From: Candidatus Woesearchaeota archaeon
GTDB taxonomy: Archaea > Nanobdellota > Nanobdellia > Woesearchaeales > UBA12501
DNA length: 64,000 bases
Assembly (NCBI GenBank): GCA_030651375.1
Contig: JAUSFM010000009.1
Location: 1-64,000, forward strand
Direction of reading: 5' to 3'
Shown one piece after another: positions 1 to 64,000 of this stretch (positions within the stretch are counted from its first letter, which is position 1; every line of letters begins with the position of its first letter). The position numbers and the translations under genes were made by a program. The notes beneath the pieces are model-generated. The model was not told the DNA's origin. It was given only the letters and a program-made list of their open reading frames with translations, and searched no databases.

Positions 1-78
1 AATACGTATCCTAATGGCCGTCCATTGATGTATTACGCACCGGGGTTCAACATCGTGGCGCGGAAGGTTGCACCATGA
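1..78 (+). CDS. C-terminal end of an unidentified protein (cut by window edge)
   Basis: Frame 1 is open from the first base and ends in TGA at 76-78, giving a 25-residue tail that includes PLMYYAPGFNIVARK. The stop overlaps the next start as ATGA, the usual sign of translational coupling, which is why I read it as a genuine gene end. Nothing in 25 residues identifies the family. Confidence 0.5.
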   Translation, partial: NTYPNGRPLMYYAPGFNIVARKVAP

Positions 79-257
79 GTATCTTCAACAACAAAAAAGC
101 CCACGGCCCGATTGACATCGGCTCCAAGATTATTCTGGTCATCTTGGGTATTGTTTTTATCAAGCTCGCGGTGAGCGGCGTGAGCCTGCCGCCGACGGTG
201 CTGCTGTTTTTTGGCATATTCCTTATCATCTCGCAAATTTTAAGTTTTTTCATGTAA
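75..257 (+). CDS. Small two-helix membrane protein
   Basis: A 60-residue protein with a short polar N-terminus (MSIFNNKKAHGPID) and two hydrophobic segments, at about residues 18-34 and 38-58. Its ATG overlaps the stop of the upstream partial gene (ATGA), so the two are probably one operon. There is no cysteine, histidine pair or other catalytic motif. I do not recognise the family; a role at the membrane is all the sequence supports. Confidence 0.6.
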   Translation: MSIFNNKKAHGPIDIGSKIILVILGIVFIKLAVSGVSLPPTVLLFFGIFLIISQILSFFM

Positions 258-309
258 AAATTTATAAATAATGCTTCTGATTATACTCTCATCAAAAGAG
301 GTATATATC

Positions 310-558
310 ATGGAACTTGTCCGGCTCGGCTTTCGCACCAAAATGATGCTGCTGCTCGGTGCAGGCTATCCCATTCTGACGTTCTTGTCGGTTATCATCC
401 TTTCCTATTGTATTGACAACACCAAAGGCGGGCTGTGCTCAAAGCTCATTGGCAACATCCAGTCAATCTGGTCGCTGTGGATTGTGTGCACGATGTTGGT
501 CCTGCTGATGCTGTTCTTGGGCAAGAAGGAAGACGAGGAAGAGAAAAATAAAGATTAA
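310..558 (+). CDS. Small membrane protein with acidic tail
   Basis: An 82-residue protein with two hydrophobic stretches (about 14-34 and 52-70) and a charged tail, KKEDEEEKNKD. The chosen ATG follows an AGAGG Shine-Dalgarno about 9 nt upstream and a TTTATAAATA box at about 259-268, giving a leader of roughly 20 nt. An in-frame ATG 39 nt earlier is less likely because it would lie between the TATA box and the ribosome site. It contains a CIDNTKGGLC segment between the helices, a possible external disulfide. Family not recognised. Confidence 0.6.
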   Translation: MELVRLGFRTKMMLLLGAGYPILTFLSVIILSYCIDNTKGGLCSKLIGNIQSIWSLWIVCTMLVLLMLFLGKKEDEEEKNKD

Positions 559-570
559 AGATATAAAAAA

Positions 571-1014
571 TTAAAGGTCAATCACCACAAACGCTTTCCA
601 TATTCCTTTTTCTTTGGTCACACTGAAGCGGTGTAGTGTGACCGCTTTCAAGTCGTGGAGAAGATCTTGCTTTTTCTTTCCACTGCGGTCGATGGTGTCA
701 CCAAACACCGTGGAAGTTGCCTTCCATACTTTTGTTTTTTTGTTCTGGGTGACGCTGACGTCAATTTTTCGATACACCATCCCCTTAGTGTCCTTCACAT
801 AGATGAGTTCGTCGAGAAAGTCAAACAGCAGTTTTTCGATGTCAGTATTTTTGAGCAGTATCTTCTTTTTTATTCTTGCGGCGATTGTTTTCGGGCTGGC
901 GCTTGATTCAGCAACTGCCTGCGCGCACGATTTGAATAGTCCGCTGATTGTCGTTGCATTCGCCTCAAAGGCGAGGTCTGCCGTAATCATGTTTTCTTTG
1001 AGGTGGAAGGGCAT
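571..1014 (-). CDS. Archease, RtcB RNA-ligase activator
   Basis: A 147-residue protein matching the archease family, which helps the GTP-dependent RNA ligase RtcB form its guanylylated intermediate and turn over during tRNA splicing. Family signatures seen are TADLAFEANA near the N-terminus, the LLFDFLDELIYVKDTKGM core, GDTID, and a C-terminal LKAVTLHRFSV...WKAFVVIDL strand. Length is typical (about 140-150 aa). The ATG sits about 31 nt after a TTTAAAGA-type TATA box, as expected for a leaderless mRNA. An archease fits this window, which also carries intron-containing tRNA genes whose exons must be ligated. Confidence 0.9.
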   Translation of the reverse strand: MPFHLKENMITADLAFEANATTISGLFKSCAQAVAESSASPKTIAARIKKKILLKNTDIEKLLFDFLDELIYVKDTKGMVYRKIDVSVTQNKKTKVWKATSTVFGDTIDRSGKKKQDLLHDLKAVTLHRFSVTKEKGIWKAFVVIDL

Positions 1015-1095
1015 GATAATATCTTTTAATTTGGTGTCTTTAAATACTTTTTTACATAATCAAGAAATTAAAAATAGTTGTCGTTTGGGTGCACT

Positions 1096-1641
1096 TTATC
1101 GAACAGCCTGAATTGGATGCGGTAAAATCTGTTTCAACTCGGTGTTAACCTCTCTATTCCATGCGTCCCTTTTCTTTTTTGCATCATCAAAATCTAATCC
1201 TTCAGATTCAAAATAAGACTTTTTGAAACCTCCATCTGATACGCAAAAAGTATATCTGCCAGAATCGGATCTTCTTTCTCTTGTTATGCTAAAAGTTAGG
1301 CCCAGAATTAAATCATGATCATATAATCTTCTTTCAAACTTCATAGCTCGCACTTTCTTTTCAGATAGAGCTATGCGGAGAAATGCCTCCCCCATAATCC
1401 CTTCATCTTTAACCCCTTCAAGTACGGCAACCACCATATCGGCAAGATCTTCCACTTGGTATTCTCCGGTTGTTCCCTCTCTCCAACCACCAATTGAATC
1501 GACAGTTATCATATCTGATCTTACTCTACTCTTGTCAGAATGGAATTCATATGCTCTAAAATAGTTTGAACGAACTACTGCTGTTAGATTTTCAATTGCT
1601 TGGTCTTGTGATAAACCGGTTGCTTCTTTCAAATAACTCAT
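1096..1641 (-). CDS. Hypothetical protein
   Basis: A 181-residue soluble protein starting MSYLKEATGLSQDQAIENL. I prefer this ATG because a TTATAAA box begins 31 nt upstream, the spacing used by leaderless genes throughout the window; a longer reading 30 residues upstream would start before the promoter. The sequence alternates charged helices and strands, with no signal peptide or membrane segment and no cysteine cluster. The genes around it are unrelated, so context does not help. Family not recognised. Confidence 0.6.
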   Translation of the reverse strand: MSYLKEATGLSQDQAIENLTAVVRSNYFRAYEFHSDKSRVRSDMITVDSIGGWREGTTGEYQVEDLADMVVAVLEGVKDEGIMGEAFLRIALSEKKVRAMKFERRLYDHDLILGLTFSITRERRSDSGRYTFCVSDGGFKKSYFESEGLDFDDAKKKRDAWNREVNTELKQILPHPIQAVR

Positions 1642-1747
1642 TTTATTCTGGGCACACCGAACTCCTTTATAACCCTTTCTATCTCTACCAGCTATAAGGT
1701 TATTATAATGACAGAACCAAACAAGGTACACACATAGAAAAAGATAA

Positions 1748-1891
1748 TCATCCCATCTTCTTGCGCATCTTCGTCAGGGCAATATAGTCATCTTTTGTTC
1801 CTGAGCCGTCTTTGCACTTTGCCTCTAAGACCGCTAACTCTGCTTTCCATTCTTTCTGCCGTCGTTCCAATTCTTTTTTGCTTTGTGCCAT
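1748..1891 (-). CDS. Very small charged helical protein
   Basis: A 47-residue frame, MAQSKKELERRQKEWK... ending KMRKKMG, very rich in Lys/Arg/Glu and predicted to be a single amphipathic helix or short coiled coil. Support for it being real is a TTTATATAA box about 30 nt before the ATG (plus-strand positions about 1911-1920), the same leaderless arrangement as its neighbours. No known family comes to mind. Confidence 0.55.
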   Translation of the reverse strand: MAQSKKELERRQKEWKAELAVLEAKCKDGSGTKDDYIALTKMRKKMG

Positions 1892-2014
1892 ACTATCTCT
1901 CAAAACTTCTTATTATATAAAATTAACGGAACGCAGAGAGAAATAAAAGATTTTTTTGGTGATTTTCGGTATTCTCACATAGGTTTATAAACAATTAGGG
2001 CTTCTTTCATTTTT

Positions 2015-2752
2015 ATGGGACAGAACTTTTGGACGGTTGTTGCGGGAGTCATTTCAGAAGCAGACATCCTTCTTGAAATAATTGACGCGCGGGCAGTCGA
2101 TGAAACAAGAAACATAGTAATCGAGGAAAAAGTCAAAAAAAGCGGAAAAACACTTATCTATGTTTTGAACAAATGCGACCTTGCTGATAAGGAAAAACTT
2201 GACAAGCTCAAGAAAACGCTGGTTCCTTCAGTGTTTATCTCCTGCAAAACCTATCACGGCATCAACATTCTCAAAGAAAAAATAATTATCGAAGGCAAGA
2301 GGAAGGGTTTGGAAAAGCCGCGCGTCGGCGTCTTGGGATATCCCAACATGGGCAAAAGTTCCGTTATCAACGCGTTGAGCGGAACCTCAAAGGCGCGAAC
2401 ATCAAGCATATCAGGGCTTACGCGCGGAAAGCAGTATATCAGCATGCGGCAATTTTCTCTTATTGACACACCCGGCGTCATTCCGTACGGCGAAAATGAT
2501 CGGATAAAAAATGCGATGACCGGGATAAATACCAAATCAAAACATCCAGAATCTGACCTTCTGCTGATAATGCAAGAGCATCCTGGAATTATAGAATCGC
2601 ATTACACTGTTCCGGTAGGAAAAGATACAGAAAAAACTCTTGAGAAAATTGCGATTAAAATAAACTATATTAAAAAAGGCAACCTTCCTGATACCGCGCG
2701 GGCATCTGAACTAATTCTTAAGCTGCTGCGGGAAGGAAAAATAAAAATGTGA
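2015..2752 (+). CDS. Circularly permuted GTPase (YlqF/YawG-like)
   Basis: A 245-residue GTPase in which the G motifs are permuted: the G4 motif NKCD is at residues 52-55, the Walker A/G1 motif GYPNMGKSS at 108-116 and G3 DTPG at 151-154. This G4-G5-G1-G2-G3 order defines the YlqF/RbgA/YawG/Nog2 group, which act in ribosome (mostly large subunit) assembly. A TTTATAAA box begins 31 nt before the ATG. The protein lacks any long extra domain, so it is a minimal version. The assembly role is inferred from family membership. Confidence 0.85.
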   Translation: MGQNFWTVVAGVISEADILLEIIDARAVDETRNIVIEEKVKKSGKTLIYVLNKCDLADKEKLDKLKKTLVPSVFISCKTYHGINILKEKIIIEGKRKGLEKPRVGVLGYPNMGKSSVINALSGTSKARTSSISGLTRGKQYISMRQFSLIDTPGVIPYGENDRIKNAMTGINTKSKHPESDLLLIMQEHPGIIESHYTVPVGKDTEKTLEKIAIKINYIKKGNLPDTARASELILKLLREGKIKM

Positions 2753-3229
2753 TTATCTTGGTTGCGCGTCCAATTGCCACCTTCCCCGATAATTTTGAGC
2801 TTGGCCGGGTTGATATACTCCAAAACTGGAAATAGTTCCATCTGGTTTATGTATGGTTCCATCATATTTTATTTCCGTAAAACGGCTAACGTCTAAACGA
2901 CCTAGTTCTTCAGGCAATTTTACTCTGCCTCGGTATAGTTTTGTAAATTCAATTTTTGTCCCTTCGATTGTGCCTACCAATCCTGAATCGCCAAAGACAT
3001 CTTTTCCCTGTGCAATAAAAAGGCCGGATGTAGGGTCATACTCCAACACCCACACATTAAATGTATATGTTCTATTATTAACAGCATTTGTCTCTTGCCT
3101 TCGTGCAAGGCCGGTTGGGTCATCTTTGAATCGCCCTGCATCAAACTCTTCTGATGCTCTTATCAATTCAGAATCTCTATGAAAGAATCCGCTCAATGTT
3201 AAACCAACAAGGTCGTCTCTTTGGAACAT
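2753..3229 (-). CDS. Beta-rich hypothetical protein, lipocalin/avidin-like barrel suspected
   Basis: A 158-residue protein rich in beta-strand patterns: FNVWVLEYDPTSGLFIAQGKD, then GTIEGTKIEFTKLYRG, IKYDGTIH and a final YRGRWQL. Alternating hydrophobic strands, an I.FTK.Y segment and a GRW ending resemble small lipocalin-like or avidin-like barrels in which successive strands report ligand-binding loops, but I cannot assign a family with certainty. The ATG lies 28 nt from a TTTATAAT box. No signal peptide, so it is probably cytosolic. Its stop abuts that of the permuted GTPase gene, which is convergent. Confidence 0.55.
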   Translation of the reverse strand: MFQRDDLVGLTLSGFFHRDSELIRASEEFDAGRFKDDPTGLARRQETNAVNNRTYTFNVWVLEYDPTSGLFIAQGKDVFGDSGLVGTIEGTKIEFTKLYRGRVKLPEELGRLDVSRFTEIKYDGTIHKPDGTISSFGVYQPGQAQNYRGRWQLDAQPR

Positions 3230-3277
3230 ACCCTGCCCTTCCAGCCTGATTATAAATAGTTTTTGTAACTCAACTAC

Positions 3278-4996
3278 TCATATCCTTCCCCGTTTCATTA
3301 TCGAAGTGGCAACCCACAATCCAATCGCGCCAGCGGCAGTCAATCCTATCAGCGCAAACGCCGGAAAGCCGAAAATCATCGGGCCCGTTGGCAGCTGCAT
3401 AATCAAGGCAGAGGCAACAATAAACGCAGCGACAATCATGCCGAGCGTGAGCCGGTTTGAGGAACGGTCAATCTCAAGCTCAATCTCATGCAAGTCCTTG
3501 TGGCGGAAGTCAAATTCTAGCTTGCCGCGCTCGAATGTTCGAATTACATTATCCACGCGCCGCGGAAGGTCGCGCGCCCTGCTGAACAGCACCGCCGCCG
3601 CTTTTTTTATGTTCGTACTGATATTCTCGACACTCATGCGCTTGCGCACCAGCTCGTGCATGGATGGAGTGAGGACAACCTGCACGTTGAAGCTTGGGTC
3701 AAGCGATCGGCAGATTCCTTCGGCAGTTCCAATCGCCTTGCCGAGCATGAAGAAATCCTTGGGAATGCGCGCCTGATACTTGATGTTCAGTGCTCCTAAC
3801 TCCTGAATCACTTTCTGCAGGTCAATATCTCCCAGCTCAATGTTTTGGTATTCATCAAGCATGTTTTTCAGGTCTGCTTTCAACTCATGCATCGGCACCT
3901 CAACTTCCGTCGCATCAAACCGGAGCAGCGCGCGGGCAAGTTCGTCGATGTTAAACTGGAGCAGGTTGATGAAGACATCAGTGATGTTGTCTGAAAATTC
4001 TGGGTCAATTCCCTTCATCATGCCAAAATCCAAATACCCAACGATATTGTTTCTCAACACCATGATATTGCCCGGGTGCGGGTCGGCATGGAAGAACCGG
4101 TGCTCAAACACCTGCTGAAAGATGGAGAGGATGAATCGGCGCGCAATAATTTTTCGGTTGTACTGCTGGCTCGGAAATTTTCGGAGAAGCTGTTTTTCGT
4201 CCTCTGTTTTTGTTTTCTTTTTTGAAATGTCTTCAATCCTAATAAGGTCGGTTATCTTAATGCCATCAATAAACTCCATGGTGAGTACATTTTTTGACGT
4301 ATAGTTCCAGTATACGCGGGGAACCTTGACTGTTTTGTCGCCGCTAAAATTTTTTGCAAACCGGTCAATATTCGCGCCTTCGAGCTTGTAATTCATCTCG
4401 CGGTGAATCTGCTTGTCAAATTCCTCAACAAATCCCTTGGGGTTGAAGAGCCGGGCTTGCGGGAATTCTTTTTCAATTTTTTCGGCGAGATAATACAGAA
4501 TGCGCACGTCATGGTCAATGGTTTCCTTGATGTTCGGGCGCACGATTTTGACGACGACATGCTCACCGGTTTTGAGCCATGCTTCATGCACCTGTCCGAT
4601 GGATGCGGACGCCAGCGGCGTTTCATTGAACTTTTTGAAGACTTGCGACGCTGGCTTGCCTAAGTCTTGTTCAATGGTTGTGGTGACCTGCTCAAAGCCG
4701 AATGGCTTGACATGGTCTTGGAGCTTGCTTAATTCTTCGATATAATCCGACGGAAGAATATCTGGTCGTGTCGAGAGAACCTGCCCCAGTTTGACAAATG
4801 TCGGGCCGAGTTCTTCAAGCACGGTGCGGAACCGCGCAGCCGGAGAAATATGCTTTACGCCCCGCATAAACACGCGGTCAGTCAGCGGAAGGTGCGCTTT
4901 TAATTCAATGCGGTCAATGACATAGCTGAAGCCGTGGCGTGCGAGAACACGTGCAATCTGACGGAGGCGTCCGCTGCTATCTTGGGGGTCATTCAT
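3278..4996 (-). CDS. UbiB/ABC1/ADCK-family atypical kinase
   Basis: A 572-residue member of the AarF/UbiB/ABC1 family. Visible signatures are the KxGQ-type motif FVKLGQVLSTRPDILP, the alanine-rich loop PLASASIGQVHEA, VVVKIVRP (ATP-binding lysine), FFHADPHPGNIMV (catalytic loop) and YLDFGMMKG (metal-binding Asp). Two hydrophobic helices close the C-terminus (about 515-535 and 540-562), giving membrane attachment. Family members are linked to isoprenoid quinone or lipid metabolism; no quinone genes are visible here, so the substrate is open. It lies 12 nt downstream of the phasin-like gene, probably in one transcript. Confidence 0.9.
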   Translation of the reverse strand: MNDPQDSSGRLRQIARVLARHGFSYVIDRIELKAHLPLTDRVFMRGVKHISPAARFRTVLEELGPTFVKLGQVLSTRPDILPSDYIEELSKLQDHVKPFGFEQVTTTIEQDLGKPASQVFKKFNETPLASASIGQVHEAWLKTGEHVVVKIVRPNIKETIDHDVRILYYLAEKIEKEFPQARLFNPKGFVEEFDKQIHREMNYKLEGANIDRFAKNFSGDKTVKVPRVYWNYTSKNVLTMEFIDGIKITDLIRIEDISKKKTKTEDEKQLLRKFPSQQYNRKIIARRFILSIFQQVFEHRFFHADPHPGNIMVLRNNIVGYLDFGMMKGIDPEFSDNITDVFINLLQFNIDELARALLRFDATEVEVPMHELKADLKNMLDEYQNIELGDIDLQKVIQELGALNIKYQARIPKDFFMLGKAIGTAEGICRSLDPSFNVQVVLTPSMHELVRKRMSVENISTNIKKAAAVLFSRARDLPRRVDNVIRTFERGKLEFDFRHKDLHEIELEIDRSSNRLTLGMIVAAFIVASALIMQLPTGPMIFGFPAFALIGLTAAGAIGLWVATSIMKRGRI

Positions 4997-5008
4997 GAAC
5001 CTGCTCTT

Positions 5009-5326
5009 TTAGCGTTTCTTTTTTCGCCCGGATTTTTTTGCGCCGAGCAGCCGTTCAAGCCGGTCCAATGCCGTGTGTGCTGCATGAATGTGCTTTGGCG
5101 TGAGGCCGGACAGCCGGGCAACATACTTGAGTTCGCGTTCGGCAACCTGCTCAAAATGTTTGCACTCTTTTTGAGACTCTTTGACCAAATTGAACACGAA
5201 TTTTTTGCCTTCAGCGGGCGTGAGCTTGCTGTTTTTCAGCTGCTTGACTGCCTTTTCAGCTTTTTCTTTTGTCAGGGCTCCTGCGCCTAGGCCCAGCAGA
5301 ATTGCTTTTTTGAGAACGTCTTTCAT
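5009..5326 (-). CDS. Phasin-like helical protein
   Basis: A 105-residue, almost entirely helical protein with a short hydrophobic N-terminus (MKDVLKKAILLGLGAGALT) followed by a charged coiled-coil region and a KKSGRKKKR tail. This matches small proteins annotated as phasin-like or polyhydroxyalkanoate synthesis regulator, which commonly sit beside ABC1/UbiB kinases. The ATG follows GAGGTG by 6 nt and a TATAAAAG box. No polyhydroxyalkanoate synthase is visible, so the name describes the fold rather than a proven role; it is more likely an adaptor for the adjacent kinase. Confidence 0.65.
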   Translation of the reverse strand: MKDVLKKAILLGLGAGALTKEKAEKAVKQLKNSKLTPAEGKKFVFNLVKESQKECKHFEQVAERELKYVARLSGLTPKHIHAAHTALDRLERLLGAKKSGRKKKR

Positions 5327-5515
5327 ACTACACCTCTTTTATACTTGATACTCATTGATGTCATTGATACTCCTTTCTCTTATTTATATACTCTTGTTTT
5401 TAAATTTTCTTATTATCGCTCGGTTCTTACTCTGCTCTCGCGCTGCTCTCACTCGGTCTTTGCATTCTCCTTTAAAAGCAAAAACCTAATAAGCGACCTC
5501 TGGCACGCTGTCTTC

Positions 5516-6607
5516 ATGCCTGACTATAGCAAACAAATCAAGGAGTTTGAAGCTGAACTCGAGAAGATGCAGTATAATAAGCACACCCAAAAACATTATG
5601 GTTTGGTGCGCGCAAAAATTGCCAAGCTCCGCGAGACTGAAGTTTCACGCTCAAAAGGCAGCAAAATTCCTGACGGCTACTCGGTCAAGAAAAGTGGCGA
5701 CGCGACGGTGATTCTTGTTGGATTTCCATCCGCAGGAAAGTCAACGCTGCTCAACGTGCTGACTGATGCGAAATCACGCGTCGGCGCCTATGCGTTCACC
5801 ACGCTGACCGTTATTCCCGGATTGATGCGGCATGAGAACGCTAAGATTCAGGTTCTCGACGTGCCCGGCATTGTGGAAGGCGCAGCCAGCGGCAGGGGCA
5901 GAGGGCGTGAAGTGCTTGCCGTGATGCGCACCGCAGACTTGTGCCTGATTCTTATTGATGTTAATTATCCGGAACATCTGCCGGTGCTGCGCAAAGAAAT
6001 CTACGATGCGGGCCTGCGGCTTGACCAGCGCTTGCCGGAAGTGAAAATCACCAAAAAAACACGGGGAGGGCTTGATGTTGCCACGACGGTAAAGCTCACG
6101 CACATGACATTTGAAACCATTGAAGCGGTGCTCAAGGAAATGCGCATCCATAACGCCGATGTGGTCATTCGCACGGACATTACGGTTGACCAGCTCATTG
6201 ACATTGTTGAGGGAAATAAAATCTACTTGCCATCCCTTGTGGTGCTGAATAAAATTGACTTGGTTGACAAGGCAACCGTTGACCGGGTGAAAGCAATAGT
6301 GAAGCCGGACCTGTGCATTTCAGCGCAGGAAAAAATCAGCATCGACGACCTCAAGAATGCCACCTTCAAAAATCTTGACCTGATTCGGCTGTACTGCAAG
6401 GAAGTTGGAAAAAAAGCAGATCTCCAAGTTCCGCTGATTATGAAACGCAATTCAATGGTTCGCGACATGTGCAACAAGCTGCACCGCGATTTTGTGATGA
6501 GATTTAAGTTCGCGCGCGTGTGGGGATCAAGCAAGTTTCCCGGCCAAAAGCTTTCATTAAATTATCACCTGCAGGACGGTGATGTTGTTGAACTGCATCT
6601 CCGGTGA
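5516..6607 (+). CDS. DRG-family GTPase with TGS domain
   Basis: A 363-residue archaeal/eukaryotic DRG GTPase. From the N-terminus: a charged helical region (1-60), Walker A GFPSAGKST (69-77), G3 DVPGI, G4 NKID, and a C-terminal TGS domain ending KLSLNYHLQDGDVVELHLR. DRG proteins bind ribosomes and are thought to assist translation. I start at the ATG giving MPDYSKQIKEFE, the conserved DRG beginning; the open frame continues 57 codons upstream but that stretch is hydrophobic and unlike the family. The TTTAAAAG box lies about 45 nt upstream, so there is a short leader. Confidence 0.92.
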   Translation: MPDYSKQIKEFEAELEKMQYNKHTQKHYGLVRAKIAKLRETEVSRSKGSKIPDGYSVKKSGDATVILVGFPSAGKSTLLNVLTDAKSRVGAYAFTTLTVIPGLMRHENAKIQVLDVPGIVEGAASGRGRGREVLAVMRTADLCLILIDVNYPEHLPVLRKEIYDAGLRLDQRLPEVKITKKTRGGLDVATTVKLTHMTFETIEAVLKEMRIHNADVVIRTDITVDQLIDIVEGNKIYLPSLVVLNKIDLVDKATVDRVKAIVKPDLCISAQEKISIDDLKNATFKNLDLIRLYCKEVGKKADLQVPLIMKRNSMVRDMCNKLHRDFVMRFKFARVWGSSKFPGQKLSLNYHLQDGDVVELHLR

Positions 6608-6649
6608 ATGTTGTTTTGTTGTTTTTAATCCTTTTAATGGTTCTTAACT

Positions 6650-6693
6650 GTTTTTTTAATTGTTTTTAATTGTTTTTAATCGTTTTTAATCAG
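6650..6693 (+). repeat. Tandem repeat of about 10 bp, TTGTTTTTAA-type
   Basis: Four near-identical units of GTTTTTAAT(T/C) follow one another downstream of the DRG gene. The T-runs would also serve as an archaeal terminator for that gene. A related, more degenerate unit occurs a little upstream at about 6621-6640. Confidence 0.7.
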
Positions 6694-6830
6694 TCTCTAT
6701 GGAACAGTTACAAAACGAGTGAGCGCTCTTTCCCGAGCATTTTTTACCTCGTAAAAAATAGAAAGGTATAAATATGACTGACGCTTTAACTCTTTTTTAT
6801 TCACCCACGCTCGGTATTGAATGATGCTGA

Positions 6831-6857
6831 GTTGATGAATAGTTGATGAACATCAAC
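6831..6857 (+). promoter_or_regulatory. GTTGATGAA direct repeat with a perfect palindrome
   Basis: Two 11-bp direct units (GTTGATGAATA and GTTGATGAACA) are adjacent, and the second extends into the palindrome GTTGATG-AA-CATCAAC (6842-6857, 7-bp arms). It lies about 85 bp upstream of the small winged-helix gene, so it could be that regulator's own operator. Binding is inference. Confidence 0.45.
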
Positions 6858-6868
6858 AAAAAATAACA

Positions 6869-6906
6869 AAAAACTAAATAAAAACTAAATAAAAACTAAA
6901 TAAAAT
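6869..6906 (+). repeat. Tandem A-rich repeat, about 11 bp unit AAAAACTAAAT
   Basis: Three consecutive copies of AAAAACTAAAT end about 35 nt before the winged-helix ATG and overlap the place where a TATA/BRE would lie. Copy number changes here could alter promoter strength. Confidence 0.7.
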
Positions 6907-6940
6907 AGGTGTTTGACAACACTCGTACGGGGGGTACACA

Positions 6941-7132
6941 ATGGGACAGCAAGATATCTACGATTTTTTAAAAAACAACAAAGAAGACTGGTACACTTCT
7001 AAAGAACTTAGCAAGCATCTCGGCATTTCTATCGGCTCGGTAACCATGAGCTTGAAAAAATTGCGCGAAAGCAGAAGCGTGAAGTTCCAGACCACCAAGA
7101 GAAACATGTTCAAGTACATGTTTAAGAAATAA
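6941..7132 (+). CDS. Small winged-helix DNA-binding protein
   Basis: A 63-residue protein consisting of one winged helix-turn-helix: DIYDFLKNNKEDWYTSKELSKHLGISIGSVTMSLKKLRESR, then a basic wing SVKFQTTKRNMFKYMFKK. The arrangement matches MarR/LysR-like minimal wHTH regulators common in archaea. The region upstream carries repeats and a palindrome suitable for autoregulation. A GGGGGTACACA stretch lies just before the ATG. Target genes are unknown; thrS is next downstream, with its own promoter. Confidence 0.8.
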   Translation: MGQQDIYDFLKNNKEDWYTSKELSKHLGISIGSVTMSLKKLRESRSVKFQTTKRNMFKYMFKK

Positions 7133-7250
7133 AGTATTTAAATTATTTTTTAATTCCTGTGTGCTGAGAAAAAATATAATTTTCTTCTCTTTTACTCTAT
7201 ACCTCTAATCGAGCCACAATCTTTTTATACCTCCCTCATTCTCCAAACGT

Positions 7251-7268
7251 AATGCATGATTTTGCATT
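7251..7268 (+). promoter_or_regulatory. Short hairpin between thrS promoter and start
   Basis: AATGCA and TGCATT form a 6-bp stem with a 6-nt loop 12 nt before the thrS ATG. The CTTTTTATACC box at about 7221-7231 would put this hairpin near the 5' end of the mRNA. Some thrS mRNAs are controlled by leader structure, but a function here is only a possibility. Confidence 0.3.
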
Positions 7269-7280
7269 GTAGGCAAGACA

Positions 7281-9206
7281 ATGACACAAAAAACAATCAC
7301 CATTACGTTTCCGGACGGAACAAAAAAACAATATCCGCACGGCATTTCTGCGCTCGACGTTGCAAAATCAATTTCTGAAGGGCTTGCGCGCGCGGCGCTT
7401 GACTTAAAAGTTGATGATGTTTCTGTTCCGTCCGACACAAGCATCGAAAAAGACGGCACCTTCAAAGTTATTACCTTCAAAGACAAGGAAGGGCAAGATG
7501 CGCTGCGCCATTCCTGTGCCCACCTGCTCGCCGCCGCAGTCATGGAATTATGGCCAGATACCAAGCGCACCATCGGTCCGGCCATTGAAGACGGTTTCTA
7601 TTTCGATTTCGAATTTGCTCGGCCGCTCACGGTCGACGATTTTCCCCAGATTGAAAAAAAGATGAAGGAAATTCTCCCGTCGTGGAAAAACTTCGAGCGG
7701 CATGACTTGTCTGCTGCTGAAGCCAAAAAAGAATACCCAAACAATCCGTACAAGCATGAGCTCATTACTGAATTTTCAAAGGGAAACAAAAAAGTTTCAT
7801 TCTACAAATCAGGCGCATACTGGGATTTGTGCAAGGGCGGCCACATTCTTAATCCGGCAAAACATTTGCAATCCTTCAAACTGCTTTCAGTTGCCGGCGC
7901 GTACTGGCGCGGCGACTCAAAAAATATCATGCTCACGCGTATTTACGCAACCGTGTTTCCAGAGAAGAAAGAGCTTGCCGACTATGTGAACCGGCTCGAA
8001 GAGGCAAAGAAGCGCGATCACCGCAAGCTTGGCAAGGAGCTGGAATTATTCATGTTCAACGAACTGTCGCCTGGCGCTCCGTTTTTCTATCCTAAAGGCG
8101 CGCTCATATTTAATGCGCTCCTCACTTTTGTGCGCACCGAGTACCGTAACCGCGGCTACCAAGAAGTCATCACGCCCCAACTTTATCACAAGGAACTCTG
8201 GGAAACTTCGGGCCACTGGGAGCACTACCGCGAAAATATGTTTCTCACGACTGTGGAAGGCCATGAATTCGCGCTGAAGCCGATGAACTGCCCGTCACAC
8301 CTGCTTATGTACAAGCAGAAACTCCACAGCTACAAGGAACTGCCGCTGCGCTATGCGGATTTTTGTTCGCTGCACCGCAACGAATTGTCCGGCGTGCTCG
8401 CCGGCTTGACGCGCGTGCGAAAATTCAGCCAGGATGACGCACACATTTTTGTTGCTGAAGAGCAGATCGAAAATGAAGTGCTGAATCTCATTGATTTTGC
8501 TGATTACATTTACAAAAAAGTGTTCAACTTTGAATGCCACTTCGAGCTTTCAACCAAGCCGGACAAGGCACTCGGCTCTGCAGAGCTGTGGAAAAAAGCC
8601 GAACATGCATTGGAAAACGCGCTGAAAAAGAAAAAGCTTGCCTACAAAATCAACGCCGGTGACGGCGCCTTCTATGGGCCGAAAATTGATATGCACGTCA
8701 AGGACGCGCTTGGTCGAAGTTGGCAGCTTGCAACGATACAGCTCGACTTTAATTTGCCCCAGCGCTTTGACGCAACCTACGAAGGCAGCGATGGAAAACG
8801 CCACCCAGTCATCATGATTCACCGCGCACTGCTCGGCAGCCTTGAGCGCTTCATCGGAATCCTGATTGAACACTTTGCCGGGAAATTCCCTCTCTGGATA
8901 AGCCCGACGCAGGTCAAAATACTGACGGTTGCCGACCGGCATATCGAGTATGCGCAGACTGTCCATCAGAAATTCTTTGACGCCGGATTCAATGTTGAGA
9001 TTGATGCACGGCCAGAAAGCATTCCGAAAAAAGTGCGGGAAGCGCAGCTCCAACAGTGGAATTACATCCTTGTGGTGGGCGACAAGGAAATTGACGACAA
9101 TACCGTGAGCGTGCGCACCCGCAAGAATGATGTGGTTGGGGCGAAGAAGATTGATGTGTTTATTGCGGAATTGAAAGAGGAAGTGGAAAAGAAAGAGATA
9201 CGATAA
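7281..9206 (+). CDS. thrS: Threonyl-tRNA synthetase, bacterial-type
   Basis: A 641-residue class II synthetase with all ThrRS modules in order: an N-terminal TGS domain (about 1-65), the SAD/editing domain with the HSCAH metal motif (His77, His81) and CKGGH, the catalytic core with motif 2 and zinc ligands (MNCPSH; RNELSG), and the C-terminal anticodon-binding domain starting near FPLWISPTQVKIL. The TGS plus bacterial-type editing domain differs from the DTD-like editing domain of most archaeal ThrRS, pointing to a bacterial-type version such as found in several DPANN groups. The hydrolase gene follows after 2 nt. Confidence 0.95.
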   Translation: MTQKTITITFPDGTKKQYPHGISALDVAKSISEGLARAALDLKVDDVSVPSDTSIEKDGTFKVITFKDKEGQDALRHSCAHLLAAAVMELWPDTKRTIGPAIEDGFYFDFEFARPLTVDDFPQIEKKMKEILPSWKNFERHDLSAAEAKKEYPNNPYKHELITEFSKGNKKVSFYKSGAYWDLCKGGHILNPAKHLQSFKLLSVAGAYWRGDSKNIMLTRIYATVFPEKKELADYVNRLEEAKKRDHRKLGKELELFMFNELSPGAPFFYPKGALIFNALLTFVRTEYRNRGYQEVITPQLYHKELWETSGHWEHYRENMFLTTVEGHEFALKPMNCPSHLLMYKQKLHSYKELPLRYADFCSLHRNELSGVLAGLTRVRKFSQDDAHIFVAEEQIENEVLNLIDFADYIYKKVFNFECHFELSTKPDKALGSAELWKKAEHALENALKKKKLAYKINAGDGAFYGPKIDMHVKDALGRSWQLATIQLDFNLPQRFDATYEGSDGKRHPVIMIHRALLGSLERFIGILIEHFAGKFPLWISPTQVKILTVADRHIEYAQTVHQKFFDAGFNVEIDARPESIPKKVREAQLQQWNYILVVGDKEIDDNTVSVRTRKNDVVGAKKIDVFIAELKEEVEKKEIR

Positions 9207-9208
9207 AT

Positions 9209-9787
9209 ATGAACCTGCTTTTAATTCCGGGCGAAGGAAAGGACTCGAATGAACAGTGGCTTGGCGATATTGAACAAAAACTACTCCACCATCCTAACAG
9301 CCCTTTTCAATTGCAACGACACTCAACTCGTCTATCTTACGCTCATTGGTATCATGATGATCAAGAATTTGATCCTCAGCGTGAGCTTTTTCAGCTTCGT
9401 TTGAAGCTTGACACCTATGGCAGCAGATACTATTTCGTCTTCGCCAAATCCGCTGGCTCGGTTCTTTTTTTGCAGGCGCTTGCTGACGGTGCGCCAAAAC
9501 CAGTCGGTGCAGTGTTTGCTGGCGTGCCGTTGCCGCAGGATCCCGCGTCCAGTATGTATAAACAATATGATGTCGGTGAACTATTGAAACGCCATACTGT
9601 CCCGACCGTCATCATCCAAAATGCGGATGAACGGTTCAGAAAACCTGTTCATCTGTGTGCCTCACTTGCAAAATGGGGCGCGACATCGTGCGAGGTTGTG
9701 GTCGGAACTGATCCGGGGCATTCGTATTCTGTTGACACCGTTGTGCACCATGTTTTGAAGCAGGTTGAAACTGTTATGCCGAGATAA
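9209..9787 (+). CDS. Alpha/beta-hydrolase-like protein
   Basis: A 192-residue protein with the layout of a small alpha/beta hydrolase: a first strand MNLLLIPGEG, a nucleophile elbow YYFVFAKSAGSVLFLQAL (Ser in KSAGS, departing from classical GxSxG), and a late DPGHSY that supplies the likely catalytic His. Its start lies 2 nt after the thrS stop, so it is co-transcribed. Substrate unknown; similar small hydrolases act on esters or peptides. Confidence 0.65.
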   Translation: MNLLLIPGEGKDSNEQWLGDIEQKLLHHPNSPFQLQRHSTRLSYAHWYHDDQEFDPQRELFQLRLKLDTYGSRYYFVFAKSAGSVLFLQALADGAPKPVGAVFAGVPLPQDPASSMYKQYDVGELLKRHTVPTVIIQNADERFRKPVHLCASLAKWGATSCEVVVGTDPGHSYSVDTVVHHVLKQVETVMPR

Positions 9788-9872
9788 TTTTTTTCTTTCG
9801 TGAATTTTTTCTTTTCATTGTCTCTACAAAACCAAAATCTTTATATAAAAACAAGGGTTGGGACACTTCGAA

Positions 9873-11120
9873 ATGCACAAAAAAGAAATGAAGCACGAGC
9901 CATCAAAAGAGTCCGAGCATAAACGCCTCGACCATGGCATGCACACCGGCTTTGATGACGGCTTTGAGCCGCTCGTGTCGCTTGACCTTGAAAAATGCAA
10001 GGATGTTGATGAGCTCACCCAAGCGATGGCGAATACTGCCTTTGGCGGCAGGTGCCTCGGCGAGGCAGTTGATGTGTTCTATGCAGCGATTACTGATCCT
10101 GACTGTTTTGTCGTCATGAGCCTTTCCGGTGCCATGACGCCGGCGAAGATGGGCTTGCTTATTTGTGACATGATTGACCTTGGCATGATTCACGCGCTGG
10201 TCTCCACCGGCGCATTAATGACGCATGGCTTTGTTGAGGCGCAGGGCATGTCTCATTTCAAGTATAAACCGGGCCAGATGGATGACAACGAACTCTACGA
10301 AAAAGGATACGATCGTATCTATGATGTGCTTGAGCTGGAAAAAAATCTCGACGACACCGAGCTTATTTTCCGTGAAATCATGAAGCCAGTCAATGCCGAT
10401 GAAATTCAATGCAGCCATAAAATTTTGCGCGAGTGCGGCCGATGGCTTGCGACCAACACCAAGGGGCGTGGCATTCTCAAAAGCGCTTTTGTCAACAATG
10501 TTCCGGTGTATGTTCCTGCGTTTACCGACTGCGAAATGGGCCTTGACTTCGGCATTCTCAACCGGCGGCGCAGAGTGACAGATCAGAAACCGTTTACATT
10601 CAATCCTTTTTTTGATCTCGACCATTTTGCAGAATTCATGCGCCAGCAAAAAGACACAGGTATTTTCACGATTGGCGGCGGCGTGCCGAGAAACTGGGCG
10701 CAGCAAGTCGCGCCGTACCTTGACATCATGCACAAGCGGCTCGAGAATGAGTGCCCAGCGTGCCATGGCAAGGGATGCGCCAAGTGTGAAAACCGCGGCT
10801 ACTTGAGCGAGTCAGCGCAGGGCGCTCGTCGGTACAAATATGCTGTGCGCATTTGCCCTGAACCAGTGCACTGGGGCGGATTGTCCGGCTGCACCTACAG
10901 CGAGGGCGTCACGTGGGGAAAATTTGTGCCGCTGAATGAAGGAGGAAAATGGTCTGAAGTGCCGGTTGACGCGACAGTCGCGTGGCCGCTGATTCTCAAA
11001 GCAGTCATTGAGCGCCTGAAAAAAAATAACAAGTTGAGCATTCTCAAAGAAAAACAGAAACGTATGCAGGCCTGCCTGAAAAAGGCCGATGATGTTGTCC
11101 AAACCATGTACAGCGCATAA
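9873..11120 (+). CDS. Deoxyhypusine-synthase-like enzyme with zinc knuckle
   Basis: A 415-residue member of the deoxyhypusine synthase superfamily, which transfers the aminobutyl group of spermidine by an enzyme-lysine intermediate. Seen: STGALMTHG (111-119), the NAD-site loop IGGGVPRNWAQQ (267-278) and the active-site GCTYSEGVTWGKF with candidate Lys350. Inserted before the active site is a CPACHGKGCAKC knuckle (Cys294, 297, 302, 305), a DnaJ-like zinc motif not found in classical enzymes. I use the ATG 33 nt after TTTATATAA rather than a TTG 15 nt upstream. Product could be deoxyhypusine on aIF5A or another polyamine such as homospermidine. Confidence 0.8.
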   Translation: MHKKEMKHEPSKESEHKRLDHGMHTGFDDGFEPLVSLDLEKCKDVDELTQAMANTAFGGRCLGEAVDVFYAAITDPDCFVVMSLSGAMTPAKMGLLICDMIDLGMIHALVSTGALMTHGFVEAQGMSHFKYKPGQMDDNELYEKGYDRIYDVLELEKNLDDTELIFREIMKPVNADEIQCSHKILRECGRWLATNTKGRGILKSAFVNNVPVYVPAFTDCEMGLDFGILNRRRRVTDQKPFTFNPFFDLDHFAEFMRQQKDTGIFTIGGGVPRNWAQQVAPYLDIMHKRLENECPACHGKGCAKCENRGYLSESAQGARRYKYAVRICPEPVHWGGLSGCTYSEGVTWGKFVPLNEGGKWSEVPVDATVAWPLILKAVIERLKKNNKLSILKEKQKRMQACLKKADDVVQTMYSA

Positions 11121-11189
11121 TTCTGCCTACTTCTTGATACCTCAAAAGATTTAGGAAGATTTATAAATCTCCCCTAATCTGTACGACGT

Positions 11190-11531
11190 ATGGGACTGAA
11201 AAAACGCGAAGAAGAAATACGGCATCAGCAGGAAGAAGAAATCCGCCGTATCAAACTTCCCCGCCCGCCGGAAACCTTCGGCATTGTTGAACAGCGGCTC
11301 GGCGGAAGCAGAATGACCATCCGCTGCCTCGATGGCGTCAAGCGCATTTGCCGCATTCCCGGCCGGCTCAAGCGCCAGTTGTGGGTGCGCGAAGGAGACC
11401 TCGTGATTGCCGAGCCGTGGGAGTACGACAAAAACAAGGGAGACATCATTTTCAAGTACCGCCATTCTCAAGTTGACTGGCTCAAGCGCCAGGGAAAACT
11501 GAAAGGGCTTGAAGATTTGGAAGAGTTCTGA
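11190..11531 (+). CDS. Translation initiation factor aIF1A
   Basis: A 113-residue aIF1A: basic N-terminal tail, the OB-fold core with GSRMTIRCLDGVKRICRIPG and LWVREGDLVIAEPWEY, and an acidic helical end. It promotes scanning-independent start selection on the small subunit. The TTTATAAA box begins 30 nt before the ATG, so the mRNA is probably leaderless. Confidence 0.95.
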   Translation: MGLKKREEEIRHQQEEEIRRIKLPRPPETFGIVEQRLGGSRMTIRCLDGVKRICRIPGRLKRQLWVREGDLVIAEPWEYDKNKGDIIFKYRHSQVDWLKRQGKLKGLEDLEEF

Positions 11532-11547
11532 TTACGTTGTGTTGAAT

Positions 11548-11991
11548 TTATTTCTCTTTCTTGAAATACATCCACCACGCAATACCTGCGGTGCCAACCG
11601 TTATGGCAGCGTCGGCGATATTAAACGTCGGAATAACAAAAAAGTTAATGTAATCAATCACATACCCCAGATTCACACGGTCAACCAAATTGCTGACCGC
11701 GCCGCCGGCGATGAGCGCAACATACGGCAGAACCGTTGTTGGTGTTTTTCGCAAGTACCATACAATGCCAATCAGCACGGCAACTGAAAACCAAATCAAG
11801 AACATTGTTTTTCCTTGCAGAATTCCAAATGACGCGCCATGATTTTGCGAATAGGTAATACTGAAAAAAGCACGATGCGCAATTTCTTCATTGAGAGGAA
11901 TACTTTTTGAAACGGTATCTTTCACCAGCTGATCAATGAATAAAATGCCTGCGGCAATACTCGCGAAAAGAATTTCTCGGGCATGCCTCAT
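11548..11991 (-). CDS. lspA: Lipoprotein signal peptidase (signal peptidase II)
   Basis: A 147-residue four-helix membrane aspartyl protease of the LspA family. The conserved NHGASFGIL, GGAVSNLVDRV and PTFNIADAAI segments are present, with catalytic Asp104 and Asp127. In bacteria it removes signal peptides from diacylglyceryl-modified lipoproteins. I start at MRHAREIL because the ATG follows the previous gene's stop by 7 nt with GGTGATG as ribosome site; the longer frame overlaps that gene. LspA is rare in archaea and is noteworthy here because a lipobox protein is encoded at 48350. Confidence 0.9.
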   Translation of the reverse strand: MRHAREILFASIAAGILFIDQLVKDTVSKSIPLNEEIAHRAFFSITYSQNHGASFGILQGKTMFLIWFSVAVLIGIVWYLRKTPTTVLPYVALIAGGAVSNLVDRVNLGYVIDYINFFVIPTFNIADAAITVGTAGIAWWMYFKKEK

Positions 11992-11998
11992 TGTTTCA

Positions 11999-12427
11999 TC
12001 ACCAGCCACCTTTGCGGATGAGCCGCTGTAAATCCTGCTCAAGCGTTGACATGCGCATGCTTAATGATTCAATGCTTGAGCGGATGGAATCCAGCTTCGC
12101 TGATACAATTTCGATATCTTTTGACATCATGTCCGGGCCTGTGGGAATCTGCATGGGTCGTGGCCGCGCATATCCCTCGCGCTCTTCAAGTGGTGATGGG
12201 CGCAAGCCAGCACCACCGCCCTCATACCCTTTTCCGGTGATGGTCATGCCGGGCATTGTTGTCTCGCTTGCACTTGGGAATGGCCCGAGTGATTCAGTGC
12301 CGCCGAGGCCGGCTGTTTGGTCGCTTGTTCCCCATTGCCCCATACCAAGTTCAGTTCCTTTTCCCATGTCCATCGACGGAAACGGCTCTTCTTTTTTCCA
12401 AAACTTGAGTTTGTCAAACACACCCAT
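11999..12427 (-). CDS. Hypothetical protein with C-terminal coiled coil
   Basis: A 142-residue protein: an amphipathic N-terminus MGVFDKLKFWKKEEPF, a long low-complexity Gly/Pro/Ser/Met region (20-100) and a C-terminal coiled coil (SKDIEIVSAKLDSIRSSIESLSM...). Similar MG(V/L)FDKLKFWKKE proteins occur in DPANN genomes, as I recall, without known function. A strong AAGGAGGACG site precedes the ATG. It sits between a membrane protein gene and lspA in a three-gene operon, so a membrane-surface role is plausible. Confidence 0.7.
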   Translation of the reverse strand: MGVFDKLKFWKKEEPFPSMDMGKGTELGMGQWGTSDQTAGLGGTESLGPFPSASETTMPGMTITGKGYEGGGAGLRPSPLEEREGYARPRPMQIPTGPDMMSKDIEIVSAKLDSIRSSIESLSMRMSTLEQDLQRLIRKGGW

Positions 12428-12445
12428 GGTCGTCCTCCTTTGTGC

Positions 12446-13243
12446 TTAGCTCAGCAGCTTGCCGATAATTGGCACGTCTTTTTTTGAAGCCAGTTTCAAA
12501 ATTCTGTTTGGTATAATCTTGATGACCTTAAACATAAATGTTTCTTCGTAAATAACGACTTGTTTGTTATGGTAACTATTGAGCAAAAAGAGCGGGCCTT
12601 GCTGTGTGGTTGCTTCAGACACCAACGCGCCAAACAATGCACCCTTAATTTGTCCACTGCCGCCAATCTGTTTCTGGATTTCATCAAGGTACTGCTTTTT
12701 TGCCTCTTCGCGAAATTCAGGCGCAATATCTTCCCGCTGTACCCCTGCTTCAACCACCCGATCAGCATACATATCCACTGCGTCCGGCGCGTTCATGATA
12801 GTGAATGCATCGTCTCGGGAAACATCTTCTCCTGCAAACGAAATTTTTTCAATGAAGCCAAGTGCCTGGCGCTTGACAATAAACAGCTTGTAACTTTCTT
12901 TCTTCATAGCATTGAGTTCGCCGCGTTGGTAATCCTGCGTGTACTGGTCGAGCGTTGCCTGATCTAAAAAAATGGGTGGTTGCCCTTCTTTCAGCACGCC
13001 AGTAAAGCCGGCAATGATTGCGTTGTTGTCGTCCAACAGAATCGTCTTTGGAGATGTTTCAAACTTATTCGTGAAATCAGTCGTGTCAAGTTGGAGCATG
13101 ATGCCCACACCAAACATCATGACTGAAAACAGAAGTCCGGCGACTGCCGGGAGCGTGAGCCCTTCGCGTACAATCTTGATAATGCCCAACACAATAGGAA
13201 TTATGAGAATGACGATAAGAATGTACGTTAATGGCAGCGCCAT
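12446..13243 (-). CDS. Membrane-anchored hypothetical protein
   Basis: A 265-residue protein starting MALPLTYILIVILIIPIVL, with two N-terminal membrane helices (about 3-23 and 31-53) followed by a soluble domain and a hydrophobic C-terminal stretch. The ATG is preceded by GAGG about 8 nt upstream and by TTTATAAG at about 13284-13290. A longer frame would begin with TTG and add a very basic segment (RKERKKKRTR), but it lies upstream of that TATA box. First gene of the operon leading to lspA. Family not recognised. Confidence 0.65.
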   Translation of the reverse strand: MALPLTYILIVILIIPIVLGIIKIVREGLTLPAVAGLLFSVMMFGVGIMLQLDTTDFTNKFETSPKTILLDDNNAIIAGFTGVLKEGQPPIFLDQATLDQYTQDYQRGELNAMKKESYKLFIVKRQALGFIEKISFAGEDVSRDDAFTIMNAPDAVDMYADRVVEAGVQREDIAPEFREEAKKQYLDEIQKQIGGSGQIKGALFGALVSEATTQQGPLFLLNSYHNKQVVIYEETFMFKVIKIIPNRILKLASKKDVPIIGKLLS

Positions 13244-13374
13244 GCGAGTCCTCTTTTTCTTCCTTTCTTTGCGTATATCTTGCTTATAAACAGACTTTTT
13301 TCTTTTTAAATGTATAGTTTTATGTGCGGATTTTTTAGGCAAATCTTATAAACCTCCTCTTTTCTTGACAGCGT

Positions 13375-14109
13375 ATGAGCATCGACGCCCTTGCAACTGC
13401 CGCCCAATTTGTTCGCCGCATGCCGACGAACTGGGCAGCTAAAAACTTCTTTCCAAACGCAGAGATTGATTCGCTTGCCGATGAGCGTCTGTTTCCTTTG
13501 CTGGAAGAAAAAGGCATTAAAGGCGTTATAGTCGATGTCGACAGCACCATTACTAAATATCATGGTACCGAAGTTGACGACACGGTTGCTGATACATTTG
13601 CGCAGCTGTGCGAGACGTATCCGGTTGTGATTCTCTCAAATTCTAACGAAGCACGTTTTTGTGAACTCGGCACAGTCTTTCCTGACATCCCCGTTTTGCG
13701 CGCCTACGAAGGACGAACCGCAGAATTACGCTGGCATGGTTTCCGTGCGTATCGCCGGCTTTTTCGGGGATTTTCTACTCTTGACCCAGATCCTCATTTT
13801 GATAGTTCTCCAGAAGTGCGTTCGATTCACCAAACAGATTCCCCTGGTCTTCACCCCCGCCTCACATACTATCGTGCCCTACGAAAACCGAACCCTTTAT
13901 TATTCAACTATGCACAACGAGAACTCGGCATTAACGATCAAAAAAAAGTTGTAGTCATCGGCGATCGGCACTCAACCGACATCAGCGGCGGAAATCAGGC
14001 AGGCATGTACACGATAAAAGTTGCGCCGCTCCGGCCGGAAACCGAGCCGTTCACGGCAAAACTTGGGCGCAGAATTGAGAATGCTGTGAAATATTGGCAT
14101 GTGGCGTAA
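13375..14109 (+). CDS. HAD-superfamily phosphatase, YqeG-like with insert
   Basis: A 244-residue HAD hydrolase: motif I VDVDSTIT (nucleophile Asp54, acid/base Asp56), motif II VVILSNSNE, motif III RKPNPLLF and motif IV VVVIGDRHSTDISGGNQAGM. This combination matches the YqeG/IIIA group of phosphatases. Compared with them it carries an insertion of about 50 residues (115-165, RLFRGFSTLDPDPH...). A TTATAAA box lies about 28 nt before the ATG. Substrate unknown; the family includes phosphatidylglycerophosphatases and other small-molecule phosphatases. Confidence 0.8.
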   Translation: MSIDALATAAQFVRRMPTNWAAKNFFPNAEIDSLADERLFPLLEEKGIKGVIVDVDSTITKYHGTEVDDTVADTFAQLCETYPVVILSNSNEARFCELGTVFPDIPVLRAYEGRTAELRWHGFRAYRRLFRGFSTLDPDPHFDSSPEVRSIHQTDSPGLHPRLTYYRALRKPNPLLFNYAQRELGINDQKKVVVIGDRHSTDISGGNQAGMYTIKVAPLRPETEPFTAKLGRRIENAVKYWHVA

Positions 14110-14126
14110 TTAATCTTCTTTCTCCT

Positions 14127-15329
14127 TCAAAACGGCCAAAAATAAATCATCACCGGCACCAACAAACAGGCCATGGCGTGGGTTCTCGTCACCTTGACTA
14201 TCGCCGGGACAAGCCCGAGTGCCGTGCTCACCACTAACACCAGGATGCCGAGCGGGCCGGCGAGCACAGCGGTAAGAAACACAATAAACAGTATAACGCT
14301 CATAATCAGTTTCGGATAATTAATCCTGCTGATGCACGCGCAAAATCCCTTCCCCAAAAAAAGCGCGAGCACCACACCGATGCCGCCGGTAATCAGCGCC
14401 GTGCTTAGAAATATAAGGATGGTGTGCGGCGTTACGTTGGTGATCAGTTTCTGCACCGCAACAATGCTCCCGTTGCGCGCCTTGTTGAGCACAAAAAGCG
14501 CAACGAGGCTGAGCACAAAATTCGCCGTGTTTATGGCGCCCATCAAAATCATAAATCCGTGGTCACCCAGCTTTCGCGTGAACTGCATGCTCATCACTGC
14601 AGCAGTTGACGCACCAAGCCCCGGCATGATTGCAGTGATAAACCCAGAAAGCTGGCCTGAACACACTGCTTTCAACGCTGTGCCAAAGCGCAGCTTTATT
14701 TTTGTCGTCTGCATCTGTGGTGGAATAGTGTTCTGTTCGTTGATGCTCATCAGCATCGTCGAAACACCAAACAGCCCCGACAGCATCGGCAACATCGGTT
14801 CGCGCAGCTCAAGCTTGAACACTACCAGCCCAAGCAAACCCGCAAGCGCAAACACTACGCACGCCCATACTTTTTTTTGGTCGCGCAAAATCATAAACCC
14901 TACCGACGCAAGCAGCAGCCAGAACATCATCCGCGCCAAAAATGGATAGCCATATTTTACGATGGGGATAAAGACAGGAAACAAAAACACACTCAACAGC
15001 AGCGCCGAAAAACTTCCAATGACCGTCAATTTTACCGCCATCAACCCCATCCCTTTCAGCAGGTAGCGGTGGCCGGGCAATACACCGAGCGCGGTTTCAC
15101 TTTCAGGCGCTCCAAGAAAAACGGACGGCAATGAATCGAGAAACACATGGGTGATACTAAGTGCAATGATGAACGTGCACAGCACTACTGCGTTGGTGTA
15201 TTTCATGAGAAACGGTGAAGCAGAGACCACTAAGGTCGATACCAGATTGATGTGCACGCCCGGCGCCATTCCGGTGAGTATGCCGATTACTATTCCTGTA
15301 ACAATGGCGATGATGTAATGGAGGAACAT
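14127..15329 (-). CDS. TctA/DUF112-family membrane transporter
   Basis: A 400-residue polytopic protein with about 10-12 membrane helices. The GILTGMAPGVHINLVSTLVV N-terminus and the internal repeat GQLSGFITAIMPGLGASTAAV are the two pseudo-symmetric signature loops of the TctA (tripartite tricarboxylate) permease superfamily; archaeal stand-alone versions are annotated DUF112. No TctB or binding-protein gene is nearby, so it probably works alone. Substrate unknown; a carboxylate is the family precedent. Confidence 0.85.
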   Translation of the reverse strand: MFLHYIIAIVTGIVIGILTGMAPGVHINLVSTLVVSASPFLMKYTNAVVLCTFIIALSITHVFLDSLPSVFLGAPESETALGVLPGHRYLLKGMGLMAVKLTVIGSFSALLLSVFLFPVFIPIVKYGYPFLARMMFWLLLASVGFMILRDQKKVWACVVFALAGLLGLVVFKLELREPMLPMLSGLFGVSTMLMSINEQNTIPPQMQTTKIKLRFGTALKAVCSGQLSGFITAIMPGLGASTAAVMSMQFTRKLGDHGFMILMGAINTANFVLSLVALFVLNKARNGSIVAVQKLITNVTPHTILIFLSTALITGGIGVVLALFLGKGFCACISRINYPKLIMSVILFIVFLTAVLAGPLGILVLVVSTALGLVPAIVKVTRTHAMACLLVPVMIYFWPF

Positions 15330-15350
15330 ATCTCTTTTTTCTTTAGTAAA

Positions 15351-15495
15351 CCTTCTTAATATGCGTATCTTGCTAAAACTCGGAAGATTTTCGACACGTC
15401 CGGAATGGTTCCGGCGTGGTCGGAAGATTTCCGGTTTTTTGCCGGTTTTCCGGATATATTCCGTTTTGTCCGGAACCGTACTTTTTCTACGTCGA
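15351..15495 (+). repeat. TTCCGG-rich dispersed element, copy A
   Basis: First of three related ~150 bp elements in the window (others at 28962 and 62701). It begins CTTCTTAATATGCGT, contains repeated TCGGAA / TTCCGG units that form small hairpins such as CCGGAA-TGG-TTCCGG, and ends near TACGTCGA. A 49-codon frame runs from the ATG at 15361 to TAA at 15508 and aligns without gaps with frames in the other copies. This copy has no tRNA gene beside it. Small protein, structured RNA or mobile sequence are all possible. Confidence 0.7.
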
Positions 15496-15546
15496 AACCA
15501 GCACTCTTAAAAAAATTTAAAAAGGCCAACCCCTTAAATGTATACT

Positions 15547-16473
15547 ATGGGCTTGTTATCTCTTTTTATGCGAAAAAAACAGCAGCCGTTTGAACGCATG
15601 CTCACCGAACCGGCAACATCGGTGATGCAACCCTCTTCTCAGGATGTTCCTCTGCAGCCCAAGAAGACGTGGAAAAAACTCGCTTTGATTCTTCCCGGCG
15701 GCGGCGCGCGCGGTGCTATCGAGGTTGGCGGCTTGAAAACACTATGGCGGTATAATCTCATTCCAGACGTGATTATCGGCTCAAGTGTCGGCTCTATCAC
15801 CAGCGCGGCTATTGCATCAGGAAGAACACCTGGCGAGGTTGAAAAAATCTGGCTTACGTTTTCAAAAGACATGCTGCTGCCGATGAATTATCGCATCTTC
15901 TGGGAACTTAAAAAAACAAAATCACTGGCGCGCACGGTTAACCTCAAAAAAGTGTTGAACTACAGTGTAAAAAGCGACTATTTTGAAGAATGCAAAATTC
16001 CGCTGTATATTATTGTGACGCGGCTGTCTGATGGTGAAGGCGTCTACTTCAATAAAGGGCCTATCCGCGATGCGGTGCTTGCAAGTATGGCGGTTCCTCC
16101 CCATTATCCCCCACACCTTATTGATAACATCAAGTATGTTGACGGAAGTATTAGCGGTGTGAACGGCATAAAAAAAGCAGTTGAACTTGGCTGCGACGCC
16201 ATTCTGATTCTCAACTGTTACAACACGTCAAAACGCTATGACTTTGATGGAATTCTTGATGTTACCTCACACAGCCTTGACCTTATGTTCAACAAAAATA
16301 TGCTGCGGGAAATTGACCTCTGTGCCAGTCCGTTTGGAAACACCCAGATTTTTCTTGTTCGCGTGCCTGACCTGAATATCGACACGGTTGATTTTTCAAA
16401 AACCAGAGAACTCATTCAGCTTGGTGAAGAAAAAACAGAAGAGCTTCTCCGCCAAAGAAACATTATCCGCTGA
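15547..16473 (+). CDS. Patatin-like phospholipase
   Basis: A 308-residue patatin-family lipid acyl hydrolase. The oxyanion motif GGGARG is at 51-56, the nucleophile elbow GSSVG at 78-82 (Ser80), and the catalytic Asp lies in YVDGSISG. I choose the second ATG (MGLLSLF) because TTTAAAAA starts 31 nt before it; the first ATG would be only 22 nt from the box. No signal peptide, so it acts on the inner membrane face or on intracellular lipids. Divergent from the TctA-like permease, with the TTCCGG element in between. Confidence 0.88.
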   Translation: MGLLSLFMRKKQQPFERMLTEPATSVMQPSSQDVPLQPKKTWKKLALILPGGGARGAIEVGGLKTLWRYNLIPDVIIGSSVGSITSAAIASGRTPGEVEKIWLTFSKDMLLPMNYRIFWELKKTKSLARTVNLKKVLNYSVKSDYFEECKIPLYIIVTRLSDGEGVYFNKGPIRDAVLASMAVPPHYPPHLIDNIKYVDGSISGVNGIKKAVELGCDAILILNCYNTSKRYDFDGILDVTSHSLDLMFNKNMLREIDLCASPFGNTQIFLVRVPDLNIDTVDFSKTRELIQLGEEKTEELLRQRNIIR

Positions 16474-16478
16474 ATCCA

Positions 16479-17024
16479 CTAAAACTTATTCTTCTTTATT
16501 TTCAAGAGATAACCACCCACATTAATTACCGGATGCAACAAACCAAAAAGCACAAGGGTTGTTATCCAAACCGCGACCGGTTGCGGCGCCACGAAAAAAT
16601 GTACAGCAATCAGCGCGCCGAGAATCCAATCGATCTGGTCAAACGGCACCCATGAGCCGCCCGGCTTGATGCCAATCTGTCGCTTGAAAAAACTTTTTAT
16701 CGCATCGCCGAGCAGCGCGCCGGCGCCGAGAGCAATGCCGAGTATGATGCTGTTACGAACTGAAATTTCCACGGCAACGCTCCCCGGTTCCATGGGCACT
16801 CTCCAAATGAAGTACGATATCAGAACTGCTCCTCCAATACCAAACACCAACCCTCGCCATGTTTTGTGGTCGCCAAAAATCCGCTTGCCGCGGAACGAAT
16901 AGCCGAAATCCATCGGCACGTTGAGAACTGGAATTTTTGCCACAAGCACGGGCATCATGTTGGCTACGCCAGCAGGGAGGAAGAAAGTAACTGTCGTGAG
17001 GATTAGGTCAATCAGATTTTGCAT
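16479..17024 (-). CDS. carS: CDP-archaeol synthase
   Basis: A 181-residue integral membrane protein (DUF46). The motif FRGKRIFGDHKTWRGL, the GALLGDAIKSFFKRQIGIKPG loop and PFDQIDWILGAL are the conserved CarS signatures. It activates unsaturated archaetidic acid with CTP to give CDP-archaeol, the head-group precursor of archaeal phospholipids, confirming archaeal ether lipids. CAGGAG precedes the ATG and TTTATATAAT lies upstream. Confidence 0.92.
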   Translation of the reverse strand: MQNLIDLILTTVTFFLPAGVANMMPVLVAKIPVLNVPMDFGYSFRGKRIFGDHKTWRGLVFGIGGAVLISYFIWRVPMEPGSVAVEISVRNSIILGIALGAGALLGDAIKSFFKRQIGIKPGGSWVPFDQIDWILGALIAVHFFVAPQPVAVWITTLVLFGLLHPVINVGGYLLKIKKNKF

Positions 17025-17086
17025 ACTCCTGTTTGCGCAGGCCTATTATATAAATATTTTTAAAAACAGCTCACTGCACCATCACC

Positions 17087-17704
17087 ATGGACATTGAAGA
17101 CACTCGTTTCAAAAGCCATGTTGACCCGGCTATTTATGGCATTTTTCGCCGCATTTTTCACCTTGCAAAAAATAAACAGTTTCCGATTGCTGCATCGGGC
17201 TTCACCTGCTCCGGCCATGTGTACGACGTCAAACTCCCTGCTGAACAAAAAAAAGAATACGTCAGCATGGCCACAGGAAAGCTTGAAAAAATCCATCCGG
17301 GCGCGTATATGTACCTTCTTTTCAGAACAAAGGGGAGCCAGTTTGAAAAGGCGCATTTTCTGCACGAGCGTATTCTTTCCATTAACAAAGACCGTGCCAA
17401 CCATCTGTACAGCGTTCTTGTTGAATCGGTTAATCCGTCTGACTTTTTTCCGCCGCAAGGAAAAGACCTTTCTTCATTTGAACAAGGCCATGGCCACCTT
17501 CTGGTGCGGTACGAACTCACCTTCCTAAAACCGCTTTCAAAACTAACGCCGGATGAAGCCCGTGAGGCATTGTGCCATTTCTGGCAGAATTTTAGCGACC
17601 TTATCTGGAGCTATGAATCATTGAAATTATTCAAAAAGCGTGAAATCATACAAGCGGCATGGTTCGCGTATCGCGGGCTGGGGGATGACCTTCTGTTTGG
17701 CTAA
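17087..17704 (+). CDS. Hypothetical protein
   Basis: A 205-residue soluble protein, MDIEDTRFKSHVDPAIYGIFRRIF..., with mixed alpha/beta character and no obvious catalytic motif, although a GHGHLLVRYELTF strand and a final aromatic-rich helix are distinctive. TTTTTAAAAAC lies about 30 nt upstream. Its 3' end overlaps the folC 3' end by 59 nt on the opposite strand. Not recognised. Confidence 0.6.
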   Translation: MDIEDTRFKSHVDPAIYGIFRRIFHLAKNKQFPIAASGFTCSGHVYDVKLPAEQKKEYVSMATGKLEKIHPGAYMYLLFRTKGSQFEKAHFLHERILSINKDRANHLYSVLVESVNPSDFFPPQGKDLSSFEQGHGHLLVRYELTFLKPLSKLTPDEAREALCHFWQNFSDLIWSYESLKLFKKREIIQAAWFAYRGLGDDLLFG

Positions 17705-18926
17705 GCTCTTTCAATGCTTCTCCAACAAGGTATAATGAGCCGGTTATCAAAATCAGGCTGTTCTCCCGTGCAATGCTCTGTGCCTTGTGCAACGCTTCGG
17801 GCACATTGCGGGAAAACAGAATCACTTTTGTCTCCTGTTGCGGCAGTACACGATTCGCATTATTATACAGCCGATAGACTTGTTCCGGCTCGGCACTGCG
17901 GCCAACGGCTGGCTTGGTGAGAATGACTCTGGTTACCATCGGAAACAACGCGCTGGTCATTGCGATGATATCTTTGTCGTTCATCACGCCGAACACCAAC
18001 ACAATCTCGCGGTAGTTTTGTTTTATTTTTTCCAATTCTTTGACCAGTGCCTGTATACCCTGCAGATTGTGCGCGCCGTCAAGCAAATATCCTTTTTGGT
18101 TGATGGTTTCAAACTGCATTCTGCCCGGCCACACCGTTGACATGAGGCCGATGGTGATTGTTTTTTCATCGACAGCAATTCCTTTCTTGTTCAGCAGTCG
18201 TGCGGCGCAGCCGGCGAGCGCAGCGTTCTGTTTTTCAAAATCTCCGCACAGGTTTGTCTGCGCTTTCTCTATATCCTCACGGTCGATGGTGAACAGCTTT
18301 GCCTTTTTTTCTTTGCATTCATGGTTAAGGATTTCAAGCACTTTCGGATTATCATTGCTCGTGATGCATTCAACTCCCGACTTGATGATTCCTGCTTTTT
18401 CTGCTGCAATTTTTTCAATTGTTTCGCCGAGCTTGTCGGTATGCTCCATGCTTATGGGGGTAATGAGAGTGACGAGACAATTTTCCGGCGGCAGGGCGTT
18501 TGTTGCGTCGAGCCGACCGCCCACACCCGCTTCTACAACAACAATATCCACCTTTTTTTCGGCGAAATAGGACGTTGCCAATGCGGTTGTTGTTTCAAAA
18601 AAAGTTTGGTTCGTTCTCAGCGCCATTACTTTTTCAAGCAACGCCGCTAATTCTTCGTCAGAAATTTCCTGATTGTTTATTTTGATGCGTTCATTGAACC
18701 GTATGAGATGCGGTGAAGTGTAAAGGCCAACTTTCATACCTGCTTCTTGGAGAATTGCCGCGAGCATGGCGCAGACCGAGCCCTTGCCATTGGTGCCAGC
18801 GACGTGAATATACCTCATCTGTTTTTCAGGATTGCCGAGTTTGGCGAGAAGCTCGCGTGTTTCGTCGAGTCGCTGTTCGGAGCCGAGCTCGCGTTTCAGC
18901 GCGTAGAGTTGTTCGAGGAGCTGCAT
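17646..18926 (-). CDS. folC: Folylpolyglutamate/dihydrofolate synthase family ligase
   Basis: A 426-residue Mur-ligase-fold enzyme: P-loop IHVAGTNGKGSVCAML (about 39-54), SPHLIRFNERIKIN, VEAGVGGRLDATNALPP, EHTDKLGETIEKIAAEKAGI and the C-terminal DGAHNLQG. These are FolC signatures; it adds glutamate to folate-type cofactors or makes dihydrofolate. FolC is patchy in archaea, many of which use methanopterin. It shares the window with a folate-dependent-type thymidylate synthase. Its last ~20 codons (HPPARDTRTMPLV) overlap the opposing gene. Confidence 0.9.
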   Translation of the reverse strand: MQLLEQLYALKRELGSEQRLDETRELLAKLGNPEKQMRYIHVAGTNGKGSVCAMLAAILQEAGMKVGLYTSPHLIRFNERIKINNQEISDEELAALLEKVMALRTNQTFFETTTALATSYFAEKKVDIVVVEAGVGGRLDATNALPPENCLVTLITPISMEHTDKLGETIEKIAAEKAGIIKSGVECITSNDNPKVLEILNHECKEKKAKLFTIDREDIEKAQTNLCGDFEKQNAALAGCAARLLNKKGIAVDEKTITIGLMSTVWPGRMQFETINQKGYLLDGAHNLQGIQALVKELEKIKQNYREIVLVFGVMNDKDIIAMTSALFPMVTRVILTKPAVGRSAEPEQVYRLYNNANRVLPQQETKVILFSRNVPEALHKAQSIARENSLILITGSLYLVGEALKELSQTEGHPPARDTRTMPLV

Positions 18927-18941
18927 GGTCGTGGTATCTAT

Positions 18942-19952
18942 TTATCTCTGCTCGCGCCTATTTCGGTGGTCGCAGCATTTTACCGCATCATACACTCGCG
19001 GTAAATATTCTCGGGCGATTCGTTCGGTTTCTGCGGCGTTGTGCATGCTCTCTGCAAAACGAGCGGGATTTCCTTGGTATGTTGCAGCGTGTGTGAGTGG
19101 AATATCAAAAACACCCTCAATCAACGAAGGAGTCGAATACAACCATCTTGAAACAATCACTGCCCGCCCTGCAAATGAGTCAGGTGCTGCAGAAACTTTT
19201 CCAAGATTCAAAGATATTTCCCACGGGTCTGCGTGTTCCTGTGCTTTTGTTTCAATATAATCTGCGATGCGTACCACATCGCTGCCAAAAACAAGCGCGT
19301 CATTTTGATGTAGCACCATAAATGCGATCGGTCTTTTTGTTCTTTCCGCTAATTGTTGATATACTTTTTCAGGATCTGTATACACTTCAGGCACTCGTCT
19401 CCGAAGTTCTGCATCTGCCTGAACATCTCGTGTACCATGCAATTGCTGAAGAAAACTTTCAGCCCGATAGCGCAAAATCTGCGCTTCAAGACCGTCACCA
19501 TCTGAAATTAAATCTGCAGAAAGCACAATGCCGGTCTGCGGTTCGTTTTCTCCTACATGTCCTAAATTTTCATATTCATACACTTGGCGGCATCCCATTT
19601 TTTTCGTATCAACTCTTCCTCGGAGCACAACATATTGGTCTTGATCAATTGTTCCAACGCTTATGATGCGAGAACTAAGGCGGTGTACTGGAAGTGCCGG
19701 GCGCACTGCTTTGCCAAAGAGTACAGTTGTCCAATCATTTTCGTCTGCGCTGCCTGCTTTATCTATCACTGCAAATTCAAGGTCAGCCGAACCATTTGTT
19801 TGGCGGAATCGAACGCGTGCAGATGAAGCTTCTTCTGCTCTTTTTTTGCGTTCACTCTCTTCATCTCTCGCTCTAGAAACATAATCCCAACTATAACTCC
19901 GTCGTTCAACAAAGTCATACGGGTCGTCCATATCAACCAATCTCACTACCAT
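18942..19952 (-). CDS. Hypothetical protein
   Basis: A 336-residue soluble protein beginning MVVRLVDMDDPYDFVERRSY. The ATG lies about 30 nt after TTTATAAA (leaderless spacing), so I reject the longer frame that would run through the S6e promoter. The middle has beta-strand patterns (YVVLRGRVDTKK, TGIVLSADLISDGDG) and the end is basic. A long Arg/Glu-rich helix (about 30-45) may be coiled coil. Family not recognised; folC follows 15 nt downstream and may share its transcript. Confidence 0.6.
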   Translation of the reverse strand: MVVRLVDMDDPYDFVERRSYSWDYVSRARDEESERKKRAEEASSARVRFRQTNGSADLEFAVIDKAGSADENDWTTVLFGKAVRPALPVHRLSSRIISVGTIDQDQYVVLRGRVDTKKMGCRQVYEYENLGHVGENEPQTGIVLSADLISDGDGLEAQILRYRAESFLQQLHGTRDVQADAELRRRVPEVYTDPEKVYQQLAERTKRPIAFMVLHQNDALVFGSDVVRIADYIETKAQEHADPWEISLNLGKVSAAPDSFAGRAVIVSRWLYSTPSLIEGVFDIPLTHAATYQGNPARFAESMHNAAETERIAREYLPRVYDAVKCCDHRNRREQR

Positions 19953-20013
19953 GTCGGTGGCAGAGAACAGCCGATTTATAAAATTAATGGTGATGGGGTA
20001 CTCTTCCGCAACC

Positions 20014-20105
20014 TTTAAATAGTTCCCCCTGTTTTCCCTGCTTGCTGAGGGCCCAATAAGGGATTTCCGCCACGAGCGGAAAGGAAGCCTCGGGAGGCAT
20101 ATACT
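20014..20105 (+). promoter_or_regulatory. S6e promoter and structured leader
   Basis: TTTAAATA at 20014-20021 predicts a transcript start near 20042-20045, giving a leader of about 60 nt, unusual in this mostly leaderless genome. It can form a 7-bp hairpin TTTCCGC-loop-GCGGAAA (20064-20082) and a second GCCT-CGGG-AGGC (20088-20097 region) ending 7 nt before the ATG. Such leaders are typical of autoregulated ribosomal protein genes; that is inference. Confidence 0.5.
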
Positions 20106-20555
20106 ATGGCACAAATTAAAGTCGTTATCGGCGACCCGAAAACAAAGCAATCATTGCAGCAAGAATTCAAAGACGACGCAGCAAAGCCGCTGCTCGGCCT
20201 GCGCATCGGCGACAAAATTGCCGGTGAAGCGCTTGACTTTTCTGGCTATGAATTTCAAATTACAGGCGGAAGCGATTTTGCGGGCTTTCCCATGCGCACT
20301 GATGTTCCCGGCTTTACCCGTAAGAAAATTCTCGCGGTGAACGGCGTCGGCGTGAAAAACAAGAAAAAATACCGCAAGAAAAAGCAAAAAGGGCTTCGAA
20401 CCATGAAGGGCATGCGCCAGCGCGTGACTGTTGCCGGCAACACGGTCTATGAACAAACTGCGCAGGTCAATGTTAAAGTCGTGAAACATGGTCCTACGCC
20501 TCTTCCGTTTGTGAAGAAAGAAGCAGCGGCAGAAGGCGAGAAGAAAGCGGAATAA
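20106..20555 (+). CDS. rps6e: Ribosomal protein eS6 (S6e)
   Basis: A 149-residue S6e protein of the small subunit: MAQIKVVIGDPKTKQSLQQE, LLGLRIGDKIAGE, the ITGGSDFAGFPMR signature and a basic GLRTMKGMRQRVTV segment. It has an extra Ala/Glu/Lys-rich tail (KKEAAAEGEKKAE). Present only in archaea and eukaryotes, so it fixes the domain of the organism. A structured leader precedes it. Confidence 0.96.
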   Translation: MAQIKVVIGDPKTKQSLQQEFKDDAAKPLLGLRIGDKIAGEALDFSGYEFQITGGSDFAGFPMRTDVPGFTRKKILAVNGVGVKNKKKYRKKKQKGLRTMKGMRQRVTVAGNTVYEQTAQVNVKVVKHGPTPLPFVKKEAAAEGEKKAE

Positions 20556-20617
20556 AATTTTTACTTTTTTTCTTTACGGTATCCTTTACTGTACCAACGG
20601 GGCGTTACGCTCCATTG

Positions 20618-22006
20618 CTAACGATCAAACCTGCCTTCATTAAATTTTCTGATGGCTTCTAACTCCACCCGGCTTAATCCGGGTGTTATCGGTTTAACAT
20701 ACAGCGTCGTATTCCCCTGAAGCGCGCACATTCTCAAAAAATATTCTGTTGCTAATTCTCTGACTCTCTCATTTGGATGCGTTAACGGCGAGGGAAGTGC
20801 TGTAAAATCTAACGACTGAAAAGCTTCCGGATGGTTCAACAACGTCTCAACTGCACGCCCATGCTCCGGGCTTCTCCAGCCTGTATTTCCCGGAATAAAA
20901 TCTTTTGAGACATGCGGCCTCGGAACTGCTCCATGTGCTTCTACCACCATTCTCGTCACTTCGTACGCAGCACCAAGAGAATCCTCAGTGTCTGCGCTCG
21001 GATGCCCAAACACCATTAATATCTCTGGCGTAATTCCAAATTCTTCTCTTGTTGACCTAATCGCTTCCAAACATTTCTCTTCGGTATTATGCCCTTTTTT
21101 AACTGCTGTCCACACTTCTTTCGTCCAACCATCAATGCCAAAGCCAACCGTATTAAAACCGGCAGTAACCAATTCCCTGATGCTTTTCGGCATATTCTTT
21201 CGTGCCCGCAAATACGAATCAACCGTGGCCAAGCCACGAAGACTAATCTTAAACTCTGGATTTTCATGCTCCACTTCTTGTAGTGCATACGCAAATTGAA
21301 GTAACTGTGCGGGTGTTTGAAATACGTCGAGATTAGACATATACAGTTGCAGCTCCCTTAAACCAAACGATTTTGCTCTTCTCACTAAATAATCAAAGTC
21401 AGATTTTATGATATCCATTTCTCTGTAAGCTTCCGTTATTTTGGTCGTTTGTCCGGTAATCGGATCTTTGTACGTTCTTACTGCTGCACAAAAATCACAT
21501 GAAAACTTACACCCTTGGGACACATAAAGAGAAAATTCTCGTGAAAGATATTCTTTCATAACTTCATCATCTAACCGCTCATAGGCAGGAATAAGTGACG
21601 TTTTCTCCGGTGAAACTAATGCGTTTACATCTATGCCGAGAACTCTCGCTAATGTGGAATCCTCATTTCCATTGTGGGTTGCATTACCAAATAACCGCTC
21701 TAACTGGCTCGGACTTAATCCAGAAATAACCTGTCCGCCAACAAGAAACGTTTTCTCTCCCTGTTCTTGTTTAATCCTTTCTTGTAATTTTATTACTTCC
21801 GGGATGTATGCGGCACCTAATAGATTAAACCCTGCACAATCAGAAGATATCTCCGCCGGCAGTAGGTTTTCATCATGGAACGTGACATCTACTCCTGCAT
21901 GGAGCAGTCTTGCACCTACTGTAAGAAGAGATGTTGGCATGTACACATGACCCGAGCCTTCTGCCGGCGCGTACGTATGCCTCGGTTGTATCAAATCTAT
22001 GTTCAT
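20618..22006 (-). CDS. Radical SAM protein with B12-binding-like N-terminus
   Basis: A 462-residue protein. The N-terminal ~130 residues resemble the cobalamin-binding Rossmann domain of B12-radical SAM enzymes (IDLIQPRHTY...YMPTSLLTVGARLLHAGVDVTFHDEN, later FLVGGQVI). The radical SAM cluster motif is CKFSCDFC, followed by a TIM-barrel with GFNTVGFGIDGW and KKGHNTEEKCLEAI. No DxHxxG B12 motif is obvious, so cobalamin use is uncertain. Reaction unknown; relatives are methyltransferases or methylthiotransferase-like enzymes. Confidence 0.85.
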   Translation of the reverse strand: MNIDLIQPRHTYAPAEGSGHVYMPTSLLTVGARLLHAGVDVTFHDENLLPAEISSDCAGFNLLGAAYIPEVIKLQERIKQEQGEKTFLVGGQVISGLSPSQLERLFGNATHNGNEDSTLARVLGIDVNALVSPEKTSLIPAYERLDDEVMKEYLSREFSLYVSQGCKFSCDFCAAVRTYKDPITGQTTKITEAYREMDIIKSDFDYLVRRAKSFGLRELQLYMSNLDVFQTPAQLLQFAYALQEVEHENPEFKISLRGLATVDSYLRARKNMPKSIRELVTAGFNTVGFGIDGWTKEVWTAVKKGHNTEEKCLEAIRSTREEFGITPEILMVFGHPSADTEDSLGAAYEVTRMVVEAHGAVPRPHVSKDFIPGNTGWRSPEHGRAVETLLNHPEAFQSLDFTALPSPLTHPNERVRELATEYFLRMCALQGNTTLYVKPITPGLSRVELEAIRKFNEGRFDR

Positions 22007-22045
22007 GGGTAAACCGTTTTTTCTTTTTGTTTTTTTTAATCTCTT

Positions 22046-22762
22046 CTATTTTTTTGTCTGCTGTTCAATCGCTCTGAACTCGCGTACATATCTCTCTTTT
22101 TCTTTTTTTGCAGCGGTGTAATAGCTGCCACTAAAAAATCGTGTTGGCTTCACTGGAACCCCATTCTGTTTTACTTGGACGTGCACGTGCGGCTCTTTTC
22201 CCTGGTTGCCGTTGCCACTCACACCTGAATACCCCACAATAGTGTCGAGGTTTACATAGTCTCCTGTTTTCACGCGTGTTCTGCTCAAGTGCGCATAGAA
22301 CGTTCTCAAACCGTTCGTTGTTTCAATTTCAACGACATTTCCATTTCTCCAGTACTGTGGCCTTCGGTCTTTTTCATTGCCGGCGTAAATAACTTTTCCA
22401 ACGCCCATGGGATACAGCGGCGTGCCAATTTTACACGCCATATCAACTGCAGCATGCGGGTTGTCTGTTTTGGTCAAAAATTTTCCTCGCCTGCCTGCGC
22501 CCCATGCGCCCCATGGTTTGATGGTGGCAAGTGGATTGCCGACGCGGAGCGGGTTTTGGTAACGTGAATATTTTCGGAGCAATTCGTCATCGGTCAGCGC
22601 TTTTTGTTTCGGCGCTGTTTGTTGTTTTTCTTTTTTCGCTTTTGTTCCGGTGCCGGCCTCTCTGGAAAAAAGAAGCACTGCAAGGCCTGCGGCTGCTGCG
22701 AGAAACTCTCGCCGCGTGCCCTGTCCGTGGCTCACTGCTTCAATGGTGTCGTCGATGCTCAT
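22046..22762 (-). CDS. M23-family (LytM-like) metallopeptidase with twin-Arg leader
   Basis: A 238-residue protein with a twin-arginine-type leader (TRREFLAAAAGLAVLLFS, residues 16-33) and a C-terminal M23 peptidase domain: NPHAAVDMA supplies the first zinc ligands (HxxxD) and EPHVHVQV the HxH motif; THE GYSGVSGNGNQG loop also fits. In bacteria M23 enzymes cut peptidoglycan cross-bridges. Archaea lack murein, so export by Tat to act on bacterial walls or on pseudomurein/protein substrates is possible. Last gene of a minus-strand run with the genes at 22771, 23691 and 23825. Confidence 0.85.
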   Translation of the reverse strand: MSIDDTIEAVSHGQGTRREFLAAAAGLAVLLFSREAGTGTKAKKEKQQTAPKQKALTDDELLRKYSRYQNPLRVGNPLATIKPWGAWGAGRRGKFLTKTDNPHAAVDMACKIGTPLYPMGVGKVIYAGNEKDRRPQYWRNGNVVEIETTNGLRTFYAHLSRTRVKTGDYVNLDTIVGYSGVSGNGNQGKEPHVHVQVKQNGVPVKPTRFFSGSYYTAAKKEKERYVREFRAIEQQTKK

Positions 22763-22770
22763 GGTGTTGG

Positions 22771-23634
22771 CTACTCCAGTTTCTGAACCAGCAGATGGTC
22801 AAGGTCGCCGCAGAAAATGCGGCCTTCTTCTGTTCTTGGGTCTATCTGCACAAGCAGCATCTTGTTGATGGCGTTAACCGGATGATATTCATGGCTTCGA
22901 TGGCCTACGGCAACAACTTTATATCCTGGTTTGAGCTGTTTTTTTTGTGCTTCATCTTGTTCTTCGTGGTACTCCTGATATCTCTGAAATGTGCTTTTGA
23001 AAAATTCAAGAATCTTGTCGTACGCATGCAATAACTCATGGCCATTGGAAAGTACGGTGAAATGATTGACATTAAGATCTTCAACTTTTTTATCACCGTC
23101 TTCACTTAGGTCTTCACAAATCACGAACGGTGCACGTTGCGCTCCCGCATCTTCCATTGTAATTATTCTGCCATCATGATCTTTTTCGACAACGGTGTAA
23201 TAATGTGCCGGAACTCCGTATGCCAACTGATGCTGTTCTGCAATTTCGCGGAGCGTATGAGAAACTGAATACATGCTGGGCGCATAAAACCGTTTCAGGT
23301 GGAGAACATGCCATCCTTCTATCTGTTGGTTTTCGTCTGCATGATTTGCTTTTGCAACAGCGCCATTCCCAAGCCGCAGTACAATTTGCCGGCTACCGTA
23401 CCCAATGACATGCGGTGAATTTTCCCGGATGAACACTCGGTCGGCGATTTCTGCATCAAGGCCGGATATAGTTTCTTCATCAATGCTGTCGATCATTGTT
23501 TCTCCTTCTTCCATTCCGGAATTAAGGATACGATGTTTCATTGCATCACGCACGCCTGCTCTGATGCTGTGCTCATACTCCTCATCAAGCCGGTCGAGAA
23601 GGTGGCGTTGTGCTCGTTGAATGTCAAATGCCAT
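22771..23634 (-). CDS. Hypothetical protein, possibly kinase-like
   Basis: A 287-residue soluble protein. A GYGSRQIVLRLGNGAVAKAN stretch looks like a glycine-rich loop followed by a strand with lysine, as in the N-lobe of protein-kinase-like folds, and CEDLSEDG / CGDLDHLL could supply acidic metal ligands, but the classical HxD and DFG motifs are not evident. I start at the second ATG, which is 9 nt after GGAG; the first ATG is only 2 nt from it. It lies 8 nt upstream of the M23 peptidase gene, implying co-expression. Confidence 0.55.
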   Translation of the reverse strand: MAFDIQRAQRHLLDRLDEEYEHSIRAGVRDAMKHRILNSGMEEGETMIDSIDEETISGLDAEIADRVFIRENSPHVIGYGSRQIVLRLGNGAVAKANHADENQQIEGWHVLHLKRFYAPSMYSVSHTLREIAEQHQLAYGVPAHYYTVVEKDHDGRIITMEDAGAQRAPFVICEDLSEDGDKKVEDLNVNHFTVLSNGHELLHAYDKILEFFKSTFQRYQEYHEEQDEAQKKQLKPGYKVVAVGHRSHEYHPVNAINKMLLVQIDPRTEEGRIFCGDLDHLLVQKLE

Positions 23635-23690
23635 AGTGTTCATCTCCGTGGGTCTTTTGTGCTATTTTTTTCATTATGGTGTCTGGAGGG

Positions 23691-23828
23691 CTACATCTCC
23701 ACCTCGTTCAGCATTTTTCTTACATCAATTTTTTTGTACGGGTAATCAAGCCGGGTTTTGCATCGTGGGCAGGCTTTTGGATTTTCTATGCGCGGCATCC
23801 ATTCATAGGTGCAGAAGGTGCAGTTCAT
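23691..23828 (-). CDS. 45-residue zinc-ribbon protein
   Basis: A small frame encoding MNCTFCTYEWMPRIENPKAC... with two CxxC knuckles (CTFC and CPRC), spaced 17 residues apart, plus KTRLDYPYKKID. This is a textbook mini zinc ribbon, as used to bind nucleic acid or a protein partner. Its ATG overlaps the stop of the upstream UPF0489 gene (ATGA), so it is translationally coupled. Partner and target are unknown. Confidence 0.75.
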   Translation of the reverse strand: MNCTFCTYEWMPRIENPKACPRCKTRLDYPYKKIDVRKMLNEVEM

Positions 23829-24607
23829 CGCAGCACCTCGTCGAGCATGGCGAGTGTTTTTTCGGTGACGTATTCAAGGTCAGCGGGTGGGCAATAAGTG
23901 TGTGGTGTCTGGGATTCGGCGATGGTTACTAAAACGGGGCGCGCACAATGCCGGAGAAAGTCCGTTGTTCTTTGTACATGTTCGTCAACCTTCATTCTGC
24001 CATAAAACGGAACTTCAGGGAAACGCGGGTGGCACCCTGAAAACTGATCCAAATCAATGTCCCATATAGCTGGCGAACTGTTGAGAAACGGATTCTTTGG
24101 GCGCTGGCCGCGTTGGATGTCTTCCTCTCCAACTTTTTCCAGAGCATACCGGTCTGGAGCTTGATGTCGGTACTGAACAAGCCGGCCCTGATAGTATTCA
24201 GAACGGGGGTTGAACCAAACTACGTCTGGTTGTATCAAATCCGCAACAACCGCTGCTTCGATGAAATCACTGATAGTGAGTCGTTGTGTGTAATCCCATA
24301 ACTGTTCAGAAGATGCCTCTCCGATTTTTTTTCCGGCATATTCTTCAAAGAACGGTAAGCCCGTAGGTGCCGTGTCCGAATGATCATCAGTATGCATCAG
24401 CATTGCCGGCTCGTCAAGGTTTCTTCGTGCCAATGCCCAATAATAAAACACCTCATTGTGCGGGTCAACAATAACAATCGGCACACCGTGCACCATCGTA
24501 TATCGCGGCTGTCTTTCCGAAGAAGATAGATGAGATGGTAATTCAAAACCTGTTCTTTCAGGGAAGTGTAAGGCCAGTTGGTCTACTGATTGTATGGTGC
24601 GTCCCAT
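23825..24607 (-). CDS. UPF0489-family protein (arginase-like fold suspected)
   Basis: A 260-residue protein with DPHNEVFYYWALARR, the metal-binding-like LMHTDDHSDTAP and a later IWDIDLDQF. HxDxHxD and DIDxD motifs are hallmarks of UPF0489 (human C5orf22-like), whose fold resembles the ureohydrolase/arginase family; activity is undetermined. TTAAATAG lies 31 nt before the ATG. First gene of the run leading to the zinc ribbon and M23 peptidase. Confidence 0.7.
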   Translation of the reverse strand: MGRTIQSVDQLALHFPERTGFELPSHLSSSERQPRYTMVHGVPIVIVDPHNEVFYYWALARRNLDEPAMLMHTDDHSDTAPTGLPFFEEYAGKKIGEASSEQLWDYTQRLTISDFIEAAVVADLIQPDVVWFNPRSEYYQGRLVQYRHQAPDRYALEKVGEEDIQRGQRPKNPFLNSSPAIWDIDLDQFSGCHPRFPEVPFYGRMKVDEHVQRTTDFLRHCARPVLVTIAESQTPHTYCPPADLEYVTEKTLAMLDEVLR

Positions 24608-24739
24608 TGCGCTCGTAGTAGTAGCGCAGCCCTATTTAAGCGTTGCGGCTGTTGCTACTCGAAAGTCGGTATTTAAACGCTTAAACTGTTCTGTTGGGAA
24701 TTCAGAAGCTTAAAATAGCACGTTTCGTATATGGAACCT

Positions 24740-24862
24740 ATGCCCTATAAAAATCGAAAATCTGTCAGAATAAGCTTGGAGATGTATAATAATCTTGTTC
24801 AGCTAAAACAAGAAGGGGAGAGCTTTAGTGCTCTGATTTTACGATTATTCCCAAAAAAATAA
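24740..24862 (+). CDS. Orphan ribbon-helix-helix antitoxin-like protein
   Basis: A 40-residue frame, MPYKNRKSVRISLEMYNNLVQL..., matches the N-terminal ribbon-helix-helix of VapB-type antitoxins (KSVRISLEMYNNLVQLKQEG, then ESFSALILRLF). It ends just after the DNA-binding module and lacks the usual C-terminal toxin-neutralising tail, and no PIN toxin follows. I take the ATG 30 nt after TTAAAATA; an in-frame ATG 9 nt earlier is possible. It may be an autorepressor relic or a cross-talking regulator for vapBC 470 nt away. Confidence 0.6.
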   Translation: MPYKNRKSVRISLEMYNNLVQLKQEGESFSALILRLFPKK

Positions 24863-24890
24863 AAAAACCTTCTTTACTCAAAAATCGATT

Positions 24891-25043
24891 TTACGCACTC
24901 GCTGCGCGCCCAGATACCTTGTGAAAGAACTTGACGCACGGGTCGCAGTAAATTTCCGACGGCTTTGCATTGACCATCTTTGCAGTACACCGTCTGCAGA
25001 ATGAAATTTTCTTATAACCACTAATTCTCTGAAAGACAACCAT
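24891..25043 (-). CDS. 50-residue zinc-binding protein
   Basis: A small frame, MVVFQRISGYKKISFCRRC..., with CRRC and CDPC knuckles (15 residues apart) and a basic C-terminus (FFHKVSGRAASA). It looks like a rubredoxin/zinc-ribbon-type metal site. No clear TATA or ribosome site was found, and no family is recognised, so this rests on the paired CxxC motifs. Confidence 0.5.
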   Translation of the reverse strand: MVVFQRISGYKKISFCRRCTAKMVNAKPSEIYCDPCVKFFHKVSGRAASA

Positions 25044-25174
25044 AGTTCCAACCTCAGCACACTACTAAGAACAAGGCTAAACCTGTTCCTTTTAAGTGAA
25101 GAAAGGGGGCCATCTATATATACTTTGCGGCAATTATCCTGTTTTAGGCGCCGATAGTGCCAAAATCCGCAACC

Positions 25175-25205
25175 TTTAAATACTATGGGCTATAAGCTAT
25201 AGTCT
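25175..25205 (+). promoter_or_regulatory. vapBC promoter with imperfect palindrome
   Basis: TTTAAATA starts 31 nt before the vapB ATG. Between box and start lies a 22-bp imperfect palindrome (25182-25203, ACTAT...ATAGT ends, 8 of 11 pairs matching). VapB proteins typically repress their own operon by binding such a site across the start region; here that is inferred from position. Confidence 0.5.
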
Positions 25206-25412
25206 ATGGCGACAACGATACAGGTCATGGACGAGACGCGCGATCAGTTGCAGCAGTTGCGCAAAACAATGCACGCAGAGTCCTACGATGAGGTCATCAA
25301 AAAGCTGATGAACACAGCCGCTGTTCCCAAAAAATCCTTGTACGGTTTTCTTGGGAAAAAAAATATGAAGGAAATTCTTGAGGGATTGCGTGATGAAACT
25401 GACCGCTTCTAG
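25206..25412 (+). CDS. vapB: VapB-type antitoxin
   Basis: A 68-residue antitoxin with an N-terminal DNA-binding strand-helix-helix (TTIQVMDETRDQLQQLRKTM, SYDEVIKKLMNT) and a C-terminal tail containing FLGKKNMKEILEGLRDETDRF that would wrap the toxin. The downstream PIN gene overlaps its last 20 nt, the standard vapBC arrangement. The mRNA is probably leaderless. Confidence 0.85.
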   Translation: MATTIQVMDETRDQLQQLRKTMHAESYDEVIKKLMNTAAVPKKSLYGFLGKKNMKEILEGLRDETDRF

Positions 25413-25788
25413 AATTTTTGCTGATTCATCATTTTGGCTTGCCTATTTTTTTGAAGAAAACAGTGCGGCACGTTCTATCATCGAGAATTCTGACTATCAC
25501 CTAGTGACCTCGGTCCTCTCCCTCTTTGAAGTCAAACGAAAACTTCTGCAGGAAAAATATGCTGCCATCAAAATTGAAATTGCCCTCAACCTGATGATCT
25601 CCCGCGGCATTATTGCTGAACTTTCTCCTGCTGTTTGTCTTGAAGCAGCAGATGTTTCAACACGGTTTAAGCTTCCGGCCATTGACGCACTTATCTATGC
25701 ATCAGCAAAGAATACTACTGCGTTGCTTATTACCAGCGACGCTCATTTTGAAGGCCTTGAAAACGTCCGATTGCTTGAAACTCTTTAA
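25393..25788 (+). CDS. vapC: VapC-type PIN-domain ribonuclease toxin
   Basis: A 131-residue PIN protein: IFADSSFWLAYF supplies the first Asp, SVLSLFEVKRKL the Glu, and PAIDALIYASAKNTTALLITSDAHF the later acidic pair, forming the Mg-binding quartet. VapC toxins cut tRNA or rRNA. I start at MKLTAS, inside the vapB 3' end, rather than a GTG 15 nt earlier. The stop overlaps the thioredoxin gene's stop by 4 nt on the other strand. Confidence 0.88.
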   Translation: MKLTASRIFADSSFWLAYFFEENSAARSIIENSDYHLVTSVLSLFEVKRKLLQEKYAAIKIEIALNLMISRGIIAELSPAVCLEAADVSTRFKLPAIDALIYASAKNTTALLITSDAHFEGLENVRLLETL

Positions 25789-26090
25789 TTCCATTTCACC
25801 AGTTTCTGCTTCAACATCTCTTTGCTCATATTTCCAACGAGCCGGTCAACTTCTGTCCCGTTTTTGAACACAATCAGGCAGGGTATGCTCATCACGCCGT
25901 GGTCTTGGGCAAGCTCACGTTCCTCATCGACGTTGAGCTTTGCAAATGTAATCGTCTTGAGCTCGCCAGACACCGTTTCAAACGCAGGCGCCAGTGCTCG
26001 GCAAGGGCCGCACCATTCTGCCCAGAAGTCAACCACCGTGACCCCATTTCCGATGGTGCTCTTGAAGTTACTCGTGGTGAGCTGGAGCAT
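25785..26090 (-). CDS. Thioredoxin
   Basis: A 101-residue thioredoxin with active site WCGPC (Cys27, Cys30), the cis-proline loop MSIPCLIVF and FKNGTEVDRLVG. It reduces cytosolic protein disulfides and can feed electrons to CcdA-type membrane relays (one is encoded at 43625). The start MLQLTTSNF follows a strong AGGAGG by 9 nt and overlaps the 3' end of the NYN gene by 23 nt, so the frame upstream of it is not coding for this protein. Confidence 0.93.
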   Translation of the reverse strand: MLQLTTSNFKSTIGNGVTVVDFWAEWCGPCRALAPAFETVSGELKTITFAKLNVDEERELAQDHGVMSIPCLIVFKNGTEVDRLVGNMSKEMLKQKLVKWN

Positions 26091-26670
26091 GGTCAGGCCC
26101 TCCTTCAGCAGGTGCGTGCGCTGGATGATGCGCGGTTGCATGAGTTGCGTGATGCGGTGCAGCACGGTGGTGATAGCCAATCAAGAACTTCGATGGATAT
26201 CGGTCCATATCCAAAAACTCGTGCGCAGTTTCTTTCAATTTTGATGACGCGGTTCTGCCAAAAGCAATGACTTCAGTTCTGCAGCCGAGCGCTTCAACGT
26301 GTTCCAACAGGTCTTGGAAGTCTCCGTCGCCGGATACCAACACGACAACATCAATTTTCGCGGCAAGCCGCATGACATCCATGGCAATACCGATGTCCCA
26401 GTCGCCTTTTTTTGCGCCGCCGAAGAAAATTTGAAGATCCTTGGCACGGACTTCGTAGCCGATTTTTTCAAGGGCTTGGTGAAAATCCTTTTCCCCCTTG
26501 ACATCGGCGTTGATAACATAACAGACTGCGCGGGTAAGTTTTCTGCCGCGAATTGCCGCTTTGAGAATCATGGCAAAATTAACTTTCAGGCCGTACAAGT
26601 TCTTTGCAGAATAATACATATTCTGCACGTCAATAAAAACGCCAATTCGCTGGTCCTTGTGGTGTACCAT
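26068..26670 (-). CDS. NYN/LabA-like nuclease domain protein with His-rich tail
   Basis: A 200-residue protein. The NYN (PIN-like) fold is visible as IGVFIDVQNMYYSAK, the GDWDIGIAMDVMRLA segment and VVLVSGDGDFQDLLEHV, giving the acidic residues of a metal-dependent RNase, as in LabA/DUF88. A 33-residue tail (HHRAAPHHATHATAHHPAHA..., residues 167-200) is extremely His-rich and may bind metal. TTTAAATAAA sits 31 nt before the ATG. It forms an operon with thioredoxin. Confidence 0.85.
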   Translation of the reverse strand: MVHHKDQRIGVFIDVQNMYYSAKNLYGLKVNFAMILKAAIRGRKLTRAVCYVINADVKGEKDFHQALEKIGYEVRAKDLQIFFGGAKKGDWDIGIAMDVMRLAAKIDVVVLVSGDGDFQDLLEHVEALGCRTEVIAFGRTASSKLKETAHEFLDMDRYPSKFLIGYHHRAAPHHATHATAHHPAHAPAEGGPDHAPAHHE

Positions 26671-26766
26671 AGGCGCTTTGGCACGCGCTTTTATTTAAAT
26701 AGTTTGTGACTCTATCTCCTGTATCCTTGAGAAAGGTTTATCAAGAGGGGCTCTACCTGCGGAGAT

Positions 26767-27765
26767 ATGCCACAGCCAGCGCCTCAATCACCCTCATCAG
26801 AACCTGTTCTGACGTATGAAGAAATCATGAGTGTCATGTCTATTGATGAACTCCTTGCCCTGTATGATTCGCATGGTAAAAAATTTACATCGCAGGATGC
26901 CTTTCTTTTGTTTTTGAGCGATGAATGGAGGCGAGAAATAGTTCGTGTTGGGAATGAAGCAATACGGAAAGAGCCGCACGCTGTTTTTCCCTTAGAAGAT
27001 GTGGTGGTTGATGGAATGGTGTATCGCCTTGCAGGAATTCAGCACCATGCCACTCACAGCGATGAAGCAAAAAAAATACTGAGTGATGCAATGCAAGGGC
27101 CGAGCTCCTATTGTGAACAATATCTTCGTTATCTTTGTCCAGCCGCACCGGTAAACGAGCTTCTTGACCATAGTGTTTTAACATTTTATGATATGGTTCG
27201 GGTACGTGGATTGATTATCAACAGCTTTCCTTCTAACTTAAAACGTCGTTTTGAATTATCCCAGACTTCTGACGCCGTCTTTGAAAATGACCTACGGCAT
27301 TTTAATGTGCCTGTTGAAGTCACTCGTGGATTATTTGTTTCTTCAGGAATCAAAATAGCAGGCCGTCGCGATGAAAAAATACGCTTACCTGCGTATGTTG
27401 ATTTGGAATTATATAGTCGACTTTCCAAATTTAGGCAAAGTTGTGCACGCCGTTCGATGTATATGGCTGCATTTCTTCGCGCTGACCCTGCGCCAGAAAA
27501 ACGCTTACTCGCAGGCGCAGCGCACATCCCTGAAACACGCTACTATCTTCTGAAAGGTGTACCATTTGCCGAAGTAACTGATCGTGCAGAACATGATTAT
27601 GAACTGTTGCGCCGAGATTCAGAACAGTACCTGCAGCACCAATTTGAATTAGAAAAAAAGTGGAATCGTGCACTTATTCCTTGGCTGCTTTTTTTTGACG
27701 TCGTAGCAGTTAGTGTCGGGACAGCGTTGCGTTTCCTATCTGATCTTTATTCTTTTCTTAAGTGA
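26767..27765 (+). CDS. Hypothetical protein with C-terminal membrane anchor
   Basis: A 332-residue mostly helical protein ending in one hydrophobic segment (about 307-328, LIPWLLFFDVVAVSVGTALRF) before a short tail, a tail-anchored arrangement. GGAGAT precedes the ATG and TTTATCAA lies upstream. No enzyme motif is apparent. Its 3' end overlaps the truncated helicase gene by 19 nt. Family not recognised. Confidence 0.6.
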   Translation: MPQPAPQSPSSEPVLTYEEIMSVMSIDELLALYDSHGKKFTSQDAFLLFLSDEWRREIVRVGNEAIRKEPHAVFPLEDVVVDGMVYRLAGIQHHATHSDEAKKILSDAMQGPSSYCEQYLRYLCPAAPVNELLDHSVLTFYDMVRVRGLIINSFPSNLKRRFELSQTSDAVFENDLRHFNVPVEVTRGLFVSSGIKIAGRRDEKIRLPAYVDLELYSRLSKFRQSCARRSMYMAAFLRADPAPEKRLLAGAAHIPETRYYLLKGVPFAEVTDRAEHDYELLRRDSEQYLQHQFELEKKWNRALIPWLLFFDVVAVSVGTALRFLSDLYSFLK

Positions 27766-28430
27766 TGAAACGTCACTTTTCCATCCACATACACGCCCTT
27801 CCGCAGTTCCACCGGCCGCCAGGTATCAAGAACTACGTCGGCGCCAAGCCACTGCGCGAGCTCTTCCGGATTGCCAATCGTCGCGCTCAAGCCGAGAATC
27901 TGGACGTTTTTCAGAATCCGCCGGAGTAGCGTCAGAAGAATTTCAAGTGTCGGGCCACGGCTGGTATCATTCAACAAATGAATTTCATCAACAATAATCA
28001 GGCGGATGTCTTTCACCCACGGCGCCGTGTGCCGTATGACTGAATCCATTTTTTCAGACGTTGCAATAATCACATCCTGCCGTGCAAGATGCACCTCTGG
28101 GCGGTCAAGGTCGCCGATGGACAGCGCAATGTTCATCATCGCGCCGTAGCGCTGCTTGAACTGCTTGTATTTCTCAGTTGCCAGCGCTTTCAGCGGTGCC
28201 AGATACACGACTTTGCCGGCGTGTTTTGTCAGCACCATGTTTATCATGGCAAGCTCTGCAACAAATGTTTTCCCCGAGCCGGTTGGCGTGCAGACCACCA
28301 GACTTTTTCCTTCAAACAGGCCTGCGTTCAATGCCTTTTCCTGACAGGGCCGGAGCTCGCCAAGCTTTGCTTTTTCGTAGATTTCATATACCTTGTCCGG
28401 TATTTTTCCTTTCAGTTCAGAGAGGTGCAT
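27747..28430 (-). CDS. Truncated Ski2/Hel308-like helicase (first RecA domain only)
   Basis: A 227-residue protein holding only the N-terminal RecA domain of a superfamily 2 helicase: Q-motif region LRPCQEKALNAG, motif I PTGSGKTF, Ia YLAPLKALATEKY, motif II VDEIHLLND and motif III LSATIGNPEELAQWLG. The second RecA domain with motifs IV-VI, the winged helix and ratchet are missing; the frame stops inside the convergent gene's 3' end. Full-length Hel308/Ski2 proteins are 700 aa or more. The start is leaderless (TTTTTATA 29 nt upstream). It may be a degraded helicase or a single-domain ATPase. Confidence 0.8.
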   Translation of the reverse strand: MHLSELKGKIPDKVYEIYEKAKLGELRPCQEKALNAGLFEGKSLVVCTPTGSGKTFVAELAMINMVLTKHAGKVVYLAPLKALATEKYKQFKQRYGAMMNIALSIGDLDRPEVHLARQDVIIATSEKMDSVIRHTAPWVKDIRLIIVDEIHLLNDTSRGPTLEILLTLLRRILKNVQILGLSATIGNPEELAQWLGADVVLDTWRPVELRKGVYVDGKVTFHHLRKE

Positions 28431-28475
28431 GGTTGGTGAAAATAGGTGGTGGTATAAAAACTTAAAGGAAAAACG

Positions 28476-28591
28476 CGCCGGGGCTGGGATTTTCACCCAG
28501 AGGGTTTTTGACCCAACGGAGTTTGAACCCAGAAGTCCTTGCGGACGCGTAGGTTTCAACTACGTGCTCTACCTAGTTGAGCGACCCCGGC
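28476..28591 (-). tRNA. Class II tRNA, GAA anticodon, T-loop intron
   Basis: Acceptor GCCGGGG/CCCCGGC, U8, D-arm GCTC-AACTAGGTA-GAGC (A14, G18, G19, A21), anticodon arm CGTAG-TTGAAAC-CTACG (anticodon GAA), long variable arm GTCC-GCAA-GGAC, T-stem CTGGG/CCCAG. The T-loop TTCAAA|T is interrupted by a 32-nt intron (28490-28521). UUCA/UGAA form the 4-bp centre of a bulge-helix-bulge motif flanked by 3-nt bulges AAC and AAU, and the intron holds a GGGT-CAAAA-ACCC hairpin. The discriminator is G73 and CCA is not encoded. Long variable arms belong to Leu/Ser tRNAs, yet GAA is the Phe anticodon, so identity is unclear. Confidence 0.8.
28490..28521 (-). other. T-loop (59/60) BHB intron of the tRNA at 28476
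   Basis: 32 nt predicted to be removed by the archaeal splicing endonuclease. Central helix UUCA/UGAA, bulges AAC and AAU, internal hairpin GGGT-CAAAA-ACCC. Excision restores a perfect UUCAAAU T-loop and G53-C61 closing pair. Confidence 0.75.
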
Positions 28592-28633
28592 ATACGAAAA
28601 GTATTTATATCTGCAATGGTATATCCTCCATTT

Positions 28634-28712
28634 AGGTTTCAACTACGTGCTCTTTGAGCGACCAATTTCAGTTTTCAGTCACTTGCACCAGTTGGTGCAT
28701 CGCCGTTTTTTT
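28634..28712 (+). ncRNA. Candidate RNA antisense to the adjacent tRNA 5' half (tandem unit)
   Basis: A TTTATAT box at 28604-28610 predicts a start at 28634, exactly where a sequence begins that is the complement of the tRNA at 28476 from its anticodon loop back to position 7-8. It matches 30 nt apart from a 6-nt gap in the D-loop (AGGTTTCAACTACGTGCTCT then TTGAGCGACC). A second unit follows (AGTTTTCAGTCACTTGCACC...), antisense to a tRNA half with loop CTGAAAA not present in this window, then a GCACCA-GT-TGGTGC hairpin, ATCGCCG and seven Ts as terminator. Transcription is predicted, not shown. Confidence 0.5.
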
Positions 28713-28734
28713 CTTTTTTTATCAAATGAATAAG

Positions 28735-28858
28735 CGCCGGGGCTGGGATTTTCACCCTGATGCATTAAACCGTTATGCACCACGCTTTGAACCCAGATAG
28801 CCCGTGTAGGGCACCTCAGGTTTCAACTGAGTGCAATACCGGATTATGCGACCCCGGC
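28735..28858 (-). tRNA. Class II tRNA, GAA anticodon, T-loop intron (second)
   Basis: Same acceptor (GCCGGGG/CCCCGGC), U8, G18-G19 in the D-loop, anticodon arm CTCAG-TTGAAAC-CTGAG (GAA), variable arm GCCC-TACA-CGGGC, T-stem CTGGG/CCCAG. The T-loop is split by a 37-nt intron (28749-28785) at the same 59/60 position, again with UUCA/UGAA between 3-nt bulges and an inner UGCAU/AUGCA stem. Discriminator G73, no encoded CCA. It differs from its neighbour mainly in the D, anticodon-stem and variable arms while keeping the odd anticodon loop, so it is not a simple recent tandem copy. Confidence 0.8.
28749..28785 (-). other. T-loop (59/60) BHB intron of the tRNA at 28735
   Basis: 37 nt between TTCAAA and T of the T-loop. 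The intron differs in sequence and length from that of the neighbouring tRNA but keeps the UGAA that pairs with exon UUCA, as a BHB site requires. Confidence 0.7.
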
Positions 28859-28903
28859 ATGATGAACGAAAATTTTATATAGTTGGTTCATTTTTGAGTT
28901 TAT

Positions 28904-28943
28904 AGGTTTCAACTGAGTGCATACTGGTTATGCGACTTTTTTT
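28904..28943 (+). ncRNA. Candidate short antisense RNA to the second tRNA
   Basis: TTTATATA at 28874-28881 predicts a start at 28904. The RNA would begin AGGTTTCAACTGAGTGCA, as the 28634 unit begins AGGTTTCAAC, and is complementary to the D/anticodon half of the tRNA at 28735 with two single-base gaps and one substitution. A GCATA-CTGGT-TATGC hairpin, GAC and seven Ts form the end. About 40 nt long. Confidence 0.5.
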
Positions 28944-28961
28944 CTTTCTTTTTTTCATTCT

Positions 28962-29116
28962 CTAAGATACTCTTCTTAATATGCGTTGCTCCTCAAAATC
29001 CGGAAGATTTCCGGCGGCGCCGGAACGTATGCGGCACTGCCGAAATAGTTCCGAAACAAAGCAAGAAATCCGAAAAGATTCCGGTTGCGCCGGAACAGCA
29101 TTTTTTTGTCGTCTAC
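28962..29116 (+). repeat. TTCCGG-rich dispersed element, copy B
   Basis: Begins CTAAGATACTCTTCTTAATATGC right after the terminator of the antisense unit. Contains CCGGAA-GAT-TTCCGG and further TCCG/TTCCG units and ends near TTTTTTTGTCGTC. A frame from the ATG at 28981 (MRCSSKSGRFPAAPERMRHC...) aligns without gaps over 45 codons with copies A and C (shared K6, G8, F10, P14, E15, R18, R21, S24, R31, S34, G38, R44). The frame here runs on into the 3' end of the next gene, which makes a protein product less certain. Confidence 0.75.
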
Positions 29117-29135
29117 TCTTTTGCGCAGAAAGGTT

Positions 29136-29807
29136 TTATCTTATTTCAACCACATACTCAAAATAATCGTCCCACGGATTTTCCAGTTTCATCATTTGGG
29201 GGACGGTGAGATGCTCAAAGTATCTCCGGAACGGCCGCATTGAATTACCGTGTGCAGAAATAGCGACATTGACTTTTTTTTGCTTCATTATCTTCAGCAA
29301 ATCCTTAATGAATGAGCGAACGCGTTTTTCGACCATCTTGACGCTTTCGCCGCCGGGCGGCCGGGTGGTATAGCTGCGGCGGATTATTTTAAGGTCTGCT
29401 TCGCCATGTTTTTTGATGAACTCCTCTCTTTGCTTTCCATGCAGGTGGTCCATCTTATGCCAGTGCAAAAGCGTTTTGTAGTCGTGTTCACCCTGTTTTT
29501 TCACAAACCATGAATGGTGGTGCCCCTGTACATTTCCATAGCTCCGCTCAATCATGCGGTCGTCCTTGATAATCCGTTTGCATTCCGGATGATATTTCAG
29601 CACTGGCTTCAGCGTGTCAATGGAGCGCGACAGTCGCGTTTGAAACGCAACGTCAATCCGTTTGTGTTTTAATTTTTCAGCAATTTTCTGCGCGTCTTTT
29701 TTTCCGCGCGGTGTTAATCGCGAATCCTTCCAGCCGGTAAACACGTGGTCCCTATTATAGTACGTCTGGCCGTGGCGGAAGAGATAGATGTGCAGTTTCA
29801 CGTTCAT
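29136..29807 (-). CDS. Phosphoglycerate mutase-like histidine phosphatase
   Basis: A 223-residue dPGM/histidine-phosphatase-family protein: FRHGQTYYNRDHVFTGW with the phospho-acceptor His, RLTPRGKKDAQ, QTRLSRSIDT, ERSYGNVQG and ISAHGNSMRPF with the second His. The WxDSxLTxxG pattern and YG.(L/V)QG loop are those of cofactor-dependent phosphoglycerate mutase, and the gene overlaps enolase by ATGA, so it most likely converts 3-PG to 2-PG just upstream of enolase in glycolysis/gluconeogenesis. Another ATG 6 nt earlier is possible. Confidence 0.88.
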   Translation of the reverse strand: MNVKLHIYLFRHGQTYYNRDHVFTGWKDSRLTPRGKKDAQKIAEKLKHKRIDVAFQTRLSRSIDTLKPVLKYHPECKRIIKDDRMIERSYGNVQGHHHSWFVKKQGEHDYKTLLHWHKMDHLHGKQREEFIKKHGEADLKIIRRSYTTRPPGGESVKMVEKRVRSFIKDLLKIMKQKKVNVAISAHGNSMRPFRRYFEHLTVPQMMKLENPWDDYFEYVVEIR

Positions 29808-31078
29808 CGCCATCCGTAGCGTGCTTTCTTCCCGAGCTCCTCTTCAATTCGCAGCAGCTGGTTATACTTCGCTGTCCGTTCTCCACGGCATGGCGCACCC
29901 AATTTTATCTGGCCGCAGCCCAAGCCAACGGCAAGGTCAGCGATGAATGAGTCTTCTGTTTCGCCGGAGCGGTGGCTCACCATGACCTTCCAGCCGTAGT
30001 GCATCGCGACTTTTGCAGCGGAAAGCGCCTCGGTTACCGTGCCGATTTGGTTGACTTTCAGCAGCAGCGCGTTGCACAATTCTTTTTCGAGTGCGGTTTC
30101 AATGCGCTTGATGTTAGTCACGAGCAGGTCATCGCCGACGATTTGAAACCCTTGCTGGAGTTTTTTTATTTTTTTGCCACGAATGTGCTGCATCAGGCTC
30201 TGCCATGCGTCAAAATCGTCTTCAGCGAATGGGTCTTCGAGAGAAATAATCGAATAATCCTCGAGGAGTGTCCAGTAATAGTCCGTCAGCTTGTCTGCGC
30301 TCATGTCTCTGCCTATGGTGTATTTTTTTGTTTTTTTGTTGTAGAATTCTGACGCAGCTGCGTCAATCGCTATCTTCATCTGTTTTTTGTAGCCGGCACG
30401 GTAGATTGCTTCTTCAATAAGATTGAGCGCCTCAAACGCATCTTTGAGCGGCGGGGCAAATCCTCCTTCGTCACCGACGAGCGTCCATTGTTTTCCATAT
30501 CGGTGTGCAATTAATTGTTTGAGTTCGTCGTATGTTTCCACCACCATCTGTGTTGCCTGCGCAAAAGTGCGTGCGTGCGTTGGCACAATCATCAGTTCCT
30601 GAATCGGCAGTCCGCCGGCAGCGTGCCTGCCGCCGTTGAGTATGTTAGCAAACGGCATCGGCAGTATCGGCCGTGTGTGGGCGAGCGATGCGATGTGTTC
30701 GTACAGAGACTTGTTTTTTTCCAGCGCAGCAAGCCGTGCTGTAGCCATGCTCACGCCGAGCATTGCGTTGGCGCCGAGCCGTGACTTATTGAGCGTGTGG
30801 TCGAGAAACAGAAGAGTATTGTCAACCGCTGTCTGCTCCGGCGTTTTTCCTATCAGCACCGGCCGAATGATTTTGTTAACACTCTGCACGGCACGGAGCA
30901 CGCCTTTGCCGTGATACGCACGTGTTTTGTCGCGCAGTTCCACAGCTTCATGTGCGCCGGTTGACGCGCCGGATGGATCAGATGCGCGCACCATTCCTTT
31001 TGGCGAACACATTTCCACTTCAATGGTCGGATTGCCGCGCGAGTCAAGAATCTGGCGTGCATGGATGTTTTGAATCAT
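29804..31078 (-). CDS. eno: Enolase
   Basis: A 424-residue enolase: ILDSRGNPTIEVE, the SGASTGAHEA loop, NGGRHAAGG, the metal ligands in DEGGFAPP / LEDPFAED / GDDLLVTN, and catalytic lysine region LLKVNQIGTVTE and SHRSGETED. Converts 2-phosphoglycerate to phosphoenolpyruvate. GAGG sits 7 nt before the ATG, with TATAAAAA further up, so the leader is about 50 nt. Overlaps the phosphoglycerate mutase-like gene. Confidence 0.96.
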   Translation of the reverse strand: MIQNIHARQILDSRGNPTIEVEMCSPKGMVRASDPSGASTGAHEAVELRDKTRAYHGKGVLRAVQSVNKIIRPVLIGKTPEQTAVDNTLLFLDHTLNKSRLGANAMLGVSMATARLAALEKNKSLYEHIASLAHTRPILPMPFANILNGGRHAAGGLPIQELMIVPTHARTFAQATQMVVETYDELKQLIAHRYGKQWTLVGDEGGFAPPLKDAFEALNLIEEAIYRAGYKKQMKIAIDAAASEFYNKKTKKYTIGRDMSADKLTDYYWTLLEDYSIISLEDPFAEDDFDAWQSLMQHIRGKKIKKLQQGFQIVGDDLLVTNIKRIETALEKELCNALLLKVNQIGTVTEALSAAKVAMHYGWKVMVSHRSGETEDSFIADLAVGLGCGQIKLGAPCRGERTAKYNQLLRIEEELGKKARYGWR

Positions 31079-31378
31079 GGGTGCCTCTTTCTTTTCCTCT
31101 TTTTTCTTTTCTCTCCTTCTCTTCTGTTCTTTTTATTCTTTTTCCATGCTTTTTATACTTCTGTTCTTTTAAATTTTCTCAACCACCGCCTCCTAAAATG
31201 GCACTATCGTTTAGTGCTAAACTGTTTTGTTTACACTCATCTTAGCCGTTCTCCCTTTTCAAAAACACAATCTTTTTAAACAAACAACGCTGTATTAATC
31301 TCAATATATATTGGCCTATGAATATTAAACTATTAAACAAATATAATCACAATCTGATACACTGGAGGTGTATGGTCA
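31079..31378 (+). other. Divergent promoter region, 300 nt
   Basis: No gene seen. The left half is pyrimidine-rich (leader and TATA of enolase, reading leftward) and contains a small TTTAG-TG-CTAAA palindrome at about 31212. The right half holds an AATATATATT box near 31301 and an AT-rich leader for the gene at 31379. Confidence 0.5.
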
Positions 31379-32044
31379 ATGGCAAAACATAAAAAAGCCA
31401 AACATGCAGCAAAACAAGCATCTGCTGCGCCGAGCTCGCATTCATCACGCTCAAAGTTTCCAACGAGTTGGATTGTTGGAGCAGTTGTGGTAATTGTCGT
31501 GCTGATTCTCATCTTCACGCGAAAGGCGCCAGAAATGCCTGCGCCTGCAGCACCCGAGGCCGTACAACCGGCACCTGCGGATGAAGAAGTAGATACTGAT
31601 GAAGGAGTGCTCGTACCATCAGAAGTTGAAGTCCAGTCAGAAATGACCGGCTCACGCGCAGGAGCATACGATCCCATGGTCTGGGAACAAGGTTCCTTCT
31701 TTGGCGGCATCAAGTGCTTGAAGTCAACCGGCTTCAGAACTGACGTGCTCGAATTCCAGCTTAAGAACAAGGAAACATTTCCTGTACACCTTGACTATGT
31801 TAAACCTGGCGATGTGACTACAAAAAATCCAACCGGCTTCTCGGTCAATGGTCAACGGTTAAGCAAAGGTGTCAAGGAAGCATGTGGAACAGACGTTGTT
31901 GAGCCGGGTGCAACAGCAACCTGTACGTTCGAAGTGCCACTGCGCCACTTTGGCCCAACCGGAACGAAGTCAGCAAACATATTGCAGCTGAAGATTCGAA
32001 CGTCAGACAAAAAACTAACCTCACAGACAGAATTTTTCTGCTGA
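31379..32044 (+). CDS. Single-pass membrane protein with exported beta domain
   Basis: A 221-residue protein: basic N-terminus (MAKHKKAKHAAK), one membrane helix (about 30-48, WIVGAVVVIVVLILIF), a Pro/Ala/Glu-rich linker, then a beta-rich outer domain with three cysteines (CLKSTGF, ACGTD, TCTFEV) and a final FFC. The outer domain pattern (LEFQLKNKETFPVHLDYV, PGATATCTFEVPL) resembles an Ig-like fold. GGAGGTG precedes the ATG by 8 nt. Similar short anchored proteins are common in DPANN archaea; function unknown. Confidence 0.7.
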   Translation: MAKHKKAKHAAKQASAAPSSHSSRSKFPTSWIVGAVVVIVVLILIFTRKAPEMPAPAAPEAVQPAPADEEVDTDEGVLVPSEVEVQSEMTGSRAGAYDPMVWEQGSFFGGIKCLKSTGFRTDVLEFQLKNKETFPVHLDYVKPGDVTTKNPTGFSVNGQRLSKGVKEACGTDVVEPGATATCTFEVPLRHFGPTGTKSANILQLKIRTSDKKLTSQTEFFC

Positions 32045-32087
32045 GGAAATTTTAAATTTTTTATTTCTCTTTTTTTCTTGACCGAAC

Positions 32088-32693
32088 TTAGTGCATCTTC
32101 ACTAAAGGCTCCAGCCGTTCAGCACGCTCAAGCAATCTCGGTTCGCCGGTATATTGTGCGCGGAGAATATCAATTGCCTTCTCATGTGGTAGGGCTTTCT
32201 TATACGCGCGTTCACTGGTGAGCGCGTCGTAGCTATCAGCGAGCGCGACAATCTGTGCAATTTCTCTGCTGATCCCCGCCAGAGCCGGAACATTGTCAGG
32301 ATACCTGCGCCGCTGCCACGTATGGTGGCTCACTACTGAGCGCAGCACTTCTGGAGGGACCCGATGGTCACTTTTGAGAAGCATAAATCCGCGGAGCGGA
32401 TGGCGATCCATAACTTCTTGCTCGTCCGGCGTCAGAGGGCCATTCTTGTTCAAATACTTGCTGGGCACGCTTGTTTTTCCAATATCATGCAGAAGGCCGC
32501 ACACCGCGAGCAGAGCATATGTTTGTTTTTCAACTCCATCCAATATGCCGAGTTCAACACTTCGAATCCCTACCCGACAACTGTGCCGGTAGGTATCAAC
32601 GTCGTGTCTGTATAGCAGCCACAGGTTTTCAGCAACCCACGGAGTGTGCGTTGCATGCCGGACTACTTCACTCACATCGTTGTTGAGGCTCAT
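32088..32693 (-). CDS. HD-GYP-like phosphohydrolase
   Basis: A 201-residue HD-domain protein: HSCRVGIRSVELG, LLHDIGKTSVPSKYLNKNG, MDRHPLRGFMLL, VVSHHTWQRRRYPD and ALADSYDALTSERAYKKAL. The order and the trailing D.YDALTS.R.Y segment are those of HD-GYP-type phosphodiesterases, although the literal GYP is replaced by RRRYPD. HD-GYP enzymes cut cyclic dinucleotides in bacteria; no cyclic-di-GMP synthase is visible here, so the substrate is uncertain. Confidence 0.82.
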   Translation of the reverse strand: MSLNNDVSEVVRHATHTPWVAENLWLLYRHDVDTYRHSCRVGIRSVELGILDGVEKQTYALLAVCGLLHDIGKTSVPSKYLNKNGPLTPDEQEVMDRHPLRGFMLLKSDHRVPPEVLRSVVSHHTWQRRRYPDNVPALAGISREIAQIVALADSYDALTSERAYKKALPHEKAIDILRAQYTGEPRLLERAERLEPLVKMH

Positions 32694-32714
32694 CAGTTGG
32701 GGAAATAAGCAACC

Positions 32715-33149
32715 CTATAAAAACCTACCTTTTCTGTATCCCTTCTTCATCTTTGTTTCCTTCTTTTTAAAAAATAGCCAGTTCTTTGGCCCTGACTGCG
32801 GGAATTTGGTCAAACAATACAGTCCTTTTAATTTTCTGCCATGGAGTTTTGTTATCACTTTCGTGCTGGTCCATGCCTGCAGCTCATGCCACCCAGAGTC
32901 CCAAATTTTTACCATGCCGGCGCCATAGTGGTCTTTTGGTATCGTGCCATGAAATTTCGCGTAGGACAGCGCGTGGCCAGGAACCTGAATTGCGAGCCGT
33001 TTCACGGCAGGATTCGGCGACGGCTTTTTTGGTACGGCCCACGACTTCAGCACACCGTGGTGTTCAAGGCGAAGGTCCCAGTGCAGGTGCGAAGCATGGT
33101 GCTCATGGATGACATACTTGTATTTTTTGGTGAAGAGTTGCATGTGCAT
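32715..33149 (-). CDS. Stand-alone LigD-type 3'-phosphoesterase domain
   Basis: A 144-residue protein equal to the PE domain of bacterial DNA ligase D: YVIHEHHASHLHWDLRLEHHGVL, KSWAVPKKPS, HALSYAKFHGTIPKDHYGAG and VKIWDSGWHEL. The His/Asp/Arg active site (HxxxHxHxD...R) trims 3' phosphates or terminal ribonucleotides at DNA breaks before sealing. Archaeal solo PE proteins are known. No LigD polymerase or ligase neighbour is present. Confidence 0.9.
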   Translation of the reverse strand: MHMQLFTKKYKYVIHEHHASHLHWDLRLEHHGVLKSWAVPKKPSPNPAVKRLAIQVPGHALSYAKFHGTIPKDHYGAGMVKIWDSGWHELQAWTSTKVITKLHGRKLKGLYCLTKFPQSGPKNWLFFKKKETKMKKGYRKGRFL

Positions 33150-33235
33150 GGTACCTGCTTTTGTTGTTTTAATAGTTTGTTATCGTTTGGTATAAACCAA
33201 TACCTTTTTATTGTTTCTTTTTTATTGTACTGTTC

Positions 33236-34285
33236 ATGAATAACCAAAAAAAGAGCGTGGTGATTGTCGGCGGCGGCTTTGCAGGCGCATATGTTGCACG
33301 CCATTTGCAAAAAGACAAAGAATTCAGCGTTACCCTCATTGATACAAAAGACTACTTTGAATTTACTCCCGGCGTGCTTCGCACGATTGTCCAGCCGCTC
33401 CATCTTGGCAGAATTCAGGCGCTGCACCAGCAGTACCTGAAAAAAGCAAAATTCATTCAAGGCGAAGTGATTGAAGTCACTGAACACGACGTTGCCGTCG
33501 GAAAGCAGCGCATCCCGTTTGATTATCTCGTCGTGAGCAGCGGCTCGACGTACAACCTGCCGATCAAGCAGCAGAATGTTGTTTCTGCCACCCGCGGCGC
33601 AACGCTTCACACCTATTATGAAAAACTGATGCAGGCAAAAAAAATTCTTATCATCGGCGGCGGCATTGTGGGGGTTGAGCTTGCTGCAGAAATTGCGGCT
33701 GAATATTATGACAAGCATGTTATTCTTGTGCATTCCCACGATGCACTGATGCCACGCATGCCTGCCAAGGCGCAGCAGCACGCAGAAAAATTCCTGAAAA
33801 AAAGGGGCGTTGAGATACTCTTCAACGAGAAAATTATCGGCAGCACTGGCAATCGGTATGCAACACCTGCTGGAAAACAAATTACGGCAGACCTTGCTTT
33901 TTTGTGCACGGGCATCAAGCCAAACACTCATTTCATGATGAAACATTTTAGCGAGCGCATGGACGAGAAAAACCAGGTGTACACCAGCGTGTATCTGCAG
34001 GTAAAAGGATACGAAAACATCTTTATTGCCGGTGACATCACTGCTATCCCTGAAGAAAAAACAGCGCAGAATGCCGAAGAGCATGCAAAAGTTATTGTTC
34101 ACAACATTCGCGCGCTCGAAAAAAAAGAGGCGCTCAAGGAATACAACTCCGCACCGCGCCCTATGGTCATCAGCCTCGGCACATGGAATGGTATCCTGGT
34201 AAAAAAAGATTTTGTGCTGACCGGAATTATTCCCGCGTTTCTGAAATGGTTTGTTGAATTGAAAACGATGTGGCAGTACCGATAA
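33236..34285 (+). CDS. NADH dehydrogenase-like FAD oxidoreductase
   Basis: A 349-residue two-dinucleotide-fold flavoprotein: FAD motif VVIVGGGFAGAYVARHL near the N-terminus, DYFEFTPGVLRTI, NAD motif ILIIGGGIVGVELAAEIA in the middle, and the FAD-closing FIAGDITAI. This matches type II NADH dehydrogenase/AIFM2-like oxidoreductases. The hydrophobic C-terminal end (ITGIIPAFLKWFVELKT) could attach it to the membrane, where it would pass electrons from NADH to a quinone-like acceptor; acceptor unknown. Confidence 0.85.
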   Translation: MNNQKKSVVIVGGGFAGAYVARHLQKDKEFSVTLIDTKDYFEFTPGVLRTIVQPLHLGRIQALHQQYLKKAKFIQGEVIEVTEHDVAVGKQRIPFDYLVVSSGSTYNLPIKQQNVVSATRGATLHTYYEKLMQAKKILIIGGGIVGVELAAEIAAEYYDKHVILVHSHDALMPRMPAKAQQHAEKFLKKRGVEILFNEKIIGSTGNRYATPAGKQITADLAFLCTGIKPNTHFMMKHFSERMDEKNQVYTSVYLQVKGYENIFIAGDITAIPEEKTAQNAEEHAKVIVHNIRALEKKEALKEYNSAPRPMVISLGTWNGILVKKDFVLTGIIPAFLKWFVELKTMWQYR

Positions 34286-34355
34286 AGCAGGAAAAAGAAG
34301 ATTCGCACTTTTGAGTGGTACTACAACTATTTAAATAAAAACATCTGTGTACTGG

Positions 34356-34577
34356 TGTTGGCCAGACAATTCGGTTGTCCTGAAAAGGATGTTACCGCAG
34401 ACGCCTCTGTCGGGTATGCGCCATAAATAAGGTGTCTGGACTATAACTCACCTTACGAAACCTATGCCCGGAACGCCGATCTGTGGAGCGAGAAAGATAA
34501 CCTTTAACAACGCTGGCAGGTTAAGTCGATGACCAGCAGGGTGTAAGGCACTTTTTCACCGAGTCCAGTGGCCGACA
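34356..34577 (+). ncRNA. Candidate structured RNA of about 220 nt, class unknown
   Basis: TTTAAATA at 34330-34337 predicts a start near 34356-34360. The ends pair as a 9-bp helix (TGTTGGCCA 34356-34364 with TGGCCGACA 34569-34577, one G-U). Inside are GACAA-TTCGG-TTGTC (34365-34379), a 7-bp CGGGTAT/ATGCCCG helix enclosing a AAGGTG...CACCTT hairpin, and overlapping AACCT/AGGTT and GCTGG/CCAGC pairings that suggest a pseudoknot. A TTTT run follows at once. I looked for RNase P and SRP RNA signatures and did not find them. It could instead be a leader of the gene at 34588. Confidence 0.5.
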
Positions 34578-34587
34578 TTTTACTCAC

Positions 34588-34791
34588 ATGGCACAAAAGA
34601 CACGACGAACAAAACGAAGGACAGCGCGAAGAAAAACACAGCATGTACGAAGAAACAGAACAAGCAAAACTAGTCAGCATGCCAAAAAGCACAGCAGGCA
34701 CGCGAGCAGAAAAGGCAAAGCGTCAAAAGTCAGAAAGCTCGTTCGTTTGTCACACCACAGCCATAGAAAGAGCAGACGAAAACGACGATAA
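34588..34791 (+). CDS. Very basic small protein
   Basis: A 67-residue frame, MAQKTRRTKRRTARRKTQHV..., about half Lys/Arg plus many His, Ser and Thr and almost no acidic residues, as in nucleic-acid-compacting tails. It begins 10 nt after the candidate structured RNA and has neither a ribosome site nor its own TATA box, so it may be translated from a long leader or may not be translated. Low confidence. Confidence 0.35.
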   Translation: MAQKTRRTKRRTARRKTQHVRRNRTSKTSQHAKKHSRHASRKGKASKVRKLVRLSHHSHRKSRRKRR

Positions 34792-34844
34792 ACGAATTCT
34801 AAGAAAGGGAAAATTTATAAAAAAGATAAACACGCAAGAGTATT

Positions 34845-35081
34845 ATGTCAATGGTAAAAGTATACTCAACCCCCACGTGCCCATGGTGCGTCAAGGCAAA
34901 AGAATTTCTGAAAAAGCACAAGGTAAAATTTAAAGAGCTCAATGTTGCGGCGAATAAATCCGCCCGCGAAGAGCTGATTGAAAAAAGCGGCCAGATGGGT
35001 GTGCCGGTGATTGACGTTGATGGAAAACTTATTATCGGATTCGATGAAAAAGAGCTAAAAAAAGCGCTGAAACTGAAATAA
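34845..35081 (+). CDS. Glutaredoxin-like protein
   Basis: A 78-residue glutaredoxin fold: VKVYSTPTCPWCVKAKEFL with the CPWC active site (Cys12, Cys15), MGVPVIDVDGKLIIGF with the cis-proline. It is a dithiol redox carrier for the cytosol. TTTATAAAAA begins 32 nt upstream, so leaderless. The glutamate dehydrogenase gene follows within 15 nt and is probably co-transcribed. Confidence 0.92.
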   Translation: MSMVKVYSTPTCPWCVKAKEFLKKHKVKFKELNVAANKSAREELIEKSGQMGVPVIDVDGKLIIGFDEKELKKALKLK

Positions 35082-35095
35082 ACGCAAGGTGAACC

Positions 35096-36208
35096 ATGGT
35101 TGATTTCGATGCATTTGGCCCGGAAAAAATAATCGAAGTGTACAATGCCAAAGTCGGCATGCATGGCTTTCTCGTAATTGACAACACGGCGCTTGGTCCG
35201 GGCAAGGGCGGCATTCGCATGACGCCCAGCGTTGACAAAGAGGAAGTTTTCCATCTCGCACGGACAATGACTTGGAAAAATGCCTTGGCAGACCTGCCGT
35301 TTGGCGGCGCGAAGTCTGGCATCAGCGCTGACCCAAAAACATTCTCAAAGCAAAAAAAGAAGGAAATCATCGAAGCGTTTGCTGAAGCCCTCAAAATCGT
35401 GTGCCCGGATTTGTATGTTGCGGCGCCGGACATGAACACCGCCGAAGAAGAGATGGAATGGTTTGCAAAAAAGAACGGCTCGAAAAAATCATGCACCGGC
35501 AAGCCGAAAAGCATGGGCGGTATCCCTCATGAATTAGGAAGCACAGGTTTCGGTGTGTATCACGCAACGCTCGTTGCGCTGAAGCATCTTGGATGGGATG
35601 TGAAAAAAATGACGTTTGCCGTCGAAGGATTCGGCAATGTCGGCACATTCGCCGCGCAGTTTCTGACTGACCATGGCGCGAAACTTGTTGCCGTATCTGA
35701 TTCCCGCGGATGCCTCGTCAACCTGAAAGGCATTGATTACAAAAAATTGTTTGAGACAAAACAAAAAACCGGTTCGGTCGTTAATTATAAGGACAAAGAC
35801 GCAAAAGTGGTGCCGGGCCATGATGTTATCAAACAACTGGTCGATATTCTCATTACTGCAGCGATTCCAAATGTGATTACTGACGCTGATGTTCCTTCAG
35901 TCAAAGCGAAATTGATTGTTGAGGGTTCCAACATCGCCATGACGCCTGAAGTTGAAGCGCTTCTTGAAAAGAGAGGCGTTCTTATCGTGCCTGATTTTGT
36001 GGCGAACGCCGGCGGCGTTATCAGCAGCTATGTGGAATACATCGGCGGCACACCGGAAAAAATGTTTAAGATGGTTGAGGAAAAAATTGTGAAAAACACC
36101 AGGCTTGTTCTTGAATCTGCAAAAAAGAGAAAAATAAGTCCGCGGCAAGCAGCAATGGAAATAGCGCAGAAACGGGTTCTGGCAAAATGTACGACGTGTA
36201 AAGTGTGA
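35096..36208 (+). CDS. Glutamate dehydrogenase family enzyme
   Basis: A 370-residue Glu/Leu/Phe/Val dehydrogenase: GPGKGGIRMTP, the catalytic lysine region PFGGAKSGI, AAPDMNT, the Rossmann motif AVEGFGNVGTFAAQFL and VPDFVANAGGVISSYVEY. It is slightly shorter than typical GDH (about 415 aa) at the N-terminus. It interconverts glutamate and 2-oxoglutarate plus ammonia. AAGGTGA precedes the ATG. With the downstream aldehyde dehydrogenase and aminotransferase it forms a likely amino-acid degradation set, recycling 2-oxoglutarate. Confidence 0.92.
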   Translation: MVDFDAFGPEKIIEVYNAKVGMHGFLVIDNTALGPGKGGIRMTPSVDKEEVFHLARTMTWKNALADLPFGGAKSGISADPKTFSKQKKKEIIEAFAEALKIVCPDLYVAAPDMNTAEEEMEWFAKKNGSKKSCTGKPKSMGGIPHELGSTGFGVYHATLVALKHLGWDVKKMTFAVEGFGNVGTFAAQFLTDHGAKLVAVSDSRGCLVNLKGIDYKKLFETKQKTGSVVNYKDKDAKVVPGHDVIKQLVDILITAAIPNVITDADVPSVKAKLIVEGSNIAMTPEVEALLEKRGVLIVPDFVANAGGVISSYVEYIGGTPEKMFKMVEEKIVKNTRLVLESAKKRKISPRQAAMEIAQKRVLAKCTTCKV

Positions 36209-36214
36209 GTGAAT

Positions 36215-36682
36215 ATGAAACTCACCAGCCCCGCCTTCGGCCACAACGGAAAAATTCCCAGCAAATATACCTGTGACGGCGCGAACATCAATCCGGAACT
36301 GCATATTTCTGATGTGCCACCAACTGCGAAAAGTCTCGTGCTGATTTTTGATGATCCGGACATTCCTGATTTTGTGCGCACCAAGTTTGGCGTTCAGGCA
36401 TGGGATCACTGGGTTGTTTTTAATATGCCGACAAACACAACGCTGATTAAGGAACACAGCCAGCCGAGCGGCATACCTGGAAAAAATACATCAGCAGGCC
36501 TTACCTATCAAGGGCCATGCCCGCCGGACCGCGAGCATAGATATTTCTTCAAGGTGTACGCGCTGGATACGATGCTTTCCCTGAAACAAGGTGCGACAAA
36601 AGCAGACGTCGAAAAGGTGATGCAGGGGCACATTCTTGAGAAGGCGGAATTGATTGGGCGATACGAACGCGTCAAGAGATAA
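36215..36682 (+). CDS. PEBP/YbhB-family protein
   Basis: A 155-residue phosphatidylethanolamine-binding-protein-like fold: LTSPAF, KYTCDGANINPEL, SLVLIFDDPDIPD, WDHWVVFNMP, GLTYQGPCPPDREHRYFFKVYALD and the final RYERVKR. The DDPD and the GP.PP...H.Y anion-pocket motifs are intact. Biological role of bacterial/archaeal PEBPs is poorly known. I use the ATG 7 nt after the gdh stop; a GTG immediately after that stop is an alternative. Confidence 0.9.
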   Translation: MKLTSPAFGHNGKIPSKYTCDGANINPELHISDVPPTAKSLVLIFDDPDIPDFVRTKFGVQAWDHWVVFNMPTNTTLIKEHSQPSGIPGKNTSAGLTYQGPCPPDREHRYFFKVYALDTMLSLKQGATKADVEKVMQGHILEKAELIGRYERVKR

Positions 36683-36727
36683 ACAATATAAAGACAATAG
36701 TCTTTAATTCTCAAAAAGAGGTGTTTT

Positions 36728-38191
36728 GTGCAGACGTATCAGCAGTACATCGATGGCAGATGGATTTCTTCTTCGTCAGGCACAACCTTTGAGAGTCTCG
36801 ACCCGGCAACTGAAAAACCAATCGGACGATTCCAGCAGGGAAATGAAAAAGACGTTCAGAAAGCAGTCGACGCTGCAAAAAAAGCATTTCCACTGTGGTC
36901 AGATATTCCCGCGCCGAAGCGTGGCGAAATACTGTTTGACGTTGCACATCTTCTGAAAAAAAACAAGGAGCGCCTCGCCAGAATCGTCACCATCGAGATG
37001 GGTAAAGTGCTCAAAGAAGGCAGAGGTGATGTGCAGGAAGCGATTGATGTTTTTGAATACGTGGCAGGCGAAGGAAGAAGACTCTTCGGCCACACCACAC
37101 CAAGTGAATTAAAAAATAAATTCTGCATGACCATGCGTGCGCCCGTCGGCGTGTGCGGTCTCATTACACCGTGGAATTTTCCCATTGCAATTCCTGCATG
37201 GAAACTCGCTCCTGCGTTAATTTGTGGCAACACCGTCGTCTTCAAGCCCAGTTCTGACACCCCGCTGTGTGCCATCGAACTTGTCAAAATTCTTGAAGAA
37301 GCGGGCGTGCCCAAAGGCGTGGTGAATCTCGTCACGGGCCCGGGTGGCAGCGTTGGCAGGAGCATCATCACGCATAAAGACATTCGCGCTGTTTCATTTA
37401 CTGGCCATCGCAGCACCGGTGACTTCATTCTTCGCAATGCAGGCATCAAGAAAATCGGGCTTGAGATGGGCGGTAAAAATCCTATTATTATCATGGACGA
37501 CGCAGACCTCGACCTTGCCATCGAAGGCGTGCTGTGGGCGGGCTTTGGCACGAGCGGACAGCGGTGCACAGCAGCGTCGCGTGTGCTAGTGCACCACACA
37601 ATACAAAAAGAATTTGAAAATAAACTGCTTCGCCGCATTGAAAAGCTCCGCCTTGGCAGCGGACTGAAAAGCACGACTGACATCGGCCCGCTCATCAACA
37701 AGCAGGCCGTTGAAAAAGTAGACCGCTATACTCACATCGGAAAAAAAGAAGCAACACTCCGCTGCGGCGGAACTCCCGCAAAAATCAACGGTCACGGATT
37801 TTTCTACAAGCCGACACTGTTCACCAACGTGAAACCAGATGCACGCATTGCACAGGAAGAAATTTTTGGCCCGACGGTTTCGGTCATCACGGTCAAAGAC
37901 CTCAACAATGCGATACACGTTGCCAACAATATCAAGTACGGCCTATCATCATCGATCTACACTGCCAACATCAACGCTGCGTTTCGTGCCATGGAAAAAA
38001 TCGAAGCCGGCATTGTCTACATCAACGCACCAACCATTGGCGCCGAAGTCCACCTGCCGTTTGGCGGCGTCAAGGGAACCGGCAACGGCACACGAGAGGC
38101 GGGCATTGAGGGGATTCACGAATTTTCAGAAACAAAAGTTGTCTATATCGATTATTCGCACCATCTTCAAAAAGCGCAGGGGATTGATTGA
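36728..38191 (+). CDS. NAD(P)-dependent aldehyde dehydrogenase
   Basis: A 487-residue ALDH: LITPWNFPIAIPAWKLAPAL, cofactor loop FTGHRSTGD, general base in LEMGGKNP, nucleophile Cys in GQRCTAASR, and EEIFGPTVSVI. GTG is the start, 6 nt after GAGGTG. Sequence features resemble ALDH7/succinate-semialdehyde groups (MAGEGRRLFG-like helix). Next to an aminotransferase and GDH it most likely oxidises a semialdehyde produced by transamination (from GABA, lysine or a similar omega-amino acid). Confidence 0.9.
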   Translation: MQTYQQYIDGRWISSSSGTTFESLDPATEKPIGRFQQGNEKDVQKAVDAAKKAFPLWSDIPAPKRGEILFDVAHLLKKNKERLARIVTIEMGKVLKEGRGDVQEAIDVFEYVAGEGRRLFGHTTPSELKNKFCMTMRAPVGVCGLITPWNFPIAIPAWKLAPALICGNTVVFKPSSDTPLCAIELVKILEEAGVPKGVVNLVTGPGGSVGRSIITHKDIRAVSFTGHRSTGDFILRNAGIKKIGLEMGGKNPIIIMDDADLDLAIEGVLWAGFGTSGQRCTAASRVLVHHTIQKEFENKLLRRIEKLRLGSGLKSTTDIGPLINKQAVEKVDRYTHIGKKEATLRCGGTPAKINGHGFFYKPTLFTNVKPDARIAQEEIFGPTVSVITVKDLNNAIHVANNIKYGLSSSIYTANINAAFRAMEKIEAGIVYINAPTIGAEVHLPFGGVKGTGNGTREAGIEGIHEFSETKVVYIDYSHHLQKAQGID

Positions 38192-38211
38192 GTTGAAGTG
38201 AGGAATTGACC

Positions 38212-39507
38212 ATGAAACAAAAACCGCACATTGCCACGCCTCTTCCCGGTCCAAAATCGCAGGCGCTCCTCAACAAGCTCAAGCGGCTCAACATCGGTTA
38301 CAATGACCCCTATCCCTTTGTGCATAGTGGCGAAGGATCGGGCTGTTATTTCAAGGATATCGACGGCAATGTGTTTCTTGATTTTGCATCACAAATCGCG
38401 ACAAATCCCTTGGGGTACAATCATCCGGAAATGACCGATGTTGTTCGCCAGCTGAAAAGTCATCCGGTAAAATATGCAGGGCAGGATTTTACCGTGAAGG
38501 AGCACGTCGCTCTTCTCGAAGAAATTCTCACGATCACTCCCAAAGACATCACGCTGGGTTTTCTTGCAAACTCCGGCGCCGAAGCAGTTGAAAACTGTAT
38601 CAAGCTTTCCCTGCGCAAGCAGAAACAGGCAAAGTTTGGCATCTCATTCGAAGGCGCGTTTCATGGCAGGACGCTCGGTGCGTTGTCGTGCACCAACTCG
38701 AAGCCGGTACAAAAAAAGAATTTTCTTTTTATTCCTATGCGGAGAGTGCCATTTGACGAGAACGCCGTTGAAATAATCCAGAAGATGGTCAAGCGCGAAT
38801 GTTCGCCGGAAGAAGTCGGCTTCATAATTATTGAACCCGTCCAAGGCGAAGGCGGTTACCGCGTTGCGCCGAAAAAACTCATGCAGCAGCTCCGCGCGTT
38901 TACGAAAACATATGACATTCCGCTGATTTGCGACGAAGTGCAATCAGGGCTCGGCCGGACGGGGCACTGGTGGGCGTTTGAGCATTTTGGCATTGCTCCT
39001 GACATCATGAGCTCGGCAAAAGCATTGCAGGTTGGCGCGGCGCTGGCAACAAAAAAATTCCGCGTCGAGTCCGGCACGATTTCATCGACCTGGGGCGGCG
39101 GGCACACACTGGATATGGCGCTCGGGCTGAAAACAATTCAGGTTATCAAAGAACAACATCTGCTTTTCCACATCACCAAAATAGGGCACTATCTGATGAA
39201 ACGGCTCTCGGATGTTTCACATCACCGCATGCTGAACAAACGCGGGCTGGGGTTGATGGCAGCGTTTGATTTGCAGACGCGCGCTGCACGAAATAATGTA
39301 ATCGTTGAATGTGCGCGCAACGGACTCATACTGCTAGGCTGCGGCGAGAAAGGCATCAGACTCATTCCACCGTACATTGTCACCGAAGAAGAAATTGACA
39401 TCGCAGTAGAAATTATTGAACGTGCATTGAAACACGCCGCAGAGCCAACCTTCAAACATCATGGCAAAATCTGTGATTATCTGACGTGCGGTGAAGTGCA
39501 TTTCTAA
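38212..39507 (+). CDS. Class III (omega-amino acid) aminotransferase
   Basis: A 431-residue fold-type I PLP enzyme: SGAEAVENCIKLS, FHGRTLGALS, IIEPVQGEGGY, ICDEVQSGLGRTG and the PLP lysine in SSAKALQVG. These match GABA/ornithine/lysine-6-aminotransferases. It would transfer an omega-amino group to 2-oxoglutarate, giving a semialdehyde for the upstream ALDH and glutamate for GDH. GAGG lies 9 nt before the ATG. Confidence 0.9.
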   Translation: MKQKPHIATPLPGPKSQALLNKLKRLNIGYNDPYPFVHSGEGSGCYFKDIDGNVFLDFASQIATNPLGYNHPEMTDVVRQLKSHPVKYAGQDFTVKEHVALLEEILTITPKDITLGFLANSGAEAVENCIKLSLRKQKQAKFGISFEGAFHGRTLGALSCTNSKPVQKKNFLFIPMRRVPFDENAVEIIQKMVKRECSPEEVGFIIIEPVQGEGGYRVAPKKLMQQLRAFTKTYDIPLICDEVQSGLGRTGHWWAFEHFGIAPDIMSSAKALQVGAALATKKFRVESGTISSTWGGGHTLDMALGLKTIQVIKEQHLLFHITKIGHYLMKRLSDVSHHRMLNKRGLGLMAAFDLQTRAARNNVIVECARNGLILLGCGEKGIRLIPPYIVTEEEIDIAVEIIERALKHAAEPTFKHHGKICDYLTCGEVHF

Positions 39508-39544
39508 ACCACAACAAACTTTATAAACAAAAACGCATTGGTCA

Positions 39545-40063
39545 ATGATGGGTGGTAGGTTGAACAACAAAAAGATGGGAGCAGTACTGCTCGTCTTGAG
39601 CGTGGTGCTTCTTGGCATTCTCCTTAATCTGATGGGCGGCTTCACGGCACAGGCGCGCCAACTCGGCTGTTTTGATGATCCGTCGTGTGTGAGAGTTGAA
39701 TCCGCATTAAGCGTAAGCCATCTCGCCTTTGGTGTCATGGGATTTATTTTCGCATTGGGGTTTTATTTAGTTGTATTTGCCCGCGGTGAACAGGCGATTC
39801 TCCAGCGGCTTGAAGAGGATAAAAACAAAAAGCTTACCGAAGAAAGATTTTCCCTGATTGCGCGGGGCCTTGACGAGTTTGAGAAAAAAGTCATTGCTGC
39901 TGTCAGGGAACAAGATGGCATCACCCAAAACACGCTTCGTCTCCGGACTGCGCTTTCCAAGGCAAAATTGAGCTATGTTCTGCAGGATTTGGAAAAAAAA
40001 GGCCTTGTTACTCGTGTGCCGGAAGGAAAAACACTTGCTGTGCATTTGAAATTCGCTGCCTGA
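39545..40063 (+). CDS. Membrane-anchored winged-helix regulator
   Basis: A 172-residue protein with two membrane helices (about 12-31 and 60-79) that bracket a short outer loop containing two cysteines (LGCFDDPSC), a coiled-coil segment (LEEDKNKKLTEERF) and a C-terminal winged helix (VIAAVREQDGITQNTLRLRTALSKAKLSYVLQDLEKKGLV). Such archaeal proteins are thought to sense envelope state and act on DNA. The cysteine pair could report redox state, which fits the DsbA-like gene next door. A TTTATAAA box lies 25-28 nt upstream. Confidence 0.78.
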   Translation: MMGGRLNNKKMGAVLLVLSVVLLGILLNLMGGFTAQARQLGCFDDPSCVRVESALSVSHLAFGVMGFIFALGFYLVVFARGEQAILQRLEEDKNKKLTEERFSLIARGLDEFEKKVIAAVREQDGITQNTLRLRTALSKAKLSYVLQDLEKKGLVTRVPEGKTLAVHLKFAA

Positions 40064-40203
40064 TTCGCTTAATCCGTTTATGAACGATAATGAACGGGAA
40101 TTTATGCGTTTTAGCCGTTTTTGATGCTTCTGTTCATAGGATTAATTATTTATACTGATTAGTGTTTTATCATGAAAAAAAGGGAAATAAGGGAGGTTAG
40201 ACT

Positions 40204-40917
40204 ATGAAAATTCAAAAAGACACTATAAAAATTACGTTACTTCTGGTGCAGACGCTCCTTATTGTTGTTCTGATGTTCCAGGTCAGGGGAGTGAATAAAC
40301 TGCTTGCAGGCGGCGCAGGTGATGCGGGCAGTGCCGACAATGCAATCGCACCGAGCGGACCGGGGCCAGAACCAAGCGAGCCGCGCGTCAAGGACTTCAA
40401 GGTACTCGAAGACGATGATGCGGTCTTGGGCGACAAGAAAGCGCCGGTAACAATTGTTGAATTCAGCGACTTTGAGTGCCCGTTCTGCGGACGGTTCCAC
40501 CAGCAGACCTTTCCACAGATTAACGAAAACTACATCAAAACTGGCAAAGTGAAGCTCATCCTCCGTGACTTCCCGCTCGGCTTCCACGCAGAAGCGCAGA
40601 AAGCAGCAGAAGCAGCTGAATGCGCCGGAGAAGAAGGAAAGTACTACGAAATGAGCGACAAGCTGTTCAATGACGGCGTGCAGGGTGGTGTTGCGTCATT
40701 CAAGATATTCGCCGCAGACATCGGCTTGAACACCGCGAAGTTTAACGACTGCCTTGACTCAGGAAAGATGGCCAGCGAAGTGAAGAAGGACATGGCTGAC
40801 GGCGCACAGTATGGCGTGTCGGGAACACCCGCGTTCTTCATCAACGGCCAGCTCATTTCAGGAGCGCAACCGTACTCGGCTTTCCAACAGGTGATTGAGC
40901 AGGCGTTGAACAAATAA
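40204..40917 (+). CDS. Membrane-anchored DsbA-family thiol oxidoreductase
   Basis: A 237-residue protein: an N-terminal membrane helix (about 10-28), a Gly/Pro/Ala linker, and a thioredoxin-fold with helical insert typical of DsbA. Active site FECPFCGRF (Cys92, Cys95), cis-Pro loop GVSGTPAFFING. It would introduce or shuffle disulfides outside the cell, reoxidised by VKOR (two are encoded at 48977-49910). Strong GGGAGGT ribosome site 6 nt before the ATG. Confidence 0.92.
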   Translation: MKIQKDTIKITLLLVQTLLIVVLMFQVRGVNKLLAGGAGDAGSADNAIAPSGPGPEPSEPRVKDFKVLEDDDAVLGDKKAPVTIVEFSDFECPFCGRFHQQTFPQINENYIKTGKVKLILRDFPLGFHAEAQKAAEAAECAGEEGKYYEMSDKLFNDGVQGGVASFKIFAADIGLNTAKFNDCLDSGKMASEVKKDMADGAQYGVSGTPAFFINGQLISGAQPYSAFQQVIEQALNK

Positions 40918-40988
40918 ATTTTTTATTTTTCTCTTTTTTCTCTCAAAAAAAACAAACAATATAAAGAGACGGCTATCTCGTGACTGAT

Positions 40989-42161
40989 ATGTACACCACT
41001 GACGAAGTTCTTGCAGCGCACAAAAAAGCAGGGGGAAAATTGGCCGTCACGCCAACCGTCTCTCTCGCTACAAAAAAAGATTTGAGCATTGCCTACACGC
41101 CCGGCGTCGCAGAGATATGCCGGCTCATCGCCAAAAATCCGAGCGAGGCGTATGAGTACACTATTAAAAAAAACGCCGTTGCCGTGGTCACCGACGGCAG
41201 TGCGGTGCTCGGCTTGGGCAACATCGGCCCAGAAGCAGCGCTGCCCGTAATGGAAGGAAAAGCAATCCTCTTCAAACAATTCGGTGGCGTTGACGCCTAT
41301 CCAATCTGCCTGAATACGCAGAATCCCGACGAAATCGTTTCAATTGTCAAGGCAATCGCGCCTGGATTTGGCGGCATCAATCTGGAAGACATTTCTGCGC
41401 CGCGCTGTTTTGAAATCGAAGAAAAGCTGCAGGACATCGGCATTCCCGTGCTTCATGACGACCAGCACGGCACGGCAATCGTTGTGCTTGCAGGATTGCT
41501 GAACGCGTGCAAAGTGACCAAACGGAAGATTGAAGACGTTCGCGTGGTTATCAATGGGGCAGGCGCTGCGGGCACTGCAATTTGCAACATCCTTACTGAC
41601 GACACTGCAGGTACGAACGGTAGTGTGCATGTCAAAGACGTGATTGTGTGCGACACCAAGGGCATCATTGGCCATCACCGTAAAGACCTTCCCGAGTATA
41701 AGAAAAAAATTGCCGACCGCACCAATACTGGAAAAAGAGCAGGCACATTGCAGGACGCACTCAAGGGTGCAGACGTGTTCATTGGCGTTTCAGCGCCGAA
41801 TGTACTTTCAGAAACAATGATTAAGGGGATGAACAACCATCCGATTATTTTTGCCATGGCAAACCCCGTGCCGGAGATTATGCCCGACAAAGCGCACCAT
41901 GCCGGCGCAGCGGTCGTGGCAACCGGACGCAGTGATTTTCCGAATCAGGTGAATAACGCGCTGGTTTTTCCCGGCCTGTTCCGTGGTGCACTCGACAGCC
42001 GGATACCGCGCTTCACACCAGCGATGAAAATTGCTGCAGCGTACGCGCTTGCTGCGTGTGTCACGAGCCCAACCGCAGAAAAAATTGTGCCCACTCTTTT
42101 TGAGAAGAATGTAGCGTTGAGTATTGCAGCGGCTGTTGGTGAATTAGCACGCAAAAACTAA
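40989..42161 (+). CDS. NAD(P)-dependent malic enzyme
   Basis: A 390-residue short-form malic enzyme: SIAYTPGVAEICR, VTDGSAVLGLGNIGPEAALPVMEGKA, catalytic lysine in GKAILFK, NLEDISAPRCFEIE, HDDQHGTAIVV, the Rossmann INGAGAAGTAI and NALVFPGLFRGAL. It decarboxylates malate to pyruvate with NAD(P)H formation. I start at the ATG 30 nt after the TATAAAG box; a GTG 9 nt earlier is possible. Confidence 0.94.
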   Translation: MYTTDEVLAAHKKAGGKLAVTPTVSLATKKDLSIAYTPGVAEICRLIAKNPSEAYEYTIKKNAVAVVTDGSAVLGLGNIGPEAALPVMEGKAILFKQFGGVDAYPICLNTQNPDEIVSIVKAIAPGFGGINLEDISAPRCFEIEEKLQDIGIPVLHDDQHGTAIVVLAGLLNACKVTKRKIEDVRVVINGAGAAGTAICNILTDDTAGTNGSVHVKDVIVCDTKGIIGHHRKDLPEYKKKIADRTNTGKRAGTLQDALKGADVFIGVSAPNVLSETMIKGMNNHPIIFAMANPVPEIMPDKAHHAGAAVVATGRSDFPNQVNNALVFPGLFRGALDSRIPRFTPAMKIAAAYALAACVTSPTAEKIVPTLFEKNVALSIAAAVGELARKN

Positions 42162-42203
42162 TCAGAGAATAAGAAACTAATTGAATTCTTTTCACTTCAT
42201 GCG

Positions 42204-42587
42204 CTACATCGGATCGTAACAATATTCTCGGTCAGCAGTGCACACAACGCTTGTTTGGTCAGGTGCACACACATAGATACCTTCTCGCCGGCAGTTGCGA
42301 ACACCTGCATAACATGATATGCCGACCGGGAATATTTCGTCAATCAATCCGTTCGCGTTATTATCCTTGCCGTCACAGCGGTCTTCAAGTGACGCATCAA
42401 GGAGCGTACCTGCATCAGTGAGTGCTGCATCTTCTGGTGTTGATGCATCAGGCGCATTTTTTATTCCTCGTGCATTTCCAACAGAAATATACACTGATCC
42501 GATATCCATGTGTTCTTCGCCACACCGCGGAAGATATGCCAGAGCCAGGCTCAGTGCAAGTATTCCGGGCGCGAGATAGTTTTTCAT
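42204..42587 (-). CDS. Exported protein with MopE-like metal-binding motif
   Basis: A 127-residue protein with an N-terminal signal-like helix (MKNYLAPGILALSLALAYLP, then RCGEE) and a cysteine-rich C-terminal half. CDGKDNNANGLIDE matches the CDGxDNxCNGxxDE calcium/metal-binding motif of MopE-like secreted proteins, followed by CYAGVRNCRREGIYVC and CTADREYCYD. LPRC near residue 22 is a poor lipobox, so it is probably secreted or anchored rather than lipidated. Function unknown. Confidence 0.7.
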   Translation of the reverse strand: MKNYLAPGILALSLALAYLPRCGEEHMDIGSVYISVGNARGIKNAPDASTPEDAALTDAGTLLDASLEDRCDGKDNNANGLIDEIFPVGISCYAGVRNCRREGIYVCAPDQTSVVCTADREYCYDPM

Positions 42588-42743
42588 ATCTTCTTCGCTG
42601 CAGTAGAGTTATAAAAAATAATGGTGTCTAAGTCGCCACATCAAGCGTATTCCGGTGAATCACCCTGCTCTTCCTGAAGTGATAGATAAAAAACTATATA
42701 AAGGGTCAAATTTAAGGGGTAGTAAAGACTAAAGAGGTGAGCC

Positions 42744-42797
42744 ATGCCCGGCACCAAAAAACCAAAAAAGAAAAAAAATGTGTGCGAGTTCTGTTAA
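42744..42797 (+). CDS. 17-residue CxxC micropeptide / leader ORF
   Basis: A mini-ORF with a strong GAGGTGA ribosome site 4-5 nt upstream encodes MPGTKKPKKKKNVCEFC and stops 1 nt before the next ATG. It is basic and ends in CEFC, a thiol pair like those of the redox proteins around it. It could be a functional micropeptide, or a leader ORF whose translation sets expression of the membrane protein behind it. The ribosome site clearly serves this frame rather than the downstream one. Confidence 0.55.
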   Translation: MPGTKKPKKKKNVCEFC

Positions 42798-42798
42798 A

Positions 42799-43635
42799 AT
42801 GAGCAGACAGCTTTTTTTCTGTTTTTTTATTTTTGTACTCGTGCTCGGTAGTTTCGTGAGTGCGCATGAAGAAGAAAGTGCGTACAACACCGATGGCCAA
42901 AATCGGCTGTACTATCAGACACGAACGCTTTCAATGAAACTCCTGATTAGCGCTACAATTATTATTACTGCCTTTGTTGCGTATGCAATTGCCAACAACC
43001 ATTCTGGCCTCACGCACAACAAGAAAAAAATTCTGTTTCTTGGCATTGCAGTCCCCGCACTCATCGCAACCATTGTTCTCGCCTACGCAACCGTCTATCT
43101 CAACGTGGTTTCAGAAACAAAAGGGCCGGTGCACTGGCATGCTGACTTTGAAATCTGGAACTGCGGCGAAAAAATTGACCTGAAAAATCCGGAAGGATTC
43201 ACCAACCGGATTGGCACGCCGGTATTCCACGAGCACAGCGATGACCGCATCCATGTTGAAGGCGTACTGATTGACAAAAGCGACGCGAACCTCGGACGGT
43301 TTTTCAACGTCACCAGCGGCCTGCTGACGCAGGAAAAAATGCGCGTGCCGACCAACACTGGGTTTGTTGAAGCAACAAATGGTGAATCATGCAATGGTGT
43401 GCCGGCAAAACTGCAGGTATTTCTTTTTCACGTAACCAATCCAGAACAGGACAAGGAATGGGTGTACGAGCAGAAAAAAATTGAACATTTTGACGACTAT
43501 GTGCTGGCACCGCAATCTCTCGTGCCACCGGGTGACTGCATCATTGTCGAATTCGGCCCTGAAAAAGAAAAAACAACAAACCTCTGCGAAACATATCGTA
43601 TCGCAGAATCACGGGGTGAGCTCCGTGGCCGTTGA
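42799..43635 (+). CDS. Membrane protein with exported domain
   Basis: A 278-residue protein: a signal-like helix (4-20, LFFCFFIFVLVLGSFVSA), two more membrane helices (about 45-60 and 75-97) and an outer domain with VHWHADFEIWNCGEKID, FHEHSDDRIHVEGV, SCNGV and GDCIIVEFG. Repeated His (HWHAD, HEHSDDRIH) and Cys suggest metal or redox chemistry. Similar H.DFEI..CG proteins occur near CcdA-like genes in other tiny-genome microbes, as I recall. It overlaps the CcdA gene and is probably functionally linked. Confidence 0.7.
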   Translation: MSRQLFFCFFIFVLVLGSFVSAHEEESAYNTDGQNRLYYQTRTLSMKLLISATIIITAFVAYAIANNHSGLTHNKKKILFLGIAVPALIATIVLAYATVYLNVVSETKGPVHWHADFEIWNCGEKIDLKNPEGFTNRIGTPVFHEHSDDRIHVEGVLIDKSDANLGRFFNVTSGLLTQEKMRVPTNTGFVEATNGESCNGVPAKLQVFLFHVTNPEQDKEWVYEQKKIEHFDDYVLAPQSLVPPGDCIIVEFGPEKEKTTNLCETYRIAESRGELRGR

Positions 43636-44335
43636 AGCATACCTCCCTACGTTTGGCATCGTGACGGGAACCGCGATAATTGACGCGATAAACCCGTGCG
43701 CCATCGGCGTGCTCATTTTGATGCTGTCCGTGCTGATGGGCTCAAAAAAGACTATCGGCAGAATGCTCCTCCTCGGTTTTTTGTACATCGGTGCCGTAAT
43801 GCTGACGTACCTTCTTGCCGGACTTGGTTTGCTGTATTTCCTTACAAAAATTCCGCTCTGGGTTACTGAATATATCGCCATCAGTGTTGGCGTGCTGATT
43901 GTGTTTGCCGGCTTGCTTGAGGTCAAGGATTATTTTTGGTATGGGAAATGGTTTTCGCTTTCGATACCGGCAAGCATGGCAAAAAAACTTCATCAGTACA
44001 GTACTAAAACAACAATTTTTGGCATCATCTTTTTAGGCGTCTTTGTTGCCGGCGTTGAGCTCCCCTGTACAGGCGCGCCGTATTTGGCGATTATTACCAT
44101 GCTTTCACAGTATTTTGACTTCAGCGCGTTCCTAATGCTGGTGTGGTACAACTTTGTCTTTGTCTCGCCGCTCATCATAATTTTGCTGCTCGTTGCCACG
44201 GGCACGAAACTGCACAAAGTCAAGAAATGGAAACAGGAAAGCAGGGGAATGATGCGGCTTGCCATTGGCCTGATGCTGATTGCCATGGGCTGGCTGCTCA
44301 TGCTCATCGCCAATGGAACTATCAACTTTGGGTGA
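43625..44335 (+). CDS. CcdA/DsbD-type transmembrane thiol transporter
   Basis: A 236-residue protein with about six membrane helices. IDAINPCAIGVL and AGVELPCTGAPYLA carry the two buried cysteines, each followed by the helix-breaking prolines of the CcdA family, which passes reducing equivalents from cytosolic thioredoxin to the outside. I start at GTG, 5 nt after GGGGTGA; another GTG 9 nt earlier is possible. It overlaps the upstream gene by 11 nt. Confidence 0.9.
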   Translation: MAVEAYLPTFGIVTGTAIIDAINPCAIGVLILMLSVLMGSKKTIGRMLLLGFLYIGAVMLTYLLAGLGLLYFLTKIPLWVTEYIAISVGVLIVFAGLLEVKDYFWYGKWFSLSIPASMAKKLHQYSTKTTIFGIIFLGVFVAGVELPCTGAPYLAIITMLSQYFDFSAFLMLVWYNFVFVSPLIIILLLVATGTKLHKVKKWKQESRGMMRLAIGLMLIAMGWLLMLIANGTINFG

Positions 44336-44339
44336 ACAC

Positions 44340-44660
44340 ATGAAAAAGAACACGAAAAAAAACAAACCGAAAGCACGGCAAAAAACGTGCACGCATTGCA
44401 TTGTCAAGCGCCATGGGCGCATGGAAGAATTCGACGAACGCAAAGTATATGCGACCTGCTACCGCGCGTGCAAGGATGCGTCTCTTGACGACAAAAAGGC
44501 GGAAAAAATATGCAGCAGCGTGGCAACACAACTTAAAAAATGGGCAGGCACAAAAAAATGCGTTATGTCAGATGCAATCTTTGCCCAGCTGGCACGCGCG
44601 CTCAGAAAACACGACAAGAATGCGGCGTTTATGTACGAGACGCATCGAGATATTTGCTGA
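44340..44660 (+). CDS. ATP-cone domain protein
   Basis: A 106-residue protein: basic N-terminus, CTHCIVKRHGRMEEFDERKVYATCYRACKDA..., ending MYETHRDIC. VKRHGRMEEFDERKV plus the following helices match the ATP-cone (nucleotide-sensing) domain of NrdR and ribonucleotide reductases; the CTHC pair in front could hold zinc, as in NrdR, but only one CxxC is seen. GGGTGA precedes the ATG, just after the ccdA stop. It may be a regulator of nucleotide or redox genes. Confidence 0.8.
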   Translation: MKKNTKKNKPKARQKTCTHCIVKRHGRMEEFDERKVYATCYRACKDASLDDKKAEKICSSVATQLKKWAGTKKCVMSDAIFAQLARALRKHDKNAAFMYETHRDIC

Positions 44661-44688
44661 AAAAATGAAAAAAGAAGAAATAAAAGAT

Positions 44689-44886
44689 TTATTTGGTATG
44701 TATTCCCAGTGTCTTCTGCAGCCAGCAGTAGCCCACAAAGCTTTCAACCAAAGCAATCCAGCCAACAATCAGCACGAGCCAGTTTGCCCATTCTGCTCCA
44801 TAACTTGGCGCCCACGGGCCAAGCCACCAGAATGCCAGCGCAAAGCGCAAAACCCGGTCAACACTGTTCAAATTTTGAGTAACCAT
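44689..44886 (-). CDS. DUF2892-family small inner-membrane protein
   Basis: A 65-residue protein: NLNSVDRVLRFALAFWWLG then WANWLVLIVGWIALVESFVGYCWLQKTLGI, the two-helix DUF2892 (YgaP-C-terminal-like) pattern with the conserved R near the start and CWL...LGI near the end. Family members often accompany rhodanese or thiol-redox proteins. GAGGTG and TTTTATATAC precede the ATG. Confidence 0.8.
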   Translation of the reverse strand: MVTQNLNSVDRVLRFALAFWWLGPWAPSYGAEWANWLVLIVGWIALVESFVGYCWLQKTLGIHTK

Positions 44887-44999
44887 TGAACACCTCTTTT
44901 TTCAAACGTAAAGAAAACTAAGTATATAAAATCAGCGGAAAAGCAAACGCGAAACCAGTTTCGCAAACATTTATAAGTCCTTTCACGCTTTGCTAAATC

Positions 45000-45626
45000 A
45001 TGGACAAATTCCTTCCAGCAGCGCGGTTCAACGCATTAGCTGAACGATATGATTTTATCTGTGAGTGGGTAGGTTTTGATACAACATATCGGCAAAACAT
45101 AATTGACGCGCTCCATCTTCCCAACAAAAAAATGCGCGTGCTGGATGTTGGATGCGGTACGGGAACGCTTGCGGTTGAACTCAAAAAAGAAAAAGCAAAC
45201 GTCGAGGTACACGGCGTTGACCCGGATGAGAAGATTCTTGCATTGGCACGAAAAAAAATTGCCAAGAATAAGATGGAAGTGCACCTGAACAAAGCATATG
45301 CCCAGAAACTCCCGTTTCCCGACCGCCATTTTGACGCCGCTTACAGTTCACTGGTGTGGCACCATATTCCTGATCATGCAAAACAGGACTGTTTTGATGA
45401 AATTTTTCGCGTGCTGAAAAAAGGAGGCGTGTTCGTGCTGTCTGATTTTGGAAAACCGAAGCATTGGTGGCTGCCATCATACTCCCATTTTGCACGGTTC
45501 TTTGAAGAAGGAAAAGCGAATTATGACGGATTGATGCCGACGATGATGGAGACGGCTGGATTTGAACTAATTACCAGCAAGCCGTTGAAAAACAGCATCG
45601 AACTTCTGGTGGGAAGAAAGCCTTGA
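45000..45626 (+). CDS. SAM-dependent methyltransferase (UbiE-like)
   Basis: A 208-residue class I methyltransferase: motif I VLDVGCGTGTLAVELKK, the acidic GVDPDEKIL, LPFPDRHFDAAYSSLVWHHI and LKKGGVFVLSDFG. The layout resembles UbiE/COQ5 methyltransferases; substrate unknown. CATTTATAAG lies about 30 nt before the ATG. Confidence 0.88.
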   Translation: MDKFLPAARFNALAERYDFICEWVGFDTTYRQNIIDALHLPNKKMRVLDVGCGTGTLAVELKKEKANVEVHGVDPDEKILALARKKIAKNKMEVHLNKAYAQKLPFPDRHFDAAYSSLVWHHIPDHAKQDCFDEIFRVLKKGGVFVLSDFGKPKHWWLPSYSHFARFFEEGKANYDGLMPTMMETAGFELITSKPLKNSIELLVGRKP

Positions 45627-45656
45627 ATGGTGCTTCCCCAGAATGCATACATGCGA

Positions 45657-46634
45657 CTAATCAGCATCGACATACTCAAATACGTCCTTGGAAACAAGGG
45701 TGATAAGATTCTTTGCCTCTCTGAATGGTATGTCCCTAGTCATTACGCAAATGATGTACGGGTTATTTGGATAGTACACAACACCACAATCATGAAGCCC
45801 ATAATCACTTACGCCAAATTTATGTGCAACCTGAACTTCAACAGGTATGCCTGCAGATAATAAATCTTCTCTTTGTGTATCAGTTGTTACATCAAGTGCC
45901 AGTTCAGATGATTTAGGCGAAAGATACGAAGAAAAGTATAACGCCTTAAAAAAACGACTATATCCCCGTGGAGTAACGTACACCGTGGTATTTCGATTTT
46001 CAATCTGGGGCATACCAACATGCGCAAAAACACTGTTCAGATCTGCATCAGACAATTGGCGTAGCACTGCATTTTTAGCAGTATTGTCAGATGCGAGTAT
46101 CATCTCTTTTAAGAATTCTATCGAAGTAAACTCTGTTCCAACTGGTTTTTTATATAATTCGCCTGAATTTTTATCTACATCTGCTGAAATCAAGGAGATT
46201 GTATCGTTCAAACGTATCTGCTCTCGGTCAACTTTTTTAAGAAAACCAATCATAATCGGCATTTTTAAAAGACTCGCTGGAATAAACGCATCTCGTTCAT
46301 TTATACCCATCCACGCACCAGTACGCAAATCTTGTACAAAGATACCGACCTGGCTGATATTATTTTTTGGTTCAATGTCAGAAGTGAGTTTTTCTTTAAG
46401 GCCATAATAATGGAGGCGAAGGCGTAGCGGTTGGTTACCTGAATCAACTGGGGTGGCAGTTAAATGATTTATATAGCGATACGGGGCTCTGTCCGGAGTG
46501 GGAATGTTGTTCGTTTGCATCTGTTTCAGCAACAAAAAGAGATTCGTTGTAATCAAAATGAGCAATAGAATAATGCCTATCATAATTACCCTTTTCTTTC
46601 CTTTCTTAAGCTCGCTATTTTCAGAAAATTCCAT
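45657..46634 (-). CDS. Membrane-anchored class A beta-lactamase-like serine hydrolase
   Basis: A 325-residue protein: cytosolic basic N-terminus, one membrane helix (about 15-37), and an outer penicillin-recognising fold: PASLLKMPIM (SxxK, Ser121, Lys124), the SDN motif in LASDNTAKNAVL and a KTG-like HKFGVSDYG. No clear ExxLN omega-loop, so true beta-lactamase activity is doubtful; archaea do not make peptidoglycan. Start MEFSENS is 29 nt after TTTATATA. A peptidase or esterase of the exported space is more likely. Confidence 0.82.
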   Translation of the reverse strand: MEFSENSELKKGKKRVIMIGIILLLILITTNLFLLLKQMQTNNIPTPDRAPYRYINHLTATPVDSGNQPLRLRLHYYGLKEKLTSDIEPKNNISQVGIFVQDLRTGAWMGINERDAFIPASLLKMPIMIGFLKKVDREQIRLNDTISLISADVDKNSGELYKKPVGTEFTSIEFLKEMILASDNTAKNAVLRQLSDADLNSVFAHVGMPQIENRNTTVYVTPRGYSRFFKALYFSSYLSPKSSELALDVTTDTQREDLLSAGIPVEVQVAHKFGVSDYGLHDCGVVYYPNNPYIICVMTRDIPFREAKNLITLVSKDVFEYVDAD

Positions 46635-46838
46635 ACCAGTCTCATCTTTTCGTGGTATATAAAAAGTTTTTGCAAAACTCACAAAAAATAAACTATAGTT
46701 TTATACCTTAGTTCTTCATCTATTTTTGGTATGGTGCCGAAGGCAGATTTGAAATGACCGCAAGGAAGCAATACTCCACCCGCATTAAGATTCTTCTAAG
46801 GAGAAAGCCTTAAATACCTCTTTTCTGTTGCGTGTTCC

Positions 46839-48317
46839 ATGCGCATCGAAAACTGGCCGATTCATTTCGGCAATCTCGTCAAAAAGGGAAACCTTGACAG
46901 CAACGTCGTCGTTATTACATTATGGACTCCGATGAAAATTGTTGAGCCCCAGCTTCGCTCTGACAGTTACGCGGTGTTGAGCCAGCTGTATTCAAAAGAC
47001 ACAGGGCTCAATGCGCTGGTTCGTGGCTGCCTTTCAAACACGGCAATTCGGTATGTCATCGTTACCGGACAAGACTTGTCAGGCAGCGGACAGGCACTTC
47101 TCAATCTGAAAAACAACGGTGTTGATGCAACCAGCAATATTATCGGCAGTACCAATTCAGTGGTTGACAAAGAAATCCCGAAAGAAGCAGTCGAATTATT
47201 CAGAAAAAACGTTGATATTGTTGACGCGCGGACAGTTCCATTTCCCCAACTGCAAGCACTGATTGATTCTCTTCCAAAAAAATCTGAGTATGGGCAACCA
47301 CGGGTGTTTCCTGAGGCAAAAATCGAAGTGCCGGAAACCCAGCCGAGCGAGCACGTTGGATTCAAGGTTCGCGCAAAGAAAATTGGCGAGGCGTGGCTCC
47401 AAGCTCTCCAGCTGATTATGAAATTTGGCGCAGTAAAAGAAAGCCAGCGCGGCGAAAAGCAGAAGGAAGTAATGGAACTGATGATAAGCGTGACGGATGA
47501 AAACCCGGACGCTATCAGCTGGAAAGAATATTTCAATTTCACGCAGGAAGACCTTGAAAATTATTATCCCCAAGTCTTAAGCCCGCAAACCCTTGATGTA
47601 AAATATACCTACGGCAGCAGGCTGATGAACTATCATTCTATTGACCAGATTCAGTCAATTATTGATGAACTAAAAAAAGCGCCACACAGCAGACGGGCAG
47701 TTGCCGTGCTCTGGGATGTTGAAAAAGACAGTGCAAGCGAAGACCCACCCTGTTTTAATCTATTGCAGGCGCTGATACAAAACAACAAACTCTTTTTGAT
47801 TATGTACATCCGAAGCAATGACATGTATGACGCGTGGCCGCGCAACGCATTCGCGTTGAGAAAACTCCAACAGCGCATTGCACAAGAAGTTGGCTGTGCC
47901 ATGGGCCATCTCATTACGCTCTCGGGTAGTGCGCACATTTATGAGCGCAGCTTCAAACAAGTTGATGAACTGCTGAAAGACTACCCAGTTGCGGATAACG
48001 TCGAATTCGACCTTCCCGGAAAGCTGATGCAGGACCCGCGGGGCAACATTACGATTTCAATTACTGGGACAGAGATAAAACTAAGCCACCTGACACCGGA
48101 CGGCAAACGCATTGATGAGCATACAGCAAAAAGTGCAAAAGATGCAATGTTTTGGCTGACGTGGCAGCAAAAAATTATTGATGTCTACCACGCGTTATAC
48201 CTTGGCAGGGAATTGGAAAAAGCAGAAATGGCACTCCAGCTGGGCATCCATTACGTTCAGGACAAGCCATTGGATATGAAAGAGATTATGCAGGCACTGC
48301 AAAATAAGAAACTTTAA
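46839..48317 (+). CDS. thyA: Thymidylate synthase with N-terminal MtrA-like domain
   Basis: A 492-residue two-domain protein. Residues about 1-200 (DUF4346-type, ENWPIHFGNLVKKGNLDSNVVV...) resemble a domain found fused to thymidylate synthase in some archaea. The C-terminal ThyA part has PHSRRAVAVLWD (Arg pair), DPPCFN with the catalytic Cys, FLIMYIRSNDMYDAWPRN (dUMP site) and SGSAHIYE. It methylates dUMP with a folate/pterin C1 donor. TTAAATAC lies about 30 nt upstream. Confidence 0.9.
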   Translation: MRIENWPIHFGNLVKKGNLDSNVVVITLWTPMKIVEPQLRSDSYAVLSQLYSKDTGLNALVRGCLSNTAIRYVIVTGQDLSGSGQALLNLKNNGVDATSNIIGSTNSVVDKEIPKEAVELFRKNVDIVDARTVPFPQLQALIDSLPKKSEYGQPRVFPEAKIEVPETQPSEHVGFKVRAKKIGEAWLQALQLIMKFGAVKESQRGEKQKEVMELMISVTDENPDAISWKEYFNFTQEDLENYYPQVLSPQTLDVKYTYGSRLMNYHSIDQIQSIIDELKKAPHSRRAVAVLWDVEKDSASEDPPCFNLLQALIQNNKLFLIMYIRSNDMYDAWPRNAFALRKLQQRIAQEVGCAMGHLITLSGSAHIYERSFKQVDELLKDYPVADNVEFDLPGKLMQDPRGNITISITGTEIKLSHLTPDGKRIDEHTAKSAKDAMFWLTWQQKIIDVYHALYLGRELEKAEMALQLGIHYVQDKPLDMKEIMQALQNKKL

Positions 48318-48349
48318 AAAAGAGGACTATTATTTCTGTTCTTGGTGAT

Positions 48350-48961
48350 ATGCCTATGAACCCTATGAAAAAAATACTAACAGCACTAACTATTCTTTCA
48401 CTGCTCATGCTTGTTGGATGCGCAACACAAGAAGCGCCATCAGCAGCGGCACCAACACAGGCACCGTCAAAAGTTGTTGAGATTGCTGACTCTGCTGATG
48501 CAGGGGAGCCAGAAGAAGAAACTACTCCTGAAACCGAGGATCAAGAAATAGAAGATCAAGAATCAGAAGATGAAGAAATAGAAGATGAGCAAATAGAAGA
48601 TGAAGAACTAAAAGGGGCAGAAAGTACGCCAGAAACAGATATTCCCTCTGAAGAACCCGTTTCTGTGTCTGCATCCACGGCCACGGTTCGTGAAATTACT
48701 ATGACTGCCAAGAATTGGGAGTTTGACCCGTCAACCATCGAAGTGAATAAAGGCGACCGCGTGGTGCTGACCATCACCAGCGTAGACGTCAAGCATGGCT
48801 TTTCCATTGACGACTTTGGCGTCGCAATCACGCTGGAACCTGGCAAAATCGTCACCACTGAATTTGTTGCCGACAAAGCAGGAACCTTTGATTTCTACTG
48901 CTCGGTCTACTGCGGGAGTGGACATCGAGACATGGTTGGAAAATTAGTAGTGAATGAATAG
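48350..48961 (+). CDS. Lipoprotein with CuA-type cupredoxin domain
   Basis: A 203-residue protein with a bacterial lipoprotein signal (ILTALTILSLLMLVGC, lipobox LVGC, Cys24), a long Glu/Asp/Pro/Ala-rich linker (30-110), and a C-terminal cupredoxin: WEFDPSTIEVNKGDRVVLTI, then His149, and YCSVYCGSGHRDM giving Cys184, Cys188, His192 and Met195, the ligand pattern of CuA in cytochrome oxidase subunit II and nitrous oxide reductase. It would carry or receive electrons on the cell surface. The linker suggests a flexible tether. LspA at 11548 could process it. Confidence 0.88.
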   Translation: MPMNPMKKILTALTILSLLMLVGCATQEAPSAAAPTQAPSKVVEIADSADAGEPEEETTPETEDQEIEDQESEDEEIEDEQIEDEELKGAESTPETDIPSEEPVSVSASTATVREITMTAKNWEFDPSTIEVNKGDRVVLTITSVDVKHGFSIDDFGVAITLEPGKIVTTEFVADKAGTFDFYCSVYCGSGHRDMVGKLVVNE

Positions 48962-48976
48962 ATTTTATTTTTTTTA

Positions 48977-49357
48977 CTATGCTAATTGATACGAAATAAT
49001 TAACAAGAGAATATTCACCACATACATCATCGTGCACACGATGCAAAAATTCTTCATCTTAATATAAGAAACATACATCAAATACAGCGTGCCGATGAAT
49101 GAAACTACTGCAGCATACAGAATATAATCAAACAGTTTCAGAAGCGTCAAAATATACACGCCAGCGTAAAAAAAGAGCCCTATACCCGAATTAGGAATGC
49201 CGAAAAAGAGTTTGCCGGAAGAACTAAAAAACGCTTTGGTGCACGAGACTGACGGACTGATGTGACAGAACGGGTGGTAGCTCTTGTACAATGACCGTAG
49301 GGCATAGGCAGATAGCAAAAAGCCAAGCGCAGCAAGAAGGTATAGGAAGATGATCAT
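48977..49357 (-). CDS. VKOR-family disulfide-generating membrane protein (1)
   Basis: A 126-residue four-helix protein: CHISPSVSCTKAFFSS (loop Cys and Ser before helix 2), the VNSG-like FGIPNSGIGLFFYAG and the redox FCIVCTMMYV (CxxC). These are the conserved parts of vitamin K epoxide reductase homologues, which oxidise DsbA-like partners by passing electrons to quinone. Adjacent VKOR2 suggests a pair with distinct partners. Confidence 0.85.
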   Translation of the reverse strand: MIIFLYLLAALGFLLSAYALRSLYKSYHPFCHISPSVSCTKAFFSSSGKLFFGIPNSGIGLFFYAGVYILTLLKLFDYILYAAVVSFIGTLYLMYVSYIKMKNFCIVCTMMYVVNILLLIISYQLA

Positions 49358-49391
49358 ATCTGATTTTTAAGGAAAAGGCCTATAAAAAGAT

Positions 49392-49910
49392 TTAGATGAA
49401 TAGTGTTTTTCGCGAAGCAAGAAACAACCCACCAACAAGTACCATCAAAAGGTCAATAACCATGCAATAGGTGCAGATACTGCGAATAACAAAGAGTTGC
49501 AGGAAAATAAAATACGCAGCTCCCAAGACGCCGCCTATAACAAGAATGCCCATACCAATCTGAAACAAATTTTTTGTTTTCTTAAACACTGCAGGATGCC
49601 ATTTTTGCACCAGCAAGAAAAGAAGAAACACCAAAACCAACAGCGTGAAATACAGCACGCCTACCAGCGCTGTTGAAACACCGAAAAGGATGCTATATTT
49701 TGTATTCTGCACTGCTGCGCAGGAACCCAGCGACGTGCCGTTGCGGAAACAGGTGTCAGACTCAATCGTTGATGAGCCGGATGTTGCAATTTCGACCAGT
49801 CTGCGCACTTCGAGTTGTTTTTGGTACTCGATGTAGCCGGAGAAAAAAAGAGCAGTGCCAAGCGCAATGAGGATAACAAAGAGCGTGATGGTGCGTTTCT
49901 GAATCATCAT
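49392..49910 (-). CDS. VKOR-family disulfide-generating membrane protein (2)
   Basis: A 172-residue VKOR with an N-terminal anchor, DTCFRNGTSLGSCAAVQNTKYSILFGVSTALVG (outer-loop cysteines and conserved Ser/Gly), and the active-site RSICTYCMVIDLLM (CxxC). It is longer than its neighbour, having an extra N-terminal helix. Start options MMIQKR differ by one codon. Together with the DsbA-like protein it gives a complete oxidative pathway. Confidence 0.85.
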   Translation of the reverse strand: MMIQKRTITLFVILIALGTALFFSGYIEYQKQLEVRRLVEIATSGSSTIESDTCFRNGTSLGSCAAVQNTKYSILFGVSTALVGVLYFTLLVLVFLLFLLVQKWHPAVFKKTKNLFQIGMGILVIGGVLGAAYFIFLQLFVIRSICTYCMVIDLLMVLVGGLFLASRKTLFI

Positions 49911-50013
49911 CCGATTGTATCATGCGGGGATGTTTAAAAGCTTTGCGCCCATATAACCAACCACAACAATCAATATAAACTACAGCCCCTGACTTCAGAC
50001 CACGAACCAAAGG

Positions 50014-51435
50014 GTGATAGATATCAAAGAAGGCCTCTCGTTTGACGACGTTCTGATTATTCCAAACTATTCAGAGAACTACTCACGCAAAGATTGCAAC
50101 ACGGCTGGAAAGCTTACTAAACACATTTCCTTGACCACCCCGATCATCGGGGCAAACATGGACACGGTGTGCGGCGATGAGATGGCCATTGCCCTTGCGC
50201 GGCTCGGCGGCATCGGATTTATCCACCGGTTTAACACGATTGAGGAAGAAGTTGAGCTCGTGCGGAGAGTCAAGCATTTCAAGACCTTCAAAATTGAACA
50301 TCCAAGAACCTGTCGGCCGGACCAGCTTGTTGCCGAGGTAAAAACGATATCAGGAGAGACTGGCATATCAGGATTTCTCGTCGAAGAATATGGCCGGCTC
50401 ATCGGCATTGTTTCGCGCAGAGACCTCAATGGCGCCGACGACCACCAATCCATCCGCGACGTGATGACTAAAAATGTAATCTCCGCGCCATTTGACATTG
50501 CCCTCGCCGCAGCGGAAGAACTGCTTGAAAAAAACAAAATAGAAAAACTGCCGTTGGTTGACGAATATAGAGCGATTCGCGGGCTCATCACCTACACTGA
50601 CCTTCAAAAACAAAAGCGGTATCCGCATGCAAGCGTTGACAAAAAAGGGCGGCTTCTTGTTGGGGCGGCGGTTGGCGTCAAGGACACCGTGGAGCGTGCC
50701 CGCGCACTTATCGCCGCAGAAGTGGACATTCTCGTGTTGGACATTGCCCACGGCCACAACAAGCGGGCGATTGACGCCGTGCGGCTGTTGAAAAAAGAGT
50801 TTCCGACCATGCCGATTGTTGCCGGCAACGTCGCAACCGCCCGCGCCACAGAAGACCTCATCACTGCCGGCGCCGACTGCATCAAAGTGGGCATTGGGCC
50901 GGGCGCAGCGTGCACCACACGCATTGTTACTGGCTGCGGCGTGCCGCAAATAACCGCGATTATTGACTGCGCAACGGTTGCGAGCAAACATGATATTCCC
51001 CTGATTGCCGACGGCGGCATCAAAAGCGGCGGCGATGTCATCAAGGCGCTGGCTGCCGGTGCCGACACCGTCATGGTTGGCCGTTTGTTGTCTGGCACCA
51101 CAGAAAGCCCGGGCATGATGATGGTGAAAAATGGAAGAAAAGTCAAAGTCTATCGTGGCTCCTCTTCATTTGACGTCAATATCAAACAAAAAAAGCTGTA
51201 TGAAAAAATGCTGGACATCAAAGAAGTTACTGATGTGGTGCCGGAAGGCGTTGAGGCCACGGTGCCGTACTCTGGTGATGTTGTCGAAGTGATTAATCAG
51301 CTCATGGGCGGCCTGCGGTCAGGCATGAGTTATGTCGGCGCGAAGAACTTGCAGGAACTAAAGTATAAAGCAGAGTTTATTAAGATAAGCAGTGCCGGGA
51401 TGAAAGAGAGCAACCATCACAATGTGGATGTGTGA
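50014..51435 (+). CDS. guaB: Inosine-5'-monophosphate dehydrogenase
   Basis: A 473-residue IMPDH: EGLSFDDVLIIPNYSE, two CBS domains (about 95-205) inserted in the TIM barrel, DIAHGHNKRAIDAV, the active-site loop GIGPGAACTTRIVTG with the catalytic Cys, and the flap SGMSYVGAKNLQEL. It oxidises IMP to XMP for GMP synthesis. GTG start with ATATAAAC upstream. Confidence 0.96.
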   Translation: MIDIKEGLSFDDVLIIPNYSENYSRKDCNTAGKLTKHISLTTPIIGANMDTVCGDEMAIALARLGGIGFIHRFNTIEEEVELVRRVKHFKTFKIEHPRTCRPDQLVAEVKTISGETGISGFLVEEYGRLIGIVSRRDLNGADDHQSIRDVMTKNVISAPFDIALAAAEELLEKNKIEKLPLVDEYRAIRGLITYTDLQKQKRYPHASVDKKGRLLVGAAVGVKDTVERARALIAAEVDILVLDIAHGHNKRAIDAVRLLKKEFPTMPIVAGNVATARATEDLITAGADCIKVGIGPGAACTTRIVTGCGVPQITAIIDCATVASKHDIPLIADGGIKSGGDVIKALAAGADTVMVGRLLSGTTESPGMMMVKNGRKVKVYRGSSSFDVNIKQKKLYEKMLDIKEVTDVVPEGVEATVPYSGDVVEVINQLMGGLRSGMSYVGAKNLQELKYKAEFIKISSAGMKESNHHNVDV

Positions 51436-51567
51436 GTTGATACTACCGTTTTGAGAGTCCGTTTTGTTGGCTAAATAAATCCATTTTGACGACGTAATAG
51501 TGTGGGAAACAAATTTAAAAACGAAACCTTTATATGTCAATATAAATCCTCTTTTTGACGGGGAAAA

Positions 51568-52335
51568 ATGAACCTTATTCAGAATATTAAACAAACTGGT
51601 TTGAAAAAAGCTAGTTTAACATTTTTAACTAACTGGTGGACTAAGAATAAACTTACTCTGATTATTGTCGGCATTATTATTCTGTCTGGAGTTTTACCTA
51701 TTTTCCCGTCAAGCAGTACTAAAACGATAACTTTAACTGTGCCAGTCGAGGATCAGGGGGCTTATAGTTCACCTGGGATTGAAGTGTTTTCTGAATGTAA
51801 TACACTTAGCTTACGAAATTTTTATGACTTTGAGAGTGTTACTACCTCATCTACTAACGATTTATCATATATACGCTTGCCTAAAACCGTATCGTATAGA
51901 TATAACGAATACAATATATCCTTATTTGCATTGAAAGCATGCGCTGATTGCATCAAAGATGACATGTTAAGACCGAGTGAGCCGAAAGAATGTCTTATGA
52001 ATAAATCATCTGTTTTTGGGTATTTTCAGATATGTACTGGGAAGAATCAAAACTTTGAACCATGCGAAAGGATACCTTTTGTGGTAAGTACCGGCCTTGA
52101 AATAGTCTCACCTGATAAAAAATTCAAAATCAGTACTAATCCTTATGTAAAGAAAACAAAAGTACCACAAGGAATATATCAGTCTGTTATTTCTAATTAT
52201 AGGATTGATCTAATTATCACTTATCCTGAATGGAAATCTCTTCCTTATGTTAAATGGGTTGGTGGTGCAGTACTCTTTTTGTTAGATCCGATTAAATTTA
52301 TTTTAAAATATTTTATGGATAGGTGGTTTTACTAA
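51568..52335 (+). CDS. Hypothetical membrane protein (accessory patch)
   Basis: A 255-residue protein with one N-terminal membrane helix (about 30-50), a cysteine-containing outer domain (SECNTLS, ACADCIKD, ECLMN, QICTG, FEPCER) and a C-terminal hydrophobic stretch (about 226-245). Codon use and base composition are visibly more AT-rich than the neighbouring guaB, suggesting recent acquisition. Family not recognised. Confidence 0.6.
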   Translation: MNLIQNIKQTGLKKASLTFLTNWWTKNKLTLIIVGIIILSGVLPIFPSSSTKTITLTVPVEDQGAYSSPGIEVFSECNTLSLRNFYDFESVTTSSTNDLSYIRLPKTVSYRYNEYNISLFALKACADCIKDDMLRPSEPKECLMNKSSVFGYFQICTGKNQNFEPCERIPFVVSTGLEIVSPDKKFKISTNPYVKKTKVPQGIYQSVISNYRIDLIITYPEWKSLPYVKWVGGAVLFLLDPIKFILKYFMDRWFY

Positions 52336-52395
52336 GCTTAGTTCATTTCTAAACTCCTCAACTGTCTTGCACTGGATTAGTCGTGCACACATTTT
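52336..52395 (-). pseudogene. Remnant of a tRNA-dihydrouridine synthase 3' end
   Basis: In one minus frame the stretch reads KMCARLIQCKTVEEFRNELS, closely matching KMRARLAQCKTSEEFKENVI near the C-terminus of the intact Dus gene at 53292. Only about 20 codons survive. It marks the left edge of the low-GC patch, as if the patch had been inserted with, or had displaced, a second copy of the Dus gene end. Confidence 0.6.
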
Positions 52396-52524
52396 TCTAT
52401 TTTTTTTGGATGATTGTTTTCACAATTGGAATCGGGGGTTGGTATAATATATTATTTGAATATTCCGATAATAAGGCGCGTTAAAAGAGATAAAGAAACT
52501 GAATAACAAAAACAGATGCAGAGT

Positions 52525-53244
52525 CTATAGGCATTCTTGTTTATATTTAGTAACTGGTTTCATCATCTTCTTTTTCATACAATTTTTTTTAATCTTGGGA
52601 ATTTCTAAAGGAGTGGAAAAACATCCTGAATCTTTTCCCATCTCACAAAACTCTATCTCAAAAATTTCTGAAGCGTTTGAATCTACATATCTCTTTTTAA
52701 TCCCTTTACTGATTTTTCTCTCATTTGATTTTAAAATCCCCAGTTCAAAAGAAAATTCGCCGCCCGTATTTTCCATATTAGTTACTTCGTAACTAACACG
52801 GTGGTAATCAAGACAGGTATACCCTCCGTTCGGACCATAAAAAATTCCTCGATGCGCATTTTCTCTTGTTACTCCCGAAACGGGCTTTTGACACATAATG
52901 TGCGGTTCCTTGTTACAATCTGTATTAAATTCGCAAGCTTTATTTCTGATTGTATAATAAGCAGGACTTTCATCACAAACTTCTTCAACTACTTCTTCTA
53001 TGGTAATATAACTGACGGTTTCACATTCTTTAGAACTATTATCCTCTTCTTTAAGATCAATTTTCTCATTAATTGATTCATTTGATTGATGGCAAAAGGA
53101 ATTGTTAGTGACCATTGTTCCATCAGGACAGACATACTTAACCAATTCTTTTTTTTGTAACTGGTTTGTTAAAAAATAAAAAAGAATAATAAAAAAGAGA
53201 AGACTAAACAGAATATAAAAATAATGTCGATTATGATGTTTCAT
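52525..53244 (-). CDS. Cys-rich exported/membrane-anchored hypothetical protein
   Basis: A 239-residue protein with one N-terminal helix (about 9-25, FYILFSLLFFIILFYFL) and a cysteine-rich outer part (CPDG, CHQ, ECETV, CDESP, ACEFNTDC, MCQKP, TCLDY, FCEMGKDSGCFS, NCMK, ECL). Strongly AT-rich coding. It shares composition with the gene at 51568, both part of the accessory patch. No family recognised. Confidence 0.6.
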   Translation of the reverse strand: MKHHNRHYFYILFSLLFFIILFYFLTNQLQKKELVKYVCPDGTMVTNNSFCHQSNESINEKIDLKEEDNSSKECETVSYITIEEVVEEVCDESPAYYTIRNKACEFNTDCNKEPHIMCQKPVSGVTRENAHRGIFYGPNGGYTCLDYHRVSYEVTNMENTGGEFSFELGILKSNERKISKGIKKRYVDSNASEIFEIEFCEMGKDSGCFSTPLEIPKIKKNCMKKKMMKPVTKYKQECL

Positions 53245-53291
53245 AACTAATTAGTGTTATTCTAACTTTATAAAGTTTTCTAAGGGCCATT

Positions 53292-54239
53292 TTATCCCAA
53301 TCGAACTCTCAAATAGATCACATTTTCCTTAAACTCCTCACTCGTCTTACACTGCGCAAGCCGCGCTCGCATCTTCGCCGCGCCATCGCTGCCCTTCAAG
53401 AAATACAGCGCCTGTGACTTTATCGTGTCGAAATTGATGGCATATTTTTCTGCGAGCTCAAGATATTCAAAGAACAATGAGAAACGGTCAACAGTCTCGT
53501 ACGATCCTTTTTTCAGATACTCATCAATCTGCGTAAAAATAAATGGATTTCCAATCGCCCCGCGGGCAATCATAACGTAATCAACGCCGCTTTCTTCCAG
53601 CCGTTGAGAAAAAATTTCAGGAGTAAACACATCGCCGTTGCCGATGACTGGAATGTTCACGGCTTCCTTCACCTGCTTGATGATGTCCCAGTCTGCAACA
53701 CCGGAGTAGCCCTGTTTCTGAGTGCGGCCGTGGATTCCGATTGCCGCAGCGCCGGCGTCTTCAACGATTTTGGCAATTTTCACCGCGTTCGTGGTGTTTT
53801 CGTCAATGCCTTTGCGGATTTTTACGGTCACTGGTTTCTGTACCGCAGACGCAAGCTTGTTGATGAACGAGCCGATTTTTTCCGGATTGTTCAGCATGGC
53901 GCTGCCGGCGCCGGTTTGAATCACTTTCCACGCCGGACAGCCGCAATTAATATCGATGACATCAAAACGATCCTCAAGCATTTTTGCTGCTGCAACAACA
54001 TCAGCTTCATTGCTGCCGAACAGCTGCACGGCAACCGGCTGTTCAATCGGATCAGTCTGAATCATCTTAAACGATGTTGCATTGCCACGCACCAAGCCGG
54101 TGCTGTTCACAAATTCCGTGTACGTCAGCCCAGCGCCGTATTTTTTGCACAGCGCACGAAACGCGACATCAGTCACGCCAGCCATAGGGCTCAAGATGGC
54201 AGGGCTTTTCAGTTTGGGAAAGGATGAGGGGGAGTGCAT
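53292..54239 (-). CDS. tRNA-dihydrouridine synthase
   Basis: A 315-residue Dus flavoenzyme: ILSPMAGVTDVAFRALC, the FMN/tRNA site VQLFGSNEADVVAAA, DINCGCPAWKV with the catalytic Cys, VKIRKGIDE, IGIHGRTQKQGYSGVADW and IPVIGNGDVFTPE. It reduces uridines in tRNA to dihydrouridine. I start at MHSPSSFPKL; the open frame upstream lacks family similarity. The adjoining low-GC patch carries a remnant of its 3' end. Confidence 0.93.
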   Translation of the reverse strand: MHSPSSFPKLKSPAILSPMAGVTDVAFRALCKKYGAGLTYTEFVNSTGLVRGNATSFKMIQTDPIEQPVAVQLFGSNEADVVAAAKMLEDRFDVIDINCGCPAWKVIQTGAGSAMLNNPEKIGSFINKLASAVQKPVTVKIRKGIDENTTNAVKIAKIVEDAGAAAIGIHGRTQKQGYSGVADWDIIKQVKEAVNIPVIGNGDVFTPEIFSQRLEESGVDYVMIARGAIGNPFIFTQIDEYLKKGSYETVDRFSLFFEYLELAEKYAINFDTIKSQALYFLKGSDGAAKMRARLAQCKTSEEFKENVIYLRVRLG

Positions 54240-54288
54240 GAGATAAAAAATAACACAGGGGGTAGATAAACTTTGCGATGAGAGAATT

Positions 54289-54786
54289 CTATTTTGCTTG
54301 GACTTGTTCAACTGGGTGATATCGCCGAGCTAAATCTGCGGGAGCATGGCTTGCTGATTGATAAAAAAAGACTTGGTGGGGTGTGCCTGACTCAATCAGT
54401 TTTGCACCAATAATCGATGCAACTGCTCGGCTTTCTATAGTTCCTTGTTCGCGTTTCCCACCTTGTGCTTTCTCCTGGTTCATGTGATACTCCCAATCAA
54501 TCCCCACCATGATTCTTCCGGGCCAGTTAAGATCAGGTGAGTCCATATAAGGTCCATCAACAACTCCGAGGATACTTACCTCAAACCCGGAATGCCGGCG
54601 TCTCAGAGAAGGAATTTGGTTAACATATAGTATCTGAGGTTTATCCTTATCCGGAGCTGCATCAAACGCCCGCTGTACCACTTTCAACAGATACCCTCTA
54701 AAATCTCGGCCGAGTCGTTCCATCTCAGCTCTGATCTCTGGACTCTTTTGAATTTCCAATACCACAATATCTTCAAGCTGTGACAT
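54289..54786 (-). CDS. Hypothetical protein
   Basis: A 165-residue soluble protein, MSQLEDIVVLEIQKSPEIRAEM..., with an alpha-helical start and a beta-rich middle (LRRRHSGFEVSILGVVDGPYMD, WPGRIMVGIDWEYHM). No cysteine or catalytic signature. TTAAATAG lies about 30 nt before the ATG. Not recognised. Confidence 0.6.
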   Translation of the reverse strand: MSQLEDIVVLEIQKSPEIRAEMERLGRDFRGYLLKVVQRAFDAAPDKDKPQILYVNQIPSLRRRHSGFEVSILGVVDGPYMDSPDLNWPGRIMVGIDWEYHMNQEKAQGGKREQGTIESRAVASIIGAKLIESGTPHQVFFYQSASHAPADLARRYHPVEQVQAK

Positions 54787-54878
54787 ACCGTTTGGAAATG
54801 CCCTGAACTATTTAAGTTTTTGTGTGGAAGAGAATATAAGAGAAAAAGCTTTTAAATACTGGCGTACAAACAAAAAAT

Positions 54879-55298
54879 ATGGCAGAACAAACCTATCCCG
54901 AACCGGCGGTCGGTGCGCTTATTTTTAATCCGGAAGGCAACGTCTTTCTTATGAAGTCACACAAGTGGCACGGCAAATATGTCATCCCCGGAGGCCATAT
55001 TGAGCTGGGCGAGCGGATGGAAGATACCGTGCGGCGCGAAGTCAAAGAGGAAACAGGACTGGACGTGTATGCCATTGAGTTTATTAGTTTTCAAGAATTT
55101 ATTTTTGACACTGTGTTTTGGAAGAAGCGGCATTTTATCTTTTTCGACTTCGCGTGCAAAACAAAATCAAAGAACGTTGTCTTGAACGATGAAGCCCAAG
55201 AGCATTGTTGGGCATCGCTTGCTGAAGCGCTGAAAATGCCGGTTGAGCCGTACACACGGAAAGCGATTGAGGCGTACATCAAAAAGAAGGGAAACTAA
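54879..55298 (+). CDS. Nudix hydrolase
   Basis: A 139-residue Nudix protein: the box GGHIELGERMEDTVRREVKEETGLD is complete (GX5EX7REUXEEXGU). It probably removes a nucleoside diphosphate-linked moiety; exact substrate unknown. TTTTAAATAC about 30 nt before the ATG indicates a leaderless mRNA. Its stop overlaps the next start (TAATG), so translation is coupled to the oxygenase-like gene. Confidence 0.9.
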   Translation: MAEQTYPEPAVGALIFNPEGNVFLMKSHKWHGKYVIPGGHIELGERMEDTVRREVKEETGLDVYAIEFISFQEFIFDTVFWKKRHFIFFDFACKTKSKNVVLNDEAQEHCWASLAEALKMPVEPYTRKAIEAYIKKKGN

Positions 55299-55924
55299 TG
55301 AGCAAGAAAATCAGTGAATGGATTACGAAGTATGCAGAAAAAAACACAATTGTCGCGCTTAAAAAACAGTTCACCTCTGCCAAACCATATCCTCATCTCG
55401 TCCTATCCAACTTCTTCAATCCGAAAAAATCCGTTGAAATTCTCAAAGCGCTTGTACAGGAGCCCATGGAGGAAAAAGAAGCAGACCTCTTCAAATTCAT
55501 GCAGACAAAAGACCTTGTTGGAACAAATAACAAGATCCTCAAAGAATTCCGCGCGTTTTTATGCTCCGATGAGTTTGTTTCGTTCATGGAACACCTCACC
55601 GGCCTGAAACTGAAGCGCGGCGTCATTGATATGCACGGCACGCTGTATCAAGACACCGACTTCTTGTTATGCCACGACGACCAGCTCGAAGGAAGAAAAA
55701 TCGCATTTCTTTTTTACCTTTCCAACTTGAAGGAAAAAGACGGCGGCAGCCTGAACCTGTTCAATTCAAAAAACAAGATGCCGACGACGGTTGTAAAAAA
55801 AATAATCCCTCAATTTAACACCTTCACCTTTTTCGAAGTTTCACCAGTATCCTTCCACGAAGTTGAAGAAGTTATCACCGATGTACAGCGCATTGCTATC
55901 GGGGGCTGGTTCCATGGCGATTAA
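55298..55924 (+). CDS. 2OG-Fe(II) oxygenase, Tpa1/Ofd1 N-domain-like
   Basis: A 208-residue double-stranded beta-helix protein: LYQDTDFLLCHDDQLEGRKIAFLFYLSN with the HxD-type metal site (CHDDQ), KDGGSLNLF, and SFHEVEEVITDVQRIAIGGWFHGD with the distal His and the 2-oxoglutarate-binding Arg. This matches the catalytic domain of eukaryotic Tpa1/Ofd1/OGFOD1, which hydroxylates a proline in ribosomal protein uS12. It is coupled to the upstream Nudix and downstream partner. Confidence 0.85.
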   Translation: MSKKISEWITKYAEKNTIVALKKQFTSAKPYPHLVLSNFFNPKKSVEILKALVQEPMEEKEADLFKFMQTKDLVGTNNKILKEFRAFLCSDEFVSFMEHLTGLKLKRGVIDMHGTLYQDTDFLLCHDDQLEGRKIAFLFYLSNLKEKDGGSLNLFNSKNKMPTTVVKKIIPQFNTFTFFEVSPVSFHEVEEVITDVQRIAIGGWFHGD

Positions 55925-56489
55925 CCCTTTATATTTCAAAGAAGAGAACATCAGAAAGATACAGCAGATGTTTGCCTCAAATCAAACCGTGCCAAGCATT
56001 GTACTGCATGATTTTTTTCAAAAGGAGTGTTACGAGCAGCTGAAACAAGGAATAACACGGGCAGCATTTCAAAAAGAGCGTCATCCGATACTCTATTCGT
56101 ATCAGGAAGCAACGCCATCGTTTGTCAATGAAGGGCTCAATACCAAAGAAATGCTTGATTTCCTGCAAAAAATTCTGAACAAAAAAATAAAAAAAATAAC
56201 CGGCACCGTGCAGTGCTTCGGCTGGAAAGATTACACGATTCTCAACGATGAGGTGGTGGAGAAACCGGGCATCGACCTCTTTTTTTGCCTCAGCGATGAC
56301 TGGGATGAATCATACGGCGGAAACGTGGTGTATGTCGACGGTACTGGCGAATACACCAAGACCCTGCTCACAGAGAATATGCTGATGATTGTTGAGCGGA
56401 AGAAAGGTGTTCAGAAGTTTGTGCAGTATGTGAACCATCGGGCACAAAATAAAAAATTATATTTGATGCGGGCGACGATTAACGCTTGA
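55914..56489 (+). CDS. Tpa1/Ofd1 C-domain-like partner protein
   Basis: A 191-residue protein with a second beta-helix fold: CFGWKDYTILNDEVVEKPGIDLFFCLSDDWDESYGGNVVYVD and MLMIVERKKGVQKFVQYVNHRA. In eukaryotic Tpa1/OGFOD1 a second, non-catalytic DSBH domain follows the first in one chain; here it is a separate gene overlapping by 11 nt. The HxD position reads ND (LNDE), consistent with a catalytically silent scaffold. Confidence 0.78.
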   Translation: MAINPLYFKEENIRKIQQMFASNQTVPSIVLHDFFQKECYEQLKQGITRAAFQKERHPILYSYQEATPSFVNEGLNTKEMLDFLQKILNKKIKKITGTVQCFGWKDYTILNDEVVEKPGIDLFFCLSDDWDESYGGNVVYVDGTGEYTKTLLTENMLMIVERKKGVQKFVQYVNHRAQNKKLYLMRATINA

Positions 56490-57129
56490 AATAGACATGA
56501 GGATGGGAAAACGCCTTTCCTTCTCTCACCGTGCGAGATTCTTGAGCACCCAACGTACGTATAAAATCAGCTGCATTCGTCAGTCGCCAGTAATCATCGA
56601 TACATGCCTCGCCCCCCGGTTTAAGCATATGAAAAAAAAGAGCATATGCCTCAAAAGCTGCTGGGTCTTTTTGTTGATACAGATATTCCATGAGTTGACA
56701 TGAGTACAGAAGGTCAAACGAATTTACAGGAAGAGAAAGCGTGCGAAAATCACCGCGGATAATAGTGAGGCGAGGGTCTTTCTCGGATTTTTCTTGAGCA
56801 AAAAGATCGATTGCATAGACTGACAAGCGTGGGCTCGGATGAGTTGCAAGAATTTCGCTTGCAGCACGGGCATCATACCCGGCACCGATATCAATTACGC
56901 GAACCTCTTCGCCCTCAGCTAATCGTTCGGTTATGCTTTCATGGAGACGATCTCCCATCCAGTTGTTAATAATGTCAAAAGAACGATTCGTTAAAAGAAA
57001 TGACTCATCACTCGTGTTAAGTGCAACACGATATCTTCCTTCAGAGGGTGAGTATGCCTCTGCAACATTAGGGAGGGCAGAAAGTGAATGTTCAGTAACT
57101 CGTTCAAGAAGTGGCAGAGAAGTAGTCAT
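56479..57129 (-). CDS. SAM-dependent methyltransferase
   Basis: A 216-residue class I methyltransferase: motif I VRVIDIGAGYDARAASEIL, the acidic loop VYAIDLFAQE, SFDLLYSCQLMEYLYQ and FHMLKPGGEACIDDYWRL. Start ATG follows the citryl-CoA lyase stop by 11 nt with AGGTTGA as ribosome site, so it is the last gene of that operon. Its 3' end overlaps the opposing oxygenase-like gene by 11 nt. Substrate unknown. Confidence 0.82.
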   Translation of the reverse strand: MTTSLPLLERVTEHSLSALPNVAEAYSPSEGRYRVALNTSDESFLLTNRSFDIINNWMGDRLHESITERLAEGEEVRVIDIGAGYDARAASEILATHPSPRLSVYAIDLFAQEKSEKDPRLTIIRGDFRTLSLPVNSFDLLYSCQLMEYLYQQKDPAAFEAYALFFHMLKPGGEACIDDYWRLTNAADFIRTLGAQESRTVREGKAFSHPHVYFKR

Positions 57130-57140
57130 GATAGTCAACC

Positions 57141-57884
57141 TTAGAGAAGCCCATCATACTGAATATCTTTCTCCTCAACGCGCCGCACTGGCTTCTCGCG
57201 CTCTTGTTCTTCCATTGCCTGCGCAACCAGACCGGGCGTTCTGCCGATGATAAATATGCCCTTGCCAACGCTTGGATGAAAGCCCATTTCAAGGAGTATC
57301 GCGGCAATAACTCCGTCAACATTCAGGCACAGTTTTTTTCCCTTTTTTGTTTCAATTATTTTTTCGATGGCAATAGCAAGCGTGATGTACGGAGAATAAT
57401 ACGAGAGAGACTCGCAGAGCGCGATGAGTTGTTTGGTGCGTGGATCTGATTCATTGTACACCGCATGGCCATAGCCGAAGATTGTTTTTTTCTCGTCGAG
57501 TAATTTTCCGATATAGTTCGCCAGAACATCAGGCGGCATGCGGCTGTGAATTATCTGGTGGTAAAACTCCATCGCCTTTTCAATAGCGCCGCCGTGGTAA
57601 TCGCCAAGTGCAAGGATGCCGGCGCCGACTGCGGTGTTGAGCGTGTTACCTCCAGACATTACAAACCGAGTTGCCATGCTGGACGTGACGCCCATGCCAT
57701 GATCGATAATGCTCGTGAGCATCGCCGAGAATAATTTTGATTCAATCGCCGTCGGTTTTCGCTTGTTCAGCAGCAAAAAAACCGCGTCAGTGAAGGAACC
57801 TTCAGTAACTAACTGTGACAGCTTCTCGCCGCGGATGATATGGTCAGTCTCGGTCATTTTACTGATAGCAGTTTTGAATTCCAT
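57141..57884 (-). CDS. Citryl-CoA lyase-like protein (ATP-citrate lyase C-domain)
   Basis: A 247-residue short citrate-synthase-fold protein: TDAVFLLLNKRKPT, SIIDHGMGVTSSMATRFVMSGG, LALGDYHGGAIEKAMEFYHQ, GYGHAVYNESDPRTKQL, CLNVDGVIAAILLEMGF and GIFIIGRTPGLVAQAMEE. Length and motifs match citryl-CoA lyase and the C-terminal domain of ATP-citrate lyase rather than full citrate synthase (about 380 aa). It splits citryl-CoA to acetyl-CoA and oxaloacetate. Overlaps in operon with the two upstream subunits. Confidence 0.85.
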   Translation of the reverse strand: MEFKTAISKMTETDHIIRGEKLSQLVTEGSFTDAVFLLLNKRKPTAIESKLFSAMLTSIIDHGMGVTSSMATRFVMSGGNTLNTAVGAGILALGDYHGGAIEKAMEFYHQIIHSRMPPDVLANYIGKLLDEKKTIFGYGHAVYNESDPRTKQLIALCESLSYYSPYITLAIAIEKIIETKKGKKLCLNVDGVIAAILLEMGFHPSVGKGIFIIGRTPGLVAQAMEEQEREKPVRRVEEKDIQYDGLL

Positions 57885-57886
57885 AG

Positions 57887-58810
57887 TTACACCATTAGTG
57901 TTTGTTCAATCTTTTTCTCAAGCGCTTTTTTGACGAGTGCAGGAATATCATCATGGTAATCAGCGACAATCACACCGGCTGCGCGCAGCGCTGCTTTTTT
58001 GTCGTCAGCTTTTCCTTTGCCATAGCTGATGATGGCGCCGGCATGGCCGAGTGGAAGGTCGCGGTTGATTGTTTCGACGAATTTTCCGGAAATGAACGCG
58101 ATGACTGGCTTTGAGCAGCCGTGTTCTTTGACATAATCAGCAAGTTGTTCTTCGTACGTGCCGCCAATTTCACCAAAGACGACAATTGCTTCTGTTTCAT
58201 TGTCTTTTTCGAGCAATGGAATAAGGTCTGCGTAGGTGGTTCCAATAATGACGTCGCCGCCGATACCAATAACCGTACTTTGGCCGAAGCCTGCGCGGGT
58301 GAGGATGTTTGCGGTCTCGCCGCACATGCCACCACTCTTGGATATGAGCGCGACATTTCCAGCTGTGTACATACTTTTTTCATTCGCCGTGGCAATCGAA
58401 CCAAGCTTGCCGAGGCGTGTGTTGAGGATGCCGATGGATGACGGGCCAATAATTCTGCAGTTGTGGTACCGTGCCATCTCGACCAGTTTTGCCGTGTCTT
58501 TGACGGGCACATTTTCAGTGACAATAACAATTGTTTCAATGCGATTGTTGATTGCTTCAAGCGCTGCGTCATAGACCATGAGCGGGGGAACATAAATAAC
58601 TGATGTGTTGATATGCGCGTCGTGTTCTTTTGCTTCTCTCACACTGTCAAACACGTGCACATCTTCAACAGTCTGGCCGCCTTTGCCTGGGGTGACACCG
58701 CAGGAGATGGCGATGCCTGACGCAATCATTTCTTTGGTGGCGCGCTGGCCTTCCTTGCCGGTAATGCCTTGCACCATGGCGCGCGCGTTTTTGTTGAGGA
58801 TGATGGACAT
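57887..58810 (-). CDS. SucD/ATP-citrate-lyase-like CoA-ligase small subunit
   Basis: A 307-residue subunit: VQGITGKEGQRATKEMIASG, VTPGKGGQTVEDVHVFDSV, VPPLMVYDAALEAI, GPSSIGILN, SKSGGMCGETANIL, VIGIGGDVIIGTTYADL and PLGHAGAIISYGKGKADDK, whose His is the phosphohistidine. It pairs with the next gene upstream. I start at MSIILNKNAR, preceded by GGAGAT; the longer reading overlaps the upstream gene's end. Confidence 0.88.
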   Translation of the reverse strand: MSIILNKNARAMVQGITGKEGQRATKEMIASGIAISCGVTPGKGGQTVEDVHVFDSVREAKEHDAHINTSVIYVPPLMVYDAALEAINNRIETIVIVTENVPVKDTAKLVEMARYHNCRIIGPSSIGILNTRLGKLGSIATANEKSMYTAGNVALISKSGGMCGETANILTRAGFGQSTVIGIGGDVIIGTTYADLIPLLEKDNETEAIVVFGEIGGTYEEQLADYVKEHGCSKPVIAFISGKFVETINRDLPLGHAGAIISYGKGKADDKKAALRAAGVIVADYHDDIPALVKKALEKKIEQTLMV

Positions 58811-58814
58811 GTTT

Positions 58815-60047
58815 TTATCTCCGTTGTTTGTATTCATTTATTTTTTGGGCGGCAATTCTCGCTGCCGTTGCCATAGGTGTTTCATCGCCAAAGAGCGTGA
58901 TGTCGAGTTGGTGGCAGTCAGCGATGGTTCGCAGGTGCGCAAATGCTTCTTTGTCTCGCTGGCCAGCACGGCGGATGACAATAGGGTATTTCGGTTTGAG
59001 CTGTTCAAGCACTTCAGCAAACCCACCGAGAGTTTCAAAGATGTCCGTGAAGTTTGCCTTGCCGCCGATGACAAGACAGCCGTTCAGGCCGGGCTTCGCC
59101 AGCGTTATTTCAGCGAGCCGACGAACTTTTTCCCGCGGCGGGTTGCCGCTGTATTCCGTGTAATTTGCCGGATTGCCGCCTGCTTGAATTAATGCATCCA
59201 TAGCCGTGAGGCTTGCGCCGCCGCCTGATGCAAGCACTGCAATGTCACCGCCCATTTCAATGAATGTTTTTCCTGCAACACCACGGTGGTCGTGATAGTC
59301 AATTTTTCGTGCTTCTCGTTCACGCTCGCTCAAGACGCTTTTGTCTTCGAAGTCAGTGACGTCAGAAAAAAGCTCGTGCCGCGCAACGGCGTTGTCGTCA
59401 ATGACGATTTTTGCATCCCCTGCAAAGAGTTGGCCGCTGGATGTTTTGATAATCGGATTGATTTCAAGGGAGGTGCAGTCGTGGCGTTCGAAACAATCGT
59501 ATGCTTTTTTGATGAAAAGAGCAAGTTGGAGGAGTGTTGCGCCCGTGAATCCTGCTTGTTTTGCAATGTCCCGTGCTTGATAGTCCGAAAGACCGTGAAG
59601 AGCAGAGAACGGAACACGGATAAGGTTTCCTTTTGTTATAAGTTCTTCAACATCAACACCACCTGCCTTGGAAAAAAGTATCACTGGGCTTCTGCTGTCC
59701 GTGTCGTAAAGGATAGCAAGGAAATATTCTTCGCTCACGTCGAGCTTTTTTTCAATGAGGAGGGTGTCAACCAGCACATTATTTGCTGTTTTTTTGTAGA
59801 GGCCATCAATGAGTTTAAGCGATTCTTCAAAGTTGCTTGATTCAACAATCAGTCCGCTCTTTTTTCTGCTGCTGGCGATGACTTGGGCTTTGATAATCAC
59901 GTGCTGGTGGTCCATAAAGAATTCCTTGTAGCGCTCCTTGTGAAACGAGAGGTTGATATAGGACTTGTTATTAGTAAGAATGTGCGGCGGTGATTTTATG
60001 CCGGCGATTTTCAGGAGTTCCTTGCCTTTGTGCTCAGGGAGTTTCAT
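58815..60047 (-). CDS. ATP-grasp large subunit, citryl-CoA synthetase/ATP-citrate-lyase type
   Basis: A 410-residue ATP-grasp protein: LPEHKGKELLKIAGI, VIIKAQVIASSRKKSG, LFSKAGGVDVEEL, SLEINPIIKTSSG, then ASGGGASLTAMDALIQ, NPANYTEYSGNPPREKV, CLVIGGKANFTDI and IVIRRAGQRDKEAF. The final third (GGGAS...YTEYSG...GG.ANFT...RR.G) is characteristic of ATP-citrate lyase/citryl-CoA synthetase, not of plain succinyl-CoA synthetase. Activates citrate (or releases it) at the expense of a nucleoside triphosphate. Confidence 0.85.
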   Translation of the reverse strand: MKLPEHKGKELLKIAGIKSPPHILTNNKSYINLSFHKERYKEFFMDHQHVIIKAQVIASSRKKSGLIVESSNFEESLKLIDGLYKKTANNVLVDTLLIEKKLDVSEEYFLAILYDTDSRSPVILFSKAGGVDVEELITKGNLIRVPFSALHGLSDYQARDIAKQAGFTGATLLQLALFIKKAYDCFERHDCTSLEINPIIKTSSGQLFAGDAKIVIDDNAVARHELFSDVTDFEDKSVLSEREREARKIDYHDHRGVAGKTFIEMGGDIAVLASGGGASLTAMDALIQAGGNPANYTEYSGNPPREKVRRLAEITLAKPGLNGCLVIGGKANFTDIFETLGGFAEVLEQLKPKYPIVIRRAGQRDKEAFAHLRTIADCHQLDITLFGDETPMATAARIAAQKINEYKQRR

Positions 60048-60164
60048 ACCCCTTTGGTCGGAGCAAGAGGTTTATATAGGTTATTGTATCATCCCCTAAA
60101 CAATGCCTCTTGGCAGTGGTGAAGACAGGAAGGTTTAAAAAGGGGTGATATGATAGGCAGATGC

Positions 60165-61403
60165 ATGGGACTCACCAGTACCTTATTGAGGGTCATTCTG
60201 CCGCAAGCAGCGAATGCTGAAGCACAGCAGGCATACGAACTGTTAGAAAAAGCGCGAAACGCAGAAAACAGTGCTGCTGCAATTCCTCATCTTATCGCAT
60301 TTAAAGAAATCGTCGGTGACTCGTTTCAAAAAGATATCTACGACCTTGATGGCATTCAGGAAATTCTTGCGGAACAGGTTGCGCGAGCAATTGAAAGCAC
60401 TCATCCGCAAGGCACACAATTAAAGCTCCCTGACTGGGAAGAGATTCTTCCGTTTCTTCTCACTGCAGAAGGAGAGGGAAGTAACGGCCTGCTGGAAAAA
60501 GAACAGGTATACCTGCATCTCCGACGCCAGTCGTATGAAGGAACGCTTATCCAGATTGCGCTGGCGACCGTTGCTCAGCGAGAAAACCCCTCCTTTGATG
60601 TCGAACGTGCCTGGAGTGATTATGAAGGCATCAGAGGGCGAGCGATACATGAGGGAGCATGGAAAGGAGAACCATACCTCTTTCTTAGTATAAATGGAGG
60701 CGAACAAAAGATTTGTTCCCCAACAGAAATTGTTTATAATGCAGCGCGACAGAGTATTGCCGCGAGCATTGACCAATCATTGGAAAGTGTGCAGCCCGAA
60801 GAAATCGCATCACAGCGGTACAGCAGCTGGTTCAATCACCGCATCGCACAATTACAATCAGTTGCAGAACAGCTTTCATATTCTGACTCGAATCTTGAGG
60901 AAACAGTTGTAAATCTCAAAGCGCGAAAAGAAAAAATTGTTGAAGAAGCAAAACCACGCATTAGAAAATTAGTTGGAGAAGCACATGATTCTTTTATGGC
61001 GGCAAAAGATGAAGATGTAGAGAAAGCATATATTCATCTCGGTACGATTGTCGGTGAATATGGGGAAGTGTTGGGGATTGAGGATTACGCAGAGAGCATG
61101 AATGAGTATGCACGCCAAAAAGGAGTCGTAGAACACGCAAAAGATAATGTGATAGGGGCTCTTGTTAGACAAGCAAAAGAAAGAATTGAACGACTCCATG
61201 ACAAAGCGTATGATACTATTTTTTTAGATGATAAGGTATCTCGCGGCCAATGGGAATTCGCCTACGCCCGGCTCATGCGCCTGTCAGACGACTATGGAGA
61301 AGAGTTAGGAATTGATAACCCAGGAGTATATGCTCGTCCAGCACGCGAACGAAGGGAAGCACTGTTCCCGAAAGAAGAGATAATTGAGCATCGTATTTCT
61401 TGA
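60165..61403 (+). CDS. Long helical/coiled-coil hypothetical protein
   Basis: A 412-residue protein made almost entirely of helices and Glu/Lys/Ala-rich coiled-coil stretches (about 10-60 and 225-350). No signal peptide, membrane helix or motif. The ATG giving MGLTSTLLR is 31 nt after TTTAAAAA; an earlier ATG exists 15 nt upstream. Structural or scaffold function is possible. Not recognised. Confidence 0.6.
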   Translation: MGLTSTLLRVILPQAANAEAQQAYELLEKARNAENSAAAIPHLIAFKEIVGDSFQKDIYDLDGIQEILAEQVARAIESTHPQGTQLKLPDWEEILPFLLTAEGEGSNGLLEKEQVYLHLRRQSYEGTLIQIALATVAQRENPSFDVERAWSDYEGIRGRAIHEGAWKGEPYLFLSINGGEQKICSPTEIVYNAARQSIAASIDQSLESVQPEEIASQRYSSWFNHRIAQLQSVAEQLSYSDSNLEETVVNLKARKEKIVEEAKPRIRKLVGEAHDSFMAAKDEDVEKAYIHLGTIVGEYGEVLGIEDYAESMNEYARQKGVVEHAKDNVIGALVRQAKERIERLHDKAYDTIFLDDKVSRGQWEFAYARLMRLSDDYGEELGIDNPGVYARPARERREALFPKEEIIEHRIS

Positions 61404-61439
61404 AAGATTTAAATACACATCCCTCTTCCTCCCACCATC

Positions 61440-62330
61440 ATGCCCAACCAAACAAAAGACCAGCGCACGTTTACAGTTCTTCCCGCATCGTTAGATACAG
61501 CCGTCTTTGAAGCACTGCGTGATCGTTATGTCCCGAGCATGGCAACTATTGGCGAACAGTTGGGGAAAATGCGTGCCCTTCCGTTGCAAGAAGAACCAGC
61601 CGATTCGGGCAACTGGGTGACCAGCGGAAATTATAGCATCCGATGCCGAGAACCTGACGCGCCAACGGGCTTTTTCATCACCGCCAGCGGCGTCAACAAA
61701 ACAGAATTGGAAAAAGACGGCGTGCTGTTTGTTGAGCGAATTGATTATGATGCCGGCATCATCTATGCACACGGCACAGCATCGCCATCGCGCGAAACAT
61801 TAGTTCATGATCTTGCGTACCAAGAATTTTCTGATGTCACCGTAGTGCTTCACACCCACGACCGCGTTGCGCTTCGCTATGGCACCGCGCCAAAAACACC
61901 GCAGCCAATATTCTTTGCAAATCGCCACGAAGCAGAACAAGTGGTTGAAGCACTTGCTGATGTTGGCTATGTAAATATCCCAGAGCATGGGCAGTTTATG
62001 GTTGGAAGAACAATCTATGAAGCATTGGCACGAGCGCGAGAACACCATGAACAAGCAACGCTGAGAACTCCACTTCATCGCGCAATTGACGCAGCAATCC
62101 CTACTTGTATGGCACTGTATGCTGTTTGCGCGTTGTGGGCAAGTATACTCGAAGTACGGCACCTTCGCCAACAAACAAAAGATTGCCAGACTTCAGGAAA
62201 TCTGGCAAGCATTACCTACACCTGCGACACGCCGCGCACTATCCGTCTCAACAAAGCATATGGCGATAGTATGGAGCAACGACCTGATGGGAAATATGAA
62301 TACACCATCAACGTGCCGCCGCCGACATAA
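61440..62330 (+). CDS. Class II aldolase-like protein with C-terminal membrane anchor
   Basis: A 296-residue protein. Residues about 20-200 match the class II aldolase/adducin head domain: NWVTSGNYSIRC, FFITASGVNKTELEKDG, VVLHTHDRVALRYG (HxH zinc ligands) and IPEHGQFMVGRTIYEAL (third His). A membrane helix (about 225-241, CMALYAVCALWASILEV) and an extra outer/terminal domain follow, an unusual fusion. TTTAAATA lies about 30 nt before the ATG. Substrate likely a sugar phosphate or similar; unproven. Confidence 0.75.
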   Translation: MPNQTKDQRTFTVLPASLDTAVFEALRDRYVPSMATIGEQLGKMRALPLQEEPADSGNWVTSGNYSIRCREPDAPTGFFITASGVNKTELEKDGVLFVERIDYDAGIIYAHGTASPSRETLVHDLAYQEFSDVTVVLHTHDRVALRYGTAPKTPQPIFFANRHEAEQVVEALADVGYVNIPEHGQFMVGRTIYEALARAREHHEQATLRTPLHRAIDAAIPTCMALYAVCALWASILEVRHLRQQTKDCQTSGNLASITYTCDTPRTIRLNKAYGDSMEQRPDGKYEYTINVPPPT

Positions 62331-62348
62331 TTTGAATGATAAAAAACA

Positions 62349-62397
62349 CGGCGGCGCTGGGAGTTCCACGCCCCATCTTTTTTGCTGCGCAAAAAAG
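62349..62397 (-). pseudogene. tRNA 3'-end remnant with intron-like hairpin
   Basis: Minus strand reads ...GGCGTGGAACTCCCAGCGCCGCCG, strongly resembling the intron end, T-stem 3' strand and acceptor of the tRNA at 62479 (GGGTGAATTTCCCAGCGCCAGCG). The left part is a perfect CTTTTTTGC-GCA-GCAAAAAAG hairpin (62377-62397). The matching 5' half of a tRNA is missing, so it is read as a decayed member of the same tRNA family. Confidence 0.5.
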
Positions 62398-62428
62398 CTT
62401 GTATAGCGAGGGGCGAGCTCCTCGCGTG

Positions 62429-62462
62429 GCTCGGAGCTCACCAGTGTGTGTCGCTTTTTTTT
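62429..62462 (+). ncRNA. Possible antisense unit of the decayed cassette
   Basis: Follows TTGTATAG (62399-62406) by about 30 nt and ends CACCAGTGTGTGTCGC plus eight Ts, the same hairpin-TCGC-polyT ending seen in the antisense units at 28634 and 62644. Its 5' part (GCTCGGAGCTC) would be antisense to a loop carrying GAG. Weaker than the other units. Confidence 0.3.
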
Positions 62463-62478
62463 CTTTTGAAATGAAACA

Positions 62479-62594
62479 CGCTGGCGCTGGGAAATTCACC
62501 CAAAGAGTTTTGGCTCAAACAGGATTTGAACCCAGATATCCTTTCGGAAAGGAGTGTCTGAAACTCCTCCTCAACCAGGTTGAGGATCGCCAGC
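62479..62594 (-). tRNA. Class II tRNA-Leu-like (CAG) with T-loop intron
   Basis: Acceptor GCTGGCG/CGCCAGC, D-arm CCTC-AACCTGGTT-GAGG, anticodon arm GGAGT-TTCAGAC-ACTCC (CAG), variable arm TTCC-GAAA-GGAT, T-stem CTGGG/CCCAG. A 32-nt intron (62493-62524) interrupts the T-loop at 59/60 with UUCA/UGAA central helix and bulges AAU and UUU; it contains GAG-CCAAAA-CUC. Discriminator G73, whereas archaeal tRNA-Leu normally has A73. Position 8 is A rather than U and position 21 is T, so it may be imperfect. Confidence 0.75.
62493..62524 (-). other. T-loop (59/60) BHB intron of the tRNA at 62479
   Basis: 32 nt bounded by bulges AAU and UUU around a UUCA/UGAA helix; removal gives a UUCAAAU T-loop. Same position as in the two tRNAs at 28.5-28.9 kb. 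Confidence 0.7.
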
Positions 62595-62643
62595 GTGAGT
62601 GTGAACAAATAAGTTTTTATAGTTGATCTGCCTTCTGAGGGTC

Positions 62644-62685
62644 AGTGTCTGAAACTCTTGCACAATTTGTGCATCGCCATTTTTT
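62644..62685 (+). ncRNA. Candidate antisense RNA to the CAG tRNA
   Basis: TTTTATAG at 62615-62622 predicts a start about 62644. The RNA begins AGTGTCTGAAACTC, exactly complementary to the anticodon arm of the tRNA at 62479 (14 nt), then a GCACAA-T-TTGTGC hairpin takes the place of the D-arm, then ATCGCCA complementary to tRNA positions 3-9, then six Ts. It would bind the tRNA 5' half on both sides of the D-arm. Confidence 0.5.
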
Positions 62686-62700
62686 CTTTTTTTAATTCTA

Positions 62701-62880
62701 TAAGATACTCTTCTTAATATGCTTTGCTGGAGAAAATTCGGAAACTTTCCGGCGAATCCGGAAAATATACGGCACCGCCGGAACAGTTCCGGAAAAACGC
62801 GAGAAATCCGGAAGCCTTCCGCTGGCACCGGAAGAGAAAAAATATATCGTCGACAAAAAATAAAAAGAATATTCGGATAA
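62701..62880 (+). repeat. TTCCGG-rich dispersed element, copy C
   Basis: Starts TAAGATACTCTTCTTAATATGC, identical over 21 nt to copy B, and follows the antisense unit's terminator just as copy B does. Contains TCGGAA-ACT-TTCCGG (G-U closed), CCGGAA-CAG-TTCCGG and TCCGGAA...TTCCG. A 53-codon frame (62719-62880, MLCWRKFGNFPANPENIRHR...) aligns gap-free with copies A and B. Confidence 0.75.
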
Positions 62881-62894
62881 TACCTGGGTTATTT

Positions 62895-64000
62895 TTACTG
62901 TATTTTTCGCCGGTGCTTCTCAACCAACCATTTGAACACAATCGGCCCAATAAAAGTTGTTGCGATTGCAACCATGATAATCGCGCTGTAAATTGAAAGA
63001 GTTATCAAGCCGGCATTGAGTGCAACCGTGGCAATCACGAGTTCGGTATCGCCTTTCGGCGTCACGCCCCAACCAACCAGCAATCCTTCAAGCACTGTTT
63101 TGCCGCTTAACACTACACCGATGATGCTGCCGGCAACCGTGCCAACAATGTCGATAAGCAGCAGCACGCCAATCAATGGCAAGTTTGCAGAAATACTACT
63201 AAGATCAGTATTCATCCCTACATTCACGAAAAAAAGCGGAATCAAAAAGCCGAAGGCAATGACATGAATGGAGTGTGACAACTCATTTTTCCGCCACGGT
63301 TTGCGGTCGTGGCCAGTCAGCAATGAGTGGCGGACAAGCATGCCAGCGATGAGCGCGCCAATCAGCGAACTGATGCCAAGCATTTCTGACAGTGACGCCA
63401 TAAGCAGGACAATAATCAGCGCCCCCATAAAGAGTGTTGACTGGGATTTGTCGCGCTCAAAAATGCGCATGGCAAACGGAATGAGCGAAACGCGGAACAG
63501 GAGCACGATCAGAATAAACAAGGCACTGTCCACCAACAGTTTCCCTATGTTTGGCTGGCCAACTGTTGAGAATAACACCAGAATCGTGCTAATGAGGAAC
63601 AATTCAAATACGTCGTCAACTGCGCCGGACGTGATAATCAAATTGCCAATCTTGCTCTTGATAAGGCGCATCTCCTCCAGGATGTCGAGCGAAATCGCCT
63701 GCGAACTCACCGCCACAGCAATACCAAGAATAAGCGACGTGAGCAAGTCCAAATGAAACAAGTACCTACTGGCAACAAATCCGCCAATCAGCGGCAGGGC
63801 GGTGTTGAACAGCGCAATGAGCGCGGATTCACGCACATTTTTTTTGAATTTGAGAAGATTTATTTCAAGGCCGACAAAAAAGAACAACAGAATAATGCCG
63901 ATATTGGTTATGTACGAAAACACCGCAGTAACTTCGGGAGTAAAAAAAAATCCGTGAATGAGCGGGATGCCCAGCACCATGCCGGCAAGAATCTGGCCCA
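62895..64000 (-). CDS. Cation:proton antiporter, CPA2/KefB-like (5' part outside window)
   Basis: At least 368 residues of a polytopic antiporter; the frame stays open to the window end (GQILAG precedes the first internal Met), so the true start lies beyond. Motifs: LLFFFVGLEINL, the AVSSQAISLDILEE discontinuous-helix region, SGAVDDVFELFLIS with the ion-binding Asp pair, LIGALIAGMLVRHS, and VGWGVTPKGDTELVIATVAL. These place it in the CPA2 Na+(K+)/H+ exchanger family. A short basic C-terminus (KHRRKIQ) and no RCK domain in the visible part. Confidence 0.9.
   Translation of the reverse strand, partial: GQILAGMVLGIPLIHGFFFTPEVTAVFSYITNIGIILLFFFVGLEINLLKFKKNVRESALIALFNTALPLIGGFVASRYLFHLDLLTSLILGIAVAVSSQAISLDILEEMRLIKSKIGNLIITSGAVDDVFELFLISTILVLFSTVGQPNIGKLLVDSALFILIVLLFRVSLIPFAMRIFERDKSQSTLFMGALIIVLLMASLSEMLGISSLIGALIAGMLVRHSLLTGHDRKPWRKNELSHSIHVIAFGFLIPLFFVNVGMNTDLSSISANLPLIGVLLLIDIVGTVAGSIIGVVLSGKTVLEGLLVGWGVTPKGDTELVIATVALNAGLITLSIYSAIIMVAIATTFIGPIVFKWLVEKHRRKIQ

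What the first reader, a model, noticed from the sequence alone, without database searches (positions are those of the whole stretch)
28592..28943. Divergent antisense units next to each odd tRNA
Upstream of each tRNA a plus-strand unit has a TATA box exactly 30 nt before AGGTTTCAAC, followed by a sequence antisense to that tRNA's D/anticodon half, a hairpin and a T-run. At 28634 the match is 30 nt with one 6-nt gap; at 28904 nearly complete. Independent loci keep the spacing and the terminator-like end, which argues for a transcribed RNA rather than random duplication. A tRNA plus its own antisense RNA could be a regulatory pair or an RNA-only toxin-antitoxin-like module.
Basis: partly seen in the sequence, partly recalled or inferred. 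Interest (0 to 1): 0.85.

Follow-up and report, generated by a model that had tools for sequence, protein, structure and literature searches.

The report
Paired miscoding tRNAs and antisense RNAs
This archaeon, and many relatives, carry extra serine-type transfer RNA genes whose anticodons read phenylalanine, leucine, isoleucine or valine codons, each next to a tiny gene for an RNA that matches and should block exactly that anticodon, which looks like an RNA-only poison and antidote not described in the papers I could search.

Summary
The two "odd tRNAs" (28476-28591 and 28735-28858, minus strand) are serine-type tRNAs (G73, long variable arm) with an archaeal BHB intron in the T loop. After predicted splicing they are normal cloverleaves with the Phe anticodon GAA. 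A third module lies at 62479-62722. The genome has 13 such tRNAs, and a covariance model found more across Woesearchaeota.

Of 86 non-Ser examples, 83 carry A35, so they read NUN (hydrophobic) codons. In 50 modules from 21 genomes a small opposite-strand gene (BRE/TATA, ~40-nt antisense body, T-run) is complementary to tRNA nt ~6-42. It matches nt 33-37, including the anticodon, in 50/50, while the D loop has drifted. In units chosen without using complementarity, 40/43 match their own tRNA against ~1.6 by chance.

The tRNA genes sit behind operator-promoters (TTCCGG arrays, or ACTGGACA boxes). In this genome the ACTGGACA promoter also precedes TumE toxins, MjaI restriction enzyme and Bro-N defence candidates.

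Best explanation: a mistranslating tRNA toxin (serine at hydrophobic codons) held in check by its cognate antisense RNA, i.e. an RNA-only toxin-antitoxin-like module. Pairing is strongly supported by comparison. Transcription, serylation and toxicity are inferred.

The parts
28476..28591 (-). tRNA 1: Ser-type class II pre-tRNA, anticodon GAA, G73
   Evidence: covariance model 112.1 bits; cloverleaf covariation; nearest normal tRNA of the genome is Ser
28490..28521 (-). predicted T-loop (59/60) BHB intron of tRNA 1, 32 nt
   Evidence: hBHBh' motif CTGGG-TTCA-AA^C ... TGAA-AA^T-CCCAG; H helix with compensatory TTCG/CGAA in relatives; predicted splice restores TTCAAATCCCAG
28604..28611 (+). TATA box of antisense unit 1, with BRE (CGAAAAG) just upstream
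   Evidence: sequence; TATA position conserved in 50 loci
28632..28719 (+). antisense RNA unit 1: complement of tRNA 1 nt 6-42, hairpin 28684-28699, T-run 28706-28719
28735..28858 (-). tRNA 2: Ser-type class II pre-tRNA, anticodon GAA, G73
   Evidence: covariance model 104.3 bits; nearest normal tRNA Ser-TGA
28749..28785 (-). predicted T-loop BHB intron of tRNA 2, 37 nt
   Evidence: same motif; predicted splice restores the T arm
28874..28881 (+). TATA box of antisense unit 2, with BRE (CGAAAA) just upstream
28902..28943 (+). antisense RNA unit 2: complement of tRNA 2 nt 7-41, then T-run 28937-28943
28963..28984 (-). promoter core P1 (GCATATTAAGAAGAGTATCTTA), probable promoter of the tRNA2-tRNA1 transcript
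   Evidence: 7 copies in the genome, 6 at odd-tRNA loci; role inferred
28990..29110 (-). TTCCGG/CCGGAA inverted-repeat array upstream of P1, probable operator
   Evidence: enriched upstream of odd tRNAs, not of true Ser tRNAs
62479..62594 (-). tRNA 3: Ser-type pre-tRNA, anticodon CAG (Leu codon CUG), G73
   Evidence: covariance model 114.6 bits
62493..62524 (-). predicted T-loop BHB intron of tRNA 3, 32 nt
   Evidence: same motif; predicted splice restores the T arm
62643..62693 (+). antisense RNA unit 3: anti-anticodon segment, own hairpin (TGCACAATTTGTGCA), T-run; TATA at 62615-62622
62701..62722 (-). promoter core P1 of module 3, followed upstream by a TTCCGG array (62735-62840)

Best explanation
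Each module is an RNA-only toxin-antitoxin-like pair. The toxin-like part is a stable serine-type tRNA, spliced at a T-loop BHB intron, whose anticodon has been switched to a hydrophobic (NUN) codon. Because seryl-tRNA synthetase is known not to read the anticodon, the tRNA should be charged with serine and put serine in place of Phe, Leu, Ile or Val. The antidote is a short, TATA-driven, T-run-terminated antisense RNA from the opposite strand. It pairs with the anticodon loop and D arm of exactly that tRNA and keeps it from decoding or maturing. If antisense synthesis stops (infection, stress, loss of the locus), the longer-lived tRNA would persist and mistranslate. Shown by comparison: cloverleaf and BHB intron, Ser-type body, non-Ser anticodon bias, and antisense gene anatomy with locus-specific complementarity. 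Inferred: transcription, serylation, toxicity, difference in stability, biological trigger.
For: Cloverleaf plus BHB helix: 93.9% of cells paired, 17 pairs with two-sided changes, covariation 0.436 against 0.143 shuffled. Ser body: G73 in 84/86 odd tRNAs; nearest normal tRNA is Ser for 12/13 in this genome. A35 in 83/86 odd tRNAs: GAA 29, GAG 15, CAG 13, GAT 11, AAG 8, GAC 3, CAA 2, AAC 1, TAG 1. Antisense unit: anticodon complement in 50/50, D loop drifted; BRE/TATA and T-run geometry; cognate duplex mean -53.5 against -27.3 kcal/mol non-cognate, rank 1 in 48/50; 40/43 cognate in units chosen without using complementarity; three further modules found later fit (L245, L247, L251). Context: ACTGGACA promoter boxes shared with TumE toxin, MjaI restriction and Bro-N genes; true Ser tRNAs have neither operator (0/20). 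Ser tRNAs with foreign anticodons are toxic in yeast (PMC6827378), and Ser-inserting allo-tRNAs work in E. coli (PMC7609411).
Against: No transcript, charging or toxicity data. About 36 of 86 odd tRNAs (class II) have no detectable antisense unit; they would have to be controlled another way, perhaps by their promoter (inferred). One unit in this genome (a8, C14) does not match its neighbour's anticodon, and units at L216, L219 and L071:3364 match the variable arm (L216 and L219 also the D arm) rather than the anticodon. Two of the 86 lack G73. Shared operators are guilt by association. The 50 pairs were picked by complementarity, although repeats the test without that bias.
Confidence: 0.62

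Rival explanations
1. Regulated, adaptive mistranslation: the tRNAs are used on purpose under stress to diversify the proteome (as in CUG-clade yeasts), and the antisense RNA sets the dose. There is no addiction or killing function.
For: Multiple chromosomal copies with different codons, operator-controlled promoters, operon-like tandem tRNAs.
Against: The choice of Phe, Leu, Ile and Val codons for serine is close to the most damaging possible; promoter boxes are shared with toxin and restriction genes; copies are patchy between close relatives (4 of 10 family genomes hit by the DNA search).
Confidence: 0.17
2. Roles reversed: the antisense RNA is the toxin that sequesters normal Phe/Leu/Ile/Val tRNAs (as CreT sequesters a tRNA), and the odd tRNA is a decoy antidote.
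For: The antisense RNA is complementary to an anticodon loop; CreT is a precedent for tRNA sequestration (PMC8501985).
Against: Complementarity runs through the D arm and anticodon stem of the odd tRNA; duplex energy with the normal tRNAs tested is clearly weaker in all 11 pairs of this genome (-19 to -41 against -35 to -64 kcal/mol); class II odd tRNAs exist without an antisense RNA.
Confidence: 0.06
3. The tRNA-like RNAs are not used in translation at all (decoy for a viral or competitor anticodon nuclease, regulator, or scaffold), and the antisense RNA controls their level.
For: Intron-bearing, divergent tRNAs; some allo-tRNA-like genes in bacteria could not be charged in E. coli (PMC7609411).
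Against: Full cloverleaf with compensatory changes, intact T arm after predicted splicing, G73 and variable arm kept, U33 kept in most; the strong A35 bias is a decoding property.
Confidence: 0.1
4. The 'antisense unit' is only the sense leader of the pre-tRNA: a truncated tRNA copy that influences folding or processing, with no separate antisense transcript.
For: The probable tRNA promoter P1/P2 lies upstream of the copy, so the copy would be in the leader.
Against: Reverse BRE/TATA at fixed distance in 50 loci and T-runs; in module a13 the copy lies downstream of the tRNA, not in its leader; the copy lacks the acceptor and most of the 3' anticodon strand, yet keeps the anticodon exactly.
Confidence: 0.04
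5. Decayed partial duplications of the tRNA with no function.
For: Copies are partial and imperfect.
Against: Match profile peaks at the anticodon and collapses in the D loop; the pattern holds in 21 genomes with many different anticodons; TATA and terminator are kept.
Confidence: 0.01

Closest known systems
Type VIII toxin-antitoxin systems (RNA toxin, RNA antitoxin; CreTA is one example)
   Same: Both partners are RNA, encoded side by side; the inhibitory partner is an RNA; CreT also acts on decoding through a tRNA (PMC8501985).
   Different: The toxin-like partner here is itself a tRNA gene with a foreign anticodon; the antidote should pair directly with the tRNA and looks like an independent TATA/T-run gene rather than a CRISPR-like guide.
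Bacterial allo-tRNAs (Mukai et al. 2017; reviewed in PMC7609411)
   Same: Ser-accepting tRNAs with non-Ser anticodons; some were suspected to be linked to toxin-antitoxin or mobile elements.
   Different: Allo-tRNAs have 8/4 or 9/3 acceptor branches and diverse anticodons, and no antisense partner is mentioned; these have the normal 7/5 branch, T-loop BHB introns, an A35 bias and cognate antisense genes.
CUG-clade yeast tRNA-Ser(CAG)
   Same: A serine tRNA reading a leucine codon.
   Different: There it is part of a genome-wide recoding; here normal Leu-CAG, Ile and Val tRNAs coexist and the odd tRNAs are extra, many and paired with antisense RNAs.
Type I toxin-antitoxin pairs (hok/Sok-like)
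   Same: Stable target RNA, short antisense RNA with its own promoter (comparison from general knowledge).
   Different: The target is a tRNA, not a toxin mRNA; no peptide is needed.

Membership tests
Type VIII (RNA-RNA) toxin-antitoxin | both partners are non-coding RNAs encoded together | tested here: inconclusive
   tRNA gene and antisense unit lie within about 100 nt of each other with promoter and T-run; transcription itself not observed
Type VIII (RNA-RNA) toxin-antitoxin | antitoxin RNA complementary to the toxin RNA, specifically its own | tested here: met
   50/50 anticodon match, 48/50 best duplex, 40/43 in the test not based on complementarity
Type VIII (RNA-RNA) toxin-antitoxin | toxin RNA harms the cell and the antitoxin RNA relieves it | not testable with these tools
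   needs expression experiments
CreTA | antitoxin is a CRISPR-like RNA guiding Cascade | not tested
   cas genes were not searched; the antisense units resemble tRNA halves
allo-tRNA | 12-bp acceptor branch in 8/4 or 9/3 form | tested here: not met
   7-bp acceptor and 5-bp T stem with covariation
allo-tRNA | Ser-type identity with non-Ser anticodon | tested here: met
   G73 in 84/86, nearest normal tRNA Ser, non-Ser anticodons
archaeal tRNA-Ser | Ser anticodon (GGA, TGA, CGA, GCT) | tested here: not met
   86 of 107 distinct model hits have other anticodons; the genome has separate normal Ser tRNAs
C/D box guide RNA | C box RUGAUGA in the small RNA | tested here: not met
   absent in all 50 antisense units

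The most novel reading that the evidence does not exclude
A new class of RNA-only conflict system: natural serine tRNAs re-aimed at hydrophobic codons act as proteome-poisoning toxins, each neutralised by its own anti-anticodon RNA. The modules are diversified by anticodon across Woesearchaeota and, at least in this genome, share operators with toxin-antitoxin and restriction genes.
Probability: 0.55. Interest if true: 0.97.

Novelty: categorically new. Interest (0 to 1): 0.93.

Why it matters
If true, a tRNA itself is a toxin that breaks the genetic code on demand, and a roughly 40-nt RNA is its antidote. That would be a new way to build a toxin-antitoxin or abortive-infection system, a natural reservoir of sense-codon missense suppressors for genetic-code engineering, and a reason why tRNA counts and codon reassignments predicted from DPANN genomes can mislead. 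The modules escape routine annotation because of their T-loop introns.

Tried and rejected
ARAGORN and Rfam at gathering threshold find no tRNA in the window; the T-loop introns explain this. The viral contig collection has no exact match to the intron-T-arm pattern, so a viral home is not supported at that sensitivity. C/D-box guide RNA rejected. Decayed duplication rejected. Antisense RNA aimed at normal tRNAs disfavoured. I first took ATGTCCAGTG in relatives for a leaderless mini-ORF; reading the other strand shows ACTGGACA promoter boxes shared with protein genes, so the mini-ORF idea was dropped. Literature searches for Woesearchaeota tRNA-Ser, chimeric DPANN tRNAs or tRNA/antisense pairs gave no prior description; only open-licence PMC papers were searched.

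Full report
WHAT IS THERE. The window lies in a 1.30-Mb genome (23 contigs, 100% complete). On the minus strand, 28476-28591 and 28735-28858 are tRNA genes that standard tools miss. Their oddity is a 32-37 nt intron in the T loop with a canonical bulge-helix-bulge: T stem CTGGG/CCCAG, 4-bp helix TTCA/TGAA, two 3-nt bulges. Cutting as in other archaeal BHB motifs leaves TTCAAATCCCAG, an ordinary T arm. On 17 relatives this structure has 93.9% paired cells, 17 pairs with changes on both sides and a covariation score three times the shuffled value. The BHB helix itself shows the compensatory pair TTCG/CGAA.

WHICH tRNA. They have G73, a long variable arm and D arms close or identical to those of the genome's normal tRNA-Ser. 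With the anticodon loop masked, the closest normal tRNA is Ser in 12 of 13 odd tRNAs of this genome; in the exception Ser is second by one point. The genome already has normal Ser, Leu, Ile and Val tRNAs. The anticodons are not Ser. Over 107 distinct model hits, 86 are non-Ser, and 83 of these have A35, i.e. read NUN codons: GAA 29, GAG 15, CAG 13, GAT 11, AAG 8, GAC 3, CAA 2, AAC 1, TAG 1; the exceptions are GTC (2) and GCC (1). The model was seeded mostly with A35 tRNAs, which may favour them slightly, but it also found 18 tRNAs with plain Ser anticodons. From established knowledge, SerRS does not read the anticodon, so these tRNAs should carry serine to codons of hydrophobic residues. That such Ser tRNAs mistranslate and are harmful is known for engineered cases in yeast (PMC6827378); Ser-inserting allo-tRNAs with foreign anticodons work in E. 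coli (PMC7609411).

THE ANTISENSE UNIT. Between each tRNA and its upstream flank lies a gene on the other strand: purine-rich BRE, TATA box, a body complementary to tRNA nt ~6-42, sometimes its own hairpin, and a T-run. In the window the TATA starts exactly 30 nt before AGGTTTCAAC in both units. In 50 modules from 21 genomes a TTTATATA-like box (at least 6/8 in 49) is centred 25-33 nt before the complement of nt 37 in nearly all, A+T reaches 94-100% at positions -32 to -27, and a T-run of 5 or more follows in 47/50. The match between copy and tRNA is 100% at nt 33-37, 42-74% over the D loop and below 50% past nt 40. The cognate duplex averages -53.5 kcal/mol against -27.3 for non-cognate, and ranks first in 48/50. 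Because those 50 were picked by similarity, I repeated the test on units picked only by reverse TATA plus T-run: 40 of 43 hold the complement of their own nt 33-37, control mean 1.62, maximum 5 in 500 draws. Two of the three failures (L216, L219) match the D arm and variable arm of their own tRNA instead. Three modules found later in other genomes (L245, L247, L251) fit the same rule with anticodons GAA, CAG and GAT. Of 21 tRNAs set aside as Ser, 18 have no such unit even by this loose motif and none shows a match at the level of the class I pairs.

TRANSCRIPTION PLAN. The TATA beside the tRNA faces the antisense RNA and is too close to the tRNA to start it. Normal tRNAs here have TATA about 30 nt upstream. 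A second promoter core, GCATATTAAGAAGAGTATCTTA behind a TTCCGG/CCGGAA array, lies beyond the antisense unit. It occurs 7 times in the genome (up to 3 mismatches), 6 of them at odd-tRNA loci. In module a13 the other promoter type (ACTGGACA boxes, GCGTGAG, TATATAAA) sits directly on the tRNA and the antisense copy lies downstream, so the unit is separable. Tandem tRNAs such as the window pair look like one transcript. The tRNA leader would then contain the sense copy, a perfect match to the antisense RNA, and the two promoters face each other. These points are inferred.

CONTEXT. The ACTGGACA promoter occurs 12 times exactly in this genome. Besides one odd tRNA it precedes two TumE toxin genes, each followed by a winged-helix-like partner (HVO_A0114 confirmed for one), a gene followed by a DUF2283 protein, the MjaI restriction enzyme, three Bro-N-like genes (Bro-N by Pfam in one, PADLOC candidate PDC-S13 in another) and a LAGLIDADG-like protein (named by eye). 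Upstream of class I modules in all genomes, 33 of 48 have this box or at least three TTCCG/CGGAA sites; true Ser tRNAs have 0 of 20. The odd tRNAs therefore share regulation with toxin and restriction genes in at least this genome.

SPREAD. 56 of 242 genomes of the order have model hits at E <= 1e-13, some of them normal Ser tRNAs. A phylum-wide sample finds hits almost only in the same order; the few in other families of the class were not examined one by one, apart from G308 (L249), which is a true Ser tRNA. There are two forms: class I with the antisense unit (as here) and class II without it.

MECHANISM AND LIMITS. The most economical reading is a miscoding tRNA held by its cognate antisense RNA: an RNA-only toxin-antitoxin-like module. 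Shown by comparison: tRNA structure, intron, Ser-type body, codon bias, antisense gene anatomy, cognate pairing. Not shown: expression, charging, toxicity, stability. Main weak points are class II tRNAs without antisense units, one non-cognate unit (a8), and reliance on shared promoters for the conflict role.

Noticed in passing
G000 C3:199492, C4:40845, C6:315, C9:86915, C11:94652, C14:100980, C15:118304, C15:178964, C16:166828, C17:3876, C17:6423 (L231-L242): A regulon-like set: ACTGGACA boxes + GCGTGAGGTATATAAACC promoter before TumE toxins, MjaI restriction enzyme, three Bro-N-like genes, a LAGLIDADG-like protein and unknown small proteins; two of them also carry TTCCGG sites.
   Followed up: partly
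window:28990-29110 and 62735-62840: Arrays of TTCCGG/CCGGAA inverted repeats upstream of the P1 promoter of the odd tRNAs; probable binding sites of an unknown regulator.
   Followed up: partly
G000 C14, between 161545 and 161820 (L013, L015): An antisense unit with BRE/TATA and T-run whose tRNA is reduced to a remnant (orphan antidote-like), and next to it tRNA a8 whose antisense unit does not match its anticodon.
   Followed up: partly
L075, L090, L098, L069, L160-L171 and similar: Class II odd Ser-type tRNAs with no antisense unit, directly behind a promoter with A-rich start region; several have a perfect or near-perfect hairpin touching the tRNA 5' end.
   Followed up: partly
G000 C15:118380-118478 (L152, L238): Normal tRNA-Phe(GAA) appears to have an intron in the acceptor stem (GGGAA | TGAGAAAACAATTGTTTTTTTGCCATTAA | CATAGC), close to a divergent LAGLIDADG-like gene.
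   Followed up: no
G000 C16:67701-68003 (L106): Normal tRNA-Asp(GTC) and tRNA-Lys(TTT) also appear to carry T-loop introns, so such splicing is usual in this lineage.
   Followed up: no
L028, L030, L105, L011, L007: Partial copies of tRNA-Ser genes next to the intact genes, like attachment-site scars of integrated elements.
   Followed up: no
L016 around 1490-1620: An odd tRNA (anticodon CAG) of G006 whose T-loop intron holds an extra long hairpin insertion.
   Followed up: no
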